Positions 1 through 64,000 of a stretch of DNA of 64,000 bases are shown one piece after another (the stretch's first letter is position 1; every line of letters begins with the position of its first letter). Below the pieces are notes generated by a model. It was given only the letters and a program-made list of their open reading frames with translations, made no database searches and was not told where the DNA came from. The DNA lies in contig JAKQCX010000015.1 of NCBI GenBank assembly GCA_029558905.1, positions 1 to 64,000 of the forward strand, read 5' to 3'. A program made the translations under genes and the position numbers. The stretch is from Pseudomonadota bacterium. GTDB lineage: Bacteria > Pseudomonadota > Gammaproteobacteria > Burkholderiales > Thiobacillaceae.

Positions 1-346
1 GGTAGGCCTCGGCGCGGCGGGCGATGGAGCGGGGGTCGCGGTCATAGCCCTTGCCGGTGTCGGGTTCCACCACGTCGCAGGTCAGGATCAGGGTGGACTC
101 GTCGAAGAAGGGGTCGAGTCTGGCGGTGGTCGGGTCGGGCACGAGCAGCATGTCGGATGCCTGGATGCCCTTCCAGCCGGCGATGGAGGAACCGTCGAAG
201 GCCTGGCCTTCCCTCAGCCTGTCGGCATCGACGAGGTGGGCGGGCACGCTGATGTGGTGTTCCTGGCCGCGCAGGTCCGTGAAACGGAAATCGACGAAGC
301 GGACCTCTTTTTCCTGGACCAGGCGGAGGATGTCTTGATGGGGCAT
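1..346 (-). CDS. glnA: Glutamine synthetase type I, N-terminal part (cut by window edge)
   Basis: Makes glutamine from glutamate, ammonia and ATP in the cytoplasm. Only the first 115 codons are present. The reading starts [10 protein letters not shown], runs through the beta-grasp N-domain ([11 protein letters not shown]) and reaches the latch and active-site entry motif [11 protein letters not shown], then DPFF and YDRDPRSIA, all hallmarks of proteobacterial GlnA. The ATG at 346 is preceded by an AGGAGCC ribosome binding site. It is divergent from the molybdoenzyme operon and has a sigma-54/NtrC control region just upstream. The rest of the gene lies beyond the window. Confidence 0.96.
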
Positions 347-415
347 GTAAGGCTCCTGAAAAATTGGGTCGAACCATGGTTCGGCGGTGCACCGTGCATT
401 CGCGCCCTGTCTCTG

Positions 416-431
416 AGCAATGGACATGCCA
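416..431 (-). promoter_or_regulatory. Sigma-54 (-24/-12) promoter of glnA
   Basis: On the minus strand the sequence reads TGGCATG, four bases, TTGCT. The sigma-54 consensus is TGGCACG-N4-TTGCW, so there is one mismatch, and the GG and GC dinucleotides have the required spacing. Transcription would start near 405, leaving a leader of about 60 bases before the glnA ATG. The NtrC-like sites upstream support the call. Confidence 0.8.
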
Positions 432-493
432 TCTCGTGTGCGCGCGACAAGCCTTTGACGCCAAAAGTCTTCACATGCCTGGTTGGACAGGAA

Positions 494-510
494 TGCACCA
501 TAAAGGTGCA
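494..510. promoter_or_regulatory. NtrC-binding site, near-perfect palindrome
   Basis: TGCACC-ATAAA-GGTGCA is a perfect inverted repeat fitting the NtrC (NRI) consensus TGCACY-N5-GGTGCA. Its centre (502) is about 97 bases upstream of the predicted glnA start site, a normal place for an enhancer that loops to sigma-54 polymerase. Confidence 0.8.
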
Positions 511-525
511 CTCCAGGGCCGTGCG

Positions 526-542
526 TGCACCAGAGCAGTGCG
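526..542. promoter_or_regulatory. Second, weaker NtrC-like site
   Basis: TGCACC-AGAGC-AGTGCG keeps one perfect half-site and differs from the consensus at two bases of the other. It is centred 32 bases from the stronger site, the same centre-to-centre distance as the two strong NtrC sites upstream of E. coli glnAp2. This would allow cooperative binding on one helix face. Confidence 0.6.
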
Positions 543-801
543 TGAACGGAGGGTATAGGCGTGTCGACGCGACTGCCCGAGCGGCCCTGTCTGGCCACGG
601 GATACGCATGTGTTGGCAAGACAGGACCGTTATATCTTTTTATCTTCTGGTACGTAGTGGGTAGTCGCCAAATCCTATGGCGATCAGTCGTGGTTGGCCC
701 AATATGGCAGGGCCCTCGCGATTCAGCATCCCCAATGGCCAGGGATGAGCCGGAGCAGGCTGGAACGGTCCGAGGTAGCTATCTAACAAGGAGACACCAC
801 C

Positions 802-3800
802 ATGCGTGCATCACGTTTCAGCTTCTCGCGTCGCCATTTCCTGAAAGATTCGAGTGTCGTGGGCCTGGCGGCCGCCGTCACGCCCGGCGAGGTATTCGCG
901 CAGCACCAGTATCGCTATCTGGAACCGGTGTCGGTGGAGAACCCGCTCGTCGACTACCCCAACCGGGACTGGGAGAGCCTCTATCGGGACATCTACCGCT
1001 GCGACAAGAATTTCGTCTTCATGTGCTGCCCGAACGACACGCACAACTGCCTGCTCAACGCCTACGTGAAGAACAACGTGGTGGTGCGCATCGAGCCGAC
1101 CTTCGGCTACGGCAAGGCCACGGACCTCTACGGCAACGGCGCGTCCCACCGCTGGGATCCACGCTGCTGCCAGAAGGGCCTGGTGCTGGGACGACGCGTG
1201 TACGGCGATCGCCGCATCAATGGCGCCATGCTGCGCAAGGGCTTCAAGGAGTGGGTGGACCGCGGTTTTCCGCGTGATCCCGACACCGGGGCCGCGCCCA
1301 AGGAGCTCATGCGGCGTGGCTGGGACAGCTGGGTCAAGGTGAGCCATGCCGAGGCGTTCCGCTATCACGCCAAGACCCTGCACAACGTCGCGCAGACCTA
1401 TTCCGGTGAACAGGGCCGCAAATACCTGCTGGCACAAGGCTACGACCCCGACATGGTGGACGCGGTCGAAGGGGCCGGCACGCGCGTGATGAAGTTTCGT
1501 GGCGGCATGGCCCTGCTGGGCGCGATACGCATCGTCGGCGCCTATCGCATGGCCAACAGCCTGGCGCTATTGGACTACCACGTGCGTGGCGTGGAGCCGG
1601 ATCAGGCCAAGGGGGCCAGCACCTGGGATTCCTACTCGTTCCACACCGACCTGCCCCCGGGGCACCCCATGGTCACCGGAGACCAGACCAATGAATTCGA
1701 GTTGTTCGATACGGAGAACGCCAAGCTGCTCCTGGTCTGGGGCATGAACTGGATTACCACCAAGATGCCGGACAGCCACTGGATGACCGAGGCCCGCCTG
1801 AAAGGCACCAAGGTGGTGGCGGTGACCGTGGAGTATTCGGCCACGGCCTCCAAGTGCGACGAGGTGGTGGTGATCCGTCCAGGTGCGGACACGGCCTTCG
1901 CGCTGTCCCTGGCCCAGGTGATCATTGCCAACGGCTGGCACGACAAGCAGTTCGTCAAGCGCTACACGGACCTGCCCACCCTGGTGCGCATGGACACCCT
2001 GGAACGCCTGCATGCGCGCGACATCTTTCCGGGCTATCAGGACAAGACCCCGAAGAACTGGATCCATGTGCTGGCCGAGGGCGAGAAGGCGCCGCCCACG
2101 ACGGAGCAGGATGGGCTCTATGTGCATGAGAAGCAGCTCGCGGACCTGGCCGACTTCGTGATGTGGGACAAGCGCGCCGGCAAGCCGGTGGCGGTGGGGC
2201 GCGACTCCCTGGGCGAGCATTTCGACAAGCTGGGCATAGACCCGGCCCTCACGGGCAGTTTCGAGGTGACCACGGTGGATGGCAAGCAGGTCAAGGTGCG
2301 CCCGGTGTTCGATCTGACCAAGGAATACCTCGACGCCAACATGCAACCCGTGCAGGCCGAAAAGGTCACCTGGGCGCCGCGCGCCGCGATCCAGAGCCTG
2401 GCGCGCGACATCGCGCAGAGCCAGGGCCAGACGCTCATCGCCGTGGGCATGGGCCCCAACCAGTTCTTCAACAACGACAACAAGGATCGCGCGATCTTCC
2501 TGCTGTTGTCGCTGGTGGGCAGCCTGGGGCGGCATGGCGGAAACATCGGCAGTTTTTCCGGCAACTACAAGCTCACGCTGTTTTCCGGGCTGGGCAAATA
2601 CTCCATGGAAGACCCGTTCGCCCTGCAACTGGACGCGGATGGCCCGGTCAAGACCCGCTACACCACGCGTTACGAGTCGATGCACTACTGGATCAATGGT
2701 GAGCGCCTGATGAAGGCGGGCAACAAGAAGATCACCACCGGCAACCATGTGCCGACCCCCACCAAGACCATCTGGCAGGTCAACTCCAACTCGTCCCTCG
2801 GCAACCAGAAGGGGCACTACGACGTCGTCAACAACACCCTGCCGCGCTCCGAGTGCGTCGTGTACAACGACTGGTGGTGGACGGCCTCCTGTGAGTACTG
2901 TGACATCGTCTATGGCGTGGACTCCTGGATGGAGTTCGAGTATCCGGACATGACCGCGTCCTGCACGAACCCGTTCGTGCAGCCCTATCCGCGCACGCCC
3001 ATCAGGCGGGTCTTCAACACGGTGTCGGACAACGAGACCTATCTGGGCGTGGCGCGCGAGCTGAGCAAGATGACGGGAGACGAGCGTTTTGCCGATGCGT
3101 GGAAATTCGTCGCGGACCGGCGCGTGGATGTCTATCTGCAGCGCATCATCGACTACTCCGCACCCCTGAAGGGCTACCGCTGGAGCGACATCGAGGCACG
3201 CGGGCGCATGGGCATTCCTTCCCTGATGAATACCCGCACCTACCCGCGTATCGGCAGCTATGAGCAGGTGGCGGAATCCAAACCCTGGTACACCCGCACG
3301 GGGAGGCTGGAGTTCTATCGGCCCGAGATCGAATTCATCGAGGCAGGCGAGAACCTGGTGGTGCACCGCGAGCCTTCGGACGCCACCATGTACGACCCGT
3401 GCGCCATCCTTGCCGCCCCGCACGAGGCGATCCGGCCGAAGCGTCCGGCGGACTGGAACATCCCGGACGAAGACCGCGGGCACATGTCGCGCCAGATGCG
3501 CAATACCACGTATGACGTCGAGGGCCTGCTGAAAAGCAACCATCCCCTGCCGCAGAAGGACAAGGCCTTCAAATACGTGTTCCATACGCCCAAGTATCGC
3601 CATGGCGCGCACACCATGCCCATCGACACGGACTTCATGGCGGCCCTGTTCGGCCCCTTCGGCGACATGTATCGCCGCGACAAGCGCTCACCGTCCGCGG
3701 GCGAGATGTATGTGGACATCCACCCCGAGGATGCACGCGAGATGAACCTGGAGGACGGGGACTATGCCTGGATCGACGGTGATCCGGCGGAACTGCCCTT

Positions 3801-4302
3801 CCGTGGCTGGAACGAACCGGGGCGCGAGGAGGAGTACAAGGTTGCCCGGCTCATGGCGCGCGTGCGCTACTACCCCGGCACGCCGCGTGGGGTCACGCGC
3901 ATGTGGATCAACGGCTACATGGCCACGCCCGGCTCGGTGAAAGGGGCCGCGACCCGTCCGGACGGCGCGGCCAAGAACCCGGAGACCCATTACCAGGCGC
4001 TGTTCCGCTTCGGTGGCCATCAGAGCCTCACACGCTCCTGGCTCAAGCCCACGCAACAGACCCACAACCTGATCACGCGCCAGAATTACACGCACATGCT
4101 CACCAAGGGCTTCAACGTCGATGTGCACTGTGTGACCGGTGCGCCGCGCGAGGCATTGGCCCGCTTCACCAAGGCGGAAAACGGCGGCATCGATGGCAAG
4201 GGCAAGTGGCGGCCGGTGGAAATGGGGCTGCGTCCGACGAATGAAAGCCAGACCCTGAAGGAATATATCCAGGGCAATTACGTAACAATCAAAAAAGCCT
4301 GA
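802..4302 (+). CDS. NxrA/NarG-like periplasmic molybdopterin oxidoreductase, alpha (catalytic) subunit
   Basis: Type II DMSO-reductase-family catalytic subunit, 1166 residues, carrying Mo-bisMGD and an FS0 iron-sulfur cluster. A twin-arginine signal (SRRHFLK, residues 9-15, likely cut after VFA at 33) sends it to the periplasm. FS0 candidate ligands are C75-x3-D79-x3-C83 and C122/C123, inside CCPNDTHNC. That pattern and the flanking [11 protein letters not shown] and DLYGN match what I remember of NxrA of Nitrospira and anammox bacteria better than NarG (H-x3-C-x3-C). D283 in [10 protein letters not shown] aligns with the molybdenum-ligating Asp of NarG (YCDLPP). It is longer than selenate, chlorate or ethylbenzene enzymes (about 900-980 residues). 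It starts a tight operon with beta, gamma and chaperone genes; ribosome site AAGGAGACACC. The substrate (nitrite oxidation, nitrate reduction or other) cannot be read from sequence. Confidence 0.87.
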
Positions 4303-4313
4303 AGGAGACGATG

Positions 4314-5441
4314 ATGGCAAAGGTATACAACTGGCAGCTGGGACGGGAAATGGACTACTTCTATGAGGTGGTCCGTCCCAAGCGGCAGTTCGCGATGATC
4401 TTCGACACCAACAAGTGCATCGGCTGCCAGACCTGCACGGTGGCCTGCAAGACCACTTGGACAGCGGGACGCGGCCAGGAATACATGCTCTGGAACAACG
4501 TCGAGACCAAGCCCTATGGCTACTACCCTTTGGGCTGGGATGTGAACATCCTGGACAAGCTGGGCGTGCAGGATATGACCTCGCCGGTCTATCAGGGCAA
4601 GACCCTGTTCGATGCCGCACCGGATGGCGAGCGCGTGCTGGGCTATCTGCCCGATGAACGGGACTATGCGTACCCCAACATTGGCGAGGATGACGCCACG
4701 GGCCTGATGTCGCAGGGTGCGTTCTATGCCGCGCCGCACATGCAGTGGATGTATTACCTGCCGCGTATCTGCAATCACTGCACCTATGCGGCCTGTCTGG
4801 GCTCCTGCCCGCGGCAGTCCATCTACAAGCGCCCCGAGGATGGCATCGTGCTGCTGGATCAGGACCGCTGCCGCGGTTACCGGGAATGTGTGAAGGCCTG
4901 CCCCTACAAGAAGGTGTTTTTCAACCCGATTACACGCGTGTCCGAGAAATGCATCGGCTGCTATCCGGCGGTGGAGAACAACCGCCAGACGCAATGCACC
5001 ATCACGTGCATCGGCAAGATCCGCATGCAGGGCTTTATCACCACGCCCGACAAGGCCCGGGAAGACAGCCCCATGGATTACATCATCCATATCGCCAAGG
5101 TGGCCAAGCCGCTGTATCCCCAGTTCGGCCTGGAACCCAACACCTATTACATTCCACCGGTCCACGTGCCGCCGAAATACCTGTACCAGATGTTCGGCTG
5201 GGGGGTCGAGGAGGCCATCAATAAGTACCGTACCGCCCTGGAAGACAAGAAGCTCCTGGGTGCGCTCCTGCTGTTCGGCGCCAGCCTGGACATCGTCCAC
5301 AGCTTCAAGGTGGAAGGAAACTACAGCATCGGCTACGACGAGAAGGGCTCGGAAATCGTGCGCGTACCGCTGCGTGAACCGACCCATGTGCGTATCGCGC
5401 ACGACCAGCAGCACCAGGTGTACCGCACCAACATCACCTGA
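4314..5441 (+). CDS. NxrB/NarH-like iron-sulfur beta subunit
   Basis: Electron-transfer subunit with four Fe-S cluster motifs, about 375 residues. With the second of two adjacent ATGs as start (six bases after AGGAG; the first, at 4311, is only three away), cluster I is C35-x2-C38-x2-C41-x3-C45. Next come [13 protein letters not shown], then [11 protein letters not shown], where Tyr replaces one Cys as Trp does in NarH and so suggests a [3Fe-4S] centre, then CIGCYP and a later C-x3-C. The opening VYNWQLGR and the stretch [16 protein letters not shown] resemble NxrB. It has no signal peptide, so it would travel with the Tat-exported alpha subunit. It begins 11 bases after the alpha stop. Confidence 0.9.
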
Positions 5442-5462
5442 TGGCAAGGAAGGAGACCTATC

Positions 5463-6350
5463 ATGATCCAGAAGAAAGTCCGGAAATTCTGTCAGGGCCT
5501 TTCCAGCCTGGCGATCCTGTATGGCCTGTCGGCCTGTCCCGTGCAGGCGGAGGAAGCCGCCGCGGATCCTGCGGCCTTCACGGCGACGCAGGTGAGCGAG
5601 CCAGGCCCCATACTCGACCCCACCAGTCCGGTCTGGGAGCGGGCGACACCAGTGCGGGTGGAGATGATGGCGCAGGTGACCGAGTTGCCCCACGATCCGG
5701 ACCCGGCCGTCAAGGAGCTGGAGGTGCGTGCCGTGCACAACGGCCAGTATCTTTCTCTGCTGCTGCGTTGGGCCGATCCAACGAAGGATGATGTGCTGCG
5801 TCCCGATGCCTTCGGTGACCAGGTGGCGGTGCAGCTGCCCATCGACGCGGAGAATGTCCCGAGCCCCATGATGGGCCACAAGCCGGGCGGCAAGGTGAAC
5901 ATCCTGCAGTGGCGTGCCGCGTTCCAGCACGACCAGGACAAGGGTGAGCCCACGATCCATGCGCTCTATCCCAACGCAGTCATCGACATCTACCCCGATT
6001 ACGTGCTGCGGGCCACCGATTCCCGGGTCTACAGTGGTGCCCTGGGAGTGGACAACCCGGTATCGCGCGGCAGGGTGAGCCCCGTGCTGGACCAGATGGC
6101 GGAAGGCTGGGGCACCCTGACGGTGAAACCGGATCAGCAGGGGGACGGGAAGGGCATCTGGCAGGATGGCATGTGGAACGTGGTCATCAACCTGCCCCTG
6201 GCCACCATCAGCCACAATGCGCCACGCCTGTTGCCCGGCAAGGAGACCATGACGGCCTTCGCGGTGTGGGATGGCGGCCATGGCGAAGTGGGCTCCCGCA
6301 AATCCTGGTCCAACTGGTTGCCGCTGAAGCTGCAACGGGGTCAGCCATGA
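5463..6350 (+). CDS. Haem-b-binding gamma subunit (EbdC/NxrC-like)
   Basis: 295 residues with an N-terminal signal peptide (basic start, hydrophobic LSSLAILYGLSACPVQA, cut near AEE). The remainder fits the ethylbenzene-dehydrogenase/DMS-dehydrogenase gamma domain, a beta-sandwich binding one haem b: ELEVRAVHNGQYLSLLLRW, then GDQVAVQLP, and a C-terminal FAVWDGGHGEVGSRKSWSNW. It would pass electrons between the beta clusters and a periplasmic cytochrome c. It lies 21 bases after the beta gene and overlaps the next gene by four bases. I cannot identify the axial haem ligands with confidence. Confidence 0.82.
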   Translation: MIQKKVRKFCQGLSSLAILYGLSACPVQAEEAAADPAAFTATQVSEPGPILDPTSPVWERATPVRVEMMAQVTELPHDPDPAVKELEVRAVHNGQYLSLLLRWADPTKDDVLRPDAFGDQVAVQLPIDAENVPSPMMGHKPGGKVNILQWRAAFQHDQDKGEPTIHALYPNAVIDIYPDYVLRATDSRVYSGALGVDNPVSRGRVSPVLDQMAEGWGTLTVKPDQQGDGKGIWQDGMWNVVINLPLATISHNAPRLLPGKETMTAFAVWDGGHGEVGSRKSWSNWLPLKLQRGQP

Positions 6351-7114
6351 GCAGGGCGCGCGGCCCACTCGATCCACTCTGGCGCGCGTCCCTGCTGCAG
6401 GTCATCGCGCGCGGCTTTCATTACCCCGCGGATGCCGAACATGCCGGACAGATGTGCGCGGCACTCGCGGGTCTCACCAGCCCGCCGCCGGCCGGTCTGC
6501 CGGCGGTTCTGAAGAACGCGATACGCCAGGTTCAGGAACATTGGGGTGCGGTGCACACGGAGGACGGGCTGGCGTCGGCATACAGCCAGCTGTTCCTGAA
6601 CAATGCCCTCTGCTCCATGTATGAGACGGCCTACAGCGGGCCCGGGGGCGTGGCCGGGCGTACACACGAGATTGCCGATATCTCCGGTTTCTACCTGGCC
6701 TTCGGCCTGCGCAGTTCAGATGTGGAGGCGGACAGGCCCGATCATCTCTGCGCGGAGCTGGAATTCCTGAGCATCTTGCTGCTCAAGTGGGTGCATGCGC
6801 GTGAACAGGCCTGGAACGACAGGGGGAAAATCACCGTCAAGGCCATCAAATCCTTTTTGACGGACCACTTGGGACGCTGGTATGGGGCCTTCGCAATGCG
6901 CCTCGGCGAGCAGGAGGCGCCAGCCGTCTACCATGCGCTCGCCGCGCTGCTGGTGCATGCGCTCGATGCCGAATGCCGGGCCTGGAACGTGCAACCCCTG
7001 CCCATGACCGGCGAGATCGCACATGACTCCATGCAGGAGGATCAGCTGATCTGCCCCAAGGCCGCCGCCGAGGCGGAAGGTGGCGACACGGCGAGTGCTT
7101 GCATGCCGATGTGA
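6347..7114 (+). CDS. TorD/NarJ-type chaperone for the molybdoenzyme alpha subunit
   Basis: 255-residue, mostly helical acidic protein of the TorD/DmsD/NarJ-like family. The pattern EAYSQLFLNNALCSMYETAYSG, then GFYLAFGLRSSDVEADRPDHLCAELEFLSILLLKW, is the classic chaperone core (helix with FGL, then DHL-x2-ELEFL). Such proteins bind the Tat leader of the catalytic subunit and hold it for cofactor loading. The ATG overlaps the gamma stop (ATGA), showing translational coupling. Gene order alpha-beta-gamma-chaperone matches ebdABCD. Confidence 0.87.
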   Translation: MSRARGPLDPLWRASLLQVIARGFHYPADAEHAGQMCAALAGLTSPPPAGLPAVLKNAIRQVQEHWGAVHTEDGLASAYSQLFLNNALCSMYETAYSGPGGVAGRTHEIADISGFYLAFGLRSSDVEADRPDHLCAELEFLSILLLKWVHAREQAWNDRGKITVKAIKSFLTDHLGRWYGAFAMRLGEQEAPAVYHALAALLVHALDAECRAWNVQPLPMTGEIAHDSMQEDQLICPKAAAEAEGGDTASACMPM

Positions 7115-7256
7115 CGCGTAAGCGTAAGCTCCGCCGCTCGTGCTCGCCCGTGCCGGCCACGGGCGGCGGTCACGCAGGTCGACGCGCGGCGGCACAGAAA
7201 GATTCCGGCTGACACGAAACCTTCCTGCCACAAGGCCAGGACCGTCGAGGCGCACT

Positions 7257-8342
7257 TCATAGACGGAAGACCCTGGCGTGGCGCAGCAGGTAGCGGGCCA
7301 GGCCCACGAACACGATGGTCCATGCTCCCAGTGCCACGTATACGAATATCCGTGGCAGGAGGTGGAGGAAGTCCAGGCTCATTGCCTCGATCATCTGATG
7401 TGTGCTGGCCGCGTACATGCCCAAGGGAAAGACCGCCCCCCAGTAGAGCGGGTCGTACCGCAGGGGAAAGCGCTTGTATCCGTGGCGCCACACGCTCAGG
7501 ATCAGCAGCATGGGTATCCACCAGGTACCGGTCGCCCAATAGAACACGGTGAACCCCTTAATGAAGGGCAGCAGCGACAACAGGTAGGGCGCGTCGCGCG
7601 AGTTCAGGATGAGCAATGATCCCGCCAGGGTCGAGATCGCCATGGCACCCATGTTGATCCAGTAGGGTGGCGTCAGATCGCCGGGAGAGAACGGGAAGAA
7701 CGTGTACCGATAGAAGATCAGCGACATCATCCAGATGTAGAGCATGCCCCCCCACAGCCACATCGAGAGCGCCAGGAAATTCATCTCGAAGCGGATGGGC
7801 TGCTGGATATGCGCGGCGAGCAACGCGCCGAACACCGCGATCGATTGGGTTGCCACCACTGCCAGCAGCCAGGCGCCGCTGATTCCCCGATCGAGGGTTG
7901 GCTTTAGCTCCTTGACCGTGAATCCGGTAAAGATCGTGTAGGTGAGCCCGACCCACATCACCGCCGCCAATCCCCAAAGCATCAGGGCGATACGGTACTC
8001 CGCGATCAGCAGCACGAACTGGCTGCCGAGAACACAGGTACCCGCCACGGTTGTGAAATAGCCGGGCCCGCGGAGGTGATCGGCTAGGTCGGCGAATACA
8101 CGGCGTGGGTAGCGCACGATACGCAGGATGTTCAGCAGCCACAACACGGCATAGGCGAGACAATTGAGTAGAAACAGCGCCTTGGCCGTGAAGTGCAGGG
8201 CCGAAAGATGCGCTGCGATCGAGACGATGCCCGTCGCCATGACCATACCGAAGTAGGCGGGCGACAACTCGGCCAGCCGGGCCGGTGCGATTTCCCCCCG
8301 GACCTCCGTTGCGCGCCCGCATGCGTCGGACGAGCCACTCAT
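7257..8342 (-). CDS. TDT/SLAC1-TehA family anion channel or dicarboxylate transporter
   Basis: Integral membrane protein of about 361 residues with around ten hydrophobic helices. The opening LSPAYFGMVMATGIVSIAA is the family signature of the tellurite-resistance/dicarboxylate transporter group, which includes bacterial TehA and the plant anion channel SLAC1. It ends convergent with the NXR-like operon, 142 bases away. The chosen ATG (8342, MSGSSDACG) precedes the first helix by about 30 residues; longer in-frame starts exist at 8441 and 8501 and no start has a clear ribosome site. A role in nitrite or nitrate passage is only a contextual guess. The 282 bases upstream hold nothing I recognise except a weak hairpin near 8600. 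Confidence 0.8.
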   Translation of the reverse strand: MSGSSDACGRATEVRGEIAPARLAELSPAYFGMVMATGIVSIAAHLSALHFTAKALFLLNCLAYAVLWLLNILRIVRYPRRVFADLADHLRGPGYFTTVAGTCVLGSQFVLLIAEYRIALMLWGLAAVMWVGLTYTIFTGFTVKELKPTLDRGISGAWLLAVVATQSIAVFGALLAAHIQQPIRFEMNFLALSMWLWGGMLYIWMMSLIFYRYTFFPFSPGDLTPPYWINMGAMAISTLAGSLLILNSRDAPYLLSLLPFIKGFTVFYWATGTWWIPMLLILSVWRHGYKRFPLRYDPLYWGAVFPLGMYAASTHQMIEAMSLDFLHLLPRIFVYVALGAWTIVFVGLARYLLRHARVFRL

Positions 8343-8624
8343 ACCGGTGTGCGGGGCAAGGTGGCCCCGTCTTGGAATACCAGGCTTGGCTTGCGCCCGC
8401 TTTGGCCACCAAGCTCGGCCAGGCGATCCAGTACATGCCATGTGTCCATCATGTCGAATGGCCCCAGGTGGAACTAAACGTGGCAGCCGTGTGCTGGCCA
8501 CCGTCGAGGACGCGGTCCTCCCATTTCAGGTTCGCGCTGCCTGTGCCGTTATTTCATGCGATTCCGGCATGCGCCGCCAGTACTTTCTGTGGTCGGTGCC
8601 CGTGCCTGGTGCGGCCACCGACGG

Positions 8625-10172
8625 CTAGCGTTCCGGTCTGGCACGCCGGTTGGAACCCGCCACCAGCCGGTAGGTATAGAAGCGGCATTCCAGCGGGCCG
8701 TTGAACAGCGGGGTGCGGCGACTGGCGGACAGGCCGATGTGTCTGGGCAGCTGTGGGTCGGCGCTGATGAGGTGGGCGGACCAGCCGGCATATTTGCGCT
8801 TCAGGGTATCGCCCAGGGCACGGTAGAAGGCGGCCATGCGTTCGTGCGGCAGGCGCACGCCATAGGGCGGGTTGCTGACGAGCATGCCGGGTTGCGTGGG
8901 AGGGGCTTCCACCTCCAGGAAATCCGCCTGCTGCAGCTGCACGCAGTCCAGCAGGCCGGCGGCACGCAGGTTGCGGCTGGCGGCCCGCAGCATGGCCGGG
9001 TCGTTGTCCGCGCCGAAGATGGGCAGGGGCTCCGGCGCATGGGCCGCGGCTTCCGCCTCCCGGCACAGGCGCCGCCATGCGTCGGGCTGAAAGTTCTCCA
9101 GGTGTTCGAAGGCGAATCGGCGTTTCAGACCCGGGGCACGGTTGAGCCACCACATGGCTGCCTCGATGAGCAGGGTGCCCCCGCCCATCATGGGGTCGAA
9201 GAATGGCATGCCCGGATGCCACCCCGCCAGGCGCAGGAGGCCGGCTGCGAGGTTCTCGTTCAGGGGCGCGGGGGCGGGTTCCACCCGGAAGCCGCGGCGG
9301 TTGAGGGGCTCGCCGGACAGGTCCACGTACAGGCTGTAGCGCTCTTCGCCAAGATAGAGCACGAGGGGCACCTCGGGGCTGCGGGTGTCCACGCTGGGCC
9401 GTTCCCCCAGCACGGCGCGGAAGCGGTCGCACACCCCGTCCTTCACCTTCAGGGCCGCGAAGTTCAGGCTCTTCAGGGGGCTGCGGCGGGCCACGGCGTG
9501 CACGGCGAAACTGCGTGATGGCGTGAACAGGGCGGGCCAGTCCACCCGCAGGGCACCGTCGTAGAGGTCGGACTCCTGACTGTAGCGGCCCTCCGTCACA
9601 CGCCACAGCACGCGCACCGCCAGCCGGCTCCACAGGTTGACCCGCCAGGCATCCTGCAGACTGCCGCGCAAGGCGGCGCCCCCCGGTGCGGGGCGGACGT
9701 CGGCACACCCGATCTCCGCCAGTTCATCGACCAGTTGCGCCTCCAGGCCCTTGTGACAGGGCACGAAAAAGGCGTGCCGATCGGCCACGGCATGGGGCCG
9801 GCGGCGTGCATCGTCGTCCTCACGCGGCGGCCGCCGCGGGGAGTCACGCCGTGTCACCCGACGCCGGTCGGTGGCGGCCCTGCCCGGTGCGGAGGCAGGG
9901 CCTACGGGTTTACGACGGTCGTGACGGGAAGGTCCGGGGGTACGCCCGGAAGCTGGCTCGCGCCGGTCGTCCTTCTCGGCATGTGGGCGGGGCGGTGCCT
10001 CGGTCTGGACGCTGCGCACCGCCTGCGCGATCCGGACGCGCGGCTTGGCGGTGCCGGGCAGATGCCGGCCGCGTACCGGTGCCCGGGTCTTGTCCGGGGC
10101 TTGCGCACCCGGCCGGGCATCAGGTTTGATGCCAAGGATTTTGCGCTGTTTGGGTTTGTCCGATGCCGACAC
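8625..10172 (-). CDS. THUMP-domain class I RNA guanine methyltransferase (RlmL N-half/UPF0020 type)
   Basis: 515 residues. Residues 1 to about 130 are a basic, Pro/Arg-rich, probably disordered tail. Then comes a THUMP RNA-binding domain (FVPCHKGLEAQLVDELAEIG to FAVHAVARR) and a Rossmann methyltransferase domain with FFDPMMGGGTLLIEA from residue 324 and the N6/N2-methylation motif NPPY at 434-437. It is most like the N-terminal half of E. coli RlmL (23S rRNA m2G2445). The GTG start at 10172, with GAGGT upstream, overlaps the start of the divergent tlpA-like gene by ten bases. The basic tail is longer than usual. Confidence 0.85.
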   Translation of the reverse strand: MSASDKPKQRKILGIKPDARPGAQAPDKTRAPVRGRHLPGTAKPRVRIAQAVRSVQTEAPPRPHAEKDDRREPASGRTPGPSRHDRRKPVGPASAPGRAATDRRRVTRRDSPRRPPREDDDARRRPHAVADRHAFFVPCHKGLEAQLVDELAEIGCADVRPAPGGAALRGSLQDAWRVNLWSRLAVRVLWRVTEGRYSQESDLYDGALRVDWPALFTPSRSFAVHAVARRSPLKSLNFAALKVKDGVCDRFRAVLGERPSVDTRSPEVPLVLYLGEERYSLYVDLSGEPLNRRGFRVEPAPAPLNENLAAGLLRLAGWHPGMPFFDPMMGGGTLLIEAAMWWLNRAPGLKRRFAFEHLENFQPDAWRRLCREAEAAAHAPEPLPIFGADNDPAMLRAASRNLRAAGLLDCVQLQQADFLEVEAPPTQPGMLVSNPPYGVRLPHERMAAFYRALGDTLKRKYAGWSAHLISADPQLPRHIGLSASRRTPLFNGPLECRFYTYRLVAGSNRRARPER

Positions 10173-10666
10173 CTGCGTACCTCAAGAAATTCGTGCCCAG
10201 TCCGGTGACCCTGGTGGTGCTGGGGCTCATCGCCTATCTCTGGTTCCGGCCACCGGCCTGGGTCAGCGACGTGGATCGGGCCGCGCCGGAAGTACCGGAA
10301 CTGGTGGCCCTGCGCGGTCAGGTGGTGCTGGTGAATTTCTGGGCCACCTGGTGTCCTTACTGTCGCCACGAGATGCCGGCCATGCAGGATTACTACCGTG
10401 CCCACCAGGACCGGGGGTTCGCGATTGTCGCCTACAGCGAGGATAAAACCCAGCAGGAGGTGGATGATTTCATGGCCCGGGAGGGTTATACCTTTCCAGC
10501 CTTGCTGACACCGCCGGGCGTGGCGGCGGCCTTCGGCGGAGTGGACCGCCTGCCCACCTCCTTCGTCATCGATCGCCAGGGCCGCATCCGCCACAAGATC
10601 AGCGGCCAGGTCCACGCCGGCCGTCTGGAGAAACTGATCGACCCCCTGCTTGCCGAGTCCCGGTAG
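10163..10666 (+). CDS. TlpA/ResA-like membrane-anchored thioredoxin
   Basis: 167-residue thiol-disulfide oxidoreductase. One N-terminal membrane segment (residues about 13-28) acts as an uncleaved anchor. The thioredoxin fold follows with the redox motif WCPYC at 63-67 and the cis-Pro region RLPTSFVID. Such proteins reduce disulfides in periplasmic proteins, often during cytochrome c maturation. The start codon overlaps that of the divergent methyltransferase gene, so each gene's initiation region is coding sequence of the other. I see no good ribosome site before the ATG, so a later start is possible. Confidence 0.85.
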   Translation: MPTPAYLKKFVPSPVTLVVLGLIAYLWFRPPAWVSDVDRAAPEVPELVALRGQVVLVNFWATWCPYCRHEMPAMQDYYRAHQDRGFAIVAYSEDKTQQEVDDFMAREGYTFPALLTPPGVAAAFGGVDRLPTSFVIDRQGRIRHKISGQVHAGRLEKLIDPLLAESR

Positions 10667-10711
10667 GGCCGTACTCCGGTGCATGCCGGGAGATGTGCCC
10701 GGGGAGGGCGG

Positions 10712-11227
10712 TCACTTCCTCAGGAGCTTGGCCATCTCGCGCCGGTAATAGACGAAATCCATCTCCGGGCAGGGCCCCCCCAGGCGGGTGAGGACGGCGG
10801 AGATCTGGCCACGGTGATGCGCGTAATGGGTGAACAGGTGGGTCAGGGCATCCCGTACCCACATCTCCTTGCTGCTGCCGTCGCTGGCGGTGAAGCGGCA
10901 GGGGATGTCGTAGAAGCTGGCTTCCCGGCTGGCCAGCCAGTCCTGCAGGTGGCGCGTCTCCCGGCGCAGGACATTTTTCAGCTCACGCCAGTCCGGATGG
11001 TGGATGGTCCTGTAGTCCGTCGTGCAGGCCTCTCCCTTCAGCCTGGCCAGCCAGGTCTGGCTCACCACCAGCATGTGGTCGACGGTGTGATGGATGCTCT
11101 GGAAGAACAGCCCCTGGTCGCTGGCCAGGACCTCAGGCTGCAGATGATCCAGGGCGGCGAACAGGACTTCGTTGGCCCAGTGCTGGTAGTCCGCCTGGAG
11201 TATGAAATGGCTCTTCCATGTGTACAT
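10712..11227 (-). CDS. DinB-family protein
   Basis: 171 residues, predicted four-helix bundle of the DinB/YfiT metal-binding superfamily. It shows the typical N-terminal YQHWANEVLFAALDHL, the central FFQSIHHTVDHMLVVSQTWLARL and the C-terminal LTHLFTHYAHHRGQISAVLTRLG, whose spaced histidines are the usual divalent-metal ligands. The substrate is unknown; relatives are thiol transferases or stress proteins. The ATG has a strong GGAGG site eleven bases upstream. It is convergent with the thioredoxin gene. The specific activity cannot be inferred. Confidence 0.83.
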   Translation of the reverse strand: MYTWKSHFILQADYQHWANEVLFAALDHLQPEVLASDQGLFFQSIHHTVDHMLVVSQTWLARLKGEACTTDYRTIHHPDWRELKNVLRRETRHLQDWLASREASFYDIPCRFTASDGSSKEMWVRDALTHLFTHYAHHRGQISAVLTRLGGPCPEMDFVYYRREMAKLLRK

Positions 11228-11311
11228 CGCCTGCCTCCAATGTCGTTCTGGCTCTCACCCAAGCGCGGTGCGCCGGGCGGGGTCTGGAGCCATGTGCCCG
11301 GAGCTGATGGA

Positions 11312-12397
11312 TCATTCCTCCACGCGGACCGTCGACACGGGCCTTTCCCACTCCAGCCGGGAGTTCATGGCCCGGGTGACGTGGATTGTGCCATCGGCCG
11401 CCACCCGCAGGGCCTCATCGATGCCCATTTTTCCGGCCAGGCGCCGCCAGTCGGTCGCGCTGGCGATGAACAGGGGCTTGCTGGCCACATCGGACAGGAC
11501 ACCAGCCCCCGGACCGCGGGCGATGACCGTCACCGCCTGAGCCTGACGTGCCGGCCAGCCCGTGCGGGGGTCGATGAGATGACTGTAGCGCCTGCCGTCC
11601 ACTTCGAAGAAGCGCTGGTAGTCGCCGGAGGTGCCGATGGCCTCGCCGTCGCGCAGCGCCAGCACCGCCAGGGCACCGGCCCGGCGGGGATGCTGGATAC
11701 CCACCTTCCAGGGAGTGCCACCCTTGTCGCCCAGGGCCATGATGTTGCCGCCGATGTTGATGAGGGCGTTCTTGACCCCCTGATCACGCAGCAGCCGCGC
11801 CGCCCGGTCCAGGGCATAGCCCTTGGCATAGCCTCCCAGGTCGATGCGCACCGCGGGGTTGCGGCACACGAGGACGTCGCCTTGCCATTGCAGGTCGCCC
11901 ATGCCGGGCCGGGCGGCCACCAGCCTGGCGATGGCCACCGGGTCCGGCAGGCGGGGCGTGAAGGTATCGCCATGGAAGCCCCACAGGCGCACCAGGTTGC
12001 CGATGGCCGGGTTGAACAGGCCCTCGGACAGGATGGACATGCGGGTGGCGTCGGTCAGGATGGCGTGCAGCTCCGCTTGCGTGGCCAGGTCGATGCGCGC
12101 CGGCGTCCGGGGCGTGGCCCGGGCCAGGCGGCTGTTGAGTGCCTCCAGGGGGCCAGGTTCCCAGGGATGCAGGTCGCGGTGCATGCGGTCGAAGTCACGC
12201 AGCAGCGCATCCGCTGCCTGCCGGGCCTTGCCCGGATCCTCGCCATGGAGCGTGATTTCCACCAGGGTGCCGAACACATAGGCCTGCTGCCGATGGATTT
12301 GTGCACCGCAGCCGGACAGCAACAGGCTCACCAGACACAGCGCGAGCCAGGCCGACCAGGCGCCCGCGGATCCGGCCGTGCTCCTTGCCCGCGCCAT
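11312..12397 (-). CDS. apbE: FAD:protein FMN transferase, lipoprotein
   Basis: Attaches FMN covalently to threonine residues of target flavoproteins such as NqrB/RnfG. 361 residues, starting with a lipoprotein signal (LCLVSLLLSGC). Then comes the ApbE domain: AYVFGTLVEITLHG, IDLGGYAKGYALD, INIGGNIMALG, TSGDYQRFFEVDGRRYSHLIDPRTG and a Mg-binding segment SDVASKPLFIA. In many homologues the last reads DALSTALF, so the Thr ligand is changed here. It lies two bases downstream of gshB in the same direction, which suggests cotranscription with the glutathione genes. Confidence 0.93.
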   Translation of the reverse strand: MARARSTAGSAGAWSAWLALCLVSLLLSGCGAQIHRQQAYVFGTLVEITLHGEDPGKARQAADALLRDFDRMHRDLHPWEPGPLEALNSRLARATPRTPARIDLATQAELHAILTDATRMSILSEGLFNPAIGNLVRLWGFHGDTFTPRLPDPVAIARLVAARPGMGDLQWQGDVLVCRNPAVRIDLGGYAKGYALDRAARLLRDQGVKNALINIGGNIMALGDKGGTPWKVGIQHPRRAGALAVLALRDGEAIGTSGDYQRFFEVDGRRYSHLIDPRTGWPARQAQAVTVIARGPGAGVLSDVASKPLFIASATDWRRLAGKMGIDEALRVAADGTIHVTRAMNSRLEWERPVSTVRVEE

Positions 12398-12399
12398 CC

Positions 12400-13383
12400 T
12401 CAGCCTGCTCCCTGGGCTTCCATGGCTCGGCGCTCCAGCGCGTCCATGAACAGGGCCGCCACATCGCAGCCCGTCTGCCGGTGGATCTCCTGGAAGCAGG
12501 TGGGGCTGGTGACGTTCACCTCCGTGAGCCGCGCGCCGATGACATCCAGGCCGGCCAGGAAGATGCCGGCGGCCTGCAGCGCGGGTGCGAGGGCGCGGGC
12601 GATCCGCCAGTCCTGCTCGCTCAGGGGCCGGGCCACGCCGGTGCCCCCGGCCGCCAGGTTGCCGCGTGTTTCTCCCTGGGCCGGGATGCGCGCCAGGCAG
12701 TAGGGCACGGGTTCGCCGTCGATGACCAGGACCCGCTTGTCGCCCTCGGCGATGGCGGGCAGGTAGCGCTGGGCCATGACGGCCTCCGTGCCGTGACGGG
12801 TGGCGGTCTCCAGGATGGCGCCCAGGTTGGGGTCGCCGGGCCGCAGGCGGAACACGCCAGCACCCCCCATGGCGTTCAGGGGTTTCACCACGATGTCCTC
12901 CTGCCGCGCCAGGAACTCGCGTATCTGGCCGGCATCGGCGCTCACCAGGGTGGGGGCGATGAACTCGGGGAAGCGGGCGATGGCCAGCTTCTCGTTCCAG
13001 TCGCGCAGGGCCTGGGGCCGGTTGAGTACGCGCGCGCCCTGCTCCTCCGCTATCTGCAGCAGCCAGGTGGCGTTGAGATAGCCCTGGTCGAAGGGCGGAT
13101 CCTTGCGCATGAGCACTGCGTCGAAGTGCGCCAGGTCCCGCCAGGTGTGGGGATCCGCCTCGAACCATGGCCTTCCCTCCTCGGCGTAGGGGGGCGCGGG
13201 TGTGTCTGCCAGCGTGACCTGGGCACAGCGTCCGCGCACCCGGCCGTCCCGCCAGGCCAGGTCCTCCGCCAGCATGGCGAACAGGCCGTGTCCCCGTCGG
13301 GCGGCCTCGCGCATCATGGCGTAGGTGCTGTCCTTGTGGACCTTGAAGCCGGCCAGGGGGTCGGCGATGAACAGGAACTTCAT
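12400..13383 (-). CDS. gshB: Glutathione synthetase
   Basis: ATP-grasp enzyme joining gamma-glutamylcysteine and glycine. 327 residues, close to E. coli GshB (316). It contains MRKDPPFDQGYLNATWLL, FPEFIAPTL, DIVVKPLNAMGGAGVFRL (nucleotide-binding grasp) and the C-terminal GLDVIGARLTEVNVTSPTCFQEI motif that supplies Mg-binding residues. The start overlaps the stop of gshA by four bases (ATGA), so the two biosynthetic steps are translationally coupled. Confidence 0.96.
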   Translation of the reverse strand: MKFLFIADPLAGFKVHKDSTYAMMREAARRGHGLFAMLAEDLAWRDGRVRGRCAQVTLADTPAPPYAEEGRPWFEADPHTWRDLAHFDAVLMRKDPPFDQGYLNATWLLQIAEEQGARVLNRPQALRDWNEKLAIARFPEFIAPTLVSADAGQIREFLARQEDIVVKPLNAMGGAGVFRLRPGDPNLGAILETATRHGTEAVMAQRYLPAIAEGDKRVLVIDGEPVPYCLARIPAQGETRGNLAAGGTGVARPLSEQDWRIARALAPALQAAGIFLAGLDVIGARLTEVNVTSPTCFQEIHRQTGCDVAALFMDALERRAMEAQGAG

Positions 13384-14675
13384 GGCGCGGTGCGCTCCAG
13401 TTCCAGGCTGGCGGCCAGGGCCGCCAGGCGGGCGATGACGCCATAGGTATAGAAGCGGTTCACCGGCGCATCCGGCTCGGCGCTGCAGTCGCAGAAGCTG
13501 CCGGTCTCCTCGAAGGCCAGGGGCACGAAGTGCATGCCGGGCGCATTCAGGTTCTCGTCCAGGCGGCGGCCGGTGTGGACCCGGTAGAAACCGCCCACCA
13601 CGAAGTGGTCGATCAGGTACACCACGGGTTCGGCCACCGCCTCATGCATGGTTTCGAAGGTGGGTACGCCTTCCTGCACCAGCACGTGGTGCACCGCCAG
13701 GCCTTCCTTCACCACGGCCATCTTGTTGCGGGCACGGCGGTTCAGCTCCACGACGTCGTCTGAGGACTTTACCGTCATGATGCCCATGCCATAGGTGCCG
13801 GCATCCGCCTTGACGATGACGAACGGCTCCCGCCCGATGCCGTATTCCCGGTATTTCACCCGGGTGCGCGCCAGCACCTCCTCCACGTGGCCGGCCAGGC
13901 AGTCCTCACCCTTGCGGGTGTGGAAATCCACCTCGCCACAGTTGGCGTGATAGGGGTTGATGAGCCAGGGGTCGATGCCGATGAGGGCGGCGAATTGCCG
14001 TGCCATCGCATCGTAGGCGGCAAAGTGCTGGGATTTGCGCCGGCTGTGCCAGCCCGCATGCAGGGGCGGCAGCATGCCCTGGGCCGGGGAGAGGCCCTGG
14101 AGGATCTCCGGCACGCCGGCGGACAGGTCGTTGTTGAGCAGGATGGCGCAGGGCTCGAAATCCGGCTCGCCATGGCGGTCCCGCAGCAGCAGGCGATCCC
14201 CCCGTCGCGTGATGGGCTCCAGGATGAGCGTGCCACCATCGGGCAGGTCCAGCACCAGGGGCGCCTCCAGGCCGGGGATCAGGCTGCCGATGCGCACGGA
14301 AAGGCCGATCTTGCGCATGATGTTCGCCAGGGTCGCCACGTTCTGCAGATAGAAGGCGTTGCGTGTGTGGTTCTCCGGAATGATGAGGAAGCGCTTGGCG
14401 GAGACGCACATCTTCTCCACCGCCACCTGGGCGGCCTGCAGGGCCAAGGGCAGGAAGTCCGGGTTCAGGTTGTTGAAGCCGCCGGGAAACAGGTTGGCAT
14501 CCACGGGCGCCAGCTTGAAGCCGGCATTGCGCAGGTCCACGGATGTATAGAAAGGCGCCGGGTGTTCCTGCCACTGCAGCCGGAACCAGTGTTCGATATC
14601 CGGCTGGGCGGCGTGGATGTGACGTTCGATTTCCAGGAGCGGGCCTTTGCGGGCGGTGCTGAGGTGGGGGAGCAT
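13380..14675 (-). CDS. gshA: Glutamate-cysteine ligase, Acidithiobacillus ferrooxidans type
   Basis: First step of glutathione synthesis. 431 residues, unlike the E. coli GshA (518) but like the family first defined in A. ferrooxidans and found in Nitrosomonas, Thiobacillus and several sulfur-oxidising Gammaproteobacteria. Supporting segments are FYTSVDLRNAGFKLAPVD, NLFPGGFNNLN, IPENHTRNAFYLQN, INPYHANCGEVDFHTRKG and VKADAGTYGMGIMTVK. It heads a gshA-gshB-apbE operon. The ATG at 14675 sits 186 bases from the divergent trmL. Confidence 0.92.
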   Translation of the reverse strand: MLPHLSTARKGPLLEIERHIHAAQPDIEHWFRLQWQEHPAPFYTSVDLRNAGFKLAPVDANLFPGGFNNLNPDFLPLALQAAQVAVEKMCVSAKRFLIIPENHTRNAFYLQNVATLANIMRKIGLSVRIGSLIPGLEAPLVLDLPDGGTLILEPITRRGDRLLLRDRHGEPDFEPCAILLNNDLSAGVPEILQGLSPAQGMLPPLHAGWHSRRKSQHFAAYDAMARQFAALIGIDPWLINPYHANCGEVDFHTRKGEDCLAGHVEEVLARTRVKYREYGIGREPFVIVKADAGTYGMGIMTVKSSDDVVELNRRARNKMAVVKEGLAVHHVLVQEGVPTFETMHEAVAEPVVYLIDHFVVGGFYRVHTGRRLDENLNAPGMHFVPLAFEETGSFCDCSAEPDAPVNRFYTYGVIARLAALAASLELERTAP

Positions 14676-14786
14676 GCGCTTGTCGTTGCGGAGTAGGACT
14701 CGTTAGGTGCGGGCAACAGGCCTGTCGTTCCCGCGCGTGGATACCCGGATGATTCAACGGACGGCATGCCCGCCTGCACGGACATG

Positions 14787-14805
14787 ACGCAAAATCGTGT
14801 TGCGT
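14787..14805. repeat. Inverted repeat in the gshA/trmL divergent spacer
   Basis: ACGCAA, seven bases, TTGCGT is a perfect six-base inverted repeat in the 186-base spacer between divergent gshA and trmL. A second imperfect repeat, GTGTC and GACAC, follows at about 14810-14830. It may be an operator, but nothing identifies a regulator. Confidence 0.3.
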
Positions 14806-14861
14806 GGAGTGTCCCACGTCCGTGACACGTCGAAGCCGCGAAACTTATCGGCCCAGCCAAC

Positions 14862-15338
14862 ATGCCGCAAGCCCTCTTCGAGATCGTGCTGTTCCAGCCC
14901 GAGATCCCGCCCAACACGGGCAATGTCATCCGCCTGGCGGCCAATACCGGCTGCCGGCTGCATGTGGTGCGTCCCCTGGGTTTCGGGCTGGAGGACAGGC
15001 AGTTGCGCCGCGCCGGCCTGGATTACCACGAATACGCCCCTCTGCAGGTGCATGACACCTGGCCGGCTTTGACGCAGGTGCTGGCCGGGCGGCGCTTTTT
15101 CGCCTTCAGTGCCCAGGTCGTCACGCCGTTTCATACGGTCCGCTACCAGCCCGGCGACGTATTGGTGTTCGGCCCCGAGACCCGGGGGCTACCGCCGGAG
15201 GTGTTGGCGGAAATCGCACCGGAACGGCGACTGCGCCTGCCCATGCGCGGCGGCCAGCGCAGCCTGAACCTGTCCAATGCCGTGGCCGTGGCGGTGTATG
15301 AGGCCTGGCGCCAGAACGGCTTCGCGGGGGCGGCATGA
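14862..15338 (+). CDS. trmL: tRNA (cytidine/uridine-34 2'-O)-methyltransferase
   Basis: SPOUT-fold enzyme that methylates the wobble ribose of tRNA-Leu. 158 residues, equal to the family size. It has LFQPEIPPNTGNVIRLAANTG (motif 1), DVLVFGPETRGLP (motif 2) and LPMRGGQRSLNLSNAVAVAVYE (motif 3), the trefoil-knot SAM site with the SLNLSNAVA signature. It precedes a run of small same-strand genes (TPR protein, yggX, ubiE). Confidence 0.95.
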   Translation: MPQALFEIVLFQPEIPPNTGNVIRLAANTGCRLHVVRPLGFGLEDRQLRRAGLDYHEYAPLQVHDTWPALTQVLAGRRFFAFSAQVVTPFHTVRYQPGDVLVFGPETRGLPPEVLAEIAPERRLRLPMRGGQRSLNLSNAVAVAVYEAWRQNGFAGAA

Positions 15339-15422
15339 GGCACGAGTGTCCCGCGTCGCATCGGCTTGCTTTCCTCGTGATCGCACCCACATGCAGCGCA
15401 TTGCCATCTGCTGGAGGACGCC

Positions 15423-15770
15423 ATGAGCGCCCTGGAAACCTTCGAGAAGATGCTGGCGCAGGGCCGGGACGGCGCCATGCTGCGCCTTTCGCTGGGCAAC
15501 GAGTATCACAAGGCCGGCCGTCTGGAAGAGGCCATCGTGCAGCTGCGGGCCGCCCTGGAGTTCGACCCGCGCTATTCCGCCGCCTGGAAGCAGCTGGGCA
15601 AGTGCCTGGCCGAGTCCGGCCGGACCACGGAGGCCCTGGAGGTCTATCGCCAGGGCATGGCGGCGGCGGAGGACAAGGGGGATATCCAGGCGGTGAAGGA
15701 GATGCGGGTATTCGCCCGTCGCCTGGAGAAGCAGGTGCGGCCTGCGGAGGGGACGGGCGGCGCCGGATGA
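15423..15770 (+). CDS. Small TPR-repeat protein
   Basis: 115 residues containing about two and a half tetratricopeptide repeats: LGNEYHKAGRLEEAIVQLRAALEFDP, then AAWKQLGKCLAESGRTTEALEVYRQGM, and a basic C-terminal helix. There is no signal peptide, so it is probably a cytoplasmic protein-protein adaptor. The ATG is preceded by GGAGGACGCC. Its partner is unknown. Confidence 0.85.
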   Translation: MSALETFEKMLAQGRDGAMLRLSLGNEYHKAGRLEEAIVQLRAALEFDPRYSAAWKQLGKCLAESGRTTEALEVYRQGMAAAEDKGDIQAVKEMRVFARRLEKQVRPAEGTGGAG

Positions 15771-15843
15771 CGGGTAATGACGCCTGAACCCCCTTGGGCT
15801 ACCATCCCGGCGATCATTCAGTGGTGAAAACAGGAGTATTTCC

Positions 15844-16107
15844 ATGGCACGCATGGTCAATTGCGTCAAACTGGGCCGCGAGGCCGAAGGTATGGACTTT
15901 CCCCCGCTGCCCGGCGAACTGGGCAAGCGGGTGTACGAGAATGTCTCGAAAGAGGCCTGGGCCGGCTGGATCCGCCTGCAGACCATGATCATCAACGAGA
16001 ACCGCCTCAACATGGCGGACGCGCAGCACCGCAAATACCTGATGGAACAGGCGGAGAAGTACTTCTTCGGCGAGGGCGTGGGCGCGCCACCCGGTTACCA
16101 GGCCTGA
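15844..16107 (+). CDS. yggX: Fe(2+)-trafficking/oxidative damage protection protein YggX
   Basis: 87 residues, matching the family (about 90). It has the conserved N-terminal [35 protein letters not shown], with the single family Cys, and the C-terminal [27 protein letters not shown]. It is thought to help iron pass to Fe-S proteins and protect them from oxidation. In this genus-level context it would serve an Fe-S-rich physiology. Confidence 0.96.
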
Positions 16108-16129
16108 TGCATCCGCCCCTGGAAACGGC

Positions 16130-16870
16130 GTGAGCGGCGACAAAGAGACCCATTTCGGCTACCAGACCGTGGCCGAGGGCGAAAAGGCCGGCAAGGTGGC
16201 CGGGGTGTTCCACTCCGTGGCACGCCGCTACGACGTGATGAACGACCTCATGTCCGCCGGCCTGCACCGGGGCTGGAAATGGTTCCTGGCGCAGCAGGCA
16301 CGCGTCAGACCCGGGGCCCGGGTGCTGGATATCGCTGGCGGCACCGGCGACATCTCCCGCCTGCTGGCCCGGGACGCCGGACCCGAGGGCGAGGTCTGGC
16401 TCACGGACATCAACGGTTCCATGCTGGCGGTGGGGCGTGACCGCCTGCTGGACAACGGCCTCATGCTGCCCGTGGCACAGTGCGACGCGGAAAAGCTGCC
16501 CTTTCCGGTGGGATACTTCGATCTGGTCAGCGTGGCCTTCGGCCTGCGCAACATGACCCACAAGGACGCCGCCCTGGCGGAGATGCTGCGGGTGCTCAAG
16601 CCCGGCGGCAAGCTCATGGTGCTGGAGTTTTCCAAGGTGTGGAAGCCGCTGGCCCCCCTGTATGACCTGTATTCCTTCCAATTCCTGCCGCGCATGGGCG
16701 AGATCGTGGCCAAGGATGCGGACAGCTATCGCTACCTGGCCGAATCCATCCGCATGCACCCGGACCAGGAAACCCTGAAGACCATGATGGAAGACGCGGG
16801 CTTTACGCGCGTGGACTACTTCAACCTGACGGCGGGGGTGGTGGCCCTGCATGTGGGCTACAAGGTCTGA
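16130..16870 (+). CDS. ubiE: Ubiquinone/menaquinone biosynthesis C-methyltransferase
   Basis: SAM-dependent C-methylation of demethylubiquinol and demethylmenaquinol. 246 residues. It shows [27 protein letters not shown] motif [17 protein letters not shown], the post-I acidic residue in LTDINGSML, and the UbiE signatures [32 protein letters not shown] and [10 protein letters not shown]. The start is a GTG at 16130, 23 bases after yggX. The last codons end in the usual HVGYKV. Confidence 0.96.
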
Positions 16871-16891
16871 GCCCGGGTGCACCTTAGGGCC

Positions 16892-17266
16892 TCAGGCTAC
16901 GGCACCCCGCAGCAGGTAGGTCATCAGCATGATGCCGAGAAAGATCACCACTCCATTCACCCAGATCCCCAGGCGCGTGCTGTAGCCCCGGGGAATCTCC
17001 ACGGCGCGCAGGGTGCGCAGCACCCGGCGATACTGGGTGATGGCACTGGCGCAGAGCAGCACGCCCAGGCCGATGAAGGCCAGGCCGATCCAGAAGGACA
17101 GGCTGCGCTGCATGCCGGCATCGGGTTGGTGTGACAGCTCGTGCATGAACAGACCGAAGCGCTCGATCATGAAGCCAAAGGTCATGAGGGCCAGGGCGGT
17201 GCGGTTCCAGGCCAGCAGGGTGCGCTCGGCGGCGAAGAACACCCGGGGGTCGTTCAGCGCGGACAT
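16892..17266 (-). CDS. DUF202 inner-membrane protein (YidH-like)
   Basis: 124 residues with three predicted membrane helices. The N-terminal DPRVFFAAERTLLAWNRTALALMTFGFMIERFG is the DUF202 signature (AxERTxLAWxRT). Function is not established in the family. It follows xerC by six bases and is the last gene of the dapF-DUF484-xerC block. It is convergent with ubiE. Confidence 0.85.
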   Translation of the reverse strand: MSALNDPRVFFAAERTLLAWNRTALALMTFGFMIERFGLFMHELSHQPDAGMQRSLSFWIGLAFIGLGVLLCASAITQYRRVLRTLRAVEIPRGYSTRLGIWVNGVVIFLGIMLMTYLLRGAVA

Positions 17267-17272
17267 GGTGCC

Positions 17273-18178
17273 TTAGCGTTTCCGCGCCCTGGGATGGGAC
17301 TGGTCATACACCCGGGCCAGGTGCTGAAAGTCCAGGTGGGTATACACCTGGGTGGTGGACAGGCTTGCGTGGCCCAGCATCTCCTGCACGGCGCGCAGGT
17401 CGCCGCAGGACTGCAGCACGTGGCTGGCGAAGGAATGACGCAGGGCGTGCGGGTGCACGTGCGCGTCGACGCCCCGGCGCAAGGCCAGCTTCTTCAGGGC
17501 ACGGGCCAGCACGCCCGCAGCGATGCGCCCACCCCGGCTACCCACGAACAGGGCGGTGGTCTGTCGGGCCACCGTGTCGCGCACCGCCAGCCAGCGTTGC
17601 AGGGCCGTCAGGGCCCGGCTGCCCACGGGCACGATGCGTGACTTGCCGCCCTTGCCCAGCACGCGGACCTCCGCCTCACGCAGGTCCACCTGACCCAGGT
17701 CCAGGCCGATGAGCTCTGCCCGGCGCAGGCCGGAGGAATACATGAGCTCGAACATGGCGGCATCCCGGCGTGACCACACGCCGTCTTCCGCCTCGGGCTC
17801 CAGCAGGCGGGCCATCTCGTCCACGGACAGGGCGTTGGGCAGATGCCTTTCACCCCTGGGCGGGCGCAGTCCCAGACAGGGATTGGCGTGGATACGGCCA
17901 TGACGTGCCAGCCAGCGGAAGAAGCCGCGCCAGGCGGACAGGGTGCGGGCCAGGGTGCGTGGCGCCAGGCCCGCGGCGTGCAGGGCCGCCAGGGCCCGGC
18001 GGATGGCATGGCTGTCCAGGTCGGCGGGGTCCACCTCGCCCAGGCGCGCGCGCAGATGGTTCAGGTCGATGGCATAGGTGCTCACCGTGGCGGGACTGTA
18101 CTGGCGCGCGCGCAGGTCAAGCAGAAAGGCGTCGATGGCGCAGCCGAGTGCGCCCGGGTCCGTGTTCGGGCCGGACAT
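17273..18178 (-). CDS. xerC: Tyrosine recombinase XerC
   Basis: Site-specific recombinase that resolves chromosome dimers at dif with XerD and FtsK. 301 residues: an N-terminal SAM-like domain, then the catalytic domain with SSGLRRAELIGLDL (first catalytic Arg), VLGKGGKSRIVPVG (Lys in the beta-hairpin), HPHALRHSFASHVL (His/Arg), MLGHASLSTTQVYTH (second His and nucleophilic Tyr). It sits in the conserved dapF-DUF484-xerC order typical of Gammaproteobacteria, so it is the housekeeping XerC and not an integron or phage integrase. Confidence 0.95.
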   Translation of the reverse strand: MSGPNTDPGALGCAIDAFLLDLRARQYSPATVSTYAIDLNHLRARLGEVDPADLDSHAIRRALAALHAAGLAPRTLARTLSAWRGFFRWLARHGRIHANPCLGLRPPRGERHLPNALSVDEMARLLEPEAEDGVWSRRDAAMFELMYSSGLRRAELIGLDLGQVDLREAEVRVLGKGGKSRIVPVGSRALTALQRWLAVRDTVARQTTALFVGSRGGRIAAGVLARALKKLALRRGVDAHVHPHALRHSFASHVLQSCGDLRAVQEMLGHASLSTTQVYTHLDFQHLARVYDQSHPRARKR

Positions 18179-18180
18179 GG

Positions 18181-18828
18181 CTAGAGGAAGCGGCTGATGG
18201 CCGCACCCGTGAGCTGGGCCAGCCAGGTCAGGTAGAGGGTGCCCATCTCCGGATAGAAGCGCTTGGGATCTTCCGAGGCCAGCACCACCAGGCCGTTCAG
18301 GCTGTCTTCACGCAGGGGAGCCAGGGCGAAGGACTTCTGGTGGGGAGCGGCGGCCCCAAGCCAGGCGCGTACCTCATCCGGCACCTCCGTGCCGCATTGT
18401 GGCTGGCTCAGGCCCGCCATGAGCACGCGGGCCTCCGGGCTGACACTGGCAAACTCGGGCAGCGCGTGGTCCTGGTCGGCCCACACCCGCAGCGTGGCGT
18501 GTGGCACGGCAAAGCTGTCGGACAGCGAAAGGTAGAGCGACTGGAATACCGCCTCCAGGCTCCTGGCGCGCATCAGGTCCAGGGCCAGCTTGTGCAGCTT
18601 GTCGCCGAGGGCGTCGTTCTCCTCGGCGAAGCGGATGAATTCCCGCAGCTTCAGTTCCAGATTCCGTGACTTGTCGCGCAGGGCCAGCACCTGACGCTCC
18701 CCCAGGGAGATGGCCTGGCCGCTGTAGGGGTGGGGCACGCGGATCTCCGTCAGGAGTTCGGGGTGATGCTGGAAGAAGTCCGGGTTGAGCCGGAGGAAAT
18801 CGTCGATCTGTTCGGGGGAAATGTTCAT
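18181..18828 (-). CDS. DUF484 GAF-like protein
   Basis: 215 residues. N-terminal helix FLRLNPDFFQHHPELLTEIRVPHP is the DUF484 signature, followed by a coiled-coil region (LGERQVLALRDKSRNLELKLREFI) and a GAF-like C-terminal domain ending LYLTWLAQLTGAAISRFL. Function is unknown. It lies between dapF (10 bases) and xerC (2 bases), as in many Gammaproteobacteria. Confidence 0.9.
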   Translation of the reverse strand: MNISPEQIDDFLRLNPDFFQHHPELLTEIRVPHPYSGQAISLGERQVLALRDKSRNLELKLREFIRFAEENDALGDKLHKLALDLMRARSLEAVFQSLYLSLSDSFAVPHATLRVWADQDHALPEFASVSPEARVLMAGLSQPQCGTEVPDEVRAWLGAAAPHQKSFALAPLREDSLNGLVVLASEDPKRFYPEMGTLYLTWLAQLTGAAISRFL

Positions 18829-18838
18829 GAGCCTTCGT

Positions 18839-19681
18839 TCAAACCTCTATTTCGCCTTCGAAAACGGTGACGGCCGGGCCGGTGAGAAAGACGGCGTGCC
18901 CGTCCCCGGCCCAGTGGATGTCCAGATCGCCGCCCAGGGTGTGGACCGTGACCGTGGGGTCCAGCAGGCCCCGGGAGATGCCGGCCACCACGGCGGCGCA
19001 GGCGCCGGTACCACAGGCCAGGGTCTCGCCGCTGCCGCGCTCGTACACCCGCAGCCTCACCTCGCGCCGATGCAGCACCTGCATGAATCCCACGTTCACG
19101 CGCTCGGGGAAGCGCGGGTGACGTTCGAGCAGGGCGCCCAGTTCCCGTACCGGAGCGGCATCCAGGTTGCACACCACGCGCACGGCGTGTGGGTTGCCCA
19201 TGGACAGGGCGGAGATCTCGACGCGCTCCACACCCTGGGGTCCGTCCACGTCGATGACATAGGTGGGAGCTCGGGTCTCGGCCAGGAAGGGGATGTCGGC
19301 GGGAGCGAAGCGGGGCGGGCCCATGTCCACGGTGACCTGCCCGTCGGCCTCCAGACGCGGCACGATGATGCCGGAGGCGGTCTCCACACGGATTTCCGTC
19401 TCCCGGGTGAGGCCCTTATCGTGCACGAAGCGCACGAAGCAGCGCGCGCCGTTGCCGCATTGCTGCACCTCGCTGCCATCGGCATTGAAGATACGGTAGC
19501 GGAAATCCGCATCGGCGCGGCCCGGACGCTGCACCAGCAGGATCTGGTCGCAGCCCACGCCGAAGTGGCGGTCGGCGATGGCCCGGCACTGCTCCGCTGT
19601 CAGACCGACCTGCTGGCGGATGCCGTCGAACACGACGAAGTCGTTGCCCGCGCCATGCATCTTGGTGAACTTCAGTTTCAT
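18839..19681 (-). CDS. dapF: Diaminopimelate epimerase
   Basis: Interconverts LL- and meso-diaminopimelate for lysine and peptidoglycan synthesis. 280 residues; starts [16 protein letters not shown]. It has the two catalytic cysteines, C75 in [13 protein letters not shown] and a second in [14 protein letters not shown]. The ATG at 19681 is chosen because the family begins with this motif, although the frame stays open upstream. First gene of the dapF-DUF484-xerC cluster. Confidence 0.97.
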
Positions 19682-19688
19682 GGCCGGA

Positions 19689-20156
19689 TTATGCCGCGTC
19701 CGTGGCCTCTTCCCGGGCCAGGCGCAGGATGTAGGCGGAGAAGTCCGGGTCCTCGCCGCGCAGCAGCACGGGCAGGCGTTCACGGAAATCGCCGCGTCGG
19801 CACCACTCGCGCATGTAGTCCTCCCAGGAGTGCCAGCGGCGGCGCCGCTTCTCGTCCATGGACGGGGACCAGGCCAGCAGGTAGGCACGCTCGAACAGGG
19901 AGATGAGCATGTCGAAGATGACCCACATGCGCTCGCGCTGCTCGTCGGTGAGCGCCGCCGAGGTGGCCTGGCTACGCAGCTTCAGGTCCGGGTGAGCCAG
20001 CACCACCTCGAGGAAATCGATGTAGGCATCGGAGAGCTGTTGCCAGGTGGCCTCGTCCTCGTTCTCCCGTTCCTTGCGCTGCTCCAGGAGGAATACGACG
20101 ATGGCGAAGGGCAGGCCCACCACCGTGACCACGTAGGACAGGGTTTCCCAGCCCAT
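19689..20156 (-). CDS. Hypothetical single-pass membrane protein
   Basis: About 155 residues. One N-terminal hydrophobic segment ([19 protein letters not shown]), then a charged helical region ([29 protein letters not shown]) and a soluble C-terminus rich in Arg and Trp. I do not recognise a family. An alternative GTG start at 20177 overlaps the previous stop (GTGA) and adds seven residues; neither start has a strong ribosome site. It lies between the CoA-binding protein gene and dapF, seven bases from dapF. Confidence 0.7.
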
Positions 20157-20173
20157 CTGCCAGCTTGCGGGAT

Positions 20174-20590
20174 TCACGGCATCAGCGCCATGTGGTCTTT
20201 CCAGATGCAGCGGTTCATCACCACCGACATGCCCGCTGCCCGGGCCCGCTGCGCCGCCGCATCGTGGACGATGCCTTCCTGGATCCAAAGGGCCGGGGCG
20301 CCGATGGCCAGGCATTCCTCCACCACGCCCGGGATGGCGGCGGCTTCCCGGAACACGTTCACCAGGTCCACGGTGAAGGGGATGTCGGCGAGCCTTGCGT
20401 AGGCCGGCTCGCCCAGTACCTCGCGCACCGCCGGACGCACCGGCACGATGCGGTAGCCCAGGGCCTGCATGGCCCGGGATACGCCGAAGCTGGGGCGCTC
20501 CGGCCTGGGGGACAGGCCCACCACGGCAATGGTCCTGATCCGCTGCAGCAGGGCCTTGATCTCGTCCGGGGACGGATTCTCGAAGTTCAT
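20174..20590 (-). CDS. CoA-binding domain protein (YccU-like)
   Basis: 138 residues with a Rossmann-like CoA-binding fold: IRTIAVVGLSPRPERPSFGVSRAMQALGYRIVPVRP, then VDLVNVFREAAAIPGVVEECLAIGAPALWIQEGIVHDAAAQRARAAGMSVVMNRCIWKDH. The C-terminal MNRCIWKDH is typical. The biochemical role is unknown; relatives may sense CoA. It overlaps the GNAT gene by four bases. Confidence 0.9.
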   Translation of the reverse strand: MNFENPSPDEIKALLQRIRTIAVVGLSPRPERPSFGVSRAMQALGYRIVPVRPAVREVLGEPAYARLADIPFTVDLVNVFREAAAIPGVVEECLAIGAPALWIQEGIVHDAAAQRARAAGMSVVMNRCIWKDHMALMP

Positions 20591-21087
20591 GTCAACTCCT
20601 TCACCATGACGTAATCATCCATGACAAAGCCGCCGCCGATGTCTTCCACCACCAGGTCCGCCACCCGAAAGCCGTGTTTCAGATAGGCCTGGATGGCGTT
20701 GTGGTTCTGCCGATTCACCCGCAGGATCAGGCGGGAGGCGTCCCGATGCCGGGCGTGGCGCGCCATCTCGACGAGGAGCCGGCTGCCGATGCCATGGCGT
20801 TGCAGGTCCGGATGGACGTAGAGCTTGTCCAGCTTGTAGTCCCCGCCGGCCAGGGGAAAGCCGTGCGCGAAACCCACCAGCGCCTCCCGGGCGCGGGCCG
20901 CCAGCCATGCGTCGCCGCGTGCCAGGAGCTGACGCACCAGACCGGGCTTGTAGCGCTGGGCCAGCATGTATTCGATCTGCGCCGCGCTGATCATGCCGGG
21001 GTAGCTCTTGCGCCAGATCAGGCCCGCCAGCTCCACCAGGGCCTCGGCCTCCTCCATGCGCAGCCGGCCGAACTCGACTTCATCCAT
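20587..21087 (-). CDS. GNAT-family N-acetyltransferase
   Basis: 166 residues. The GNAT core is visible: YKLDKLYVHPDLQRHGIGSRLLVEMARHARHRDASRLILRVNRQNHNAIQAYLKHGFRV, with the acetyl-CoA-binding R/Q-x-x-G-x-G/A loop (QRHGIG). The substrate is unknown. The start lies within the end of the upstream acyltransferase gene (eight-base overlap) and the stop overlaps the CoA-binding gene, so this is one operon. Confidence 0.9.
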   Translation of the reverse strand: MDEVEFGRLRMEEAEALVELAGLIWRKSYPGMISAAQIEYMLAQRYKPGLVRQLLARGDAWLAARAREALVGFAHGFPLAGGDYKLDKLYVHPDLQRHGIGSRLLVEMARHARHRDASRLILRVNRQNHNAIQAYLKHGFRVADLVVEDIGGGFVMDDYVMVKELT

Positions 21088-21949
21088 AGATGCCGGGCTC
21101 CCCCTCGGGCCGGGTCTTGAAGCGCTTGTGCACCCAAAGATATTGCTCGGGCATTTCCCGGGCGCGCTCCTCGATGAAGGCGTTCATGCGCCGCACATCG
21201 GCCTCCAGGTCGCCCGTGGGATAGTCCTGCCAGGCCGGATAGAAGCGCAGCACATAGCCGTCCGCATCCTGGCGCGCCACGGCGGGTACCACCGGCGCAC
21301 CGGCCAGCTTGCTGAGCCGGGGCAGGGCCGCCAGAGTGGCGGCCTGGGTATGGAAGAAGGGCACGAATACCGCCTCCCTGCGACCGAAATCCAGGTCCGG
21401 GGCGAAGTAGAACGGTCGCCCCTTTTTCAGGGCGCGCAGGGCGGGCTTGACGCCTTCCTGGCGCGTGTAGACCTCGGTGTCGCCAAAGCGGCGCCGCGAC
21501 TGGAACACCAGGCGTTCGATCTGCCGGCTCTTGATGCGCGCATTGAGGGTGACCACCGGCGAGAATGCGGCGGCAAAGCGGATGCCGGCGATGGCCACGC
21601 CCACGAAGTGGGGGGCCAGGCAGATCACGGGTCTGCCACGATGGGGGGTGATGTGTTCCAGGCCCTCGATGCGGGTCAGGGCCTCCATCTCCGCCTGGCT
21701 GCCCCACCAGGATACGGTCTCCTGCAGGCTGGCACGGCCCAGGGCGCGGAAATGGGCCTTGAGGACCGCCGTAAGCCGGGCCTCGTCCCACTCGGGAAAG
21801 CACAGGCGCAGGTTGGTGGCGGCAATGTGGCGGCGTGCGCGGGCCAGGTGGAAGAGCAGGCCTCCCAGAACCTCGCCCAGCCTGCCCAAGGCCCTGGCCG
21901 GCAGCAGGCGCCAGAGCAGCCAGAGCAGGGCCACGCCCAGGCGCTGCAT
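21080..21949 (-). CDS. LpxL/HtrB-family acyltransferase paralogue lacking the catalytic acidic residue
   Basis: 289 residues with an N-terminal membrane anchor (ALLWLLWRLLPA) and the lipid A late acyltransferase fold. Catalytic enzymes carry H-x4-D/E; here the stretch is APHFVGVAIAG, giving H114 but Ala at 119. GAC to GCC, one base, would explain the change. Downstream blocks are normal: GRPFYFAPDLDFGRREAVFVPFF and QYLWVHKRFKTRP. It follows a second, intact paralogue with a one-base stop/start overlap. It may be inactive, altered in chemistry, or a structural partner; a sequencing error is also possible. Confidence 0.88.
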   Translation of the reverse strand: MQRLGVALLWLLWRLLPARALGRLGEVLGGLLFHLARARRHIAATNLRLCFPEWDEARLTAVLKAHFRALGRASLQETVSWWGSQAEMEALTRIEGLEHITPHRGRPVICLAPHFVGVAIAGIRFAAAFSPVVTLNARIKSRQIERLVFQSRRRFGDTEVYTRQEGVKPALRALKKGRPFYFAPDLDFGRREAVFVPFFHTQAATLAALPRLSKLAGAPVVPAVARQDADGYVLRFYPAWQDYPTGDLEADVRRMNAFIEERAREMPEQYLWVHKRFKTRPEGEPGIYG

Positions 21950-22863
21950 CACAGGTCCCCCGGGATGGGTGGCATGCCTTCGCGGCGCCGAAACAGGTTG
22001 TAGTTCCAGAGGTACTGCCATGGATGCCGGCGGATCAGTGCGGACAGGGCCTGGGACACGATTTTCGCAAGCGCGCCGGCATCGGCGCCGGACGGGATGG
22101 CCATGGGCTCGATGTACAGTCGGTATCCCCGGCCCCACGGCAGCCGCCTGGCAAAGACGACGAGGGGGATGGCACCCGTGCGCTGCAGCAGGCGGTAGGG
22201 CAGGGCGGGCATGTAGGCCGGAGCGTCGAGGAAGCGCAGCCACTGGCCTTCGCCCTTGTTCGCGGTCTGGTCCGGCAGGATGAAGACCGCTTCGCCGGCC
22301 CTGAGCCGCGTCAGCATGGCGCGCACACCCGCGTGGTCGGGCGGCACGGTCCTGACGCCGGAGCGTTCCCGACCCCTGCGCATCACATCGTGTACCCAGG
22401 GTTGACGCGGTGGCGTGTACAGCGCGGTGGTAGGCATGCGGTCGGCGATGTACATGCCGCAGATCTCCCAGCAGCCCAGATGCGGCGCCAGCAGCAGCAC
22501 ACCCCTGCCTTGCCGCTGCGCGGCCTGCAGGTGCTCCCAGCCGTGCACGGACCGCACCAGGGCATAGACCCGTGCCAAGGGCGCCAGCCAGACCTTGGGC
22601 AATTCCGCCACACCCTTGCCCAGCTCCCGGGCCACGGGCCACAGGGCGCCTGGCCGGTACTGGCCGGCGGTGCGCAGATTGTCGCGCAGGCGGTTACGGT
22701 AGCGGCCACGCAACAGGCCGACCCCGCCCAGGCAGACACCCACCGCATGCAGGACGGGAAGAGGGAGGTGGGACGCGAAGCGCAGCAGGGCGTGCAAGCT
22801 TGTTTTGACCAAATGCGTGGAGGATGACAGAATTATCCCAGCCGCCGAGTTAATTGCAGCCAT
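21949..22863 (-). CDS. LpxL/HtrB-family lipid A acyltransferase
   Basis: About 304 residues. Adds a secondary acyl chain to Kdo2-lipid IVA at the inner membrane, judging by family. It has an intact catalytic H-x4-E (APHLGCWEICG), then the conserved FILPDQTANKGEGQWLRFLDAPAY and the C-terminal HPWQYLWNYNLFRRR. The ATG at 22863 is chosen; a TTG at 22893 and one at about 22815 are alternatives, and none has a clear ribosome site. It is divergent from metK, with only about 110 bases between start codons, and heads the long leftward operon through dapF and xerC. Confidence 0.9.
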   Translation of the reverse strand: MAAINSAAGIILSSSTHLVKTSLHALLRFASHLPLPVLHAVGVCLGGVGLLRGRYRNRLRDNLRTAGQYRPGALWPVARELGKGVAELPKVWLAPLARVYALVRSVHGWEHLQAAQRQGRGVLLLAPHLGCWEICGMYIADRMPTTALYTPPRQPWVHDVMRRGRERSGVRTVPPDHAGVRAMLTRLRAGEAVFILPDQTANKGEGQWLRFLDAPAYMPALPYRLLQRTGAIPLVVFARRLPWGRGYRLYIEPMAIPSGADAGALAKIVSQALSALIRRHPWQYLWNYNLFRRREGMPPIPGDL

Positions 22864-22906
22864 GCATCCAGACAAATTGCGGGCGGGATACAAATGCCGC
22901 TAAAGC

Positions 22907-22968
22907 GTCCCGCTCCTGTTCCCCGGAGCCGGTTCGCCGGTCTGAGCGGGGAAAACTTCAACAGGAGC
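22907..22968 (+). promoter_or_regulatory. Structured metK leader with mutually exclusive pairings over the ribosome binding site
   Basis: GCTCCTGTT (22912-22920) is the exact complement of AACAGGAGC (22960-22968), which contains the metK ribosome site AGGAG. The same GCTC also belongs to CCCGCTC (22909-22915), the exact complement of GAGCGGG (22944-22950). That second stem would enclose a CCGG-TTCG-CCGG tetraloop hairpin (22929-22940). The two pairings cannot coexist: one hides the ribosome site, the other frees it. This is riboswitch-like architecture. I do not recognise a known SAM riboswitch class, and the ligand, if any, is unknown. Confidence 0.55.
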
Positions 22969-22972
22969 TGTC

Positions 22973-24166
22973 ATGAGCAAGGATTACCTCTTCACCTCGG
23001 AATCCGTGTCCGAAGGCCACCCGGACAAGGTGGCGGACCAGATCTCCGATGCCATCGTCGATGCCATCCTGGAGCAGGATGCCCATTCCCGCATCGCCGC
23101 CGAGACCCTGGTGAGCACCGGCATGGTGATCCTGGCGGGCGAGATCACCACCGATGCCAAGGTGGATTACGCCCGGGTGGCGCGGGATACCATCCGCCGC
23201 ATCGGCTATGCCGATCCCAACCTGCGCTTCGATGCCGACGGCTGCGCCGTGCACATCTGCTACGGCCAGCAGAGCGCGAACATCGCCCAGGGCGTGAACG
23301 CCGCCTACGACGACAACCTCGACCAGGGCGCCGGTGACCAGGGCCTGATGTTCGGCTACGCCTGCGACGAGACCCCCTCCCTCATGCCCCTGCCCATCTG
23401 GCTGGCCCACCGTCTGGTGGAGCGCCAGTCCCTGCTGCGCAAGGACGGCCGCCTGCCCTGGCTGCGCCCGGACGCCAAATCCCAGGTCACGGTGCGCTAT
23501 GTGGACGGCAGGCCACACAGCATCGACACCGTGGTGCTCTCCACCCAGCACAGTCCGGAAATGGCGGAAAGCCTGAACGGCCGCCGGACGATGAAGCAGG
23601 CCGCCGTGGAGGCCATCATCGAGGACATCATCCAGCCCGTGCTGCCCAGGGAGCTCGTCAAGGGCGACATCCACTATCTGGTGAACCCAACCGGCTGTTT
23701 CGAGATCGGCGGCCCGCATGGCGACGCCGGCCTCACCGGCCGCAAGATCATCGTCGACACCTATGGCGGTTCCGCGCCGCACGGCGGCGGCGCCTTCTCC
23801 GGCAAGGATCCTTCCAAGGTGGATCGCTCCGCCGCCTACGCCGGCCGCTACGTGGCCAAGAACATCGTTGCCGCCGGCCTGGCCAGCAGGTGCCTGGTGC
23901 AGGTCTCCTACGCCATCGGCGTGGCCCGGCCCACCAGCGTCATGGTGGAGACCTATGGCACCGGCAAGGTCGCCGATGAAAAGCTCACCGAGCTGGTGCT
24001 GCGCCATTTCGACCTGCGTCCGAAGGGCATCGTGCAGATGCTGGACCTGCTGCGCCCCTTCTACCGCAAGACCGCCGCATATGGCCATTTCGGCCGTGAT
24101 GAACCGGAATTCAGTTGGGAAAATACGGACAAGGCATCCGCACTGCGCGCGGATGCGGGTCTGTAA
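22973..24166 (+). CDS. metK: S-adenosylmethionine synthetase
   Basis: Makes SAM from methionine and ATP. 397 residues. Family motifs are present: [38 protein letters not shown] (methionine-binding loop), [24 protein letters not shown] and the P-loop-like [19 protein letters not shown]. The ATG is preceded by AACAGGAGCTGTC, whose AGGAG can be sequestered by the leader. With ahcY downstream it supplies and recycles the SAM pool used by the methyltransferases. Confidence 0.98.
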
Positions 24167-24183
24167 GGCCGGCCGAAGGCCTT
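24165..24183 (+). terminator. Hairpin at the metK stop codon
   Basis: AAGGCC, seven bases, GGCCTT forms a six-base stem starting in the TAA stop codon of metK. There is no clear T-run (TTGGTCC follows), so termination would be weak or Rho-assisted. Confidence 0.35.
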
Positions 24184-24255
24184 GGTCCGAATTCCGGCGT
24201 AAGCGCGGACCCCATGGCCAGGCAAGAGCGGTAATGGCCGGACAGGAGGTCGATC

Positions 24256-25101
24256 ATGGTCGCCATGCACGCATCACCGGCCGCGCTCATCCTGGTGTTG
24301 TCCGTGCTGCTGCAGCTGATCGCCGCCGGGGTGGCCTTGGGCCAGATGCGGCACGCGGGGCGCTACCGCTATGCCTGGCTGGCGATTTCCGCGGCCCTGG
24401 CCCTGATGGTCCCGCGCCGCGTCCTGCCCTTGCTGGATCTCCTGCAGGGGCACGCCGGTCACGACACCAGCGCGCTGCTCGGCCTGTTGATCTCCGGCCT
24501 GATGCTGGTCGGCGTGCTGGGCCTGCGTGCCCTGTTCACGAACATGCGGCGCCAGGAACGGGAGCTCGTGCATCTGGCCACGATCGATGGCCTCACCCAT
24601 GCCAGCAACCGCCGCCATGCACTGCAGCTGGCCCGGGCGGAGCTCGTGCGGCAGCGCCGCACCGGCCGCCCCCTGGCCGTGCTGATCCTGGATCTGGACC
24701 ATTTCAAGAAGATCAATGACGGCTACGGACACGCGGTGGGCGACGCGGTGCTGGCGGCCGTGGCTGCTGCCTGCATGGCGGGCCTGCGCGGCATGGATGT
24801 GTTCGGGCGCCTGGGCGGCGAGGAGTTCGTCATCGTGCTGCCCGAAACCGATGCGGCCCAGGCACTCGCCTCCGCGGAACGCCTGCGGACCCGTGTCGCC
24901 GCCCTGGAAGTCGCGGCTGGAGACCACGTGGCGCGCGTCACCGTCAGCATCGGCGTGGCCCTGGGCACCGGCCGTCAGACCGACCCGGACAGCGCCCTGG
25001 CCGAGTTGCTGCGACGCGCCGACACGGCGCTCTACGCCGCCAAGGCGGCCGGTCGCGACCGCAGCGTGGTCTGGCACGCGGGTCTGTCACCCCGGAGCTG
25101 A
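24256..25101 (+). CDS. Membrane-bound diguanylate cyclase (GGDEF)
   Basis: 281 residues. Three N-terminal hydrophobic helices (about residues 5-28, 38-60, 72-95) anchor a GGDEF domain. The domain starts [19 protein letters not shown], has [18 protein letters not shown] and the active-site GGEEF in [18 protein letters not shown] five residues before GGEEF is a product-inhibition I-site (RxxD), so feedback by cyclic di-GMP is likely. No sensor domain beyond the membrane part is visible. Its position between metK and ahcY is unusual; both SAM-cycle genes have their own RNA control elements, so it may be an independent insert. Confidence 0.93.
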
Positions 25102-25135
25102 CCCATCGTACGCTACGCCGTAGAATCCCGCCTTT

Positions 25136-25215
25136 CCCGAGGAGCGTTGCAGGGGCAGGAAGCGGCCGCCGGCCGATCCTTCCCCCAGGCTCGGGACCCC
25201 ACCAACGACGCTCGC
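25136..25215 (+). promoter_or_regulatory. S-adenosylhomocysteine (SAH) riboswitch upstream of ahcY
   Basis: CCCGAG (25136-25141) pairs with CTCGGG (25190-25195) as P1. The core GAGCGTTGCA (25142-25151) and CCAGGCTCGGG are the known SAH aptamer blocks. GAGCG (25142-25146) can pair with CGCTC (25209-25213) in the expected pseudoknot, inside AACGACGCTC. SAH riboswitches turn on ahcY when the toxic product SAH builds up. Just downstream CTCGC-A-ACCTC (25211-25221) can pair with GAGGT-G-GCGAG (25234-25244) around a GC hairpin; this uses the CTC of the pseudoknot, so it is a plausible ligand-off competitor. Confidence 0.85.
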
Positions 25216-25277
25216 AACCTCAACCCCGCCGGGGAGGTGGCGAGCCCGCGCCCCCGGCTGCATGCACAGGAGCAGCT

Positions 25278-26680
<1,403 letters not shown>

Positions 26681-26681
<1 letters not shown>

Positions 26682-26698
26682 TGCCCCCCAGGGGGCAT
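26681..26698 (+). terminator. Strong hairpin at the end of ahcY
   Basis: ATGCCCCC-CA-GGGGGCAT is a perfect eight-base palindromic stem that begins in the ahcY stop codon. No T-run follows on either strand, so it may act as a transcript-stabilising or bidirectional terminator between the convergent ahcY and sulfotransferase genes. Confidence 0.5.
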
Positions 26699-26739
26699 GC
26701 CGGACGGCGGAAGACCGGACGGGATGACCATGCGCCGGG

Positions 26740-27561
26740 CTAGGCCTGCCGATCCAGGACCTCCCGGCATTCGGCCACGACGGCCAGCAGGCCCTCGCGT
26801 TCGAAGTCACTGCCCCGGCAGGTTCGCAGGGCGGTGTACAACCGGCGCGCCGTCCCGCCGATCATGACGGGGTGTGTGTCGCCGGACCGGTCCAGGTCCG
26901 GCTCGATGAGGGCCTGCAAGACATCGCGCGCCGGTTCCGTCAGGCCCAGGTGGTGCGCCAGGGCTTCCGCGGTCTCCCCGGGCCGGATGAACCAATCCTC
27001 GTAGTGCACGATGTGACAATCCGCCCGGGTGTGCCACAGGGCGTCACAGGTGCGGCGCAGCCAGACCGCCTCGGCTACCTGCGCGGGGGTACCGTAGGCC
27101 TGCGCATAGGAGTGGAGGACCCTGCCCGGTTGCCGCAGGGCCAAGAGGTAGCGCGGCGCCAGGTTTTCGGCAGCGAACAGCTCCTGCCACAGGGGCAGGA
27201 AGGGGGCGGTGCGCGGGTCCTTGAAGCCCCATGGCCCCCCGCCCGCCAGACGCTGGCGCAGTACGGCCTTCAGGGCCTCACGCGCCGTTGCCGTGGCGGT
27301 GCCGCCCAGCCAGCCATTGGGCAGGGGGTGGAAGGGCCAGGCCCCCAGGGCGCGCAACAGGTTGGCCTGGATGCGCACGATGGCGGCATCCTCGAAAAAA
27401 CCCCGCGGGTTGTCCCGCCGCGCCTCGATCAACTGCTCCGATACCCGCAGTCCCAGGGCGGCCAGCACCTGCATCAGCAGGGAGGTGCCGCTGCGGCCGG
27501 CACCCAGCACCACGGTGACGGGGCGGCAAGGGGGCAGGTCATGGAGATGCGGCGGTCCCAT
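26740..27561 (-). CDS. Sulfotransferase-family protein
   Basis: About 273 residues of the PAPS-dependent sulfotransferase superfamily. The 5'-phosphosulfate-binding loop is GAGRSGTS at residues 20-27, followed by LLMQVLAALG. A 3'-phosphate-binding segment appears as RYLLALRQPGRVLHSYAQAYG. Other features: KDPRTAPFLPLW and VHYEDWFIRPGETAEALAHHLGL, seen in bacterial sulfotransferases acting on glycans. The ATG at 27561 is chosen so the P-loop lies near the N-terminus; an ATG at 27642 is an alternative, neither with a clear ribosome site. Divergent from the thiamine-diphosphate enzyme gene, with which it may form one pathway. Confidence 0.82.
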   Translation of the reverse strand: MGPPHLHDLPPCRPVTVVLGAGRSGTSLLMQVLAALGLRVSEQLIEARRDNPRGFFEDAAIVRIQANLLRALGAWPFHPLPNGWLGGTATATAREALKAVLRQRLAGGGPWGFKDPRTAPFLPLWQELFAAENLAPRYLLALRQPGRVLHSYAQAYGTPAQVAEAVWLRRTCDALWHTRADCHIVHYEDWFIRPGETAEALAHHLGLTEPARDVLQALIEPDLDRSGDTHPVMIGGTARRLYTALRTCRGSDFEREGLLAVVAECREVLDRQA

Positions 27562-27715
27562 GGGCGGGGGATTGTAGGCCCGGCGAGGCAGGAAAGTCCC
27601 TCGCGCCGTCAAGGTTTCCCCGGGACCCTTGTTGTGCTCCAATCCCCTCCTTTTCCGTCATTCTTTCGCGCATCGGCCTGATGCGGGGTGGCCCGGGTGG
27701 CGGCCCGACATCGAC

Positions 27716-29377
27716 ATGAAGATCACCGTCAGCGAACTCATCGTCCGCTATCTGCGACATCTGGGCATCGAGCTCCTTTTCGGTATGCCCGGCTCGCATG
27801 TGCTGCCCATCTATGACCGGCTGCACGGCTCCGGGGTGCGCAGCGTGCTGGTGAAACACGAGCAGGGCGCGGCCTTCATGGCCGGCGGCTATGCCCGGGC
27901 CTCGCAGCGGGTGGCGGCGTGCATCACCACCGCCGGACCCGGCGCCACCAATCTGGTGACGGGCATCGCCAATGCCTATGTCGAGCGGCTGCCGGTGCTG
28001 GTGATCACCGGCGAGACCGCCACCTACATCTTCGGCAAGGGCGGTCTGCAGGAAAGCGCCGGCGAGGGCGGCAGCATCGACCAGATGGCGCTGTTTTCCG
28101 GCATCACCCGCTACCGCAGGCTCATCGAGCGCACCGACTACCTGGGCCAGGTGCTCAACCAGGCCACCCGTGCTCTGCTGGGGCCGGACCCGGGGCCGGT
28201 GTTGCTGTCCATCCCCCATAACGTGCAGAAGGAAGAGGTGGACGCGGCCCTGCTGGCGCAGGTGCAGCGGCCGCCCGCACCGGTGCCCTCCTCCGCGCGT
28301 GCCGGACCCGTGCCGGCGCTGGCACGCTTGCTGCGCGAGGCCCGATATCCGGTGCTCATCGCCGGCTATGGCTGCATCCGTGCCGGGGCCCGGGGGGAGG
28401 TGACCCGCCTGGCCGAGGCCCTGAACATGCCCGTGGCCACCAGCCTGAAGGGCAAGGGTGTGATCCCCGGAGGCTCGACCCTGTCCCTGGGTTGTCTGGG
28501 GGTCACCTCCGACGGCGATGCCTATCGTTACATCGCCCGGCAGGCGGACCTGGTGGTGTTCCTGGGTGCGGGTTTCAACGAGCGCACCAGCCACCTGTGG
28601 GACGACAGGTTGCTGCAGGGCAAGGCGCTGGCCCAGGTGGACCGGGATGCCAGGCAGCTGGGCAGGGTCTTCCGCCCGGATGTGGCGGTGCACGGGGATA
28701 TCCGTGCGGTGGTGGAGGAGCTGCTGGATCGCCTCGCGGACTGTCCCCCCAAGGATCTGGAGCCCCTGGCGGCCCATCGTCAGGGCAGCTCACGGCCGGA
28801 CGCGGCCCGCGACGACGAGCGGACCCGCTTTCACCTCATGGAAGCCTTCTTCCGCCGCCTGGCGCGGCATTTTCCCGCGGATACCCTGATCGTCGACGAC
28901 AACATCGTCTTCGCCCAGCGCTTCCTCGATGTCTCCCATGCCCATCACTACCTGCCCAACACCGGCATCTCCTCCCTGGGCCATGCCATCCCCGCCGCCA
29001 TCGGCGCCAAATTCTTCCACCGCGACGCCCCGGCCTTCGCCATCCTGGGGGACGGGGGCTTCCAGATGTGCGCCATGGAGCTGATGACGGCGGTGAACTA
29101 CCGGATTCCCCTGAACACGGTGGTCATCAACAACGGCGGCATGAGCCTGATCCGCAAGAACCAGTACCAGCTCTATGGCGGGCGTTACATCGATTGCGAG
29201 TTCGTGAACCCGGATTTCCGTCTCCTGGCGGCCTCTTTCGGCATGCGGCACTACCGGGTGGAGACGGAGGCTGACCTGGACGACCTGTTCGCCCGGGCCG
29301 ATCTGGTGCGCGGCTTCAACCTCATCGAGATCCTACTGGACAAGCATGTCTTCCCCAGTTACCTGTCGGCACGCTGA
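27716..29377 (+). CDS. Thiamine-diphosphate-dependent enzyme, acetolactate-synthase-like
   Basis: 553 residues with the three TPP-enzyme domains: PYR domain with catalytic Glu at 49 (KHEQGAAF), central FAD/NAD-fold-like domain (residues about 190-330), and PP domain with the metal/TPP motif GDG at 445-447 and INN at 471-473. It is of the IlvB/benzoylformate decarboxylase family. No regulatory subunit (ilvN) is nearby, and the neighbours are a glycosyltransferase-like and an adenylating enzyme gene, so a role in branched amino acid synthesis is unlikely. A 2-oxoacid decarboxylase or carboligase in a specialised pathway is more plausible. Overlaps the next gene by 32 bases. Confidence 0.85.
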   Translation: MKITVSELIVRYLRHLGIELLFGMPGSHVLPIYDRLHGSGVRSVLVKHEQGAAFMAGGYARASQRVAACITTAGPGATNLVTGIANAYVERLPVLVITGETATYIFGKGGLQESAGEGGSIDQMALFSGITRYRRLIERTDYLGQVLNQATRALLGPDPGPVLLSIPHNVQKEEVDAALLAQVQRPPAPVPSSARAGPVPALARLLREARYPVLIAGYGCIRAGARGEVTRLAEALNMPVATSLKGKGVIPGGSTLSLGCLGVTSDGDAYRYIARQADLVVFLGAGFNERTSHLWDDRLLQGKALAQVDRDARQLGRVFRPDVAVHGDIRAVVEELLDRLADCPPKDLEPLAAHRQGSSRPDAARDDERTRFHLMEAFFRRLARHFPADTLIVDDNIVFAQRFLDVSHAHHYLPNTGISSLGHAIPAAIGAKFFHRDAPAFAILGDGGFQMCAMELMTAVNYRIPLNTVVINNGGMSLIRKNQYQLYGGRYIDCEFVNPDFRLLAASFGMRHYRVETEADLDDLFARADLVRGFNLIEILLDKHVFPSYLSAR

Positions 29378-31121
29378 TCTGGACGGCCGCATCGCCGCCC
29401 AGCATCAGGTCATCGCCCGCTTCGAGGCCGCCCTGTGGGAGGGTGGGTTCAACGAACCTGTGCTGGCCTCCTACCAGGCCGCCTGGCGCCGGCTGGAAGC
29501 CCTGATCCAGGCCAAGGGCGAGCCGGACCGCCGGCACGGCTTCGTGCTGGTGATCCCCGTGGCCGACAGCCCCCGGCACCTGCGCGCCTGCCTGGCCAGT
29601 CTGCTGCAACTGTGCCGGGCCTACGGCTATGGCGGCCAGGATGCGGATGGCCGTTGGCGCAAGGTCTCGGTGCTGCTGGCGGATGACTCCGCCGACCCGT
29701 CCATCCTGGCGGAGAACCGGGCCCTGGCCCGGACCTACGCCGCGCAGGGGCTGCGCATGCACTACTTCGGCCCGCTGGAGCAGATGGCCCTGCTGGACCG
29801 GCTGGCGGACCTGGACCTGGGCCCCATCATCGGCCGGCATGCCCGCCCGACCTTCGCGCACAAGGGCCAGGCCATGATGCGCAACATCGCCTATCTGAAG
29901 CTGGCGGAAATGCGGGCCGGTGAAAGCGAGGCCCTGGGGGGCCCCCTGCTCGTCCACACCCTGGACGCGGACCAGAGCTTCCAGGTCAAGGTGGCCACGG
30001 CGACGGGCGATGCCCAGGTGGCGGCCCTGAGCTACTTCCATCAGCTGGATGCCATCTTCCGGGACGAGCGGGTGCGGGTGCTCACCGGCAAGGTGGTGGG
30101 CGACCCGCCCGTGTCGCCGGCGGTCATGGCGGGCACTTTCCTGGAAGACGTGCTGGCGTTTCTGACGGAAATGGCCCGCACCCGCCCCCAGCAGCCCTAT
30201 CCCCGTCACATCGCCAGCACGCGCGGTTCCGGAGAAGCGGCCTACCACGACATGGCCGACCTGTTCGGCTTCCGCGCCGGGGGCGAGCATTACCGCTACC
30301 GCTGCGGCCTGGCTGGCGCAGCGGACAACGCCGCCTGCTTCGCCGACTTCGCCCGCCGCCTCAACCGCTTCTTTCATGGCGAGCATCCCACCCGGGTCAC
30401 CTATTACCGGCACGATGGCCTCAACCTGGTGCCGGCCCGCACCGTCTATACCGGCAACTACGTGTTCCGGCCGGAGAGCCTGGGCGAGTTCATCCCCTAC
30501 GCCCCCCTGCGCCTGCGCATGTCCGGCCCCAGCATGGGCCGTCTGCTCAAGGCCGAACTGGGCGCGGGCTTCGTCTCCGCCAACCTGCCCATGCTGCACC
30601 AGCGTACCCTGGAGGCCACCGGCCAGTCGGAATTCCGCCCCGGGGTGGTGGATCGGGATGCACGAGTGGACCTGACGGACGAATACGAGCGCCAGTTCCA
30701 TGGCGATGTGCTGCTCTTCACCGTGCAGCGCCTTGTCGAGCTGGGCTACCCCGCTACGCGGCCCGGCGAGTCCCGTGTCCTGGCCGCGCTGGATGAAGTT
30801 TGGCTCGACATGGGCCGGCGTTACCGCGCCGGGCGCGGCGTCATCCTCGAACGCCTCGACCGTCTGGGGGTCCTGCTGCGGGAACCGGCCCACTGGTGGA
30901 ACCAGGACCCGGCCCATGCCGAGGCCGTAGCCCACTTCCACGCCTTTGCCGCCAACATGCGCCGCAACTTCGGCGGCGAAGGGCCTGCCCACATGCCATG
31001 CGAAGACCCGGCCCGCTGGCGTGCCTGGCGAACCCGCCAGGCACGCGCCATCCTGGATCTGCCCGCGCAGCGCCAGAGCTGGAACCAGGCCCTGGCATGC
31101 CTGGCCCGCCCAGGAGGATGA
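29346..31121 (+). CDS. Glycosyltransferase-like protein (GT-A fold, DxD motif)
   Basis: 591 residues, no signal peptide. The N-terminal third looks like a family 2 nucleotide-sugar transferase: FVLVIPVADSPRHLRACLASLL, then VSVLLADDSADPSILAENRALARTYAAQGL. A DxD metal motif lies at 207-209 (LVHTLDADQSF). Later segments FLEDVLAFLTEMA and YTGNYVFRPESLGEFIPYAPLRLRMSGPSMGRLL resemble acceptor regions of GT-A enzymes. I do not recognise a close family. It overlaps the TPP-enzyme gene by 32 bases and the CapK-like gene by four, so the three are cotranslated. Function is inferred only at fold level. Confidence 0.65.
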   Translation: MSSPVTCRHADLDGRIAAQHQVIARFEAALWEGGFNEPVLASYQAAWRRLEALIQAKGEPDRRHGFVLVIPVADSPRHLRACLASLLQLCRAYGYGGQDADGRWRKVSVLLADDSADPSILAENRALARTYAAQGLRMHYFGPLEQMALLDRLADLDLGPIIGRHARPTFAHKGQAMMRNIAYLKLAEMRAGESEALGGPLLVHTLDADQSFQVKVATATGDAQVAALSYFHQLDAIFRDERVRVLTGKVVGDPPVSPAVMAGTFLEDVLAFLTEMARTRPQQPYPRHIASTRGSGEAAYHDMADLFGFRAGGEHYRYRCGLAGAADNAACFADFARRLNRFFHGEHPTRVTYYRHDGLNLVPARTVYTGNYVFRPESLGEFIPYAPLRLRMSGPSMGRLLKAELGAGFVSANLPMLHQRTLEATGQSEFRPGVVDRDARVDLTDEYERQFHGDVLLFTVQRLVELGYPATRPGESRVLAALDEVWLDMGRRYRAGRGVILERLDRLGVLLREPAHWWNQDPAHAEAVAHFHAFAANMRRNFGGEGPAHMPCEDPARWRAWRTRQARAILDLPAQRQSWNQALACLARPGG

Positions 31122-32410
31122 TCGCCAGCCTGCGCCACGGCCTGCAGCGCCTGCGGCATCCCCGGCGCTATGCCTTTCTGCGACAGCTGCTCGCCCGCCA
31201 GGCCATGGCCCCGGACGTCCTGCGCACCTACCAGCGCCGGGCCCTGATGGATATCGTCCGGCATGCCGCCAGCCGGGTACCGTATTACCAGCGCCATCTG
31301 GCTGATCCGCGGGATTGGGACGGCCGCATCGAATCCCTGCCCATCCTCGGCAAGGAAGACGTGCGTGCCCACCTGGAAGACATGCTGGACCGTCAGGCCA
31401 ACCGCGCCAGGGTGGGCATCGGCCACACCGGCGGCTCCACCGGCCAGCCCCTGGCCTTCTGGTACGACGACGCCAAGCACGAGTTGATGCGCGCCGGCAT
31501 GATGCGGGGCTTCATGATGTCCGGCTGGCGCCCGGGCCAGAAGGTGCTGTACCTGTGGGGGGCCCGCCAGGATGTGGGCAAGGGTGGGGTGTTCGGCCAG
31601 CGCCTCACGGATGCCATCGCCGGCGAGCGCACCATCGCCGCCCTGGAATACGCGGAGGACCGCCTGGCCGACTGGGCCCGGCTCATCCGGCGCTGGCGTC
31701 CCACCCTGCTGTACGGCTACGCCTCTGCCCTCGCCGAGCTGGCCCGCTACATCGACGACCAGGATCTGGCCATGCCCGCCAGCCTCATCGGCGTGTACTC
31801 CACCGCCGAGGTGCTGGATGAAAGTCAGCGCGCACTCATGCGGCAGGCCTTTGGCTGCCGGGTGTTCAACCAGTATGGCTGCCGGGAGGTGCCCAACATC
31901 GCCTGGGAATGCCGCCACGGTGGCCTGCACGTCATGAGCGACCTGGTGTGGCTGGAATCCGTGTGCATGCAGGGAGAGGACCGGCTCCTGGTCACGTCGC
32001 TGAGCAACCGGCTCATGCCCTTCATCCGCTATGACCTGGGAGATTCCGGCCGGCTGCTGCCAGCAGGCCCGTGCCCCTGCGGCATTCCCTTTCCACGGAT
32101 GGAGATGGGCCTGTGCCGCAGGAACGATCTCATCCGGATGCCGGATGGCCGGCGCCTGCACCCGGCGGTATTCAACCGTCTGCTCTATGGCCTGACCCAG
32201 ATCCGTCAGTACCAATGGGTGCAGACGGCCCCTCAGTGCATGCAGCTGAATCTGGTGTGCCCGGAGAGGTTGTCACCGGACCTGGAGGCCCGCCTGCGAA
32301 ACGACCTGGCCCGGGCAGGGGATCCAGGCCTGCGTTTGGAATTGCGCTACGTGGACCACATTCCCCGCACCGCCGCGGGCAAGCACCGCTTCGTCATCGG
32401 CCTGGACTAG
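31118..32410 (+). CDS. CapK/PaaK-like adenylate-forming enzyme
   Basis: 430 residues of the phenylacetate-CoA ligase/CapK branch of adenylating enzymes. The phosphate-binding loop is HTGGSTGQP from residue 103. Later motifs are [29 protein letters not shown] (the YGxTE-like A5 motif with Arg-Glu), [13 protein letters not shown] (A7-like) and a C-terminal [11 protein letters not shown] with the catalytic Lys region. CapK-like proteins are known from capsule and exopolysaccharide loci, with poorly defined substrates. The ATG overlaps the previous stop (ATGA) behind an AGGAGG site. The 3' end overlaps convergent hemE by 17 bases. Confidence 0.83.
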
Positions 32411-33488
32411 CGGCCTGCCGTCCGGTGGCGTGGTACTGCCGGCTTTCCGTGCGCACCGTGTCGATCAGCACGCTGACGTTTTCCGGTGGGGTGAACTGGG
32501 AGATGCCATGGCCCAGGTTGAACACGTGGCCGTTGCCGGGACCATAGCCGGCCAGGATGCGCCTGGCCTCTGCAGCCACTGCCTCCGGGGTGGCCAACAG
32601 GATGGAGGGGTCCATGTTGCCCTGCAGGGCCACCCGGTCACCCACTCGCCTGCGGGCCTCGCCGATGTCCGCGCTCCAGTCCAGACCCACGGCGTCTGCG
32701 CCGCAGCCGGCCATGTGCTCCAGCCACAGGCCGCCGCCCTTGGTGAAGACGATGCGCGGCACCACCCGGCCTTCCCGCTCGCGCACCAGGCCCTGCATGA
32801 TGCGCGCCATGTAGGGCAGGGAGAATTCCAGGTAGGCGGCCTGGGAGAGCATGCCGCCCCAGGAGTCGAACAGCATCACCGCCTGGGCGCCGGCCTCGAT
32901 CTGGGCGTTCAGGTAGTCGGTCACCGCCTGGGTGGTGACCTGCAGGATGTGGTGGAGCAGGTCCGGCCGGCCATAGAGCATCTTCTTCACCGTGGCATAG
33001 GTGTCGCTGCCCTGTCCCTCCACCATGTAGCAGGCCAGGGTGAACGGACTGCCGGAAAAGCCGATGAGGGGCACGCTGCCGTCCAGGGCACGGCGTATCT
33101 CGCTCACCGCGTCGATGACGTAACGCAGCCTGTCGTGCGGGTCCGGGGCGGCCAGGTCACGGATCGCCCATTCTTCCCGCAGCGGGCGCTCGAAGCGTGG
33201 TCCCTCGCCCTCGGTGAAGCTCAGGCCCAGGCCCATGGCGTCGGGAATGGTGAGGATGTCGGAGAACAGGATGGCCGCGTCCAGGTCGTAACGCGCCAGG
33301 GGCTGCAGGGTGACTTCCGTGGCCAGGGCGGGGCTCATGCACAAGTCCATGAAGCTGCCGGCCCGGGCCCGGGTGGCGCGATACTCCGGCAGGTAACGGC
33401 CGGCCTGGCGCATGAGCCAGGAGGGGGTGTAGTCCGTGGGCTGGCGCAGCAGGGCGCGCAGGAAGGTGTCGTTCTTGAGGGCGGTCAT
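32394..33488 (-). CDS. hemE: Uroporphyrinogen decarboxylase
   Basis: Decarboxylates uroporphyrinogen III to coproporphyrinogen III in haem synthesis. 364 residues. It begins [34 protein letters not shown], which contains the conserved R-Q-A-G-R-Y active-site segment, and has [30 protein letters not shown] and [16 protein letters not shown]. The ATG at 33488 is the family start, although the frame runs further upstream. Its last codons overlap the convergent CapK-like gene. Confidence 0.98.
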
Positions 33489-33841
33489 GGGGCGGCGTGC
33501 CTTGTCGGATCGAAGTCGGAATCGCCGGCCGGGGAGGATATGGGTGACTTGGGCCGGCATGCGTGTCACGGTCTGGCGATTGTAGCCCGCTCTCATCACC
33601 ATGACCCATGCCCCACCACCCGGAAGGTCTTGACTGATGAACACGCTTGTCCCCGCCAGACCGACGCTGCATGGCACGGCCGGAACGCTGCGCTCGCCGC
33701 AGGGCAACTTCCACCGGCCGATGGGAGTCGCTGTCCGGCCCCGCGGCTGCCATGGGGCGGCCAGCCAATGCCGGATGTGTTGCGCATCCAGGTGGACTAA
33801 CCTCCGGGACCGCGGTCGCCAGGCGAAGCTGCCATGCGGGC
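33489..33841. other. Non-coding stretch between hemE and an exonuclease gene
   Basis: About 350 bases with no convincing coding frame on either strand. Short open frames here lack ribosome sites and family resemblance. It must hold the hemE promoter, but I cannot point to -35 and -10 boxes. I see no RNA gene or repeat. Confidence 0.5.
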
Positions 33842-34546
33842 TCAGTTGGCCCAGGATACCCAGCGCCGCGCCTGTTCCAGCGCCTGCAGCTGCCGGTAGC
33901 TGTGCGCATTCCTGGTGGACGCCAGCTTGAGCACGCACTGCAACAGCTGGGCCGTGGCCAGGGCGTCCGCCAGGGCGCTGTGGCGCGCGAAGTTGGTGAT
34001 GGCGAAGTGTCCGCTCCATTGATCCAGGGAGCGGTGGCGGCGCGCATGTTCGGGCAGCAGGCCCGGCAGCACATAGGCCAGGTCCACCCAGGGGTGCCGG
34101 AAGTCCAGGCCCAGATGGCGCAGCAGGGCACGCCTGATCAGGGTCTCGTCGAAGGTGACGTGAAAGGCCACCAGAGGGGATTTGCCCAGGTAATCCAGGA
34201 AACCCTGCAGGGCCTGGGCAGGTGGGTCGCCGTCACGCTGGGCCTCGCCGCCGATGCCGTGCACCAGGATATTGTCCTTGTCGCTGGCCTGCTCCTGGCG
34301 CAGCACCGCCTCGAAGCTGTCCGCCAGCACGATGTGCGCACCTTCCACCGCCACCGCGCCGAGGGCGATGAGGTGGTCCCGGTTCAGGTCCAGGCCCGTG
34401 CTTTCCACGTCCACCACCACATAGCGCGTGTCCGCGAAGCGGGCGTTCAGATCGTTCGCCGGCAGTTGCCGCCAGGCATCCAGGCGCCGCGCCAGGGCGG
34501 GCTCCAGGGTGGGTGCGCGCCGCAGCAGACGAGTCAGCGGACGCAT
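33842..34546 (-). CDS. DnaQ-like 3'-5' exonuclease
   Basis: About 234 residues of the DEDD exonuclease superfamily. Exo I is [24 protein letters not shown] (D and E); Exo II is [18 protein letters not shown]; Exo III includes [14 protein letters not shown] with the last Asp. It is shorter than DnaQ and lacks a polymerase-binding tail. Genes of this type commonly sit beside DUF294 and ActP-like symporter genes in proteobacteria. The ATG at 34546 is preferred over a GTG at 34564. It lies 61 bases after the DUF294 gene, same strand. Confidence 0.85.
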
Positions 34547-34607
34547 GTGCCGGTTGCCCTGCACGCGGCCCGGGTGGGGCGTGCCTTGCCGTCGCGTGGT
34601 GTATCCG

Positions 34608-36488
34608 TCATGCCGGATAGCCCAACGCCAGGCGATTCTGTACCTTGCGCGCCTGGCGGAAGGATTCCTTCAGGATGCGCCGGTCCAGGTCATTGAGCTG
34701 GTCCGGGTCGATGCGGTTGCGCAGCGCCAGGCCGGAAGCGCGCTTACCCTGCTGGCCGCGCAGGCGCAGCATCTGTATGAAGAAAAAGGCCGAAATCCAG
34801 GCCTCCACTTCGGCTTCCGGGATGCCGAGCCGGGCACGCGTGCCACGCAGGCGGTCAGCGGTCCCGCTGGCGGCCACACCCGCTGCCAGGGCGAAGACGC
34901 GGGCCGCATCCACGAAGGGGATGAGGCCGTTCAACTTCAGATCCAGGGTGTTTGCCTCCTCGCCCTCGCCGTCCACCACGAAGTCGCGCACCAGGCCCAG
35001 GGGTGGGCGGTTGCTCAGGGCATTGGCGGCCATCCGGCGCAGGAAGCGGGGTGTGGCGGCAATGCGTGCCAGCAGCCATTGCCGCAGCGCCGTGGCCAGC
35101 TGCGCGGGGTCGTGCAGCGCGCGCAGGTCGAAGAAGATGCCGGCATCATGCAAGGCCCGGGGGTCGCCGCTGTCGATCCAACGTGCGAAGGCGGCCTGCC
35201 ATTCCTCCAGGGACAGGCACCAGCGCGGGTTCATGGCCATGATCCCGCCCTGGCACAGGGGAAAGCCGCAGGCATCCAGGGCGCGGTTGATGCGCTCCGC
35301 CATGGGCAGCAGCCGGGCCCTGGCCTGGTCCGCCGTCTCGCCCGGATCGGTCTGGAAGAGCATGCCGTTGTCCTGGTCGGTGGACAGGGTCTGCTCCCGG
35401 CGCCCCTCCGAGCCAAAGGCCAGCCAGCAGAAGGCGGGTTGTCCCGCCCGCGCGGATTCCAGTTCGATGACCCGCTGGGTGAGCAGATCGTTGAGGGTGG
35501 AGAGGATCTGGGTGAGCTGCTCGGCGGCCACGCCCTGGGCCATCATGTTGTGGCCCAGTTCATGGATGTCGGCGGCACAGCGCACCAGCACGTCCAGGCC
35601 GGTGGCGGCGCGGATGGTGGAAGAAAGTTGGGTCACGCCCACGCGCTGCAGGGAGAACAGGTCCTTTTCCGAAATCACGCCGCTGAGCCGGCCCTCCTCC
35701 TCCACCAGCACATGCCGGAAACCGTCACGCGCCATGTGCATGGCGGCCTCGAAGGCATGCGCGCGCGCGGGCAGGGTCACGGGGTTGGGAGTCATGAGCC
35801 GGCGCATGGGGGTGTCCAGATCCGTGGCCGGCAGGATCACCCGGCCGATGAGGTCCCGCACGGTGAAGATCCCCAGGGGTACTTGTCCGGCGTCCACCAC
35901 GACGATGGACCCCACCGCGCTTTCCTGGATGGTCTCCAGGGCTTCGCGCAGGGGTGTGTCCGGCCCGCAGGTCACCGGCGCGCGCCGTGGGATGCCGGCC
36001 AGCGGGCTGCGCAGGGACTGCTGCTGCGCGGTGTTGGTGGCATATGTGGCATGCAGCTGGCGCTGGGACTGTTCCAGCAGGCTGGCCAGGCGTCGTGTGC
36101 AGAAGTCGCGAAACGGCTCCGAGTCACGCACGAGCTGGTGAAAGTCCGTGGCATCCAGCACATGCGCGAAGACATCGCCCTGCGCCCGGAACACGCTGAT
36201 GACCGGACGCCGGCCCAGCAGTGCGCCGATGGGAAAGCATTCGCCTTCGTGCAGCATCACCCAGGCGTCCTCGCCGTCCTGCTCGCCATACACCTCGCCC
36301 TGCTTGACGATGTACAGGCGCCGCACCTCGCCGTCATGCGGGGCAAGCAGCACCTCGTCCCTGGCGAAATAGGCCAGCCTGAGGCGCTGCGCCAGCCAGA
36401 CCAGGTGCCCCCGGTCCATGGCATCGAAGGGCGCGAAACGGCTCAGGTGCTCGACCGTGGCGGCGATAAGGGTATTGGCGGCGGGCAT
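34608..36488 (-). CDS. cNMP-binding/CBS/DUF294 putative nucleotidyltransferase
   Basis: 626 residues in four parts: a cyclic-nucleotide-binding-like domain (residues about 10-140, GEVRRLYIVKQGEVYGEQDGEDAWVMLHEGECFPIGALLG), a CBS pair (about 175-300), a DUF294 nucleotidyltransferase domain with FGSEGRREQTLSTDQDNGMLF (GS-x10-D-x-D signature), and the DUF294 C-terminal helical domain. The family is thought to be a GlnD-like regulator, with unknown target. A smaller paralogue lies at 41221-42696 on the far side of the symporter and two-component genes. Confidence 0.9.
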   Translation of the reverse strand: MPAANTLIAATVEHLSRFAPFDAMDRGHLVWLAQRLRLAYFARDEVLLAPHDGEVRRLYIVKQGEVYGEQDGEDAWVMLHEGECFPIGALLGRRPVISVFRAQGDVFAHVLDATDFHQLVRDSEPFRDFCTRRLASLLEQSQRQLHATYATNTAQQQSLRSPLAGIPRRAPVTCGPDTPLREALETIQESAVGSIVVVDAGQVPLGIFTVRDLIGRVILPATDLDTPMRRLMTPNPVTLPARAHAFEAAMHMARDGFRHVLVEEEGRLSGVISEKDLFSLQRVGVTQLSSTIRAATGLDVLVRCAADIHELGHNMMAQGVAAEQLTQILSTLNDLLTQRVIELESARAGQPAFCWLAFGSEGRREQTLSTDQDNGMLFQTDPGETADQARARLLPMAERINRALDACGFPLCQGGIMAMNPRWCLSLEEWQAAFARWIDSGDPRALHDAGIFFDLRALHDPAQLATALRQWLLARIAATPRFLRRMAANALSNRPPLGLVRDFVVDGEGEEANTLDLKLNGLIPFVDAARVFALAAGVAASGTADRLRGTRARLGIPEAEVEAWISAFFFIQMLRLRGQQGKRASGLALRNRIDPDQLNDLDRRILKESFRQARKVQNRLALGYPA

Positions 36489-36544
36489 GGACGGGATCCG
36501 GCATGGACTCCCCGGGATTCTAGGACACCCGGACCCGGGAAAGA

Positions 36545-36570
36545 CGAACCCCCGGCCTGCCGGGGGTTCG
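36545..36570 (-). terminator. Rho-independent-type terminator after the symporter operon
   Basis: CGAACCCCCGG-CCTG-CCGGGGGTTCG is a perfect eleven-base stem with a four-base loop, 31 bases past the symporter stop. On the minus strand it is followed by TCTTTCCC, a short T-rich run. It separates the actP-like operon from the downstream DUF294-exonuclease genes. Confidence 0.75.
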
Positions 36571-36600
36571 CGCGGGCCATCCCGGGCCAGGCCACCTGGC

Positions 36601-38637
36601 CTAGTGGGCCGTGGCGCCCTCGGCGTGGATGCCGGTGTTCTGGCGCACGTAGAGCTCGCCCCACATCGCCTCGGAGCGCTTGTCGCGTACCAGCAGGGAG
36701 AACACGATCACGCACAGGAAGCCGAGGGGGATGGAGATGAGTCCGGGGTTCTTGAGCAGGAACCAGGGCTTCTCCAGGCCCACCATGCTGGTGGTCTGAC
36801 CCTCGAACTTCGCGAGGTCGGCCTCGGCCTTGGCCTTGGCCTTCTCGGTATCGGCGATGCCCTTCCGCACCGCGGCGATCTCGTCCGCATCCGTCAGACC
36901 GGCCAGTTTCTCGTTCAGCCTGGCCAGTTTCTCGGCGGCGCCGGGCTTGGCGTCGGTGGCCGCGGCGGCGGGGTGCGCGGGCTCGGCCTTGACGCAGCCT
37001 TCCAGGGCAAACAGCTCGCAGGCAAGGCTGCTGGCCTTGACGGCGGGGGTGGCCTCCTTCGCGGGCTGGGCGGGTTCGCCTTCCAGCACCTTGCGCGCCT
37101 CCTTGAGCACGGCCTGGGGATAGGTCATGTTGGGAGAGACCATGACCAGGGCGATGGCGGTGATGGAGCCCACCAGCATGCCGGCCACCACGCCGGCGGT
37201 GCTGCAGCGCTTCCAGTACAGGGTGAGGAAGACGGCCGGCAGGTTGCTGGATGCCGCCACAGCGAATGCCATGCCCACCAGGTGGGCCACGTTCTGGCCT
37301 TCGGCGGCGATGCCCACGTAGATGGCCAGGATACCGACGATGACCGAGGCTACGCGCGCGGCCACCACCTGCTCGCGCGGGGAGGCATGATCACCCTTGA
37401 TGACGCCGACGTAGATGTCATGCGCCATGGCGGAGGCGGCGGCCAGCACCAGGCCGGCTACCACGGCGACGATGGTGGCGAAGGCCACGGCCGCCACGAA
37501 GGCCAGGAACAGGTTGCCCAGGATGGACTCGGGACCTCCGCCCACGAACTGGGCCAGCATGGGCGCGGCCATGTTGCCGCCCTTGTCCATGCCGGCAATG
37601 ACGGCCGGACCCACGTTGATGGCCGCGCCCATGCCCAGGAACAGGGTCAGGACGTAGAAGCCGCCGATGATGGACATGGCCCAGATCACGGACTTGCGCG
37701 CCTCCTGGGCGGTGGGCACGGTGAAGAAGCGCATCAGGATGTGGGGCAGGCCGGCCGTGCCCAGCACCAGCGCCATGCCCAGGGAGATCTGGTCGATGGG
37801 GTTCTTCAGGAACAGGCCCGGCTCCAGGAAGCGCTGGCCCATTTCCTCCGCGGTCATGTTGGTGGCGGCGTCACCGATGAGCTTGGCCACCTGGGCCTGC
37901 ACCTTGGCATCCGTGACCACCGCCTGCAGGAAGCTGGGCAGGGAGAAGCCGTACTGGCCCCAGGTGAACAGCACCAGGACGAGGGAGGCGGTCACCAGCA
38001 ACACGGCCTTGACGATCTGCACCCAGGTGGTGGCCTTCATGCCGCCGAACACCACATAGGCCATCATCAGGATGCCCACGCCGATCACCGATACGGTGTA
38101 GTCGATGCCGATCAGGGTTTTGATGAGCACCCCGCCGCCCACCATCTGCGCGGTGAGGTAGAAGGTGGACACGGTGATGGTGGACAGGGCGGCCACGGTC
38201 TTGGAGGCCCTGGGGTTGTTGCGGAAGGCCAGGATGTCCCCCAGGGTGTACTTGCCGATGTTGCGGCAGGGCTCGGCGATCACCAGCAGCACGGTGATGT
38301 AGGCCACCAGCCAGCCCACGGAGTACATGAAGCCGTCATAGCCATACAGGGAGATGAGGCCGGCGATGCCCAGGAAGGAGGCGGCGGAGAGATAGTCGCC
38401 GGCGATGGCCCAGCCGTTCTGCACGCCGGTGACGGAACGTCCGGCGGCGTAGAACTCCGAGGTGGTGTGGGTCTGCCGCGCCGCCCAGTAGGTGATGTAC
38501 ATGGTCAGGGCGATGATGGCGCCGAACACGGCGAAGGTCATCCACTTGAACTCGTCGGCCACCGCGCCGGTACCGGCGAAGGCCAGCGAGCTCGCCACGG
38601 CCAGGGCGGCGGCGCCGCCAATCAGTTTCAGGTTCAT
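36601..38637 (-). CDS. ActP-like sodium:solute symporter (acetate/monocarboxylate) with a hydrophilic insert
   Basis: 678 residues, member of the solute:sodium symporter family, closest in look to the VC_2705 subgroup near ActP. Core motifs: TSEFYAAGRSVTGVQNGWAIAGDYLSAASFLG and GGGVLIKTLIGIDYTVSVIGVG. E. coli ActP has 549 residues; the extra length is mainly a charged, Ala/Lys/Glu-rich segment at about 505-620, with a predicted coiled coil (LARLNEKLAGLTDADEIAAVRKG), before the last membrane helix. DUF485 lies ten bases upstream on the same strand, as in yjcH-actP. The substrate is inferred as acetate or another short carboxylate. Confidence 0.88.
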   Translation of the reverse strand: MNLKLIGGAAALAVASSLAFAGTGAVADEFKWMTFAVFGAIIALTMYITYWAARQTHTTSEFYAAGRSVTGVQNGWAIAGDYLSAASFLGIAGLISLYGYDGFMYSVGWLVAYITVLLVIAEPCRNIGKYTLGDILAFRNNPRASKTVAALSTITVSTFYLTAQMVGGGVLIKTLIGIDYTVSVIGVGILMMAYVVFGGMKATTWVQIVKAVLLVTASLVLVLFTWGQYGFSLPSFLQAVVTDAKVQAQVAKLIGDAATNMTAEEMGQRFLEPGLFLKNPIDQISLGMALVLGTAGLPHILMRFFTVPTAQEARKSVIWAMSIIGGFYVLTLFLGMGAAINVGPAVIAGMDKGGNMAAPMLAQFVGGGPESILGNLFLAFVAAVAFATIVAVVAGLVLAAASAMAHDIYVGVIKGDHASPREQVVAARVASVIVGILAIYVGIAAEGQNVAHLVGMAFAVAASSNLPAVFLTLYWKRCSTAGVVAGMLVGSITAIALVMVSPNMTYPQAVLKEARKVLEGEPAQPAKEATPAVKASSLACELFALEGCVKAEPAHPAAAATDAKPGAAEKLARLNEKLAGLTDADEIAAVRKGIADTEKAKAKAEADLAKFEGQTTSMVGLEKPWFLLKNPGLISIPLGFLCVIVFSLLVRDKRSEAMWGELYVRQNTGIHAEGATAH

Positions 38638-38647
38638 GGTCTCGTCC

Positions 38648-38965
38648 TCACTTGATGTTGTGGGCGTCGCGGATGATCTCGGCCGCCATGGCATCGAAAT
38701 CACGGTTGGCGCGCTTGGCGTAGACGCCGGCGATGGACCAGGCCACGACGAATTCGCACAGGGCGAAAACGATGCCCAGGTTGACCGGCCCCCAGACCTT
38801 GACCCTGAACAGGTCCTGGAAATAGGCGGCGCCGATCGGCAGCAGGAAATAGGCGATGACCGCGAAGATCATCAGGCCCCACAGGAAACCGCTCTTCTTG
38901 CGGTGCAGTGCCTGGAAGCGCGGGTCGGCGTTGATGGCCGCCCAGTTCATCTCTGGTTTGGACAT
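38648..38965 (-). CDS. DUF485 membrane protein (YjcH-like)
   Basis: 105 residues with two membrane helices (GFLWGLMIFAVIAYFLLPIGAA and LGIVFALCEFVVAWSIAGVYA). The ending YAKRANRDFDAMAAEIIRDA is typical. DUF485 proteins are nearly always encoded just upstream of ActP-type symporters and may stabilise or regulate them. Starts 125 bases from the divergent response regulator gene. Confidence 0.92.
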   Translation of the reverse strand: MSKPEMNWAAINADPRFQALHRKKSGFLWGLMIFAVIAYFLLPIGAAYFQDLFRVKVWGPVNLGIVFALCEFVVAWSIAGVYAKRANRDFDAMAAEIIRDAHNIK

Positions 38966-39089
38966 GTCTCACCCCTTGCATGCGATGGTCCCGCCGCCGG
39001 CCTGGCCGCGGGTGGCGCGATGCTAGCCCCGCGGGCTTACATGAACCTGACGTCTGGCATGGGTCATGCGCCTCCGTTACCCTAGCCCC

Positions 39090-39764
39090 ATGCGCCTCTT
39101 GATCGTGGAAGACGACGAAGTCCTGGCCGACAGTCTGGTGCGGGCCATGCGCGCCGCCGGCTATGCCACCGACCATGCCGGTGACGGCGAGCTGGCCCTG
39201 GCCCTGCTGCGCGACGGCGGCTTCGATCTGGCCATCCTGGACCTGGGCCTGCCGCGTCTGGACGGTCTGGAGGTGCTGCGTCGTCTGCGCGGCCTGCGCC
39301 TGCCCACGCCGGTCATCCTGCTCACCGCCCGGGACCGGGTAGAGGATCGGGTGCGTGGCCTGGACCTGGGAGCCGACGACTACCTCACCAAGCCCTTCTC
39401 CCTGGCAGAACTGGAGGCGCGGGCGCGGGCCTTGCTGCGCCGCGGCCAGGGCGGCCAGCCCCTGCTCTGCTGTGGCGATCTGTCCTACGACACCACCGTA
39501 CGCCAGGCCTTCGTGAGCGGCCAGCCCCTGGAGCTTTCCAGCCGAGAACTCTCGGTACTGGAAACCATGTTGCTGCGCCAGGGCAAGGCCGTGAGCAAGG
39601 AGGCCCTGATCGAGAGTCTGTGCACCTACGGTGAGGAGATGACTCCCAACGCCATCGAGGTCTATGTGCACCGCCTGCGCAGGAAACTGGAGCCGGCGGG
39701 TGTGGGCATCCGCACCCTGCGGGGCCTGGGCTACCTCATGGACAATGCCCCTGACGCGCCATGA
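39090..39764 (+). CDS. OmpR/PhoB-family response regulator
   Basis: 224 residues. Receiver domain with acidic pocket E7/D8/D9, phosphoacceptor D51 in LAILDLGLP, T79 and K101 (YLTKPF). C-terminal winged helix from about 130 with SSRELSVLETMLLRQGKAVSKEALIESL and VYVHRLRRKLEPAGVGIRTLRGLGY. The second ATG (39090, MRLLIVEDD) is chosen; the ATG at 39066 adds only a shadow of the same sequence. It is divergent from the symporter genes and probably controls them. Overlaps the kinase gene by four bases. Confidence 0.94.
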   Translation: MRLLIVEDDEVLADSLVRAMRAAGYATDHAGDGELALALLRDGGFDLAILDLGLPRLDGLEVLRRLRGLRLPTPVILLTARDRVEDRVRGLDLGADDYLTKPFSLAELEARARALLRRGQGGQPLLCCGDLSYDTTVRQAFVSGQPLELSSRELSVLETMLLRQGKAVSKEALIESLCTYGEEMTPNAIEVYVHRLRRKLEPAGVGIRTLRGLGYLMDNAPDAP

Positions 39765-41230
39765 GTGGCATGCCCCGATCCAACGGGGGCTGCACGCCAT
39801 TTCCGGGCAGGGTGCCGGAGGGCGATGTCGTCACCACGCCACCAGCGCATGCACCCCTGTCGCTGCGGGCCCACCTGATCAACTGGGTGTTCACGCCCTT
39901 GTATCTGTTGTTCCTGTTTTCCCTGGCCGCCGGCTACATCGCCGCCGTGGGGCTGTCCAACCGGCCCTACGACCTGCTGCTGATCGAGCGCGGGCGGCAG
40001 CTGGCGGCCCGCCTGGATGCGGGCCGGCCCCATGAGCTGGCGCGGGTGCTGGTGCAGGCGCGGGAGACGGGTCTGCGCGGTGCGGTGTTCAGTGTCCGGG
40101 GCACCAGGCTGGCCGGCGATCCGGCCCTGCCCATGCCACGCGCCATCGATCTCGCGGATGGCGCGCCCCACCTGCACGACGTGCGGGTGGGGCAGTCCCG
40201 GGTGCGCCTGCTCACCCTGAAGATGCGCACTCCGGGCCACGTCCTGCAGGTGGCCGAACCCACCGACGAGCGTCAGTCCCTGAGCCGACGCATCCTGGGC
40301 TACATCGTCCTGCCCCAGGTGCTCATCATCCTGGTGGTGGGGCTGGCGATGTGGGTCGGCCTGCGCCGGGGGCTGGCGCCCCTGGAACGCCTGCGCCGGC
40401 AACTGGCGGGGCGGCCGCGCGAGGACCCGCGTCCCCTGGATGAGGGCGCCGCGCCTGCCGAGGTGCGGCCCTTCATCCACGAGATCAACCAGTTGCTGCA
40501 ACGCCTGGGGCAGAGCCTGGAGAGCCAGCGCCGCTTCGTGGCCGATGCGGCACACCAACTGCGCACGCCCTTCGCGGGTCTGCGGGCGCAGGCGGAACTG
40601 GCCCGGCGCGAGGCCCCGGCCGGGCCCTTGCAGGTATCCCTGGACCGCATCTGCCAGGGGGCCACGCGCTGTTCCCGTCTGGTGAACCAGCTCCTCGCCC
40701 TGGCACGCAACGAGCCGCAGAGACTCGCCACCGACCAGGGTACCGTCCTGGACCTGCATCGTCTGGCGCGGCAGGCGGCCCTGCGCTGGGCACCGGAGGC
40801 CCTGGCCCAGGGCATCGACCTGGGATTCGAGGCGCAGGCCCGGCAGTTGCCGGTAAGGGGAAACGAGGATGCGCTCGACGACCTGCTGGACAACCTGTTG
40901 GACAATGCCGTGCGTTACACCCCGGCCGGTGGGCACGTCACCGTGGTCCTGGGCTATGGCGGCGACGACGGGGGCGGAGCCTGGCTGCGGGTGGAGGATG
41001 ACGGTCCAGGCATCCCTCAGGCCATGCATGACAAGGTGTTCGAGCGATTCTGGCGCATGCCGGGCAACCGCCAGCCGGGCAGCGGCCTGGGCCTGGCCAT
41101 CGTCGCCGAGGTGGCCCTGAGGCATGACGCCTTGGTGCGCCTGGAGCCGGGCATCCAGGGCCGGGGCGTGGCCTTGGTGGTGCGCTTTCCCCACCATGCC
41201 ATGCCCATGCGCGCCGGGCTTCAGAACTGA
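39761..41230 (+). CDS. Sensor histidine kinase (TctE-like)
   Basis: 489 residues. Membrane helix at about 40-64, periplasmic sensor region (about 65-165), second helix at about 177-200, then HAMP-like linker, H-box with H265 (FVADAAHQLRTPFAGLRAQAEL), N-box DNLLDNAVRYTP, G1 DDGPGIP and G2 GSGLGLAI. The family often senses carboxylates such as tricarboxylates, which fits the nearby symporter. The start overlaps the regulator stop (ATGA). The 3' end overlaps the convergent DUF294 gene by ten bases. Confidence 0.93.
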   Translation: MSGMPRSNGGCTPFPGRVPEGDVVTTPPAHAPLSLRAHLINWVFTPLYLLFLFSLAAGYIAAVGLSNRPYDLLLIERGRQLAARLDAGRPHELARVLVQARETGLRGAVFSVRGTRLAGDPALPMPRAIDLADGAPHLHDVRVGQSRVRLLTLKMRTPGHVLQVAEPTDERQSLSRRILGYIVLPQVLIILVVGLAMWVGLRRGLAPLERLRRQLAGRPREDPRPLDEGAAPAEVRPFIHEINQLLQRLGQSLESQRRFVADAAHQLRTPFAGLRAQAELARREAPAGPLQVSLDRICQGATRCSRLVNQLLALARNEPQRLATDQGTVLDLHRLARQAALRWAPEALAQGIDLGFEAQARQLPVRGNEDALDDLLDNLLDNAVRYTPAGGHVTVVLGYGGDDGGGAWLRVEDDGPGIPQAMHDKVFERFWRMPGNRQPGSGLGLAIVAEVALRHDALVRLEPGIQGRGVALVVRFPHHAMPMRAGLQN

Positions 41231-42696
41231 AAAAAGCTCTCCATGCGCGCGCGCAGCTTTTTGGCCTGACGGAGACTGGCCTTGAGGGTCTGGCGTTCCA
41301 CCGCCGACAGGGTCGTGGGGTCCAGACGGTTGCTGAACGGCTGCTGACGGGTGATCTGTTCCTGGTGCAGGCGCAGGCGCAGGTGCTGGATGTGGAAAAA
41401 GCCATCCACCCAGGCCGCCACTTCCCGCGGGTCCAATTTCCATGTCGTGCCCGCCGCCCGCAGACGCGCCGCCGTGCCGGTCTCCTCCACCCCGGCGGCC
41501 AGGGCGAAGATGCGCGCCGCATCCACGAAGGGCATGGTGCCACGCAGTTTGAGGTCGATGGTGCCGGTTTCGTCGCCGCTGCCATCCACCACGAAGTCGC
41601 GGATCAGACCCAGGGGCGGGCGGTTGCCCAGGGCGTTCTGTGTCATGAGACGCAGGAACTGGCGATGCTGACGCACATGTTCGTGCAGCCACTGGCGCAG
41701 TGCCCGGGCCAGGCGGGTCTCACCCGTGAGGGGGCGGAAGTCGAAGAAGATGCTGGCATTGAGCAGCACGGGGGCATCGCCGCGGAAGATCCAGTCGCCG
41801 AAGGTGTCCTGCCATTCCTCCAGGGACAGGCACCACTTGGGGTTGCTGGCCATGACCCCGCCCTTGCAAAGGGGGAAGCCACAGGCCGCCAGGGCCTCGT
41901 TCACCGCCCGGGCGAAGGGCAGGAGGGCTGCGCGCGCTGCCTCCGCCGTCTGGCCCGGACATGGCTCGAAGAGGATGCCGTTGTCCTGATCGGTATGCAG
42001 GGTCTGTTCCAGGCGGCCTTCGGAGCCCAGGGCCAGCCAGCAGAACACCTGGGCGTCGGCCGCCGGCTGGCGCGCGCGTTCCAGCTCGATGATGCGGGCC
42101 GTGAGCAGATCGTTGAGCTTGCTGATGAGGTGGGTGAGCTGTTCCGCCGTGGCTCCCTGCAGCGACAGGTTGTGGGCCAGACTGCGGATGTCCCCTGCGG
42201 CTGCCCGCAGGGGCTCCAGCCCCCGCGCGTGCTGGATGCGCGAGGCGATGCCTGTTACGCCCACGCGTTGCAGGGCGAACAGGTCCCGTTCCGAGAGCAC
42301 ACCCATGAGCTGCCCGTTCTGCACCACCAGCACGTGGCGGAAATCCCCCCGGGCCATGAGCACGGCGGCCTCGAAGGCGTGGTCCGAGGGCGCCAGGGCG
42401 GCGGGCGAGGCAGTCATCACCTGTCGCACCGGCACGCCCAGGTCCAGGCCCGGCAGCAGCACCCTGCCGATCAGGTCGCGCACGCTGAATATGCCCAGGG
42501 GGTGTCCGTCCTGTGCCACGACGATGGCGCTGATGCCCTGGGTCTGAATGATCTCCAGGGCGGCACGCAGGGGGGTGTCAGGCGCACAGGTCACCGGCGG
42601 GCGCCGGATGAGACCGGCCAGCGGCGTCTGCAGGGATGAGGATTCCGGCCCGTCCGGAGTGGCCGGTTCCAGAGCGCGGGGAGGGGAGAGGTGCAT
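41221..42696 (-). CDS. CBS/DUF294 putative nucleotidyltransferase, second copy
   Basis: 491 residues, paralogue of the protein at 34608-36488 but without the cyclic-nucleotide-like domain. CBS pair at about 30-155 (PVTCAPDTPLRAALEIIQTQGISAIVV), DUF294 nucleotidyltransferase with LALGSEGRLEQTLHTDQDNGILF at about 222-244, and the C-terminal helical domain (VVDGSGDETGTIDLKLRGTMPFVDAARIFALAAG). The ATG at 42696 has a GGAGA site; an ATG at 42720 is possible. The pair bracket the ActP-like/two-component module, suggesting a shared regulatory role. Confidence 0.9.
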   Translation of the reverse strand: MHLSPPRALEPATPDGPESSSLQTPLAGLIRRPPVTCAPDTPLRAALEIIQTQGISAIVVAQDGHPLGIFSVRDLIGRVLLPGLDLGVPVRQVMTASPAALAPSDHAFEAAVLMARGDFRHVLVVQNGQLMGVLSERDLFALQRVGVTGIASRIQHARGLEPLRAAAGDIRSLAHNLSLQGATAEQLTHLISKLNDLLTARIIELERARQPAADAQVFCWLALGSEGRLEQTLHTDQDNGILFEPCPGQTAEAARAALLPFARAVNEALAACGFPLCKGGVMASNPKWCLSLEEWQDTFGDWIFRGDAPVLLNASIFFDFRPLTGETRLARALRQWLHEHVRQHRQFLRLMTQNALGNRPPLGLIRDFVVDGSGDETGTIDLKLRGTMPFVDAARIFALAAGVEETGTAARLRAAGTTWKLDPREVAAWVDGFFHIQHLRLRLHQEQITRQQPFSNRLDPTTLSAVERQTLKASLRQAKKLRARMESFFQF

Positions 42697-42810
42697 GCGG
42701 GTCTCCGTTGTCGCGGGCATTGTACGGTCCCCGCCCAGGCGCGGGGATGGCTTTGCGGCCCGGACGGTGGATCGGGTATGTTGCGCGCACCCGCCTCCCG
42801 GACCCGCGCC

Positions 42811-44133
42811 ATGCCCCTTGCCCTCTCCAACGATCTCCATGCCCTGCTGGAAACCTGGCAAGCCTTGGTGCGGCATCCCCTGTTCTGGCGTGAGGTGGGC
42901 GTCCTGCTCCTGGCGGCGGTGGGCGCCCTGCTGGTACGCCGCCGCGTGGGCCAGCACCTGCAGGCCCGCGGCGAGACCGGCGACGGGGACAGCCTGCGCA
43001 GCGTGGCGCTGAAGTCCCTGCGGCGTATCGTCTTCCCCCTGAGCATGCTGCTGGGCGTGCTCGCGGCCCGTGGCCTGCTGCTGCACTGGGGCAACCCCGT
43101 GGATCTGCTCGACATTGCCATTCCTCTGCTGCTTTCCCTGGTGGCCATCCGCGTCGCCGTCTATGTGCTGCGCAAGACCTTCCGTCCCGGGCCGGTGGTA
43201 CAGGCCTGGGAAAACATCATCGCCACATCCCTGTGGATTGCCGTGGCCCTGCACCTGCTGGGCTGGCTGCCCGCCGTGCTGGCGGCCCTGGATGCCATGG
43301 ACCTGGAGGTGGGCAGGACGCGTGTGTCCCTGCTGGAGGCGGGCAAGCTCATCCTCAGTCTGCTGCTGCTCTGGTTACTGGCCCTGTGGCTGGCGCGGGT
43401 CATCGAGGGTCGCATCACGCGCTCCACGTACCTCGGACCGGGCATGCAGGTGGCCCTGGTGAAACTCGCGCGCTTCGTGCTGCTGGTACTCGCCTTCCTG
43501 CTGGCCCTGGATGCCGTGGGCATCGATCTCACCGCCCTGGCGGTGTTCGGCGGTGCCCTGGGTGTGGGTCTGGGATTCGGTCTGCAGCGCATCGCCAGCA
43601 ACTTCATCAGCGGCTTCATCGTCCTGTTCGACCGTTCCATCCGCCCCGGTGACGTCATCAGCATCGACAACACCCTGGGCTGGGTGCAGGAATTGCATGC
43701 ACGCTATGTGGTGGTGCGGGACCGCAATGGGGTGGAGCGGCTGATCCCCAACGAGACGCTGATCACCACCGAGGTCATCAACTGGAGCTACAGCGACTCC
43801 AACGTACGCATGAAGCTGCCGGTCTCCATCGGCTACGACGACGATCCGGAGCAGGCCATGGCCCTTTTGCTGCGGGCCGCGCGCTTCAGCCCGCGGGTGC
43901 TGGCCGAGCCGGCGCCCACTGCCCGCCTCATGTCCTTCGGCGACAGCGGCATCCAGCTGGAGCTGCGGGTGTGGATCCAGGACCCGGAACAGGGCCTCGC
44001 GGGCGTGCGCTCCGACATCAATCTGGCTATCTGGCGCCTGTTCAGGGAGGCCGGCATCGGCATGCCCTACCCGCAGCGTGACGTGCACATCCGGCACATG
44101 CCGACGCCCGTGCCCGATCCATCCCGGTCCTGA
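42811..44133 (+). CDS. MscS-family mechanosensitive channel
   Basis: 440 residues. Four to five N-terminal membrane helices precede the pore helix and MscS beta domain: LGVGLGFGLQRIASNFISGFIVLFDRSIRPGDVISI is the family signature (Gly/Ala-rich TM3 then FIRPGD-like loop), followed by LIPNETLITTEVINWSYSD. It releases solutes on osmotic down-shock. The ATG at 42811 is preferred; 42778 adds eleven residues. Divergent from the DUF294 gene with about 115 bases between starts. Confidence 0.93.
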   Translation: MPLALSNDLHALLETWQALVRHPLFWREVGVLLLAAVGALLVRRRVGQHLQARGETGDGDSLRSVALKSLRRIVFPLSMLLGVLAARGLLLHWGNPVDLLDIAIPLLLSLVAIRVAVYVLRKTFRPGPVVQAWENIIATSLWIAVALHLLGWLPAVLAALDAMDLEVGRTRVSLLEAGKLILSLLLLWLLALWLARVIEGRITRSTYLGPGMQVALVKLARFVLLVLAFLLALDAVGIDLTALAVFGGALGVGLGFGLQRIASNFISGFIVLFDRSIRPGDVISIDNTLGWVQELHARYVVVRDRNGVERLIPNETLITTEVINWSYSDSNVRMKLPVSIGYDDDPEQAMALLLRAARFSPRVLAEPAPTARLMSFGDSGIQLELRVWIQDPEQGLAGVRSDINLAIWRLFREAGIGMPYPQRDVHIRHMPTPVPDPSRS

Positions 44134-44307
44134 AGATCCGGAGCGCCCGGATGCACCCGCACGCGCAAAGAGGCGCCCGGGCGTGTCCGGGATCGTCCGG
44201 GCGGGGACCACCCGTTGCCATCCGCGGGTGATTTCCACGGAACTTTGGCGCGCGTCGGCCTGCCTCAGGAGAATCCGGCAGGAAATGCCGCAGACCCGGA
44301 GATCGCC

Positions 44308-45237
44308 ATGTGGATCAAGCCTCCGGCGGACATACCGCCCTCGGAAATCACACCCGCGGAGATCTATCGCGGTCGCCGCCGGTTCATGGTCACCGCCGGC
44401 GCCCTGGCCCTGGCCTCCGGTCTGGGCCAGGCCCGGGCCGGCACGCTCCTTTCCAGCCTGCGCAACCCCACCTACAGCGTGGACGAGGAACTCACGTCCA
44501 GAAAGGACGTGACCGGATACAACAATTTCTATGAATTCGGCACGGAAAAGGACGATCCGGCACGCAATGCCCACACCCTGCGTACCCGCCCCTGGACGCT
44601 GCGGGTGGACGGCCTGGTCAGGCGCCCCGGCACCTGGGACATCGACAGGTTGCTCAGGCTGGCCCCCATGGAGGAGCGCATCTACCGGCTGCGCTGCGTG
44701 GAAGGCTGGTCCATGGTGATTCCCTGGCAGGGTTATCCCCTCGATGTCCTCATCAGGGCGGTGGAGCCCCTGGGCAGCGCCCGGTATGTGGCCTTCACCA
44801 CCCTGGCGGATGCGGCGCAGATGCCCGGCGTGACCCGCCGTGTCCTGGACTGGCCCTACCGCGAAGGTTTGCGCCTGGACGAGGCGCGGCACCCCCTTAC
44901 GCTGCTCACCTTCGGCCTGTATGGCGAACTGCTGCCCAACCAGAACGGCGCCCCGGTGCGCGTGGTGGTGCCCTGGAAATATGGTTTCAAGAGCGCCAAG
45001 TCGCTGGTGCGCATCAGCTTCACGGAGCGGGAGCCTCCCACCTCATGGGGTCGGGCCGCGCCACGGGAATACGGCTTCTATTCCAACGTCAACCCGGGAG
45101 TGGATCATCCGCGCTGGAGCCAGGCCCGGGAGCGCCGCATCGGCGAGTTCTTCAAGCGCCCCACCCTGATGTTCAATGGCTACGCCGAACAGGTGGCCGC
45201 GCTGTACAGTGGCATGGACCTGCGCAGGTTCTATTGA
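44308..45237 (+). CDS. msrP: Periplasmic methionine sulfoxide reductase, molybdopterin subunit
   Basis: Repairs oxidised methionines in periplasmic proteins using a Mo-molybdopterin cofactor. 309 residues, near E. coli MsrP (334). Tat signal [16 protein letters not shown]; then [14 protein letters not shown], the Mo-ligand Cys 130 in [15 protein letters not shown] and [15 protein letters not shown]. Paired with msrQ seven bases downstream. The 174-base spacer upstream holds several GC-rich repeats but no promoter I can define. Confidence 0.95.
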
Positions 45238-45244
45238 GGCGCGC

Positions 45245-45886
45245 ATGGTGCGATCACCCACGTCCCGGCAGCTCACGGGCATCAGGGCCGCCGTCTTCGC
45301 CCTCTGCCTGATCCCTCTCGGGAATCTGCTGTTCGACGCCGTCTCGGACAGCCTGGGGGCCAATCCCATCGAAGCGGTGACGCGCGCTCTGGGGGACTGG
45401 GCCCTGCGCCTGCTGCTCGTCACCCTGGCGGTGACGCCCGTGCGGCGTCTCACGGGGCTCGGCTGGCTGGCGCGGCTGCGGCGCATGCTGGGCCTGTTCG
45501 CCTTCTTCTACGCCGTGCTGCACCTGTTGGCCTATGTGGTGCTGGACCAGTTCTTCGCCTGGGACTTCATCCTCAAGGACATACTCAAGCGACCCTTCAT
45601 CACCGTGGGCTTTCTCGCCTTCATCCTGCTCGTCCCCCTGGCCGTCACCTCCACCAATGCCATGATGCGGCGCCTGGGCCGCAACTGGTCGCGTCTGCAC
45701 CGGTTGATATACCTCATCGCCCCCCTGGCCGTGCTGCACTTCTGGTGGATGGTGAAGGCGGACGTGCGCGAGCCCGCCCTTTATGCTGCCGTCCTGGCCG
45801 TGCTGCTGGGGGTGCGCCTGCTGTGGTGGGCGCGCGCGCGCGGGCTGGGCGTGGCACATGCCGGTCCCGTCGCGAAACGGGCCTAG
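45245..45886 (+). CDS. msrQ: Haem-binding membrane subunit of the MsrPQ system
   Basis: 213 residues with about six membrane helices of the ferric-reductase-like fold. Characteristic segments: LRRMLGLFAFFYAVLHLLAYVVLDQ and GRNWSRLHRLIYLIAPLAVLHFWWM supply the haem-ligand histidines. It passes electrons from the quinone pool or flavin reductase to MsrP. The ATG at 45245 follows msrP by seven bases. Confidence 0.95.
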   Translation: MVRSPTSRQLTGIRAAVFALCLIPLGNLLFDAVSDSLGANPIEAVTRALGDWALRLLLVTLAVTPVRRLTGLGWLARLRRMLGLFAFFYAVLHLLAYVVLDQFFAWDFILKDILKRPFITVGFLAFILLVPLAVTSTNAMMRRLGRNWSRLHRLIYLIAPLAVLHFWWMVKADVREPALYAAVLAVLLGVRLLWWARARGLGVAHAGPVAKRA

Positions 45887-45925
45887 CCCCGGCCGCGCAT
45901 GGGTGTTTTGCCCGTGTCGGACGGC

Positions 45926-46471
45926 TCAGCAGTTGAAGGGCATGAGGCGGGCCACGGGGGATATCCGTCGCAATTCGAGTTGCCGTGGCTGCCAGAGCAG
46001 GTCGCCTGCGCGCACGACCGGCAGTTGCAGGCGCATCCCTTCCGCGGGCGTTTCCTCGATGCGCAATTCCAGGTCCAGCTCGTGGACAGGGTCGCGGTTT
46101 GGGTCCGTCATCGTCAGGGCGCGCGCGGTCCCACCCGGTAAGAACAGGGTGCGAGTCGCTCCGCCAGGCACGCGCTCGAGCAGCAACCGCTGTGCAGGAA
46201 TGCCCACCGCCTGGCGAGTGCCGGTATGAACCAGACGTATCCGCAGGACGGTCAAACCCTGTAAAGGTCGATACATCGGTGTGATCCTGAGACCCAGCGT
46301 CTCGGGTCCGCTGATCCAGATGGACTCGTGTGGCTGTGAACAGGCCCAGTCAACGCGGGATGCTTCACTTCCCAGATAGCGGGGTGACAGCCGCTCGGGA
46401 ACGCCCTGCACGAACGGCAGACAGCCCGCCAGGCAGGACAGCGCGAGCAGCGCCAGGACAACCCGGGTCAT
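45926..46471 (-). CDS. Hypothetical lipoprotein
   Basis: 181 residues. Short hydrophobic signal and lipobox LAGC with Cys at 17, so it should be lipid-anchored and facing the periplasm. The remainder is a beta-rich domain (VLRIRLVHTGTRQAVGIPAQRLLLERV) with no family I recognise. The start overlaps the uvrD stop (ATGA), which makes cotranslation with the helicase likely. Convergent with msrQ. Confidence 0.8.
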   Translation of the reverse strand: MTRVVLALLALSCLAGCLPFVQGVPERLSPRYLGSEASRVDWACSQPHESIWISGPETLGLRITPMYRPLQGLTVLRIRLVHTGTRQAVGIPAQRLLLERVPGGATRTLFLPGGTARALTMTDPNRDPVHELDLELRIEETPAEGMRLQLPVVRAGDLLWQPRQLELRRISPVARLMPFNC

Positions 46472-48639
46472 GCCGCCACAAGCCGTGCGTAATCCAGGAT
46501 GAAGACCTTGCGTCCCGCCTTGGGGAAGGTCACCGTGACCTCGGCATCCGGGCCATGGCCCTGGTAGCCCCCCACCACGCCCTCGCCGTACTTGGGGTGC
46601 ACCACCCGTGTACCCACGGGGAACGGCATCTGGGCGTCGCGTCGCGGCGCCGGATAACGGGGTGCGGGTTCGAAGCCCCCCGGGACGACGGAGATGTGTC
46701 CAGAATCCCTATCGCCGCAGGCGGGGATGGGTTGGGACGAGGGCCGCCGGGACAGGGAGCGCATCAGGTTTTCCGGAATCTCCTCCAGGAAGCGTGAGGG
46801 CAGGCCGTAGCGCATCTGACCGTGCAGCATGCGCGTCTGCGCGTGGCTCAGGTTCAGGTATCGGCGTGCCCGGGTGATGGCCACGTACATGAGACGGCGC
46901 TCTTCCTCCAGACCGCCGGCATCGTCCAGGGCGTTCTCATGGGGGAATAGGCCTTCCTCCAGACCGGTGATGAAGACGGTTTGGAACTCCAGGCCCTTGG
47001 CGGCATGCACGGTCATGAGCTGCACCGCGTCCTCGCCCTGGGCCGCCTCGTGCTCCCCCGCCTCCAGGGCGGCGTGGGTGATGAAGGCCGCCAGGCTCGC
47101 ATCGTCGGCTTCGCCGGCGAAGGACGCAGCGGCACTGGCCAGTTCAGCCAGGTTGTCCAGCCGGTCCTGGCCGTCCCTTTCGTTCTGGTAGAACTCGATC
47201 AGGCCGGAGCGGGCCACCACGTGTTCCACCTGCTCCACCAGGGGCAGGCCGGTGATGCCCCGCCTCAGGTCCTCCACCAACAGCACGAAGGGTTCGAATC
47301 TCTTCCCCGCCTTGCAGGCCGCCGCCCACAGGCTGATGCCCGCGGCCCGCGCCTGGGCGTCCAGGTTTTCCAGGGAACGGGTGCCGATGCCGCGCGCGGG
47401 GAAGTTCACGACGCGCAGCAGGGCGTTGTCGTCCTCCGGGTTGGCGGCCAGGCGCAGGTAGGCCAGGGCATGCCTGATTTCGGCCCGCTCGAAGAAGCGC
47501 AGGCCACCATGCACGCGGTAGGGAATGCCCACGGAGAACAGGGCGTGTTCCAGACCCCGGGACTGGGCGTTGGAGCGGTACAGCACCGCCATGTCGGTAT
47601 GGCGTACCCCTTCCCGATGCAGGTCCTGGATGGCCTCCACCACGAAGCGCGCCTCCTCCCGGTCGTCCACGGCCTGGAAGTGGCGGATGGGCTCGCCCTG
47701 GCCCAGGTCGGTCCACAGTTCCTTGCCCAGACGGCCCCGGTTGTGGGCGATGACCGCGTTGGCGGCATCCAGGATGGTGGACACGGAGCGGTAATTGCGC
47801 GTCAGCTTGATGGGCGCGGTGATCGCCATCTCTGCCATGAGCTGCTGCATGTTGCCCACGTTGGCGCCACGGAAGGCGTAGATGGACTGGTCATCGTCCC
47901 CCACGGCGAACAGGGCGCTGTGGGGTCCTTTCAGCAGTTTCAGCCATTCGTATTGCAGGCGGCTGGTGTCCTGGAACTCATCCACCAGGATGTGGCGGAA
48001 GCGCGCCTGGTAGTGCTCGCGCAGCAGGGTATTGCGGGAGAGCAGCTCCCAGGCCCGCAGCAGCAGCTCGGCGAAATCCACGCCGCCCTCCCGCTGGCAT
48101 TGGTCGTCATAGGCGGCATAGTACTCCGTCAGGCGTCTGGAATACGGATCCCAGGCCTCCACCTTGTCCGCCCGCAGGCCCGCCTCCTTGTTCTGGTTGA
48201 TGAAGCTCTGCAGCTTGCGCGGGTCGTATCTCTCCATGTCCACGTTCAAGGCCTTCAGGCAGCGCTTCACGGCGGCGAGCTGGTCGGAGGCATCCAGGAT
48301 GGTGAACAGCTGGGGCAGCCCCGCCTCGCGGTGGTGGGTGCGCAGCAGCCGGTTGCACAGGCCGTGGAAGGTGCCCACATACATGCCCCGGGTGTTGATG
48401 GGCAGCATGGCCGACAGCCGGGTGAGCATCTCCCTGGCCGCCTTGTTGGTGAAGGTCACCGCCAGCACGCCCATGGGGGAGACCTGAGCCGTCTGGATCA
48501 GCCAGGCGATGCGGCTGGTGAGCACCCGGGTCTTGCCCGAGCCGGCACCGGCCAGTACCAGGGCCGAGCCGGGGGCGGTGACGGCGGTGCGCTGATCGGG
48601 ATTGAGGCCCTCCAGCAGGGGGGTGGGGGTGAAAGACAT
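46468..48639 (-). CDS. uvrD: DNA helicase II
   Basis: SF1A 3'-5' helicase of nucleotide excision and mismatch repair. 723 residues (E. coli 720). Motifs in order: LNPDQRTAV (Q), LAGAGSGKTRVL (I), FTNKAAREM (Ia), VDEFQDTS (II), VGDDDQSIYAFRGA (III), LTRNYRS (IV), VQLMTVHAAKGLEFQTVFI (V), YVAITRARR (VI). The C-terminal GTRVVHPKYGEGVVGG is the UvrD Tudor-like tail. The ATG at 48639 fits the family start; an upstream in-frame extension has no support. Confidence 0.97.
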   Translation of the reverse strand: MSFTPTPLLEGLNPDQRTAVTAPGSALVLAGAGSGKTRVLTSRIAWLIQTAQVSPMGVLAVTFTNKAAREMLTRLSAMLPINTRGMYVGTFHGLCNRLLRTHHREAGLPQLFTILDASDQLAAVKRCLKALNVDMERYDPRKLQSFINQNKEAGLRADKVEAWDPYSRRLTEYYAAYDDQCQREGGVDFAELLLRAWELLSRNTLLREHYQARFRHILVDEFQDTSRLQYEWLKLLKGPHSALFAVGDDDQSIYAFRGANVGNMQQLMAEMAITAPIKLTRNYRSVSTILDAANAVIAHNRGRLGKELWTDLGQGEPIRHFQAVDDREEARFVVEAIQDLHREGVRHTDMAVLYRSNAQSRGLEHALFSVGIPYRVHGGLRFFERAEIRHALAYLRLAANPEDDNALLRVVNFPARGIGTRSLENLDAQARAAGISLWAAACKAGKRFEPFVLLVEDLRRGITGLPLVEQVEHVVARSGLIEFYQNERDGQDRLDNLAELASAAASFAGEADDASLAAFITHAALEAGEHEAAQGEDAVQLMTVHAAKGLEFQTVFITGLEEGLFPHENALDDAGGLEEERRLMYVAITRARRYLNLSHAQTRMLHGQMRYGLPSRFLEEIPENLMRSLSRRPSSQPIPACGDRDSGHISVVPGGFEPAPRYPAPRRDAQMPFPVGTRVVHPKYGEGVVGGYQGHGPDAEVTVTFPKAGRKVFILDYARLVAA

Positions 48640-49053
48640 GACGAAATTATCCGAAAAACCGCGCTCGCCTGCTTGCCTACGCCGTACCCAGGTGGAGCGC
48701 TTGCCTCGCCGGTATCGGCCGGGAGTCCAGGCCAATTCGTATCCTCCGCGCACGGGTCACATCCTCCGCCGGCCGATGGAACGCTGCTCCTCCCGGCCCC
48801 AAACCCTGCAGGTGCGCTTTTGGATTATTTGGCTAATATGCCCATAGAGCTTTCAGACCGGCATCCAGCCTGCAAGGAGATCGTCAGGGATCGTCCCGCG
48901 TGCAGCCTGGGAAGACCAGCCTGTTGCACGTTGCAAGATGCCGGGCTGCACGCCCTGCATACACACGCGTCCACGGTACCCCGGCAGGGGGCCGCGATTT
49001 TCCGAATCCTGGTGATCCGGTGATTCCGTCACGACCGTCAAGGAGCTTCAGCG
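48640..49053. promoter_or_regulatory. Non-coding divergent region between uvrD and aprM
   Basis: About 410 bases without a plausible gene. It should carry the apr operon promoter and the uvrD promoter. An AT-richer patch at about 48815-48845 (TTTGGATTATTTGGCTAATATGCC) could supply a -10 box. TTGCA-CGT-TGCAA (48924-48936) is a perfect inverted repeat that might be an operator. No regulator can be named. Confidence 0.4.
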
Positions 49054-49896
49054 ATGTTGAGTGGCAATCCGTTCGTCGATCTATCGAGCCTCATCCCCCC
49101 GGCGGCCATGCAGGCTTACCTCATCCTGATGGCCGTGCTGGTCTTCGTGGGTACTGTGCTGGACATGTTGCACAAGGGCAGCGCGCGATACTTTTTCGAG
49201 AATGCCGAGAAGGCGCGGCAGCAGGCCAGGCGCCAACTGGGCGGCGGAGAAAGATTCGGTATCGCCATCAAGACCGTCGCCAACGAGGTGTTGACCTCGG
49301 GCGAGTTCCACAACCCCCGCCGCCGTGTCTCGCATCTTTTCACGATGTACGGCTTCCTGGTGTTCGTCGTCAGCACGGTGGTGTTGATCTTCTGCTACCC
49401 CACCGAGGTGGAGGCGGGCATCTGGCCTGCACTTTGGCACCTCGGCGCCCTGGCCCTGTGCTTCGGCGCCGGCTGGTTCTGGTTCTTCATCCGTGTCGAT
49501 GTCTCCGCCGAGGGGGTGAAGTGGTACAACTTCAATGGCCGTGGCGACCTCTTCATCGTCGGGCTGGTCGGCACCGCGGTCTTCGCCCTGTTGTGGTCGA
49601 TCACCCGGGGAGCAGGCGCGCCGAACGCCGTGTTCCTGGTGCTCTTCGTCGCTGCGAGCACGGTACTGTTCGGTTCCGTCTACTGGTCCAAGTTCGCCCA
49701 CATGTTCTTCAAGCCGGCGGCGGCGTACCAGAAGCGCTGCACCCGGGCCGACGGCTCACGCGAAAACCTGCCCGACGACTATGACCCCGCCGACCCCGCG
49801 GTGCAGTCCAGGTATCCGGATATCCCCACATACATGGGGACCAGCCCGCCGAACATGGGACGCGGGTTCAGCGCCGAGCGTCCCAGCCACTATTGA
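49054..49896 (+). CDS. aprM: APS reductase membrane anchor
   Basis: 280 residues with about five membrane helices (residues about 18-37, 98-118, 125-145, 165-185, 192-215). It lies directly upstream of aprBA, the arrangement called aprMBA in Allochromatium and Thiobacillus, where AprM is proposed to link the APS reductase to the quinone pool in place of QmoABC. Supporting segments are NEVLTSGEFHNPRRRVSHLFTMYGF and FGSVYWSKFAHMFFKP. The start has AAGGAGCTTCAGCG upstream. Confidence 0.88.
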   Translation: MLSGNPFVDLSSLIPPAAMQAYLILMAVLVFVGTVLDMLHKGSARYFFENAEKARQQARRQLGGGERFGIAIKTVANEVLTSGEFHNPRRRVSHLFTMYGFLVFVVSTVVLIFCYPTEVEAGIWPALWHLGALALCFGAGWFWFFIRVDVSAEGVKWYNFNGRGDLFIVGLVGTAVFALLWSITRGAGAPNAVFLVLFVAASTVLFGSVYWSKFAHMFFKPAAAYQKRCTRADGSRENLPDDYDPADPAVQSRYPDIPTYMGTSPPNMGRGFSAERPSHY

Positions 49897-49932
49897 TATC
49901 CGTTCGAACACCGTACCGCGAGGAGCAAGCGC

Positions 49933-50415
49933 ATGCCAACCTTTGTCTACATGACCCGCTGCGACGGCTGCGGGCACTGCGTCGACATCTGTCCTTCGGA
50001 CATCATGCACATCGACAAGGTCACCCGTCGCGCCTACAACATCGAGCCGAACATGTGCTGGGAGTGCTACTCCTGTGTCAAGGCCTGCCCGCAGCATGCG
50101 ATCGACGTGCGCGGCTACGCCGACTTCGCGCCGCTCGGGCATTCGGTGCGCGTCAAGCGCGATCCGGAAAAGGGCGTCATCGCCTGGCGTATCAAGTTCC
50201 GCAATGGGCGGAAGGACATGGACCTGCTCGCCCCGATCACCACCAAACCCTGGGGCGTGGCCATCCCCCAGCTGCGCTCCGTGCCCGCTCCCTCAAGGGA
50301 AGCGCGTGACAGCCAGCTGCTGTACAACGAGCCGAAATACATTCGCATGGACGAGGGGGGGCTGCATACCCTGGAATCCAATGGTCTGAAAATGAAGGTG
50401 GGGATCTACTACTGA
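49933..50415 (+). CDS. aprB: Adenylylsulfate reductase beta subunit
   Basis: 160 residues. Two [4Fe-4S] clusters are coordinated by C10-x2-C13-x2-C16-x3-C20 and C42-x2-C45-x2-C48-x3-C52, the ferredoxin-like core of AprB. The tail (KYIRMDEGGLHTLESNGLKMKVGIYY) wraps round AprA in known structures. It carries electrons released as AprA oxidises sulfite plus AMP to APS. The stop overlaps the aprA start by one base (TGATG). Confidence 0.97.
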   Translation: MPTFVYMTRCDGCGHCVDICPSDIMHIDKVTRRAYNIEPNMCWECYSCVKACPQHAIDVRGYADFAPLGHSVRVKRDPEKGVIAWRIKFRNGRKDMDLLAPITTKPWGVAIPQLRSVPAPSREARDSQLLYNEPKYIRMDEGGLHTLESNGLKMKVGIYY

Positions 50416-52283
50416 TGGCTTACGACACGATCATCGAGGACGACATCGACATCCTGGTGTGTGGCGCCGGTCTGGGTGGCACGGGCGCGGCGTGGGAGGC
50501 CCGCTACTGGGGCCAGGACAAGAAGATCGTCATTGCCGAGAAGGCGAACATCGACCGCTCCGGCGCGGTCGCGCAGGGTCTGTACGCGATCAACTGCTAC
50601 ATGGGCACACGCTTTGGCGAGAACAATCCTGAGGACCATGTCCGCTATGCGCGCATCGACCTCATGGGCATGGTACGCGAGGACCTGCTGTTCGACATGG
50701 CGCGTCACGTCGATTCGGCGGTGCACCAGTTCGAGGAGTGGGGCCTGCCGCTGATGCGCAACCCCAAGACCGGCGCCTACCAGCGCGAGGGCCGCTGGCA
50801 GATCATGATCCATGGCGAGTCCTACAAGCCCATCGTCGCCGAAGCTGCGAAGAAATCCGCCGACAAGGTGTTCAACCGCATCTGCGTGACCCACCTGCTG
50901 ATGGACGAGTCGAAGGAGAACCGCGTCGCGGGCGCCGTCGGCTTCAACGTGCGCACCGGTAACTACCATGTCTTCAAGTCGAAGACCGTGATCGTTGCCG
51001 CCGGCGGCGCTTCGAACATCTACAAGCCGCGTTCGGTGGGTGAGGGCGCGGGCCGGGTCTGGTATGCGCCCTGGTCGTCGGGCTCGGCGTATGGGCTGCT
51101 GATCCAGGCCGGCGCGAAGATGACGCAGATGGAGAACCGCATCGTGCTGGCCCGTTTCAAGGACGGCTATGGCCCGGTAGGCGCCTATTTTCTGCATCTC
51201 AAGACCTACACCCAGAACGGCCTGGGCGAGGAATACGAATCGAAGTGGTGGCCCCAGCTGCAGGAAATGGTCGGCAAGGAATACCTCGACATCGAGGCCT
51301 CGCACCGCACGCATCGCCCCATCCCCACCTGCCTGCGCAATCACGCCTTCATCAGCGAGGTCAACGCCGGACGCGGGCCGATCCACATGGTGACGATGGA
51401 GGCCTTCCAGGATCCGCACATGGAGGAGATCGGCTGGCACAACTTCCTCGGCATGACCGTCGGCCAGGCGGTGCTGTGGGCGGCGACCGACGTCGATCCC
51501 AAATACGAGAACCCGGAGCTCACCACATCCGAGCCCTACGTCATGGGCTCGCACGCGACCGGCTGCGGCGCCTGGTGTTCGGGCCCGGAAGACGTCTCGC
51601 CGCCGGAATACTTTTGGGGCTACAACCGCATGACCACCGTGGAGGGACTGTTCGGCGCCGGTGATGCGGTGGGCGGCACGCCGCATGCATTTTCGTCTGG
51701 CTCTTTCACCGAAGGCCGCCTGGCCGCCAAGGCCGCGTGTCGATACATCGACGACGGCAAGGCCCAGGGCATCGTGGTGTCGCAGACGCAGATCGAGCGC
51801 CGCAGGCAGGAGATCTACAGGCCTTTGGAGCACTACCGGATCTACCGTAACGAGATCACCGCCGGCACGGTCAACCCGAACTACATCAACCCGCGTCAGG
51901 GCCTGGATCGCCTGCAGAAGCTGATGGACGAGTATTGCGGCGGTGTGACGGTCAATTACATGACTAACGAGAAACTGCTGCACATCGGCCTGAAGAAGCT
52001 GAAGATATTCGAGGAGGACCTGGAAAAGCTGGGTGCCGAGGACATTCACGAACTGCTGCGGGCCTGGGAGCTGAAGCATCGCCATCTCACTTCCGAAGCG
52101 GTGATGCAGCACACCCTGTTCCGCAAGGAAACACGCTGGCCCGGCTATTACTATCGGGGTGATGCCATGAAGCTCGACGACGAGAACTGGCACGTGCTGA
52201 CCGTATCGCGCCGCGATCCGAAGACCGGCGAGTACACGATGGAAAAGGCCCCCTGCTACCACCTGGTGGGCAAGGACGATTAG
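50415..52283 (+). CDS. aprA: Adenylylsulfate reductase alpha subunit
   Basis: FAD-containing catalytic subunit, 622 residues. In sulfur oxidisers it runs in reverse, joining sulfite and AMP into APS. It shows the FAD fold DILVCGAGLGGTGAAWEARYWG, DRSGAVAQGLYAINCYMG, GGASNIYKPRSVGEGAGRVWYAPWSSGSAYGL, FMGSHATGCGAWCSGPEDVSP-like region and GLFGAGDAVGGTPHAFSSGSFTEGRLAA. AprM in place of Qmo supports the oxidative direction, though the sequence alone does not prove it. Confidence 0.97.
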   Translation: MAYDTIIEDDIDILVCGAGLGGTGAAWEARYWGQDKKIVIAEKANIDRSGAVAQGLYAINCYMGTRFGENNPEDHVRYARIDLMGMVREDLLFDMARHVDSAVHQFEEWGLPLMRNPKTGAYQREGRWQIMIHGESYKPIVAEAAKKSADKVFNRICVTHLLMDESKENRVAGAVGFNVRTGNYHVFKSKTVIVAAGGASNIYKPRSVGEGAGRVWYAPWSSGSAYGLLIQAGAKMTQMENRIVLARFKDGYGPVGAYFLHLKTYTQNGLGEEYESKWWPQLQEMVGKEYLDIEASHRTHRPIPTCLRNHAFISEVNAGRGPIHMVTMEAFQDPHMEEIGWHNFLGMTVGQAVLWAATDVDPKYENPELTTSEPYVMGSHATGCGAWCSGPEDVSPPEYFWGYNRMTTVEGLFGAGDAVGGTPHAFSSGSFTEGRLAAKAACRYIDDGKAQGIVVSQTQIERRRQEIYRPLEHYRIYRNEITAGTVNPNYINPRQGLDRLQKLMDEYCGGVTVNYMTNEKLLHIGLKKLKIFEEDLEKLGAEDIHELLRAWELKHRHLTSEAVMQHTLFRKETRWPGYYYRGDAMKLDDENWHVLTVSRRDPKTGEYTMEKAPCYHLVGKDD

Positions 52284-52343
52284 GCCTCCGAGCGCCAGAC
52301 TGGCTGCCGTGACAGACGGGTCGCCGTTTCGTCCGGTGGATCG

Positions 52344-52362
52344 CGTCCCGGCGGCCGGGACG
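52344..52362 (+). terminator. GC-rich hairpin downstream of aprA
   Basis: CGTCCCGG-CGG-CCGGGACG is a perfect eight-base stem, 61 bases past the aprA stop and before the next same-strand gene. Without a T-run it is more likely a partial terminator or mRNA-stability element than a full stop. Confidence 0.45.
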
Positions 52363-52415
52363 ATCGGCGCGGTGCACCGACGGTCGCTTCATCCACGAGT
52401 CCGGATCCGACGGCC

Positions 52416-52802
52416 ATGACGATGGAAACCAGTACACAGCACGCATCGACCGACAACATCATCCATCACACCGACGAGGAACTGGCGGCGATCGCCCATC
52501 CCATGTGGGCGGACCTGATCCGCTATTCCAACAAGGGTCAGTACGGTAAATTCATCCGCAGGTTTTCCTACAACCTGCTGTTCGGCCTGAACGAGGTGGA
52601 GGTGGGCAAGCAGTTCGCCAACAGTGCGCTCACCCGCAGCCTAGACCCGCACTACGATTTCCTCGGCTTCATCCGCCGCGGGCAGCATGTGACCTGCCTC
52701 TACCGCGTACGCAGCACCAAGCGAGAAGGCGAGTGGCTGGGGCGGATGGTGCTGGGCTACGAAGAAGGCGAGATTCGCATCTTCGCGGCATCCGTGTTCT
52801 GA
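52416..52802 (+). CDS. Unrecognised small protein following aprA
   Basis: 128 residues, no signal peptide or membrane helix. A charged N-terminus, then DEELAAIAHPMWADLIRYSNKGQYGKFIRRFSYNLLFGLNEVEVGKQFANSALTRSLD, and a beta-rich C-terminus (TCLYRVRSTKREGEWLGRMVLGYEEGEIRIFAASVF). The layout (helices then strands) could fit an NTF2-like cone fold, but this is a guess. It lies 132 bases after aprA and 32 bases before the FKBP gene, so it may be a satellite of the apr operon. I do not recognise a family. Confidence 0.75.
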   Translation: MTMETSTQHASTDNIIHHTDEELAAIAHPMWADLIRYSNKGQYGKFIRRFSYNLLFGLNEVEVGKQFANSALTRSLDPHYDFLGFIRRGQHVTCLYRVRSTKREGEWLGRMVLGYEEGEIRIFAASVF

Positions 52803-52834
52803 GCGATTGCGTCGTCTTTCGGCACGGTACGATC

Positions 52835-53356
52835 ATGACGGCGCCCAGCCAGGAGATCATTGCCGACGGCAAGTACGTCGAGCTGAAGTACGAGGTCGTC
52901 GACGCGAAGACCGGTGGCGTGCTGACCGAGGTCCAGTTTCCACTCGGCTACGTGCACGGCGTCAACGAAGTGCTGGCCCCGGCGGTCATGCGCGAGCTCG
53001 AAGGACGAAGCGCAGGCGAGATCATCGAAGTGGAGATCGACTGCGATGCCCTCTTTGGACCCCGGGACGAATCGCTGGTCGTCATCGAGAGTCTCGACAA
53101 CGTGCCGGAGGCATACCGGCAGGTTGGCATGGCGATCCTGATGGAAAGCGACAGTGGCCGTACCCGGACCTTCCTGGTGACGCGCATCCAGGGCGACGTC
53201 ATCGTGCTCGACGGCAACAACCCCCTTTGTGGTCGGCAGGTCGTCTTCAGGCTGCGTATCCTGACGGTGCGCGAGGCAACCCCGGCCGAGCGCGAGTTCG
53301 GCGGTGGCGCGGATGGCGCGCCGGACCTTCCGGGCAGCGTCAGATTACCGATCTGA
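52835..53356 (+). CDS. SlyD-like FKBP-type peptidyl-prolyl isomerase
   Basis: 173 residues. FKBP half-domains flank an IF-like insert: YVELKYEVVDAKTGGVL, then FPLGYVHGVNEVLAPAVMRELEGRSAGEIIEVEIDCDALFGPRDESLV, where SlyD has the like pattern F-x-x-G-x-x-x-LIPGLE..L.G...GD. It ends with VFRLRILTVREATPAE. It lacks the His-rich metal tail of E. coli SlyD. It may help fold the Fe-S/FAD enzyme encoded upstream, an inference from position only. The ATG at 52835 is chosen over an upstream frame extension. Confidence 0.82.
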   Translation: MTAPSQEIIADGKYVELKYEVVDAKTGGVLTEVQFPLGYVHGVNEVLAPAVMRELEGRSAGEIIEVEIDCDALFGPRDESLVVIESLDNVPEAYRQVGMAILMESDSGRTRTFLVTRIQGDVIVLDGNNPLCGRQVVFRLRILTVREATPAEREFGGGADGAPDLPGSVRLPI

Positions 53357-53394
53357 ATCCCGGCCGGAGGTGGAGGGCACCCAGGCGCGATTCC

Positions 53395-53550
53395 TCAGGG
53401 ACGCTTGGGCGTGACGTATTTCGCTTCCTTCTGGAACGGCTCCCAAAGGGTTTCGTAGCCCACGAAGCCTTTCTCGTTCGGCGTCTTCTGGCGCGTGATC
53501 AGAAAACGCGATTTGCCCTCGGGGACCTTGGGCCTGTCGGTATTGCTCAT
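53395..53550 (-). CDS. Small 51-residue protein, conserved-looking, unknown function
   Basis: 51 codons starting MSNTDRPKVPEGKSRFLI, with a strong GGAGGTCGAGC ribosome site before the ATG at 53550. The protein is basic (pI likely high), has no hydrophobic segment and ends KYVTPKRP. Coding is supported by the ribosome site and by codon use like the neighbours, not by a family match. It faces the FKBP gene, 38 bases away. A TATACT box on the minus strand at about 53656-53661 is a possible -10 element. Confidence 0.6.
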   Translation of the reverse strand: MSNTDRPKVPEGKSRFLITRQKTPNEKGFVGYETLWEPFQKEAKYVTPKRP

Positions 53551-53897
53551 GCTCGACCTCCATGGGATGACGTCGCCGCGGATCAGGATCATGCCCATGG
53601 CGCCGCTCCATCGTGCGCCCGGACCGCTCCATCCGCTTGGCAAGGATGGGTACAGGCAGTATAGACATCCGACCGCGCAACGGGGTCTTGTCCGCATGCC
53701 TGGGGCCCGGGGAAGAGCACGGTCCTCGACCGGGCGTGGACAGGCCGCTCGAGAGCTTGCCTACCGTGCCAGCGGCCGCGATCCATGGCATATTTGCCTA
53801 CGGCCGGACCCGGGCCGCCTTGGGGCGCTGGTGCGCGACCGGAACCTATAGCCGGGGCCGCAGTCCGACCCGGTTCGATCGAGAGGAGAGAAAACCC
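53551..53897. other. Non-coding divergent spacer before the cytochrome b561 gene
   Basis: About 347 bases between the 51-residue gene and the cytochrome b561 gene. No credible coding frame or RNA gene is visible. It should contain promoters for both directions; a TATACT on the minus strand is the only box I can point to. Confidence 0.45.
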
Positions 53898-54449
53898 ATG
53901 CACGGGACCACCGTCGGCTATACCCGCACGGCCATCGGTCTGCACTGGCTCATCGCCCTGCTGATCTTTGCCGCCTTTCCCCTGGGGGTCTACATGACGG
54001 ACCTGCCTTTCTCGCCCATGCGCCTGAAGTTGTACTCCTATCACAAGTGGCTGGGGGTGACGGTGTTCATGCTGGCGGTGCTGCGGGTGCTGTGGCGCCT
54101 GACCCACGCCGCGCCGCCGCCGGTGGCCATGCCGGCCTGGCAGCGCATCGCCTCCGTGGCCACCCACCACCTGCTGTACATATTGGTACTGGCCGTGCCC
54201 GTTTCCGGCTGGCTCATGAGCTCCGCCCTGGGCATGCAGACGGTGTATCTGGGCGTCATCCCCCTGCCGGATCTGCTGGCCCGGGACAAGGCCCTGGGGG
54301 ATCAGCTGGCGATCCTGCACAAGGCCCTGAACCTCAGCATGGCGGTGCTGGTGATCGCTCATGTGCTGGGGGCCATGAAGCACCATTTCATCGACAGGGA
54401 CGTAGTCATGGGCCGCATGATTCCGTTCCTCGCGAGCAGGCATCCATAA
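53898..54449 (+). CDS. Cytochrome b561 (YceJ-like)
   Basis: 183 residues with four membrane helices. Conserved histidines for two haem b groups: YTRTAIGLHWLIALLIF, YSYHKWLGVTVFMLAVLRVLWRLTH, VATHHLLYILVLAVPVSGWLMS and LAILHKALNLSMAVLVIAHVLGAMKHHFIDRD. Genes of this kind are commonly paired with yceI, as here. It probably moves electrons from quinol to a periplasmic acceptor. Ribosome site GAGAGGAG upstream; yceI follows 13 bases later. Confidence 0.94.
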   Translation: MHGTTVGYTRTAIGLHWLIALLIFAAFPLGVYMTDLPFSPMRLKLYSYHKWLGVTVFMLAVLRVLWRLTHAAPPPVAMPAWQRIASVATHHLLYILVLAVPVSGWLMSSALGMQTVYLGVIPLPDLLARDKALGDQLAILHKALNLSMAVLVIAHVLGAMKHHFIDRDVVMGRMIPFLASRHP

Positions 54450-54462
54450 AAAGGAGGACGTG

Positions 54463-55014
54463 ATGAATAAAACCGCGATCGGCCTGGCCCTGACCGCCGG
54501 CCTCCTGCTTCCCTACAACCTCCTGGCCCAGATGGACACCGGACGCAGCAGCGTGGTGGCCATTTCCAAACAGATGGGCGTGCCGGTGGAGGGGGATTTC
54601 AAGCGCTTCAATGCCCAGGTGAGCTTCGACCCGGCCAAACCGGCGCAGGCCAGGGCCAGCGTGGAGATCGACATCGCCAGCTTCGACATCGGTGCCGAGG
54701 ACTACAACCGCGAGGTGCGCAAGCCGGAATGGTTCGATGCGGCCCGCTTTCCCAAGGCCAGCTTCGTCACCACCGCCATCAAATCGGTGGGTGCGGGCAG
54801 GTACGAGGCCAGTGGCCGGCTCACCATCAAGGGAGTGAGCCGCAACGTCGTCGCTCCGGTGAGCTTCAGGGCCCAGGGTACGCAGCAGGTCTTCGAAGGC
54901 GTGCTGCCCATCCGCCGTCTGCACTACAACATCGGTACCGGCGAGTGGAAGGACACCTCCCTCGTCGCGGATGAAGTGCAGGTGCGCTTCCGTATCGTCA
55001 TCAACAAGAAGTAA
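54463..55014 (+). CDS. YceI-family periplasmic protein (first copy)
   Basis: 183 residues. Signal peptide [15 protein letters not shown], then the YceI lipocalin-like barrel: [72 protein letters not shown]. Members bind isoprenoid or quinone-like lipids. It is the more divergent of the two copies here. AAGGAGG ribosome site; the GTG three bases before the ATG is an alternative start. Confidence 0.92.
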
Positions 55015-55037
55015 CCCAGCCAGCAAGGAGAATACAC

Positions 55038-55622
55038 ATGCAACAGCAAGCCGCCGTCGCCGTCCTGTCGACCCTGGCCCTTACCCTGGCCGCCGCCCCG
55101 GCCCTGGCCGCGGCCACCACCTACAATGTGGAACCCAACCACACCTATCCCAGCTTCGAGGCCGACCACATGGGTATCTCGGTCTGGCGCGGCAAGTTCA
55201 CGCGCACCTCCGGCAGCGTCACCCTGGACCGGGCGGCCAGGACCGGCACGGTGGACATCAGCGTGGATCCCGCCTCCATCAGCTTCGGCCATGCCAAGAT
55301 GGACGAACATGCCCGGGGCGAGGAGTTCTTCGACGTGGCCAAGTTTCCCCACATCACCTACAGGGGCCACATCAGCAAGTGGAAGGGCGACACGCCTGCC
55401 GCGGTCACGGGGGAGTTGAGCCTGCACGGCCATACCCGTCCCCTCACCCTGACCATCAACAGCTTCAAGTGCATCCAGCACCCCATGCTCAAGCGTGAGG
55501 TCTGCGGCGCTGACGCCAGCGGCGGCTTCAAGCGTTCCGACTTCGGCATCAGCTATGGCCTGCCGAAGCATGGCGACGGGATCAGGCTCGCCATCCAGAT
55601 CGAGGCCATCCGGGCAGACTGA
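55038..55622 (+). CDS. YceI-family periplasmic protein (second copy)
   Basis: 194 residues. Signal peptide [15 protein letters not shown], then the standard YceI pattern: [111 protein letters not shown]. This is closest to E. coli YceI. Lies 23 bases after the first copy, so cytochrome b561 and both YceI proteins form an operon. Confidence 0.95.
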
Positions 55623-55671
55623 TCGGCCGGTCCGCGACCGGGCCGGGCGACCTGCCCGGCCCCATACCCGC

Positions 55672-56334
55672 ATGAACGGGCTCGACGCACTGTTGCGGCA
55701 GGTGCGCGCCTGCACGGTATGCGCCCCGCACCTGCCCTGCGGGCCCCGCCCGGTGTTGCAGGCGGGCAGCACGGCGCGGCTGCTCATCGTCGGCCAGGCA
55801 CCGGGACGCAAGGTGCACGACACCGGCATCCCCTGGAATGACCCCTCCGGCGACCGCCTGCGCGACTGGCTGGGCATGGAGCGCGCGACCTTCTACGACC
55901 CGGCCCGCATCGCCATCATCGCCACGGGTCTGTGCTATCCGGGCCGGGGCAGAAGCGGCGACCTGCCGCCGCGGCCGGAGTGTGCCCCGCTCTGGCACCC
56001 GTCGCTGCGCGCCCAGTTGCCGGACATCCGCCTGACCCTGCTCATCGGCCAATATGCCCAGGCCTATTACCTGGGGGTGCGGCGCAAGCCGGGCCTGACC
56101 CAGACCGTGGCGGCCTGGCGGGAATACCTGACGGCCGAGGCAACGGTGGACCACCCCGAGTTTCCACGCACCGCCGGGGGAGCGGGAGCCACGCAGCGGC
56201 CGCCCGGAAGCGGGCCATTCCTGCCCCTGCCCCATCCCAGCCCGCGCAATCAGGCCTGGCTGAAGCGCAATCCCTGGTTCGAAAGGGAGTTGCTGCCGGT
56301 CTTGCGGCGGGAGGTGGCCCGGGCCCTGGCTTAG
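55672..56334 (+). CDS. Uracil-DNA glycosylase superfamily protein
   Basis: 220 residues. An N-terminal cysteine pair (CTVCAPHLPCG) precedes the UDG fold: LLIVGQAPGRKVHDTGIPWNDPSGDRLRDWLG (motif A-like) and a C-terminal LPLPHPSPRNQAWLKRNPWF (motif with the His-Pro-Ser loop). It is like the family 4/5-related proteins in many proteobacteria; DNA repair is likely, not shown. The ATG at 55672 fits the homologous start. Confidence 0.85.
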   Translation: MNGLDALLRQVRACTVCAPHLPCGPRPVLQAGSTARLLIVGQAPGRKVHDTGIPWNDPSGDRLRDWLGMERATFYDPARIAIIATGLCYPGRGRSGDLPPRPECAPLWHPSLRAQLPDIRLTLLIGQYAQAYYLGVRRKPGLTQTVAAWREYLTAEATVDHPEFPRTAGGAGATQRPPGSGPFLPLPHPSPRNQAWLKRNPWFERELLPVLRREVARALA

Positions 56335-56410
56335 AATACGCGCCCGCGTTTACCCGTCCCCGTACCGTCGCGCGTGTTGCCGGGGCAGCGGCCGTTTCCG
56401 GAGTCTTCGC

Positions 56411-56680
56411 ATGAATCGTCAGATCACCATTCTGTATTTCGCCCATCTGGTGGAACTGCTGGGCCGGGACAACGAGGTGCTGTTCCTGCCCCTGTCCGTC
56501 AACGACCTGCACGGTCTCATGGCCCATCTGTCCAGGCGGGAGGGGCACTGGACCACGGTCTTTGCCCGACATCCCGGGCGCCTGCGCATCACCGTCAACA
56601 AACAGTTCGTCGATGATGGCGCCAACCTGCCCCTGCGGGGCGGCGACGAGGTGGCCTTCGTGGCCTTCGACATGCATTGA
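56411..56680 (+). CDS. MoaD/ThiS-like ubiquitin-fold protein without the C-terminal Gly-Gly
   Basis: 89 residues of beta-grasp fold, resembling MoaD: ITILYFAHLVELLGRDNEVLFLP, then LHGLMAHLSRREGHWTTVFARHPGRLRITVNKQFVDDGANLPLRGGDEVAFVAF. MoaD normally ends in GDEVAFFPPVTGG, whose terminal Gly-Gly carries sulfur. This protein ends AFDMH, so it cannot act as a normal sulfur carrier as read. No alternative frame restores Gly-Gly. It stands alone, without moaE or moeB nearby. Confidence 0.8.
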   Translation: MNRQITILYFAHLVELLGRDNEVLFLPLSVNDLHGLMAHLSRREGHWTTVFARHPGRLRITVNKQFVDDGANLPLRGGDEVAFVAFDMH

Positions 56681-56943
56681 GGACGCGAGGGTGTGGGCAG
56701 GAGGGACCCGTCCGGGAGAGTCCTCGCTCGTCCGGTATCCCAGCGGCCGTGGACTGGCTGCGTCACCCTGGCTATGGCCAGCCTGGAAGATTCCACGCCG
56801 CACCGGAACGACATCTCGTGATGCCCGGCATGGCATACCTGCGCTGCACGGAATGACGGCCATCGATCTCGGGAACGACTGGTCCAAGCGCCTCTCGCGC
56901 ACCGCGGGCTGAGTGGCCCGGAATTCACCGTCTTCTGTACCCT

Positions 56944-58464
56944 GTGGCCCGTCTCCCGAAACCCGTGACCCGCCTCCCCGTGCGACTCGACCCCCGTCCC
57001 CCCGCACTCCGCATCCACCATATCCTGGTCCCTGCCCTGCTGGGGGCCCTGGCAGTGGCTGGCTTTGCCCCGCTGGGTGCCTGGCCCCTCACCCTCCTGT
57101 CCCTGGCCGTATTGTTCGGGTGGCTGGCGGATGCGCCCGCCAGGACTGCCTTCCTGGCCGGGTGGAGCTATGGCCTGGGGCTGTTCCTCACCGGGGTGTC
57201 CTGGATCTTCATCAGCCTGTCCACCTATGGTGGTCTGCCCGCCATCCCCGCCGCCCTGGCCACCCTGGTGTTCTGCGCCTTCATTGCGCTCTATCCCGGA
57301 CTGGCGCTGATGCTGGCCAGCTGGCTGACCCCCGCGGGCCGGGCACGCACCACCCTGGCCCTGCCCGCCGCCTGGGCCTTGCTGGAATGGGTGCGAGGCT
57401 GGTTTCTTACCGGCTTTCCCTGGCTGGCCTTGGGCTATTCCCAGGTGCCGGACAGCCCGCTGGCGGGCTTCGCACCCGTGCTGGGGGTCTATGGCGTGGG
57501 GTTGGTGCTGGCCCTCGTGGCAGGCCTGTTTGCCAGCCGGCGTCCCAACCTGATCACCCTGGGGGTGCTGTTCCTGGTGGCGGGTCACGGCCTGCAACGG
57601 CTGGACTGGACCCGGCCGGCCGGGGCCCCCGTGTCGGTGGCGCTGATCCAGGGCAACGTCTCGCAGGAGATGAAGTTCCGCCCGGAGAAGATCGTCCAGG
57701 CCATGGCGGACTATGCGCGGCGGGTGGAGGCCAGCGCGGCCCGCCTGGTGATCCTGCCCGAGACGGCGGTGCCGCTGCTGCGCTCCAACGTGCCGGCGGG
57801 TTACCTGGAGCGGCTGACGGAGCACAGGCGCCAGGCCGGCGGCGATCTCCTGCTGGGTCTGGCGGAGGACACGGCGGCGGGTGACTACTACAACGCCGTG
57901 CTCAGCCTGGGCGTTTCCGGCGAGGGCCAATACCGCAAGCACCACCTGGTGCCTTTCAGTGAATTCGTGCCCTTCGGGTTCCGCTGGCTGGTGGACCGGC
58001 TCATCATGCCCCTGGGGGATTTCAGCCGGGGGGCGGCGGATCAGGCTGCCATCGCCGCAGCCGGCGAGCGCCTGGCGGTGAACGTCTGCTATGAGGACGC
58101 CTTCGGCGAGGAACGCGTGCACGCCGCCCGTCAGGCCACCCTGCTGGTGAACGTGAGCAACGACGCCTGGTTCGGGCGCAGCCTGTCGCCGCGCCAGCAC
58201 CTGCAGATCGGCGCCATGCGCTCCCTGGAGGCGGGCCGCTGGCAGCTGCGCGCCAACAACACGGGCATCACCGCTATCCTGGACGAGAAGGGCCGGGTGC
58301 GGGCGGAGCTGCCCGCCTTCACGCAGGGCACCCTGACGGGCCTGGCCCAGGGGCATAGCGGCCTCACCCCCTTCCTGCGCTGGGGCAATCTACCGGCCTT
58401 GGCTATCATCCTCTTGCTGCTGTCCGCAGCCTGCCTGCCTGCCAAAAATCGAGTGCGTCCATGA
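56944..58464 (+). CDS. lnt: Apolipoprotein N-acyltransferase
   Basis: Transfers the third acyl chain to lipoproteins in the inner membrane. 506 residues (E. coli 512). N-terminal six to seven membrane helices (GWSYGLGLFLTGVSWIFISL, GFPWLALGYSQ), then the nitrilase-like periplasmic domain with catalytic triad E273 (ILPETAVP), K332 (YRKHHLVPFSEFVPF) and C382 (NVCYEDAF). A GTG start at 56944 is used. The 263-base gap before it holds nothing recognisable. The end overlaps selD by four bases. Confidence 0.96.
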   Translation: MARLPKPVTRLPVRLDPRPPALRIHHILVPALLGALAVAGFAPLGAWPLTLLSLAVLFGWLADAPARTAFLAGWSYGLGLFLTGVSWIFISLSTYGGLPAIPAALATLVFCAFIALYPGLALMLASWLTPAGRARTTLALPAAWALLEWVRGWFLTGFPWLALGYSQVPDSPLAGFAPVLGVYGVGLVLALVAGLFASRRPNLITLGVLFLVAGHGLQRLDWTRPAGAPVSVALIQGNVSQEMKFRPEKIVQAMADYARRVEASAARLVILPETAVPLLRSNVPAGYLERLTEHRRQAGGDLLLGLAEDTAAGDYYNAVLSLGVSGEGQYRKHHLVPFSEFVPFGFRWLVDRLIMPLGDFSRGAADQAAIAAAGERLAVNVCYEDAFGEERVHAARQATLLVNVSNDAWFGRSLSPRQHLQIGAMRSLEAGRWQLRANNTGITAILDEKGRVRAELPAFTQGTLTGLAQGHSGLTPFLRWGNLPALAIILLLLSAACLPAKNRVRP

Positions 58465-59534
58465 GCGAACCCATCCTGAACACCCCCATCCGTCTCACCC
58501 ACCTGTCCCATGGGGGTGGTTGCGGCTGCAAGATCGCGCCGGCGGTGCTGGAGCGGATCCTGGCGGACAACCCCTTCAGCCAGGGCATGGATGGCCTCTT
58601 TCCTGACCTGCTGGTGGGCATCGAGTCGTCCGATGACGCGGCGGTGTGGCGGCTGAACGAGACGCAGGCCATCGTCGCCACCACCGACTTCTTCATGCCC
58701 ATCGTCGACGACGCCTTCGAATTCGGCCGCATTGCCGCCACCAACGCCATATCCGACGTCTATGCCATGGGGGGCCGCCCCCTGTTCGCCCTGGCCCTGG
58801 TGGGCATGCCCATCGACAAGCTGCCGCCGGACACCATCCGGCAAATCCTCCTGGGGGGTGAAAGCGCGGCGCGGGCCGCGGGCATTCCCATCGCCGGTGG
58901 ACATTCCATCGACAGCCAGGAACCCATCTACGGCCTGGTGGCCATCGGCGTGGTGGACCCGCGTCGAATCAAGCGGAACAATGCCGGCCGCCCCGGCGAC
59001 GCGCTCATCCTCGGCAAGGGCCTGGGCGTGGGCATCTATTCCGCCGCCCTGAAGAAGGACCGGCTGCCACCCGCCGGCTATCGGGCCATGATCGCCTCCA
59101 CCACCCAGGCCAACACGCCGGGGGTGGAACTGGGCCGGATGGAGGATGTGCACGCCCTCACCGACGTCACCGGCTTCGGCCTCCTGGGGCACGGCCTGGA
59201 ACTGGCCAGGGGCTCTCAGCTCACGGTGTGTCTCGAATTCTCGCGGCTGCCGGTACTGCCGGGGGCGGATGACCTGGCCCGGGCCGGACATGTCACCGGC
59301 GCCAGCGGCCGCAACTGGGCCAGCTATGGCCAGGGCGTGCAGCTGTTCGATGGCTGCGCCGACTGGCAGCGCGCCATCCTCACCGACCCCCAGACCAGCG
59401 GCGGCCTGCTGGTGGCCTGTGCCGCGGACGCGGCGGACGCGGTGCTGGAGGTATTCCGCCGGCGGGGTTTCGAGCACGCTGCGCTCATCGGCCGGCTGGA
59501 GGCGGGGGAGGCGAAGGCGGTGGTGATCCCCTAG
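58461..59534 (+). CDS. selD: Selenophosphate synthetase
   Basis: Makes selenophosphate from selenide and ATP, the selenium donor for selenocysteine and 2-selenouridine. 357 residues. The catalytic loop is GGGCGCK at 18-24, with C21 where some homologues use selenocysteine, and conserved Lys24. Other motifs: TTDFFMPIVDDAFEFGRIAATNAISDVYAMGG and TSGGLLVAC. Overlaps lnt by four bases (ATGA). No partner (selA, selB, mnmH) is in the window. Confidence 0.97.
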   Translation: MSEPILNTPIRLTHLSHGGGCGCKIAPAVLERILADNPFSQGMDGLFPDLLVGIESSDDAAVWRLNETQAIVATTDFFMPIVDDAFEFGRIAATNAISDVYAMGGRPLFALALVGMPIDKLPPDTIRQILLGGESAARAAGIPIAGGHSIDSQEPIYGLVAIGVVDPRRIKRNNAGRPGDALILGKGLGVGIYSAALKKDRLPPAGYRAMIASTTQANTPGVELGRMEDVHALTDVTGFGLLGHGLELARGSQLTVCLEFSRLPVLPGADDLARAGHVTGASGRNWASYGQGVQLFDGCADWQRAILTDPQTSGGLLVACAADAADAVLEVFRRRGFEHAALIGRLEAGEAKAVVIP

Positions 59535-59564
59535 CCTGCGTGCCGCTGCAGCAGGGCGCGGACG

Positions 59565-61040
59565 TTACCTGCGCCAGAACACCGGCGTCAGCACCACCAG
59601 CAGGGTGAACAGCTCCAGCCGGCCCAGCAGCATGGAGAAGGTGCACAACCAGGTCTGGAAGTCCGTGAGTCCTGCGAAGGTGGTGGAAGGCCCCACTCGC
59701 CCCAGGCCGGGGCCGGTGTTGTTGAGTGTGACGACCACGGCGGAGAAGGCGGTGAGGATATCCAGGCCGGAGAGCGAGAGCAGGAAACTCAGCGCCACGA
59801 TGGATGCCACGTAGACGAAGAAGAAGGCTAGTACCGCGTACAGGATCTTGTCCGGTACGGTGCGGCTTCCCAAGCGCACGGGTATCTCGGCGCGGGGATG
59901 GAGGAGGCGCATCAGTTCCCGGTGCACCTGCTTGTAGAGCAGCACGGCGCGCAGCATCTTGATGCCGCCGCCGGTGGAACCGGCGCTGGTGGTGAAGCTG
60001 CACAGGAACAGCAGCCACAGGCCCATGAAGGTGGGCCACTGGCCGAAGTCCGCGGTCGCCAGGCCCAGGGTGGTGGCCATGGATACCACGCTGAAGCTGG
60101 CATCCCGCAGGGCCTGGGGCAGGCTCGTGTAGATGCCCAGGAGCCAGAGCAGCAGACCCAGGCCCAGGCAGCTCCCCAGCAGGAAGAGGAAATACCAGCG
60201 GATTTCCGGGTCGGTGCGGTAGGGGGCCAGGCTCCGGCCGCGCAGGGCCAGGAAATGCAGGGAGAAGTTCAGGCCGGCGATGGCCGCGAACACCACGGTG
60301 ATGAGTTCCAGGGGCAGGGACCGGAAGTAGCCGAAGCTGGCGTCATGCGAGGAAAACCCACCCAGGCCCATGACCGAGAAGGCATGCACCACCGCGTCGG
60401 CGGGTGTCATGCCGAAGGCCCAGTACAGGCCGATGCAGGCCAGGGTGAGCAGGCTGTAGACCTTCCACAGACCCTTGGCCGTTTCCGCCATGCGCGGCGT
60501 GAGCTTGTCGTCCTTCATGGGGCCAGGCGTCTCCGCCCGGAACATCTGGCGCCCACCCACCCCCAGCAGGGGCAGCACGGCCACCACCAGCACGATCACC
60601 CCCAGGCCTCCCAGCCAGTGCAGTTGCGCGCGCCAGATATGGATGGAAGCCGGCAGCTTGTCCAGGCCCGTGAGCACGGTGGCGCCGGTGGTGGTGAGGC
60701 CGGACATGGTCTCGAAATAGGCATCGGTGAAGCTCAGGCCCGGCAGGTAGATGAGCAGGGGCAGGGCGGCGAACAGGGGCGTCAGCAGCCAGGTGAGCAC
60801 CACCAGCAGGATGCCGTCCCAGGCCCGCAGCTCCTGCCTCCGGTGCCGGCCTGCCAGCCACAGCGCCAGGCCGGCGGCCAGCGTGGCCAGCACGGCCACA
60901 TCGTAGGCGCGCTGGGCCGCGTCGTCGGTGAATTCCGATATCGCCAGGGGCAATAGCATGGTCAGGCCGAATACGCCGAGGATCATGCCCAGCACATGCA
61001 GCAGAGGGAACAGGCGCCCCGTGGCGGGCCGCGCGCGCAT
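59565..61040 (-). CDS. trkH: TrkH-family potassium uptake protein (copy 2)
   Basis: 491 residues with about ten membrane helices. It has the four selectivity-filter-like loops of the Trk/Ktr family: FTDAYFETMSGLTTTGATVL, AFSVMGLGGFSSHDASFG, SSTSAGSTGGGIKMLRAVLL-like and VVTLNNTGPGLGRVGPST. It imports K+ with TrkA as cytoplasmic gate. The gene is a close tandem paralogue of the neighbouring trkH, four bases downstream, so it arose by duplication. Confidence 0.93.
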   Translation of the reverse strand: MRARPATGRLFPLLHVLGMILGVFGLTMLLPLAISEFTDDAAQRAYDVAVLATLAAGLALWLAGRHRRQELRAWDGILLVVLTWLLTPLFAALPLLIYLPGLSFTDAYFETMSGLTTTGATVLTGLDKLPASIHIWRAQLHWLGGLGVIVLVVAVLPLLGVGGRQMFRAETPGPMKDDKLTPRMAETAKGLWKVYSLLTLACIGLYWAFGMTPADAVVHAFSVMGLGGFSSHDASFGYFRSLPLELITVVFAAIAGLNFSLHFLALRGRSLAPYRTDPEIRWYFLFLLGSCLGLGLLLWLLGIYTSLPQALRDASFSVVSMATTLGLATADFGQWPTFMGLWLLFLCSFTTSAGSTGGGIKMLRAVLLYKQVHRELMRLLHPRAEIPVRLGSRTVPDKILYAVLAFFFVYVASIVALSFLLSLSGLDILTAFSAVVVTLNNTGPGLGRVGPSTTFAGLTDFQTWLCTFSMLLGRLELFTLLVVLTPVFWRR

Positions 61041-61044
61041 GGCC

Positions 61045-62514
61045 CTATCTGCGCCAGAAGGCCGGGGTCAGCACGACCAGCAGGGTGAAGAGCTCCAGCC
61101 GGCCCAGAAGCATGGCGAAGCTGCATACCCAGGCCTGGAAATCCGTCAGCACGGCGTAGGTGGTGGCGGGGCCCACCTGTCCCAGGCCGGGGCCGGTGTT
61201 GTTGATGCAGCCCACCACGGCGGAAAAGGAGGTGAGCACATCCAGGCCTGTGAAGGACAGCGCGAAGGACAGGGTGACGATGGAGGCCACGTAGATGAAC
61301 ATGAAGGCCAGCACCGCGTACACGATCTTGTTCGGCACCACCTCGCGCCCCAGGCGCATGGGAATGCGGGCATCCGGATGCACCAGGCGCTCGAGTTCGC
61401 GGTACACCTGCTTGAACAGCAGGATGGCGCGCATCATCTTGATGCCGCCGCCGGTGGAGCCGGCGCTGGTGGAGAAGCTGCACAGGAACATGAGCCACAG
61501 GCCGGCGAAGAACGGCCACTGACCATAGTCCGTCGTGGCGAAGCCCAGGGTGGTGGCCACGGAGATGGTGTTGAACAGGGTGTAGCGCAGCGCATCGGAC
61601 AGATCCAGGAACACGTCCCGCTGCCACAGCAGCAGCGCCAGCGCCAGGCCGCTGAGCAGGACGAAGCTCAGGTACCAGCGGATCTCCGGGTCGTGCCGGT
61701 AGACGCCCCAGCGCCGGCCGCGCAAGGCGGCGAAATGCGTGGCGAAGTTGATGCCGGCCAGCAGGGCGAAGACCGCCACGGCGATCTCCAGGGGGATGGA
61801 ATCGAAATAGCCCATGCTGGCGTCGTGCGAAGAAAACCCCCCCAGACCCATGATGGAGAAGGCGTGCACCACGGCGTCGAAGAAGGACATGCCCAGGACC
61901 CAGAGCACAGTGATGCACACCGAGGTGAGCATCACGTACACCAGCCACAGGCCCTTGGCGGTTTCCGCCATGCGCGGCGTGAGCTTGGTGTCCTTCATGG
62001 GCGTGGGGGTCTCGGACTTGAACATCTGCCGCCCGCCCACGCCCAGCAGGGGCAGCACCGCGGTGACCAGCACGATGATGCCCAGCCCACCCAGCCAGTG
62101 CAGCTGGGCACGCCACAGGTTGATGGAGGGGGGCAGGTCGTCCAGACCGGACAGCACGGTGGCGCCGGTGGCGGTGAGGCCAGACATGGCCTCGAAATAG
62201 GCATCCGCCACGCCCAGGCCGGGCATGTGCAGGAGCAGGGGCAGGGTGGCGAAGGCGGGCAGCAGGGTCCAGGTCAGGACCACCAGCAGGATGCCGTCGC
62301 GCGTCTTCAGCTCCCTGCGCCAATGGCGCCCGCCCAGCCACAGCACCAGCCCCGAGCCGATGGTGATCGGCGCCGCCAGGTCGTAGGCGCGCTGGGCGCC
62401 GTCCCGGGTCAATTCGGCGAGCAGCAGGGGCGCCAGCATGGACAGGCCGAACACCATGACGATCATGCCCAGCACGTGCAGGATGGGGAATACCCGACGG
62501 CGCATCACTGGCAT
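61045..62514 (-). CDS. trkH: TrkH-family potassium uptake protein (copy 1)
   Basis: 489 residues, same pattern as its neighbour: VADAYFEAMSGLTATGATVLSG, AFSIMGLGGFSSHDASMGYF, SFSTSAGSTGGGIKMMRAILLF, VVGCINNTGPGLGQVGPAT. Long stretches around the filters are identical in the two copies, but loops and helices differ clearly. It follows trkA by ten bases, giving trkA-trkH-trkH. Confidence 0.94.
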   Translation of the reverse strand: MPVMRRRVFPILHVLGMIVMVFGLSMLAPLLLAELTRDGAQRAYDLAAPITIGSGLVLWLGGRHWRRELKTRDGILLVVLTWTLLPAFATLPLLLHMPGLGVADAYFEAMSGLTATGATVLSGLDDLPPSINLWRAQLHWLGGLGIIVLVTAVLPLLGVGGRQMFKSETPTPMKDTKLTPRMAETAKGLWLVYVMLTSVCITVLWVLGMSFFDAVVHAFSIMGLGGFSSHDASMGYFDSIPLEIAVAVFALLAGINFATHFAALRGRRWGVYRHDPEIRWYLSFVLLSGLALALLLWQRDVFLDLSDALRYTLFNTISVATTLGFATTDYGQWPFFAGLWLMFLCSFSTSAGSTGGGIKMMRAILLFKQVYRELERLVHPDARIPMRLGREVVPNKIVYAVLAFMFIYVASIVTLSFALSFTGLDVLTSFSAVVGCINNTGPGLGQVGPATTYAVLTDFQAWVCSFAMLLGRLELFTLLVVLTPAFWRR

Positions 62515-62524
62515 GGCGCCTGGC

Positions 62525-63928
62525 CTAGAAGAAACCCAGGCCCACCTGGAAGAGCTTTTCCACCTTGGGGATCATGCGCTTGTTGGGCACGAACAGGATG
62601 AGGTGGTCTTCCGCCTCGATGTGGGTGTCGTGGTGCACGATGATCACCTCGTCCCGGCGCAGGATGGCGCCGATGGATACACCCTCGGGCAGCTTGATCT
62701 CGCCGATGCGCCGGCCGATGAGCTTGGAGGACTGGGCATCACCGTGCACCACGGCCTCCAGGGCCTCGGCCGCGCCGCGACGCAGGGAGTGCACCACCGC
62801 CATGTGGCCGCGACGGATGTGCGTGAGCAGGGGGCCGATGGTGGCCTGTGCCGGCGACAGGGCGATGTCGATCTCGCCGCCCTGCAGCAGGTCCACATAG
62901 GTGGAACGGTTGATGAGCGCGATGACCTTGCGGGCCCCCAGGCGCTTGGCCAGCAGGGAGGCCATGATGTTGTCCTCGTCGTCGTTGGTGAGGGCGCAGA
63001 ACACGTCGATGTCCTCCACGTTTTCTTCCAGCAGCAGGTCCTCGTCCGTGCCGTTGCCGCACAGCACCAGGGTGTGCTCCAGCTCGTGCGAGAGGGCCTC
63101 CGCGTGCTTCTTGCCACGCTCGATGAGCTTGACCTGGTAGTCCCGTTCCAGGTTCTTGGCCAGGCGGCTGCCGATGTTGCCGCCACCGGCGATCATGACC
63201 CGGCGCACGCCCTGGTCGCTGCGGCGCATCTCCTTCATGACCGCGCGGATGTGCTCGGTGGCGGCCAGGAAGAAGACCTCGTCGCCCTCCTGGATGATCG
63301 TGTCGCCCTGGGGCACGATGGCCCGGTCGTGGCGGTAGATGGCGGCCACGCGCGCGTCTATGCCTGTGCGGGCCTGGGGATGTTCGCGGAACATGAGGTG
63401 CATGTGCTCGCGCAGGTGCTTCAGGGCGTGCCCCACCATGAAGCCGCCGTGCGCCTTCACCGCCACCAGACGGATGCGCCCACCGGCGAAATCCACCACC
63501 TGCAGGGCCTCGGGATAGTCGATGAGGCGGCGCAGGTAGTCGGTGACCTCCTGCTCGGGGGAGATGACATGGTCCACATTGAAGTGCTCCGGGGCGAACA
63601 GCTCCGGGTGGCGCATGTAATCCTGCGAGCGGATACGGGCGATCTTGGTGGGGATGTTGAACAGCGTGCCTGCCAGCTTGCAGGCCAGCATGTTGGTCTC
63701 GTCGTTGAGGGTGACGGCCACCAGCATGTCGGCATCGTCGGCCCCGGCCAGGCGCAGGATGGAAGGGTGCGAGGCCTGGCCGCGCACGGTGCGCAGGTCG
63801 AAACGCTCCTGCAGGGCGGCGAGCTTTTCGGCTTCCAGGTCCACCACGGTCAGGTCGCTGCCTTCCCGCACCAGGTGCTCGGCCAGGTTGGAACCGACCT
63901 GGCCGGCGCCGAGGATGATGATCTTCAT
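62525..63928 (-). CDS. trkA: Trk system NAD-binding regulator
   Basis: 467 residues (E. coli 458) in two RCK halves. Each has a Rossmann NAD site: IIILGAGQVGSNLAEHL at 1-20 with D/E downstream, and VMIAGGGNIGSRLAKNLE near residue 235, plus C-terminal subdomains (GVSIGAILRRDEVIIVHHDTHIEAEDHLILFVP). It gates TrkH in response to NAD(H)/ATP. First gene of the trkA-trkH-trkH operon. Confidence 0.96.
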   Translation of the reverse strand: MKIIILGAGQVGSNLAEHLVREGSDLTVVDLEAEKLAALQERFDLRTVRGQASHPSILRLAGADDADMLVAVTLNDETNMLACKLAGTLFNIPTKIARIRSQDYMRHPELFAPEHFNVDHVISPEQEVTDYLRRLIDYPEALQVVDFAGGRIRLVAVKAHGGFMVGHALKHLREHMHLMFREHPQARTGIDARVAAIYRHDRAIVPQGDTIIQEGDEVFFLAATEHIRAVMKEMRRSDQGVRRVMIAGGGNIGSRLAKNLERDYQVKLIERGKKHAEALSHELEHTLVLCGNGTDEDLLLEENVEDIDVFCALTNDDEDNIMASLLAKRLGARKVIALINRSTYVDLLQGGEIDIALSPAQATIGPLLTHIRRGHMAVVHSLRRGAAEALEAVVHGDAQSSKLIGRRIGEIKLPEGVSIGAILRRDEVIIVHHDTHIEAEDHLILFVPNKRMIPKVEKLFQVGLGFF

Positions 63929-63940
63929 GGGGTGGTGGGC

Positions 63941-64000
63941 TTACAGGCGGCAGGACAGCGTGGCACGGACCGACGCCCGGGTGTCTTCACGCATCGGGGC
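63941..64000 (-). CDS. 3' end of an unidentified gene (cut by window edge)
   Basis: On the minus strand an open frame enters from the window edge and ends at TAA (63941-63943), giving only about 19 residues (ending VRATLSCRL). The gene would lie 12 bases upstream of trkA and probably in the same operon. Too little is visible to identify it or prove it is coding. Confidence 0.35.
   Translation of the reverse strand, partial: APMREDTRASVRATLSCRL

Follow-up and report, generated by a model that had tools for sequence, protein, structure and literature searches.

A predicted periplasmic nitrate/nitrite oxidoreductase operon of the Nitrotoga lineage in an apr-bearing Burkholderiales genome

Introduction

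In the nitrite oxidoreductase (NXR) of Kuenenia stuttgartiensis, the alpha subunit ligates molybdenum through Asp275, contacts the substrate through Asn70 and holds the Fe-S cluster FS0 with three Cys residues and Asp71, while the gamma subunit binds haem b through Met155 and Lys305 (PMC8387239). A further lineage was earlier described as comprising the NXR of Ca. Nitrotoga, characterised and putative nitrate reductases (NAR), and proteins without an assay; the sequence motif Y-4x-D-11x-QM was reported as that of Nitrotoga (PMC6050957). A characterised member of the lineage is the periplasm-facing NAR of Hydrogenobacter thermophilus (cited in PMC6050957). A 'nitrate reductase' of Beggiatoa sp. 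4572_84 appears in an alignment of PMC8387239, and the enzyme of Ca. Magnetaquicoccus inordinatus UR-1 was reported as NarGHI-like, with an unpredictable substrate (PMC6783814).

Here we describe a new member of this lineage in a Burkholderiales host that has two other nitrate reductases, and delimit the clade to which it belongs, with its gene-content and regulatory pattern. The operon lies in a stretch of 64,000 nucleotides, hereafter the window. We read it as encoding a periplasmic nitrate/nitrite oxidoreductase of the Nitrotoga/pNAR lineage that, in its clade and host, would serve mainly in nitrate reduction, a reading to which we assign a probability of roughly 60%.

Operon organisation and subunits

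The ORF listing revealed a tight four-gene operon at window positions 802-7114, with gaps of 8-21 bp or a 4-bp overlap between genes. Ribosome sites of the AAGGAG/GGAG type stand ahead of alpha, beta and gamma, and the overlap precedes the chaperone ORF (Table 1). The first-pass annotation had proposed an exported, complete and NXR-like set of alpha, beta, gamma and chaperone, and the ORFs, the Tat signal and the family matches agree with it throughout, including the individual sequence features described below.

Table 1 Features of the window, with the evidence for each assignment.
Feature	Position	Strand	Length	Evidence
NXR/NAR-like catalytic alpha subunit, Tat-exported	802-4302	+	1166 aa	ORF; TIGR01409; full-length match to Kuenenia NxrA
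Fe-S beta subunit, NxrB/NarH-like	4311-5441	+	376 aa	Match to Kuenenia NxrB
Haem-b gamma subunit, NxrC/EbdC-like	5463-6350	+	295 aa	PF09459; match to 7b04_C
TorD/NarJ-type maturation chaperone	6347-7114	+	255 aa	PF02613 (65 bits); TIGR03482 (67 bits)
SLAC1/TDT-family anion channel or transporter, convergent to operon	7257-8501	-		PF03595 (185 bits)
aprBA	49933-52283			TIGR02060 and TIGR02061, both over cut-off

The alpha subunit carries the Tat signal SRRHFLK, which passes the TIGR01409 cut-off (20.4 against 16.7 bits). Among solved structures, its best match was the alpha subunit of the Kuenenia enzyme (7b04; 865 bits, over the whole length), followed by weaker matches to perchlorate reductase (169 bits), NarG (138 bits) and ethylbenzene dehydrogenase (113 bits). 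The FS0 segment noticed in the first pass reads CCPNDTHNC, which corresponds to CSPNDTHAC in Kuenenia NxrA. From the alignment, D283 is the predicted molybdenum ligand, N78 the substrate residue, and C75/D79/C83/C123 the FS0 ligands; the positions equivalent to Asp275, Asn70 and Asp71 of the Kuenenia enzyme are unchanged in 92-94 of the 94 homologues compared. The protein scored 161.5 bits with the NarG model TIGR01580 (cut-off 1084) and 294.9 bits with the type II subfamily model TIGR03479 (cut-off 984.75), and stayed below the cut-off of every NCBIfam type II family model, those for chlorate/perchlorate and selenate reductases among them.

The beta subunit, a four-cluster Fe-S protein, matches Kuenenia NxrB with 372 bits, and its start VYNWQLGR, earlier singled out as NxrB-like, aligns with VHNWHLGR of that protein. 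All 15 cysteines tested are kept in each of 37 homologues. It has no signal peptide, and is presumably co-exported with alpha. The EbdC-like character of gamma is reflected in matches to PF09459 (EB_dh, 92 bits), Kuenenia NxrC (7b04_C, 60 bits) and EbdC (57 bits). Its predicted haem ligands M137 and K280 align with Met155 and Lys305 of the Kuenenia subunit and are kept in 32/32 and 31/32 homologues, respectively. A structure of gamma predicted from the single sequence was too poor to be used (pLDDT 35). Gamma has an N-terminal export signal with a lipobox-like LSAC at residue 25; such a lipobox is found in some clade members and a plain export signal in others, and a lipid anchor is thus possible in the host but not a clade-wide rule. 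The fourth gene proved to encode a TorD-type chaperone as expected, and most clade operons also include one.

Phylogenetic position of the alpha subunit

Homologues were drawn from 369 genomes of the class, 80 named loci, 399 genomes of the order, and plasmids. Added tree references were Kuenenia NxrA rebuilt from alignments, NarG of E. coli and Thermus, ClrA of Ideonella, haloarchaeal enzymes, and the perchlorate reductase of locus L121. Two trees were constructed, one of 63 rows and one of 33 rows under a mixture model; named SerA, DdhA and Hydrogenobacter NAR were left out. In both, the Kuenenia-type alphas form one clade (support 100), whose sister lineage (support 100/100) comprises the window alpha and all sequences with 45-74% identity to it. 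An enforced grouping of only the window clade and the Kuenenia/anammox-type clade was rejected (p-AU 0.0016). A canonical periplasmic NXR inside the Kuenenia NxrA clade is ruled out by both trees and the AU test, and the first-pass placement in the NxrA group of Nitrospira, Nitrospina and anammox bacteria gives way to a sister position.

We also looked for a position of alpha inside a characterised non-nitrogen clade and found none among ClrA and PcrA, compared by tree, and ethylbenzene dehydrogenase, compared by score. A grouping with ClrA/PcrA or with NarG is rejected by both trees, in which ClrA and PcrA lie far from alpha. The type II DMSO reductase family is varied in substrate, and the authors of the UR-1 genome made no prediction for the clade enzyme there (PMC6783814), which leaves room for an organic compound or one of the other oxyanions, chlorate, perchlorate or selenate, as physiological substrate. 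We consider this distinctly unlikely in view of the tree distance to ClrA/PcrA, the weak EbdA match, the scores below every cut-off for those families and the NXR-like active-site pattern, and of the chlorite dismutase family, which had no match in the host or in 21 of 24 clade genomes.

The sister lineage includes a Nitrotoga-like NxrA (L116) and the 'nitrate reductase' of Parabeggiatoa 4572_84 (L082). L116 has the motif Y-4x-D-11x-QM, and its genome belongs to the host's order and carries genes resembling nirK and chlorite dismutase; its reading as Nitrotoga is based on the QM motif, the order and this gene content. The window alpha falls in a separate clade of 24 rows (support 100, identity 64-74%). 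With it are Burkholderiales MAGs, Thiomargarita-labelled MAGs, Rokubacteria, Magnetococcales (Ca. Magnetaquicoccus UR-1 among them) and, as the one member recognised to be in culture, Thioalkalivibrio thiocyanoxidans ARh 2. The closest relative (genome G489, locus L134) is from the same order as the host.

The operon shares with the Ca. Nitrotoga NXR its sister-lineage position, the NxrA-NxrB-NxrC-chaperone set, a Tat-exported alpha, an exported gamma without transmembrane helix, and the Cys in the first cluster motif of beta that was reported for Nitrotoga. It differs in a molybdenum motif that ends in QT instead of QM and in the separate, fully supported clade; identity to the Nitrotoga-like loci L116/L137 reaches only 45% for alpha, 56% for beta and 33% for gamma. 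With the Kuenenia enzyme it has in common full-length homology of alpha and beta, three Cys and an Asp at FS0, the molybdenum Asp, the substrate Asn, and the Met/Lys pair for haem b in gamma, but it stands on the opposite side of a fully supported split and lacks the tubule subunit NXR-T in its operon. The UR-1 enzyme (L046) belongs to the same clade, with 66% identity and the same operon plan, and that of Parabeggiatoa (Beggiatoa sp.) 4572_84 to the same lineage, with 54.5% identity, although the hosts of both are unrelated to the window host.

Host genome and origin of the operon

The host carries aprBA, as the earlier description of an apr-bearing bacterium had it; its designation as a gammaproteobacterium holds in the GTDB sense only, the genome being in the same order as a MAG labelled 'Burkholderiales' (SKW287). 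The alpha gene was not found in 116 other genomes of the host family. The operon has a G+C content of 0.59-0.65, below the 0.669 of the window; tetranucleotide usage shifts at the left end and composition at about 5-8 kb. Third-position G+C is near the contig value. Given the absence from the other family genomes and the lower-G+C segment, lateral gain is the simplest reading, and the operon was probably acquired by this route. Membership of the adjacent SLAC1/TDT gene in the acquired segment is uncertain; in five sister-species loci, no such gene was found next to the RlmL orthologue.

Window positions 1-321 match the opening 321 bases of another contig of this genome, C4, at 90% identity, in the glutamine synthetase gene glnA, and the left contig end is probably an assembly break at a duplicated glnA. 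The operon begins 0.8 kb from this end, beside the duplicated fragment, and this, together with its absence elsewhere in the family and the change in composition, could be taken to mean that the first ~8.5 kb of the contig are misassembled or misbinned and the operon is foreign to the genome. We regard this as very improbable, since the contig is 230 kb long and matches sister species from 8.6 kb onward, genome contamination is 0.26%, the nearest alpha relative is from the same order, and third-position G+C is close to that of the contig.

Nitrogen genes in the host and the clade

A search of the host genome for nirS, nirK and narK, suggested in the first pass, detected nirS and narK. The host has a canonical narK-narK-narGHJI cluster with a true NarG (TIGR01580, 1896.6 bits), as well as NapA, NirS and genes for related d1 proteins; no match to NirK, NosZ or chlorite dismutase was found in the assembly, whose completeness is 89.8%. 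This is a denitrifier's set, which counts for nitrate reduction. The APS reductase link raised earlier for the enzyme is unsupported, its sole evidence being co-occurrence in one genome, for which ordinary sulfur-driven denitrification suffices as explanation.

NarG was over the cut-off in 2/24 clade genomes and NapA in 5/24, and neither in 18/24, counts that come mostly from MAGs of unreported completeness, so that each single absence is weak evidence. NirS occurs in 5 of these 18, where the clade enzyme is the only candidate respiratory nitrate reductase found. NirK passed the cut-off in G435 only, and NosZ in six clade genomes. T. thiocyanoxidans ARh 2 has the clade enzyme, and NarG, NapA and NirS were not found in it; the strain was reported to have a 'partial' nar set and no capacity for NOx respiration (PMC5328954).

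Regulatory sites and gene neighbours

FNR/DNR-type boxes with at most one mismatch were found upstream of alpha in 11/23 clade loci, against 0.33 expected in shuffles. The palindrome, TTGAT-N4-ATCAA with at most one mismatch, was located upstream of alpha in L033, L035, L036, L038, L039, L042-L045, L134, L135, L116, L027 and L028. Several clade operons have Crp/Fnr-type genes nearby, which together with the boxes fit anaerobic or NO-dependent expression. In the host, such a box is present at the start of nirS, and none was found upstream of the window operon or of narK. Such a box also stands at the Nitrotoga-like L116, whose source presumably oxidises nitrite aerobically, so the boxes are no proof of direction.

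No constant neighbour emerged as electron partner among the homologues, near which cbb3, cytochrome c, bd-like oxidase, Mo-cofactor and Crp/Fnr genes vary. In G489, the cbb3 oxidase genes ccoN, ccoP and ccoG (L134, 3807-8543) share the strand of the operon and immediately precede it, and in L035 a cytochrome c gene lies ahead of alpha. As a separate observation, L093 is from a MAG labelled Nitrospira japonica, yet its alpha falls in the Nitrotoga-type lineage; genes for a cytochrome bd-like oxidase and cytochrome c (L093, 6406-9241) lie directly upstream of its chaperone and alpha genes.

The arrangements in G489 and L035 are of the kind that would suit physiological nitrite oxidation in the periplasm, in which cytochrome c would carry the electrons to a high-affinity oxidase, for extra energy or nitrite removal. 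The lineage does contain the NXR of Nitrotoga, for which nitrite oxidation is proven (PMC6050957) and for which L116 with its QM motif stands here, and T. thiocyanoxidans lives aerobically and does not respire NOx (PMC5328954). This reading has against it the denitrification genes of the host and of several clade members, and the FNR-type boxes of the clade; on balance it appears rather unlikely.

Proposed function

An anaerobically expressed nitrate reductase is favoured by the scarcity of NarG and NapA in the clade, the NirS carriers and the FNR-type boxes, and the Hydrogenobacter NAR in the lineage also speaks for reduction. This reading is weakened by the missing box at the window operon, the boxed L116, ARh 2 without NOx respiration, and a host already equipped with two nitrate reductases. 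To our knowledge, no residue tells NXR from NAR in the sister lineage. The Kuenenia enzyme shows both activities (PMC8387239), and residues thus do not settle direction.

In the proposed pathway, the chaperone would help the maturation of alpha with bis-MGD, followed by joint export of alpha and beta by Tat and separate export of gamma, giving a complex either soluble or lipid-anchored in the periplasm. The Met/Lys-ligated haem b of gamma would exchange electrons with a periplasmic c-type cytochrome, and the path between haem b and molybdenum would lead through FS4-FS1 and FS0, in either direction. Periplasmic reduction of nitrate would then feed nitrite to NirS in sulfur-driven denitrification, supplementing the NarGHI and Nap of the host. 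The chemistry is probably reversible. A more speculative idea, which we think unlikely, is that the clade enzyme works in both directions, as a periplasmic nitrite/nitrate switch. Sulfur oxidisers and magnetotactic bacteria, NarGHI/Nap denitrifiers included, would then form an as yet unrecognised guild that oxidises nitrite with cbb3-type oxidases at scarce O2 and reduces nitrate without O2.

The trees place a clade of sulfur oxidisers and magnetotactic bacteria, most of them without detectable NarG or NapA, beside the Nitrotoga nitrite oxidase. Such enzymes are usually annotated as NarG-like or as molybdopterin oxidoreductases, and nitrate respiration and possible nitrite oxidation in their hosts may therefore be misjudged. 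As T. thiocyanoxidans ARh 2 is in culture, the question of direction is directly testable.

Related alpha subunits in other hosts

Several Burkholderiales and other Gammaproteobacteria (L117-L120, L030-L032) carry an anammox/Nitrospira-type NxrA that groups with Kuenenia (support 100), and could possibly be unrecognised nitrite oxidisers. Another bacterial alpha (L029, 1492-4989) pairs strongly with a haloarchaeal one on a Natronococcus occultus plasmid (L122, 6001-9183). The L029 protein reads CTPNCTHNC, with Cys replacing the FS0 aspartate, and the Natronococcus gene, unannotated in its record, seems to shift frame near the 5' end.
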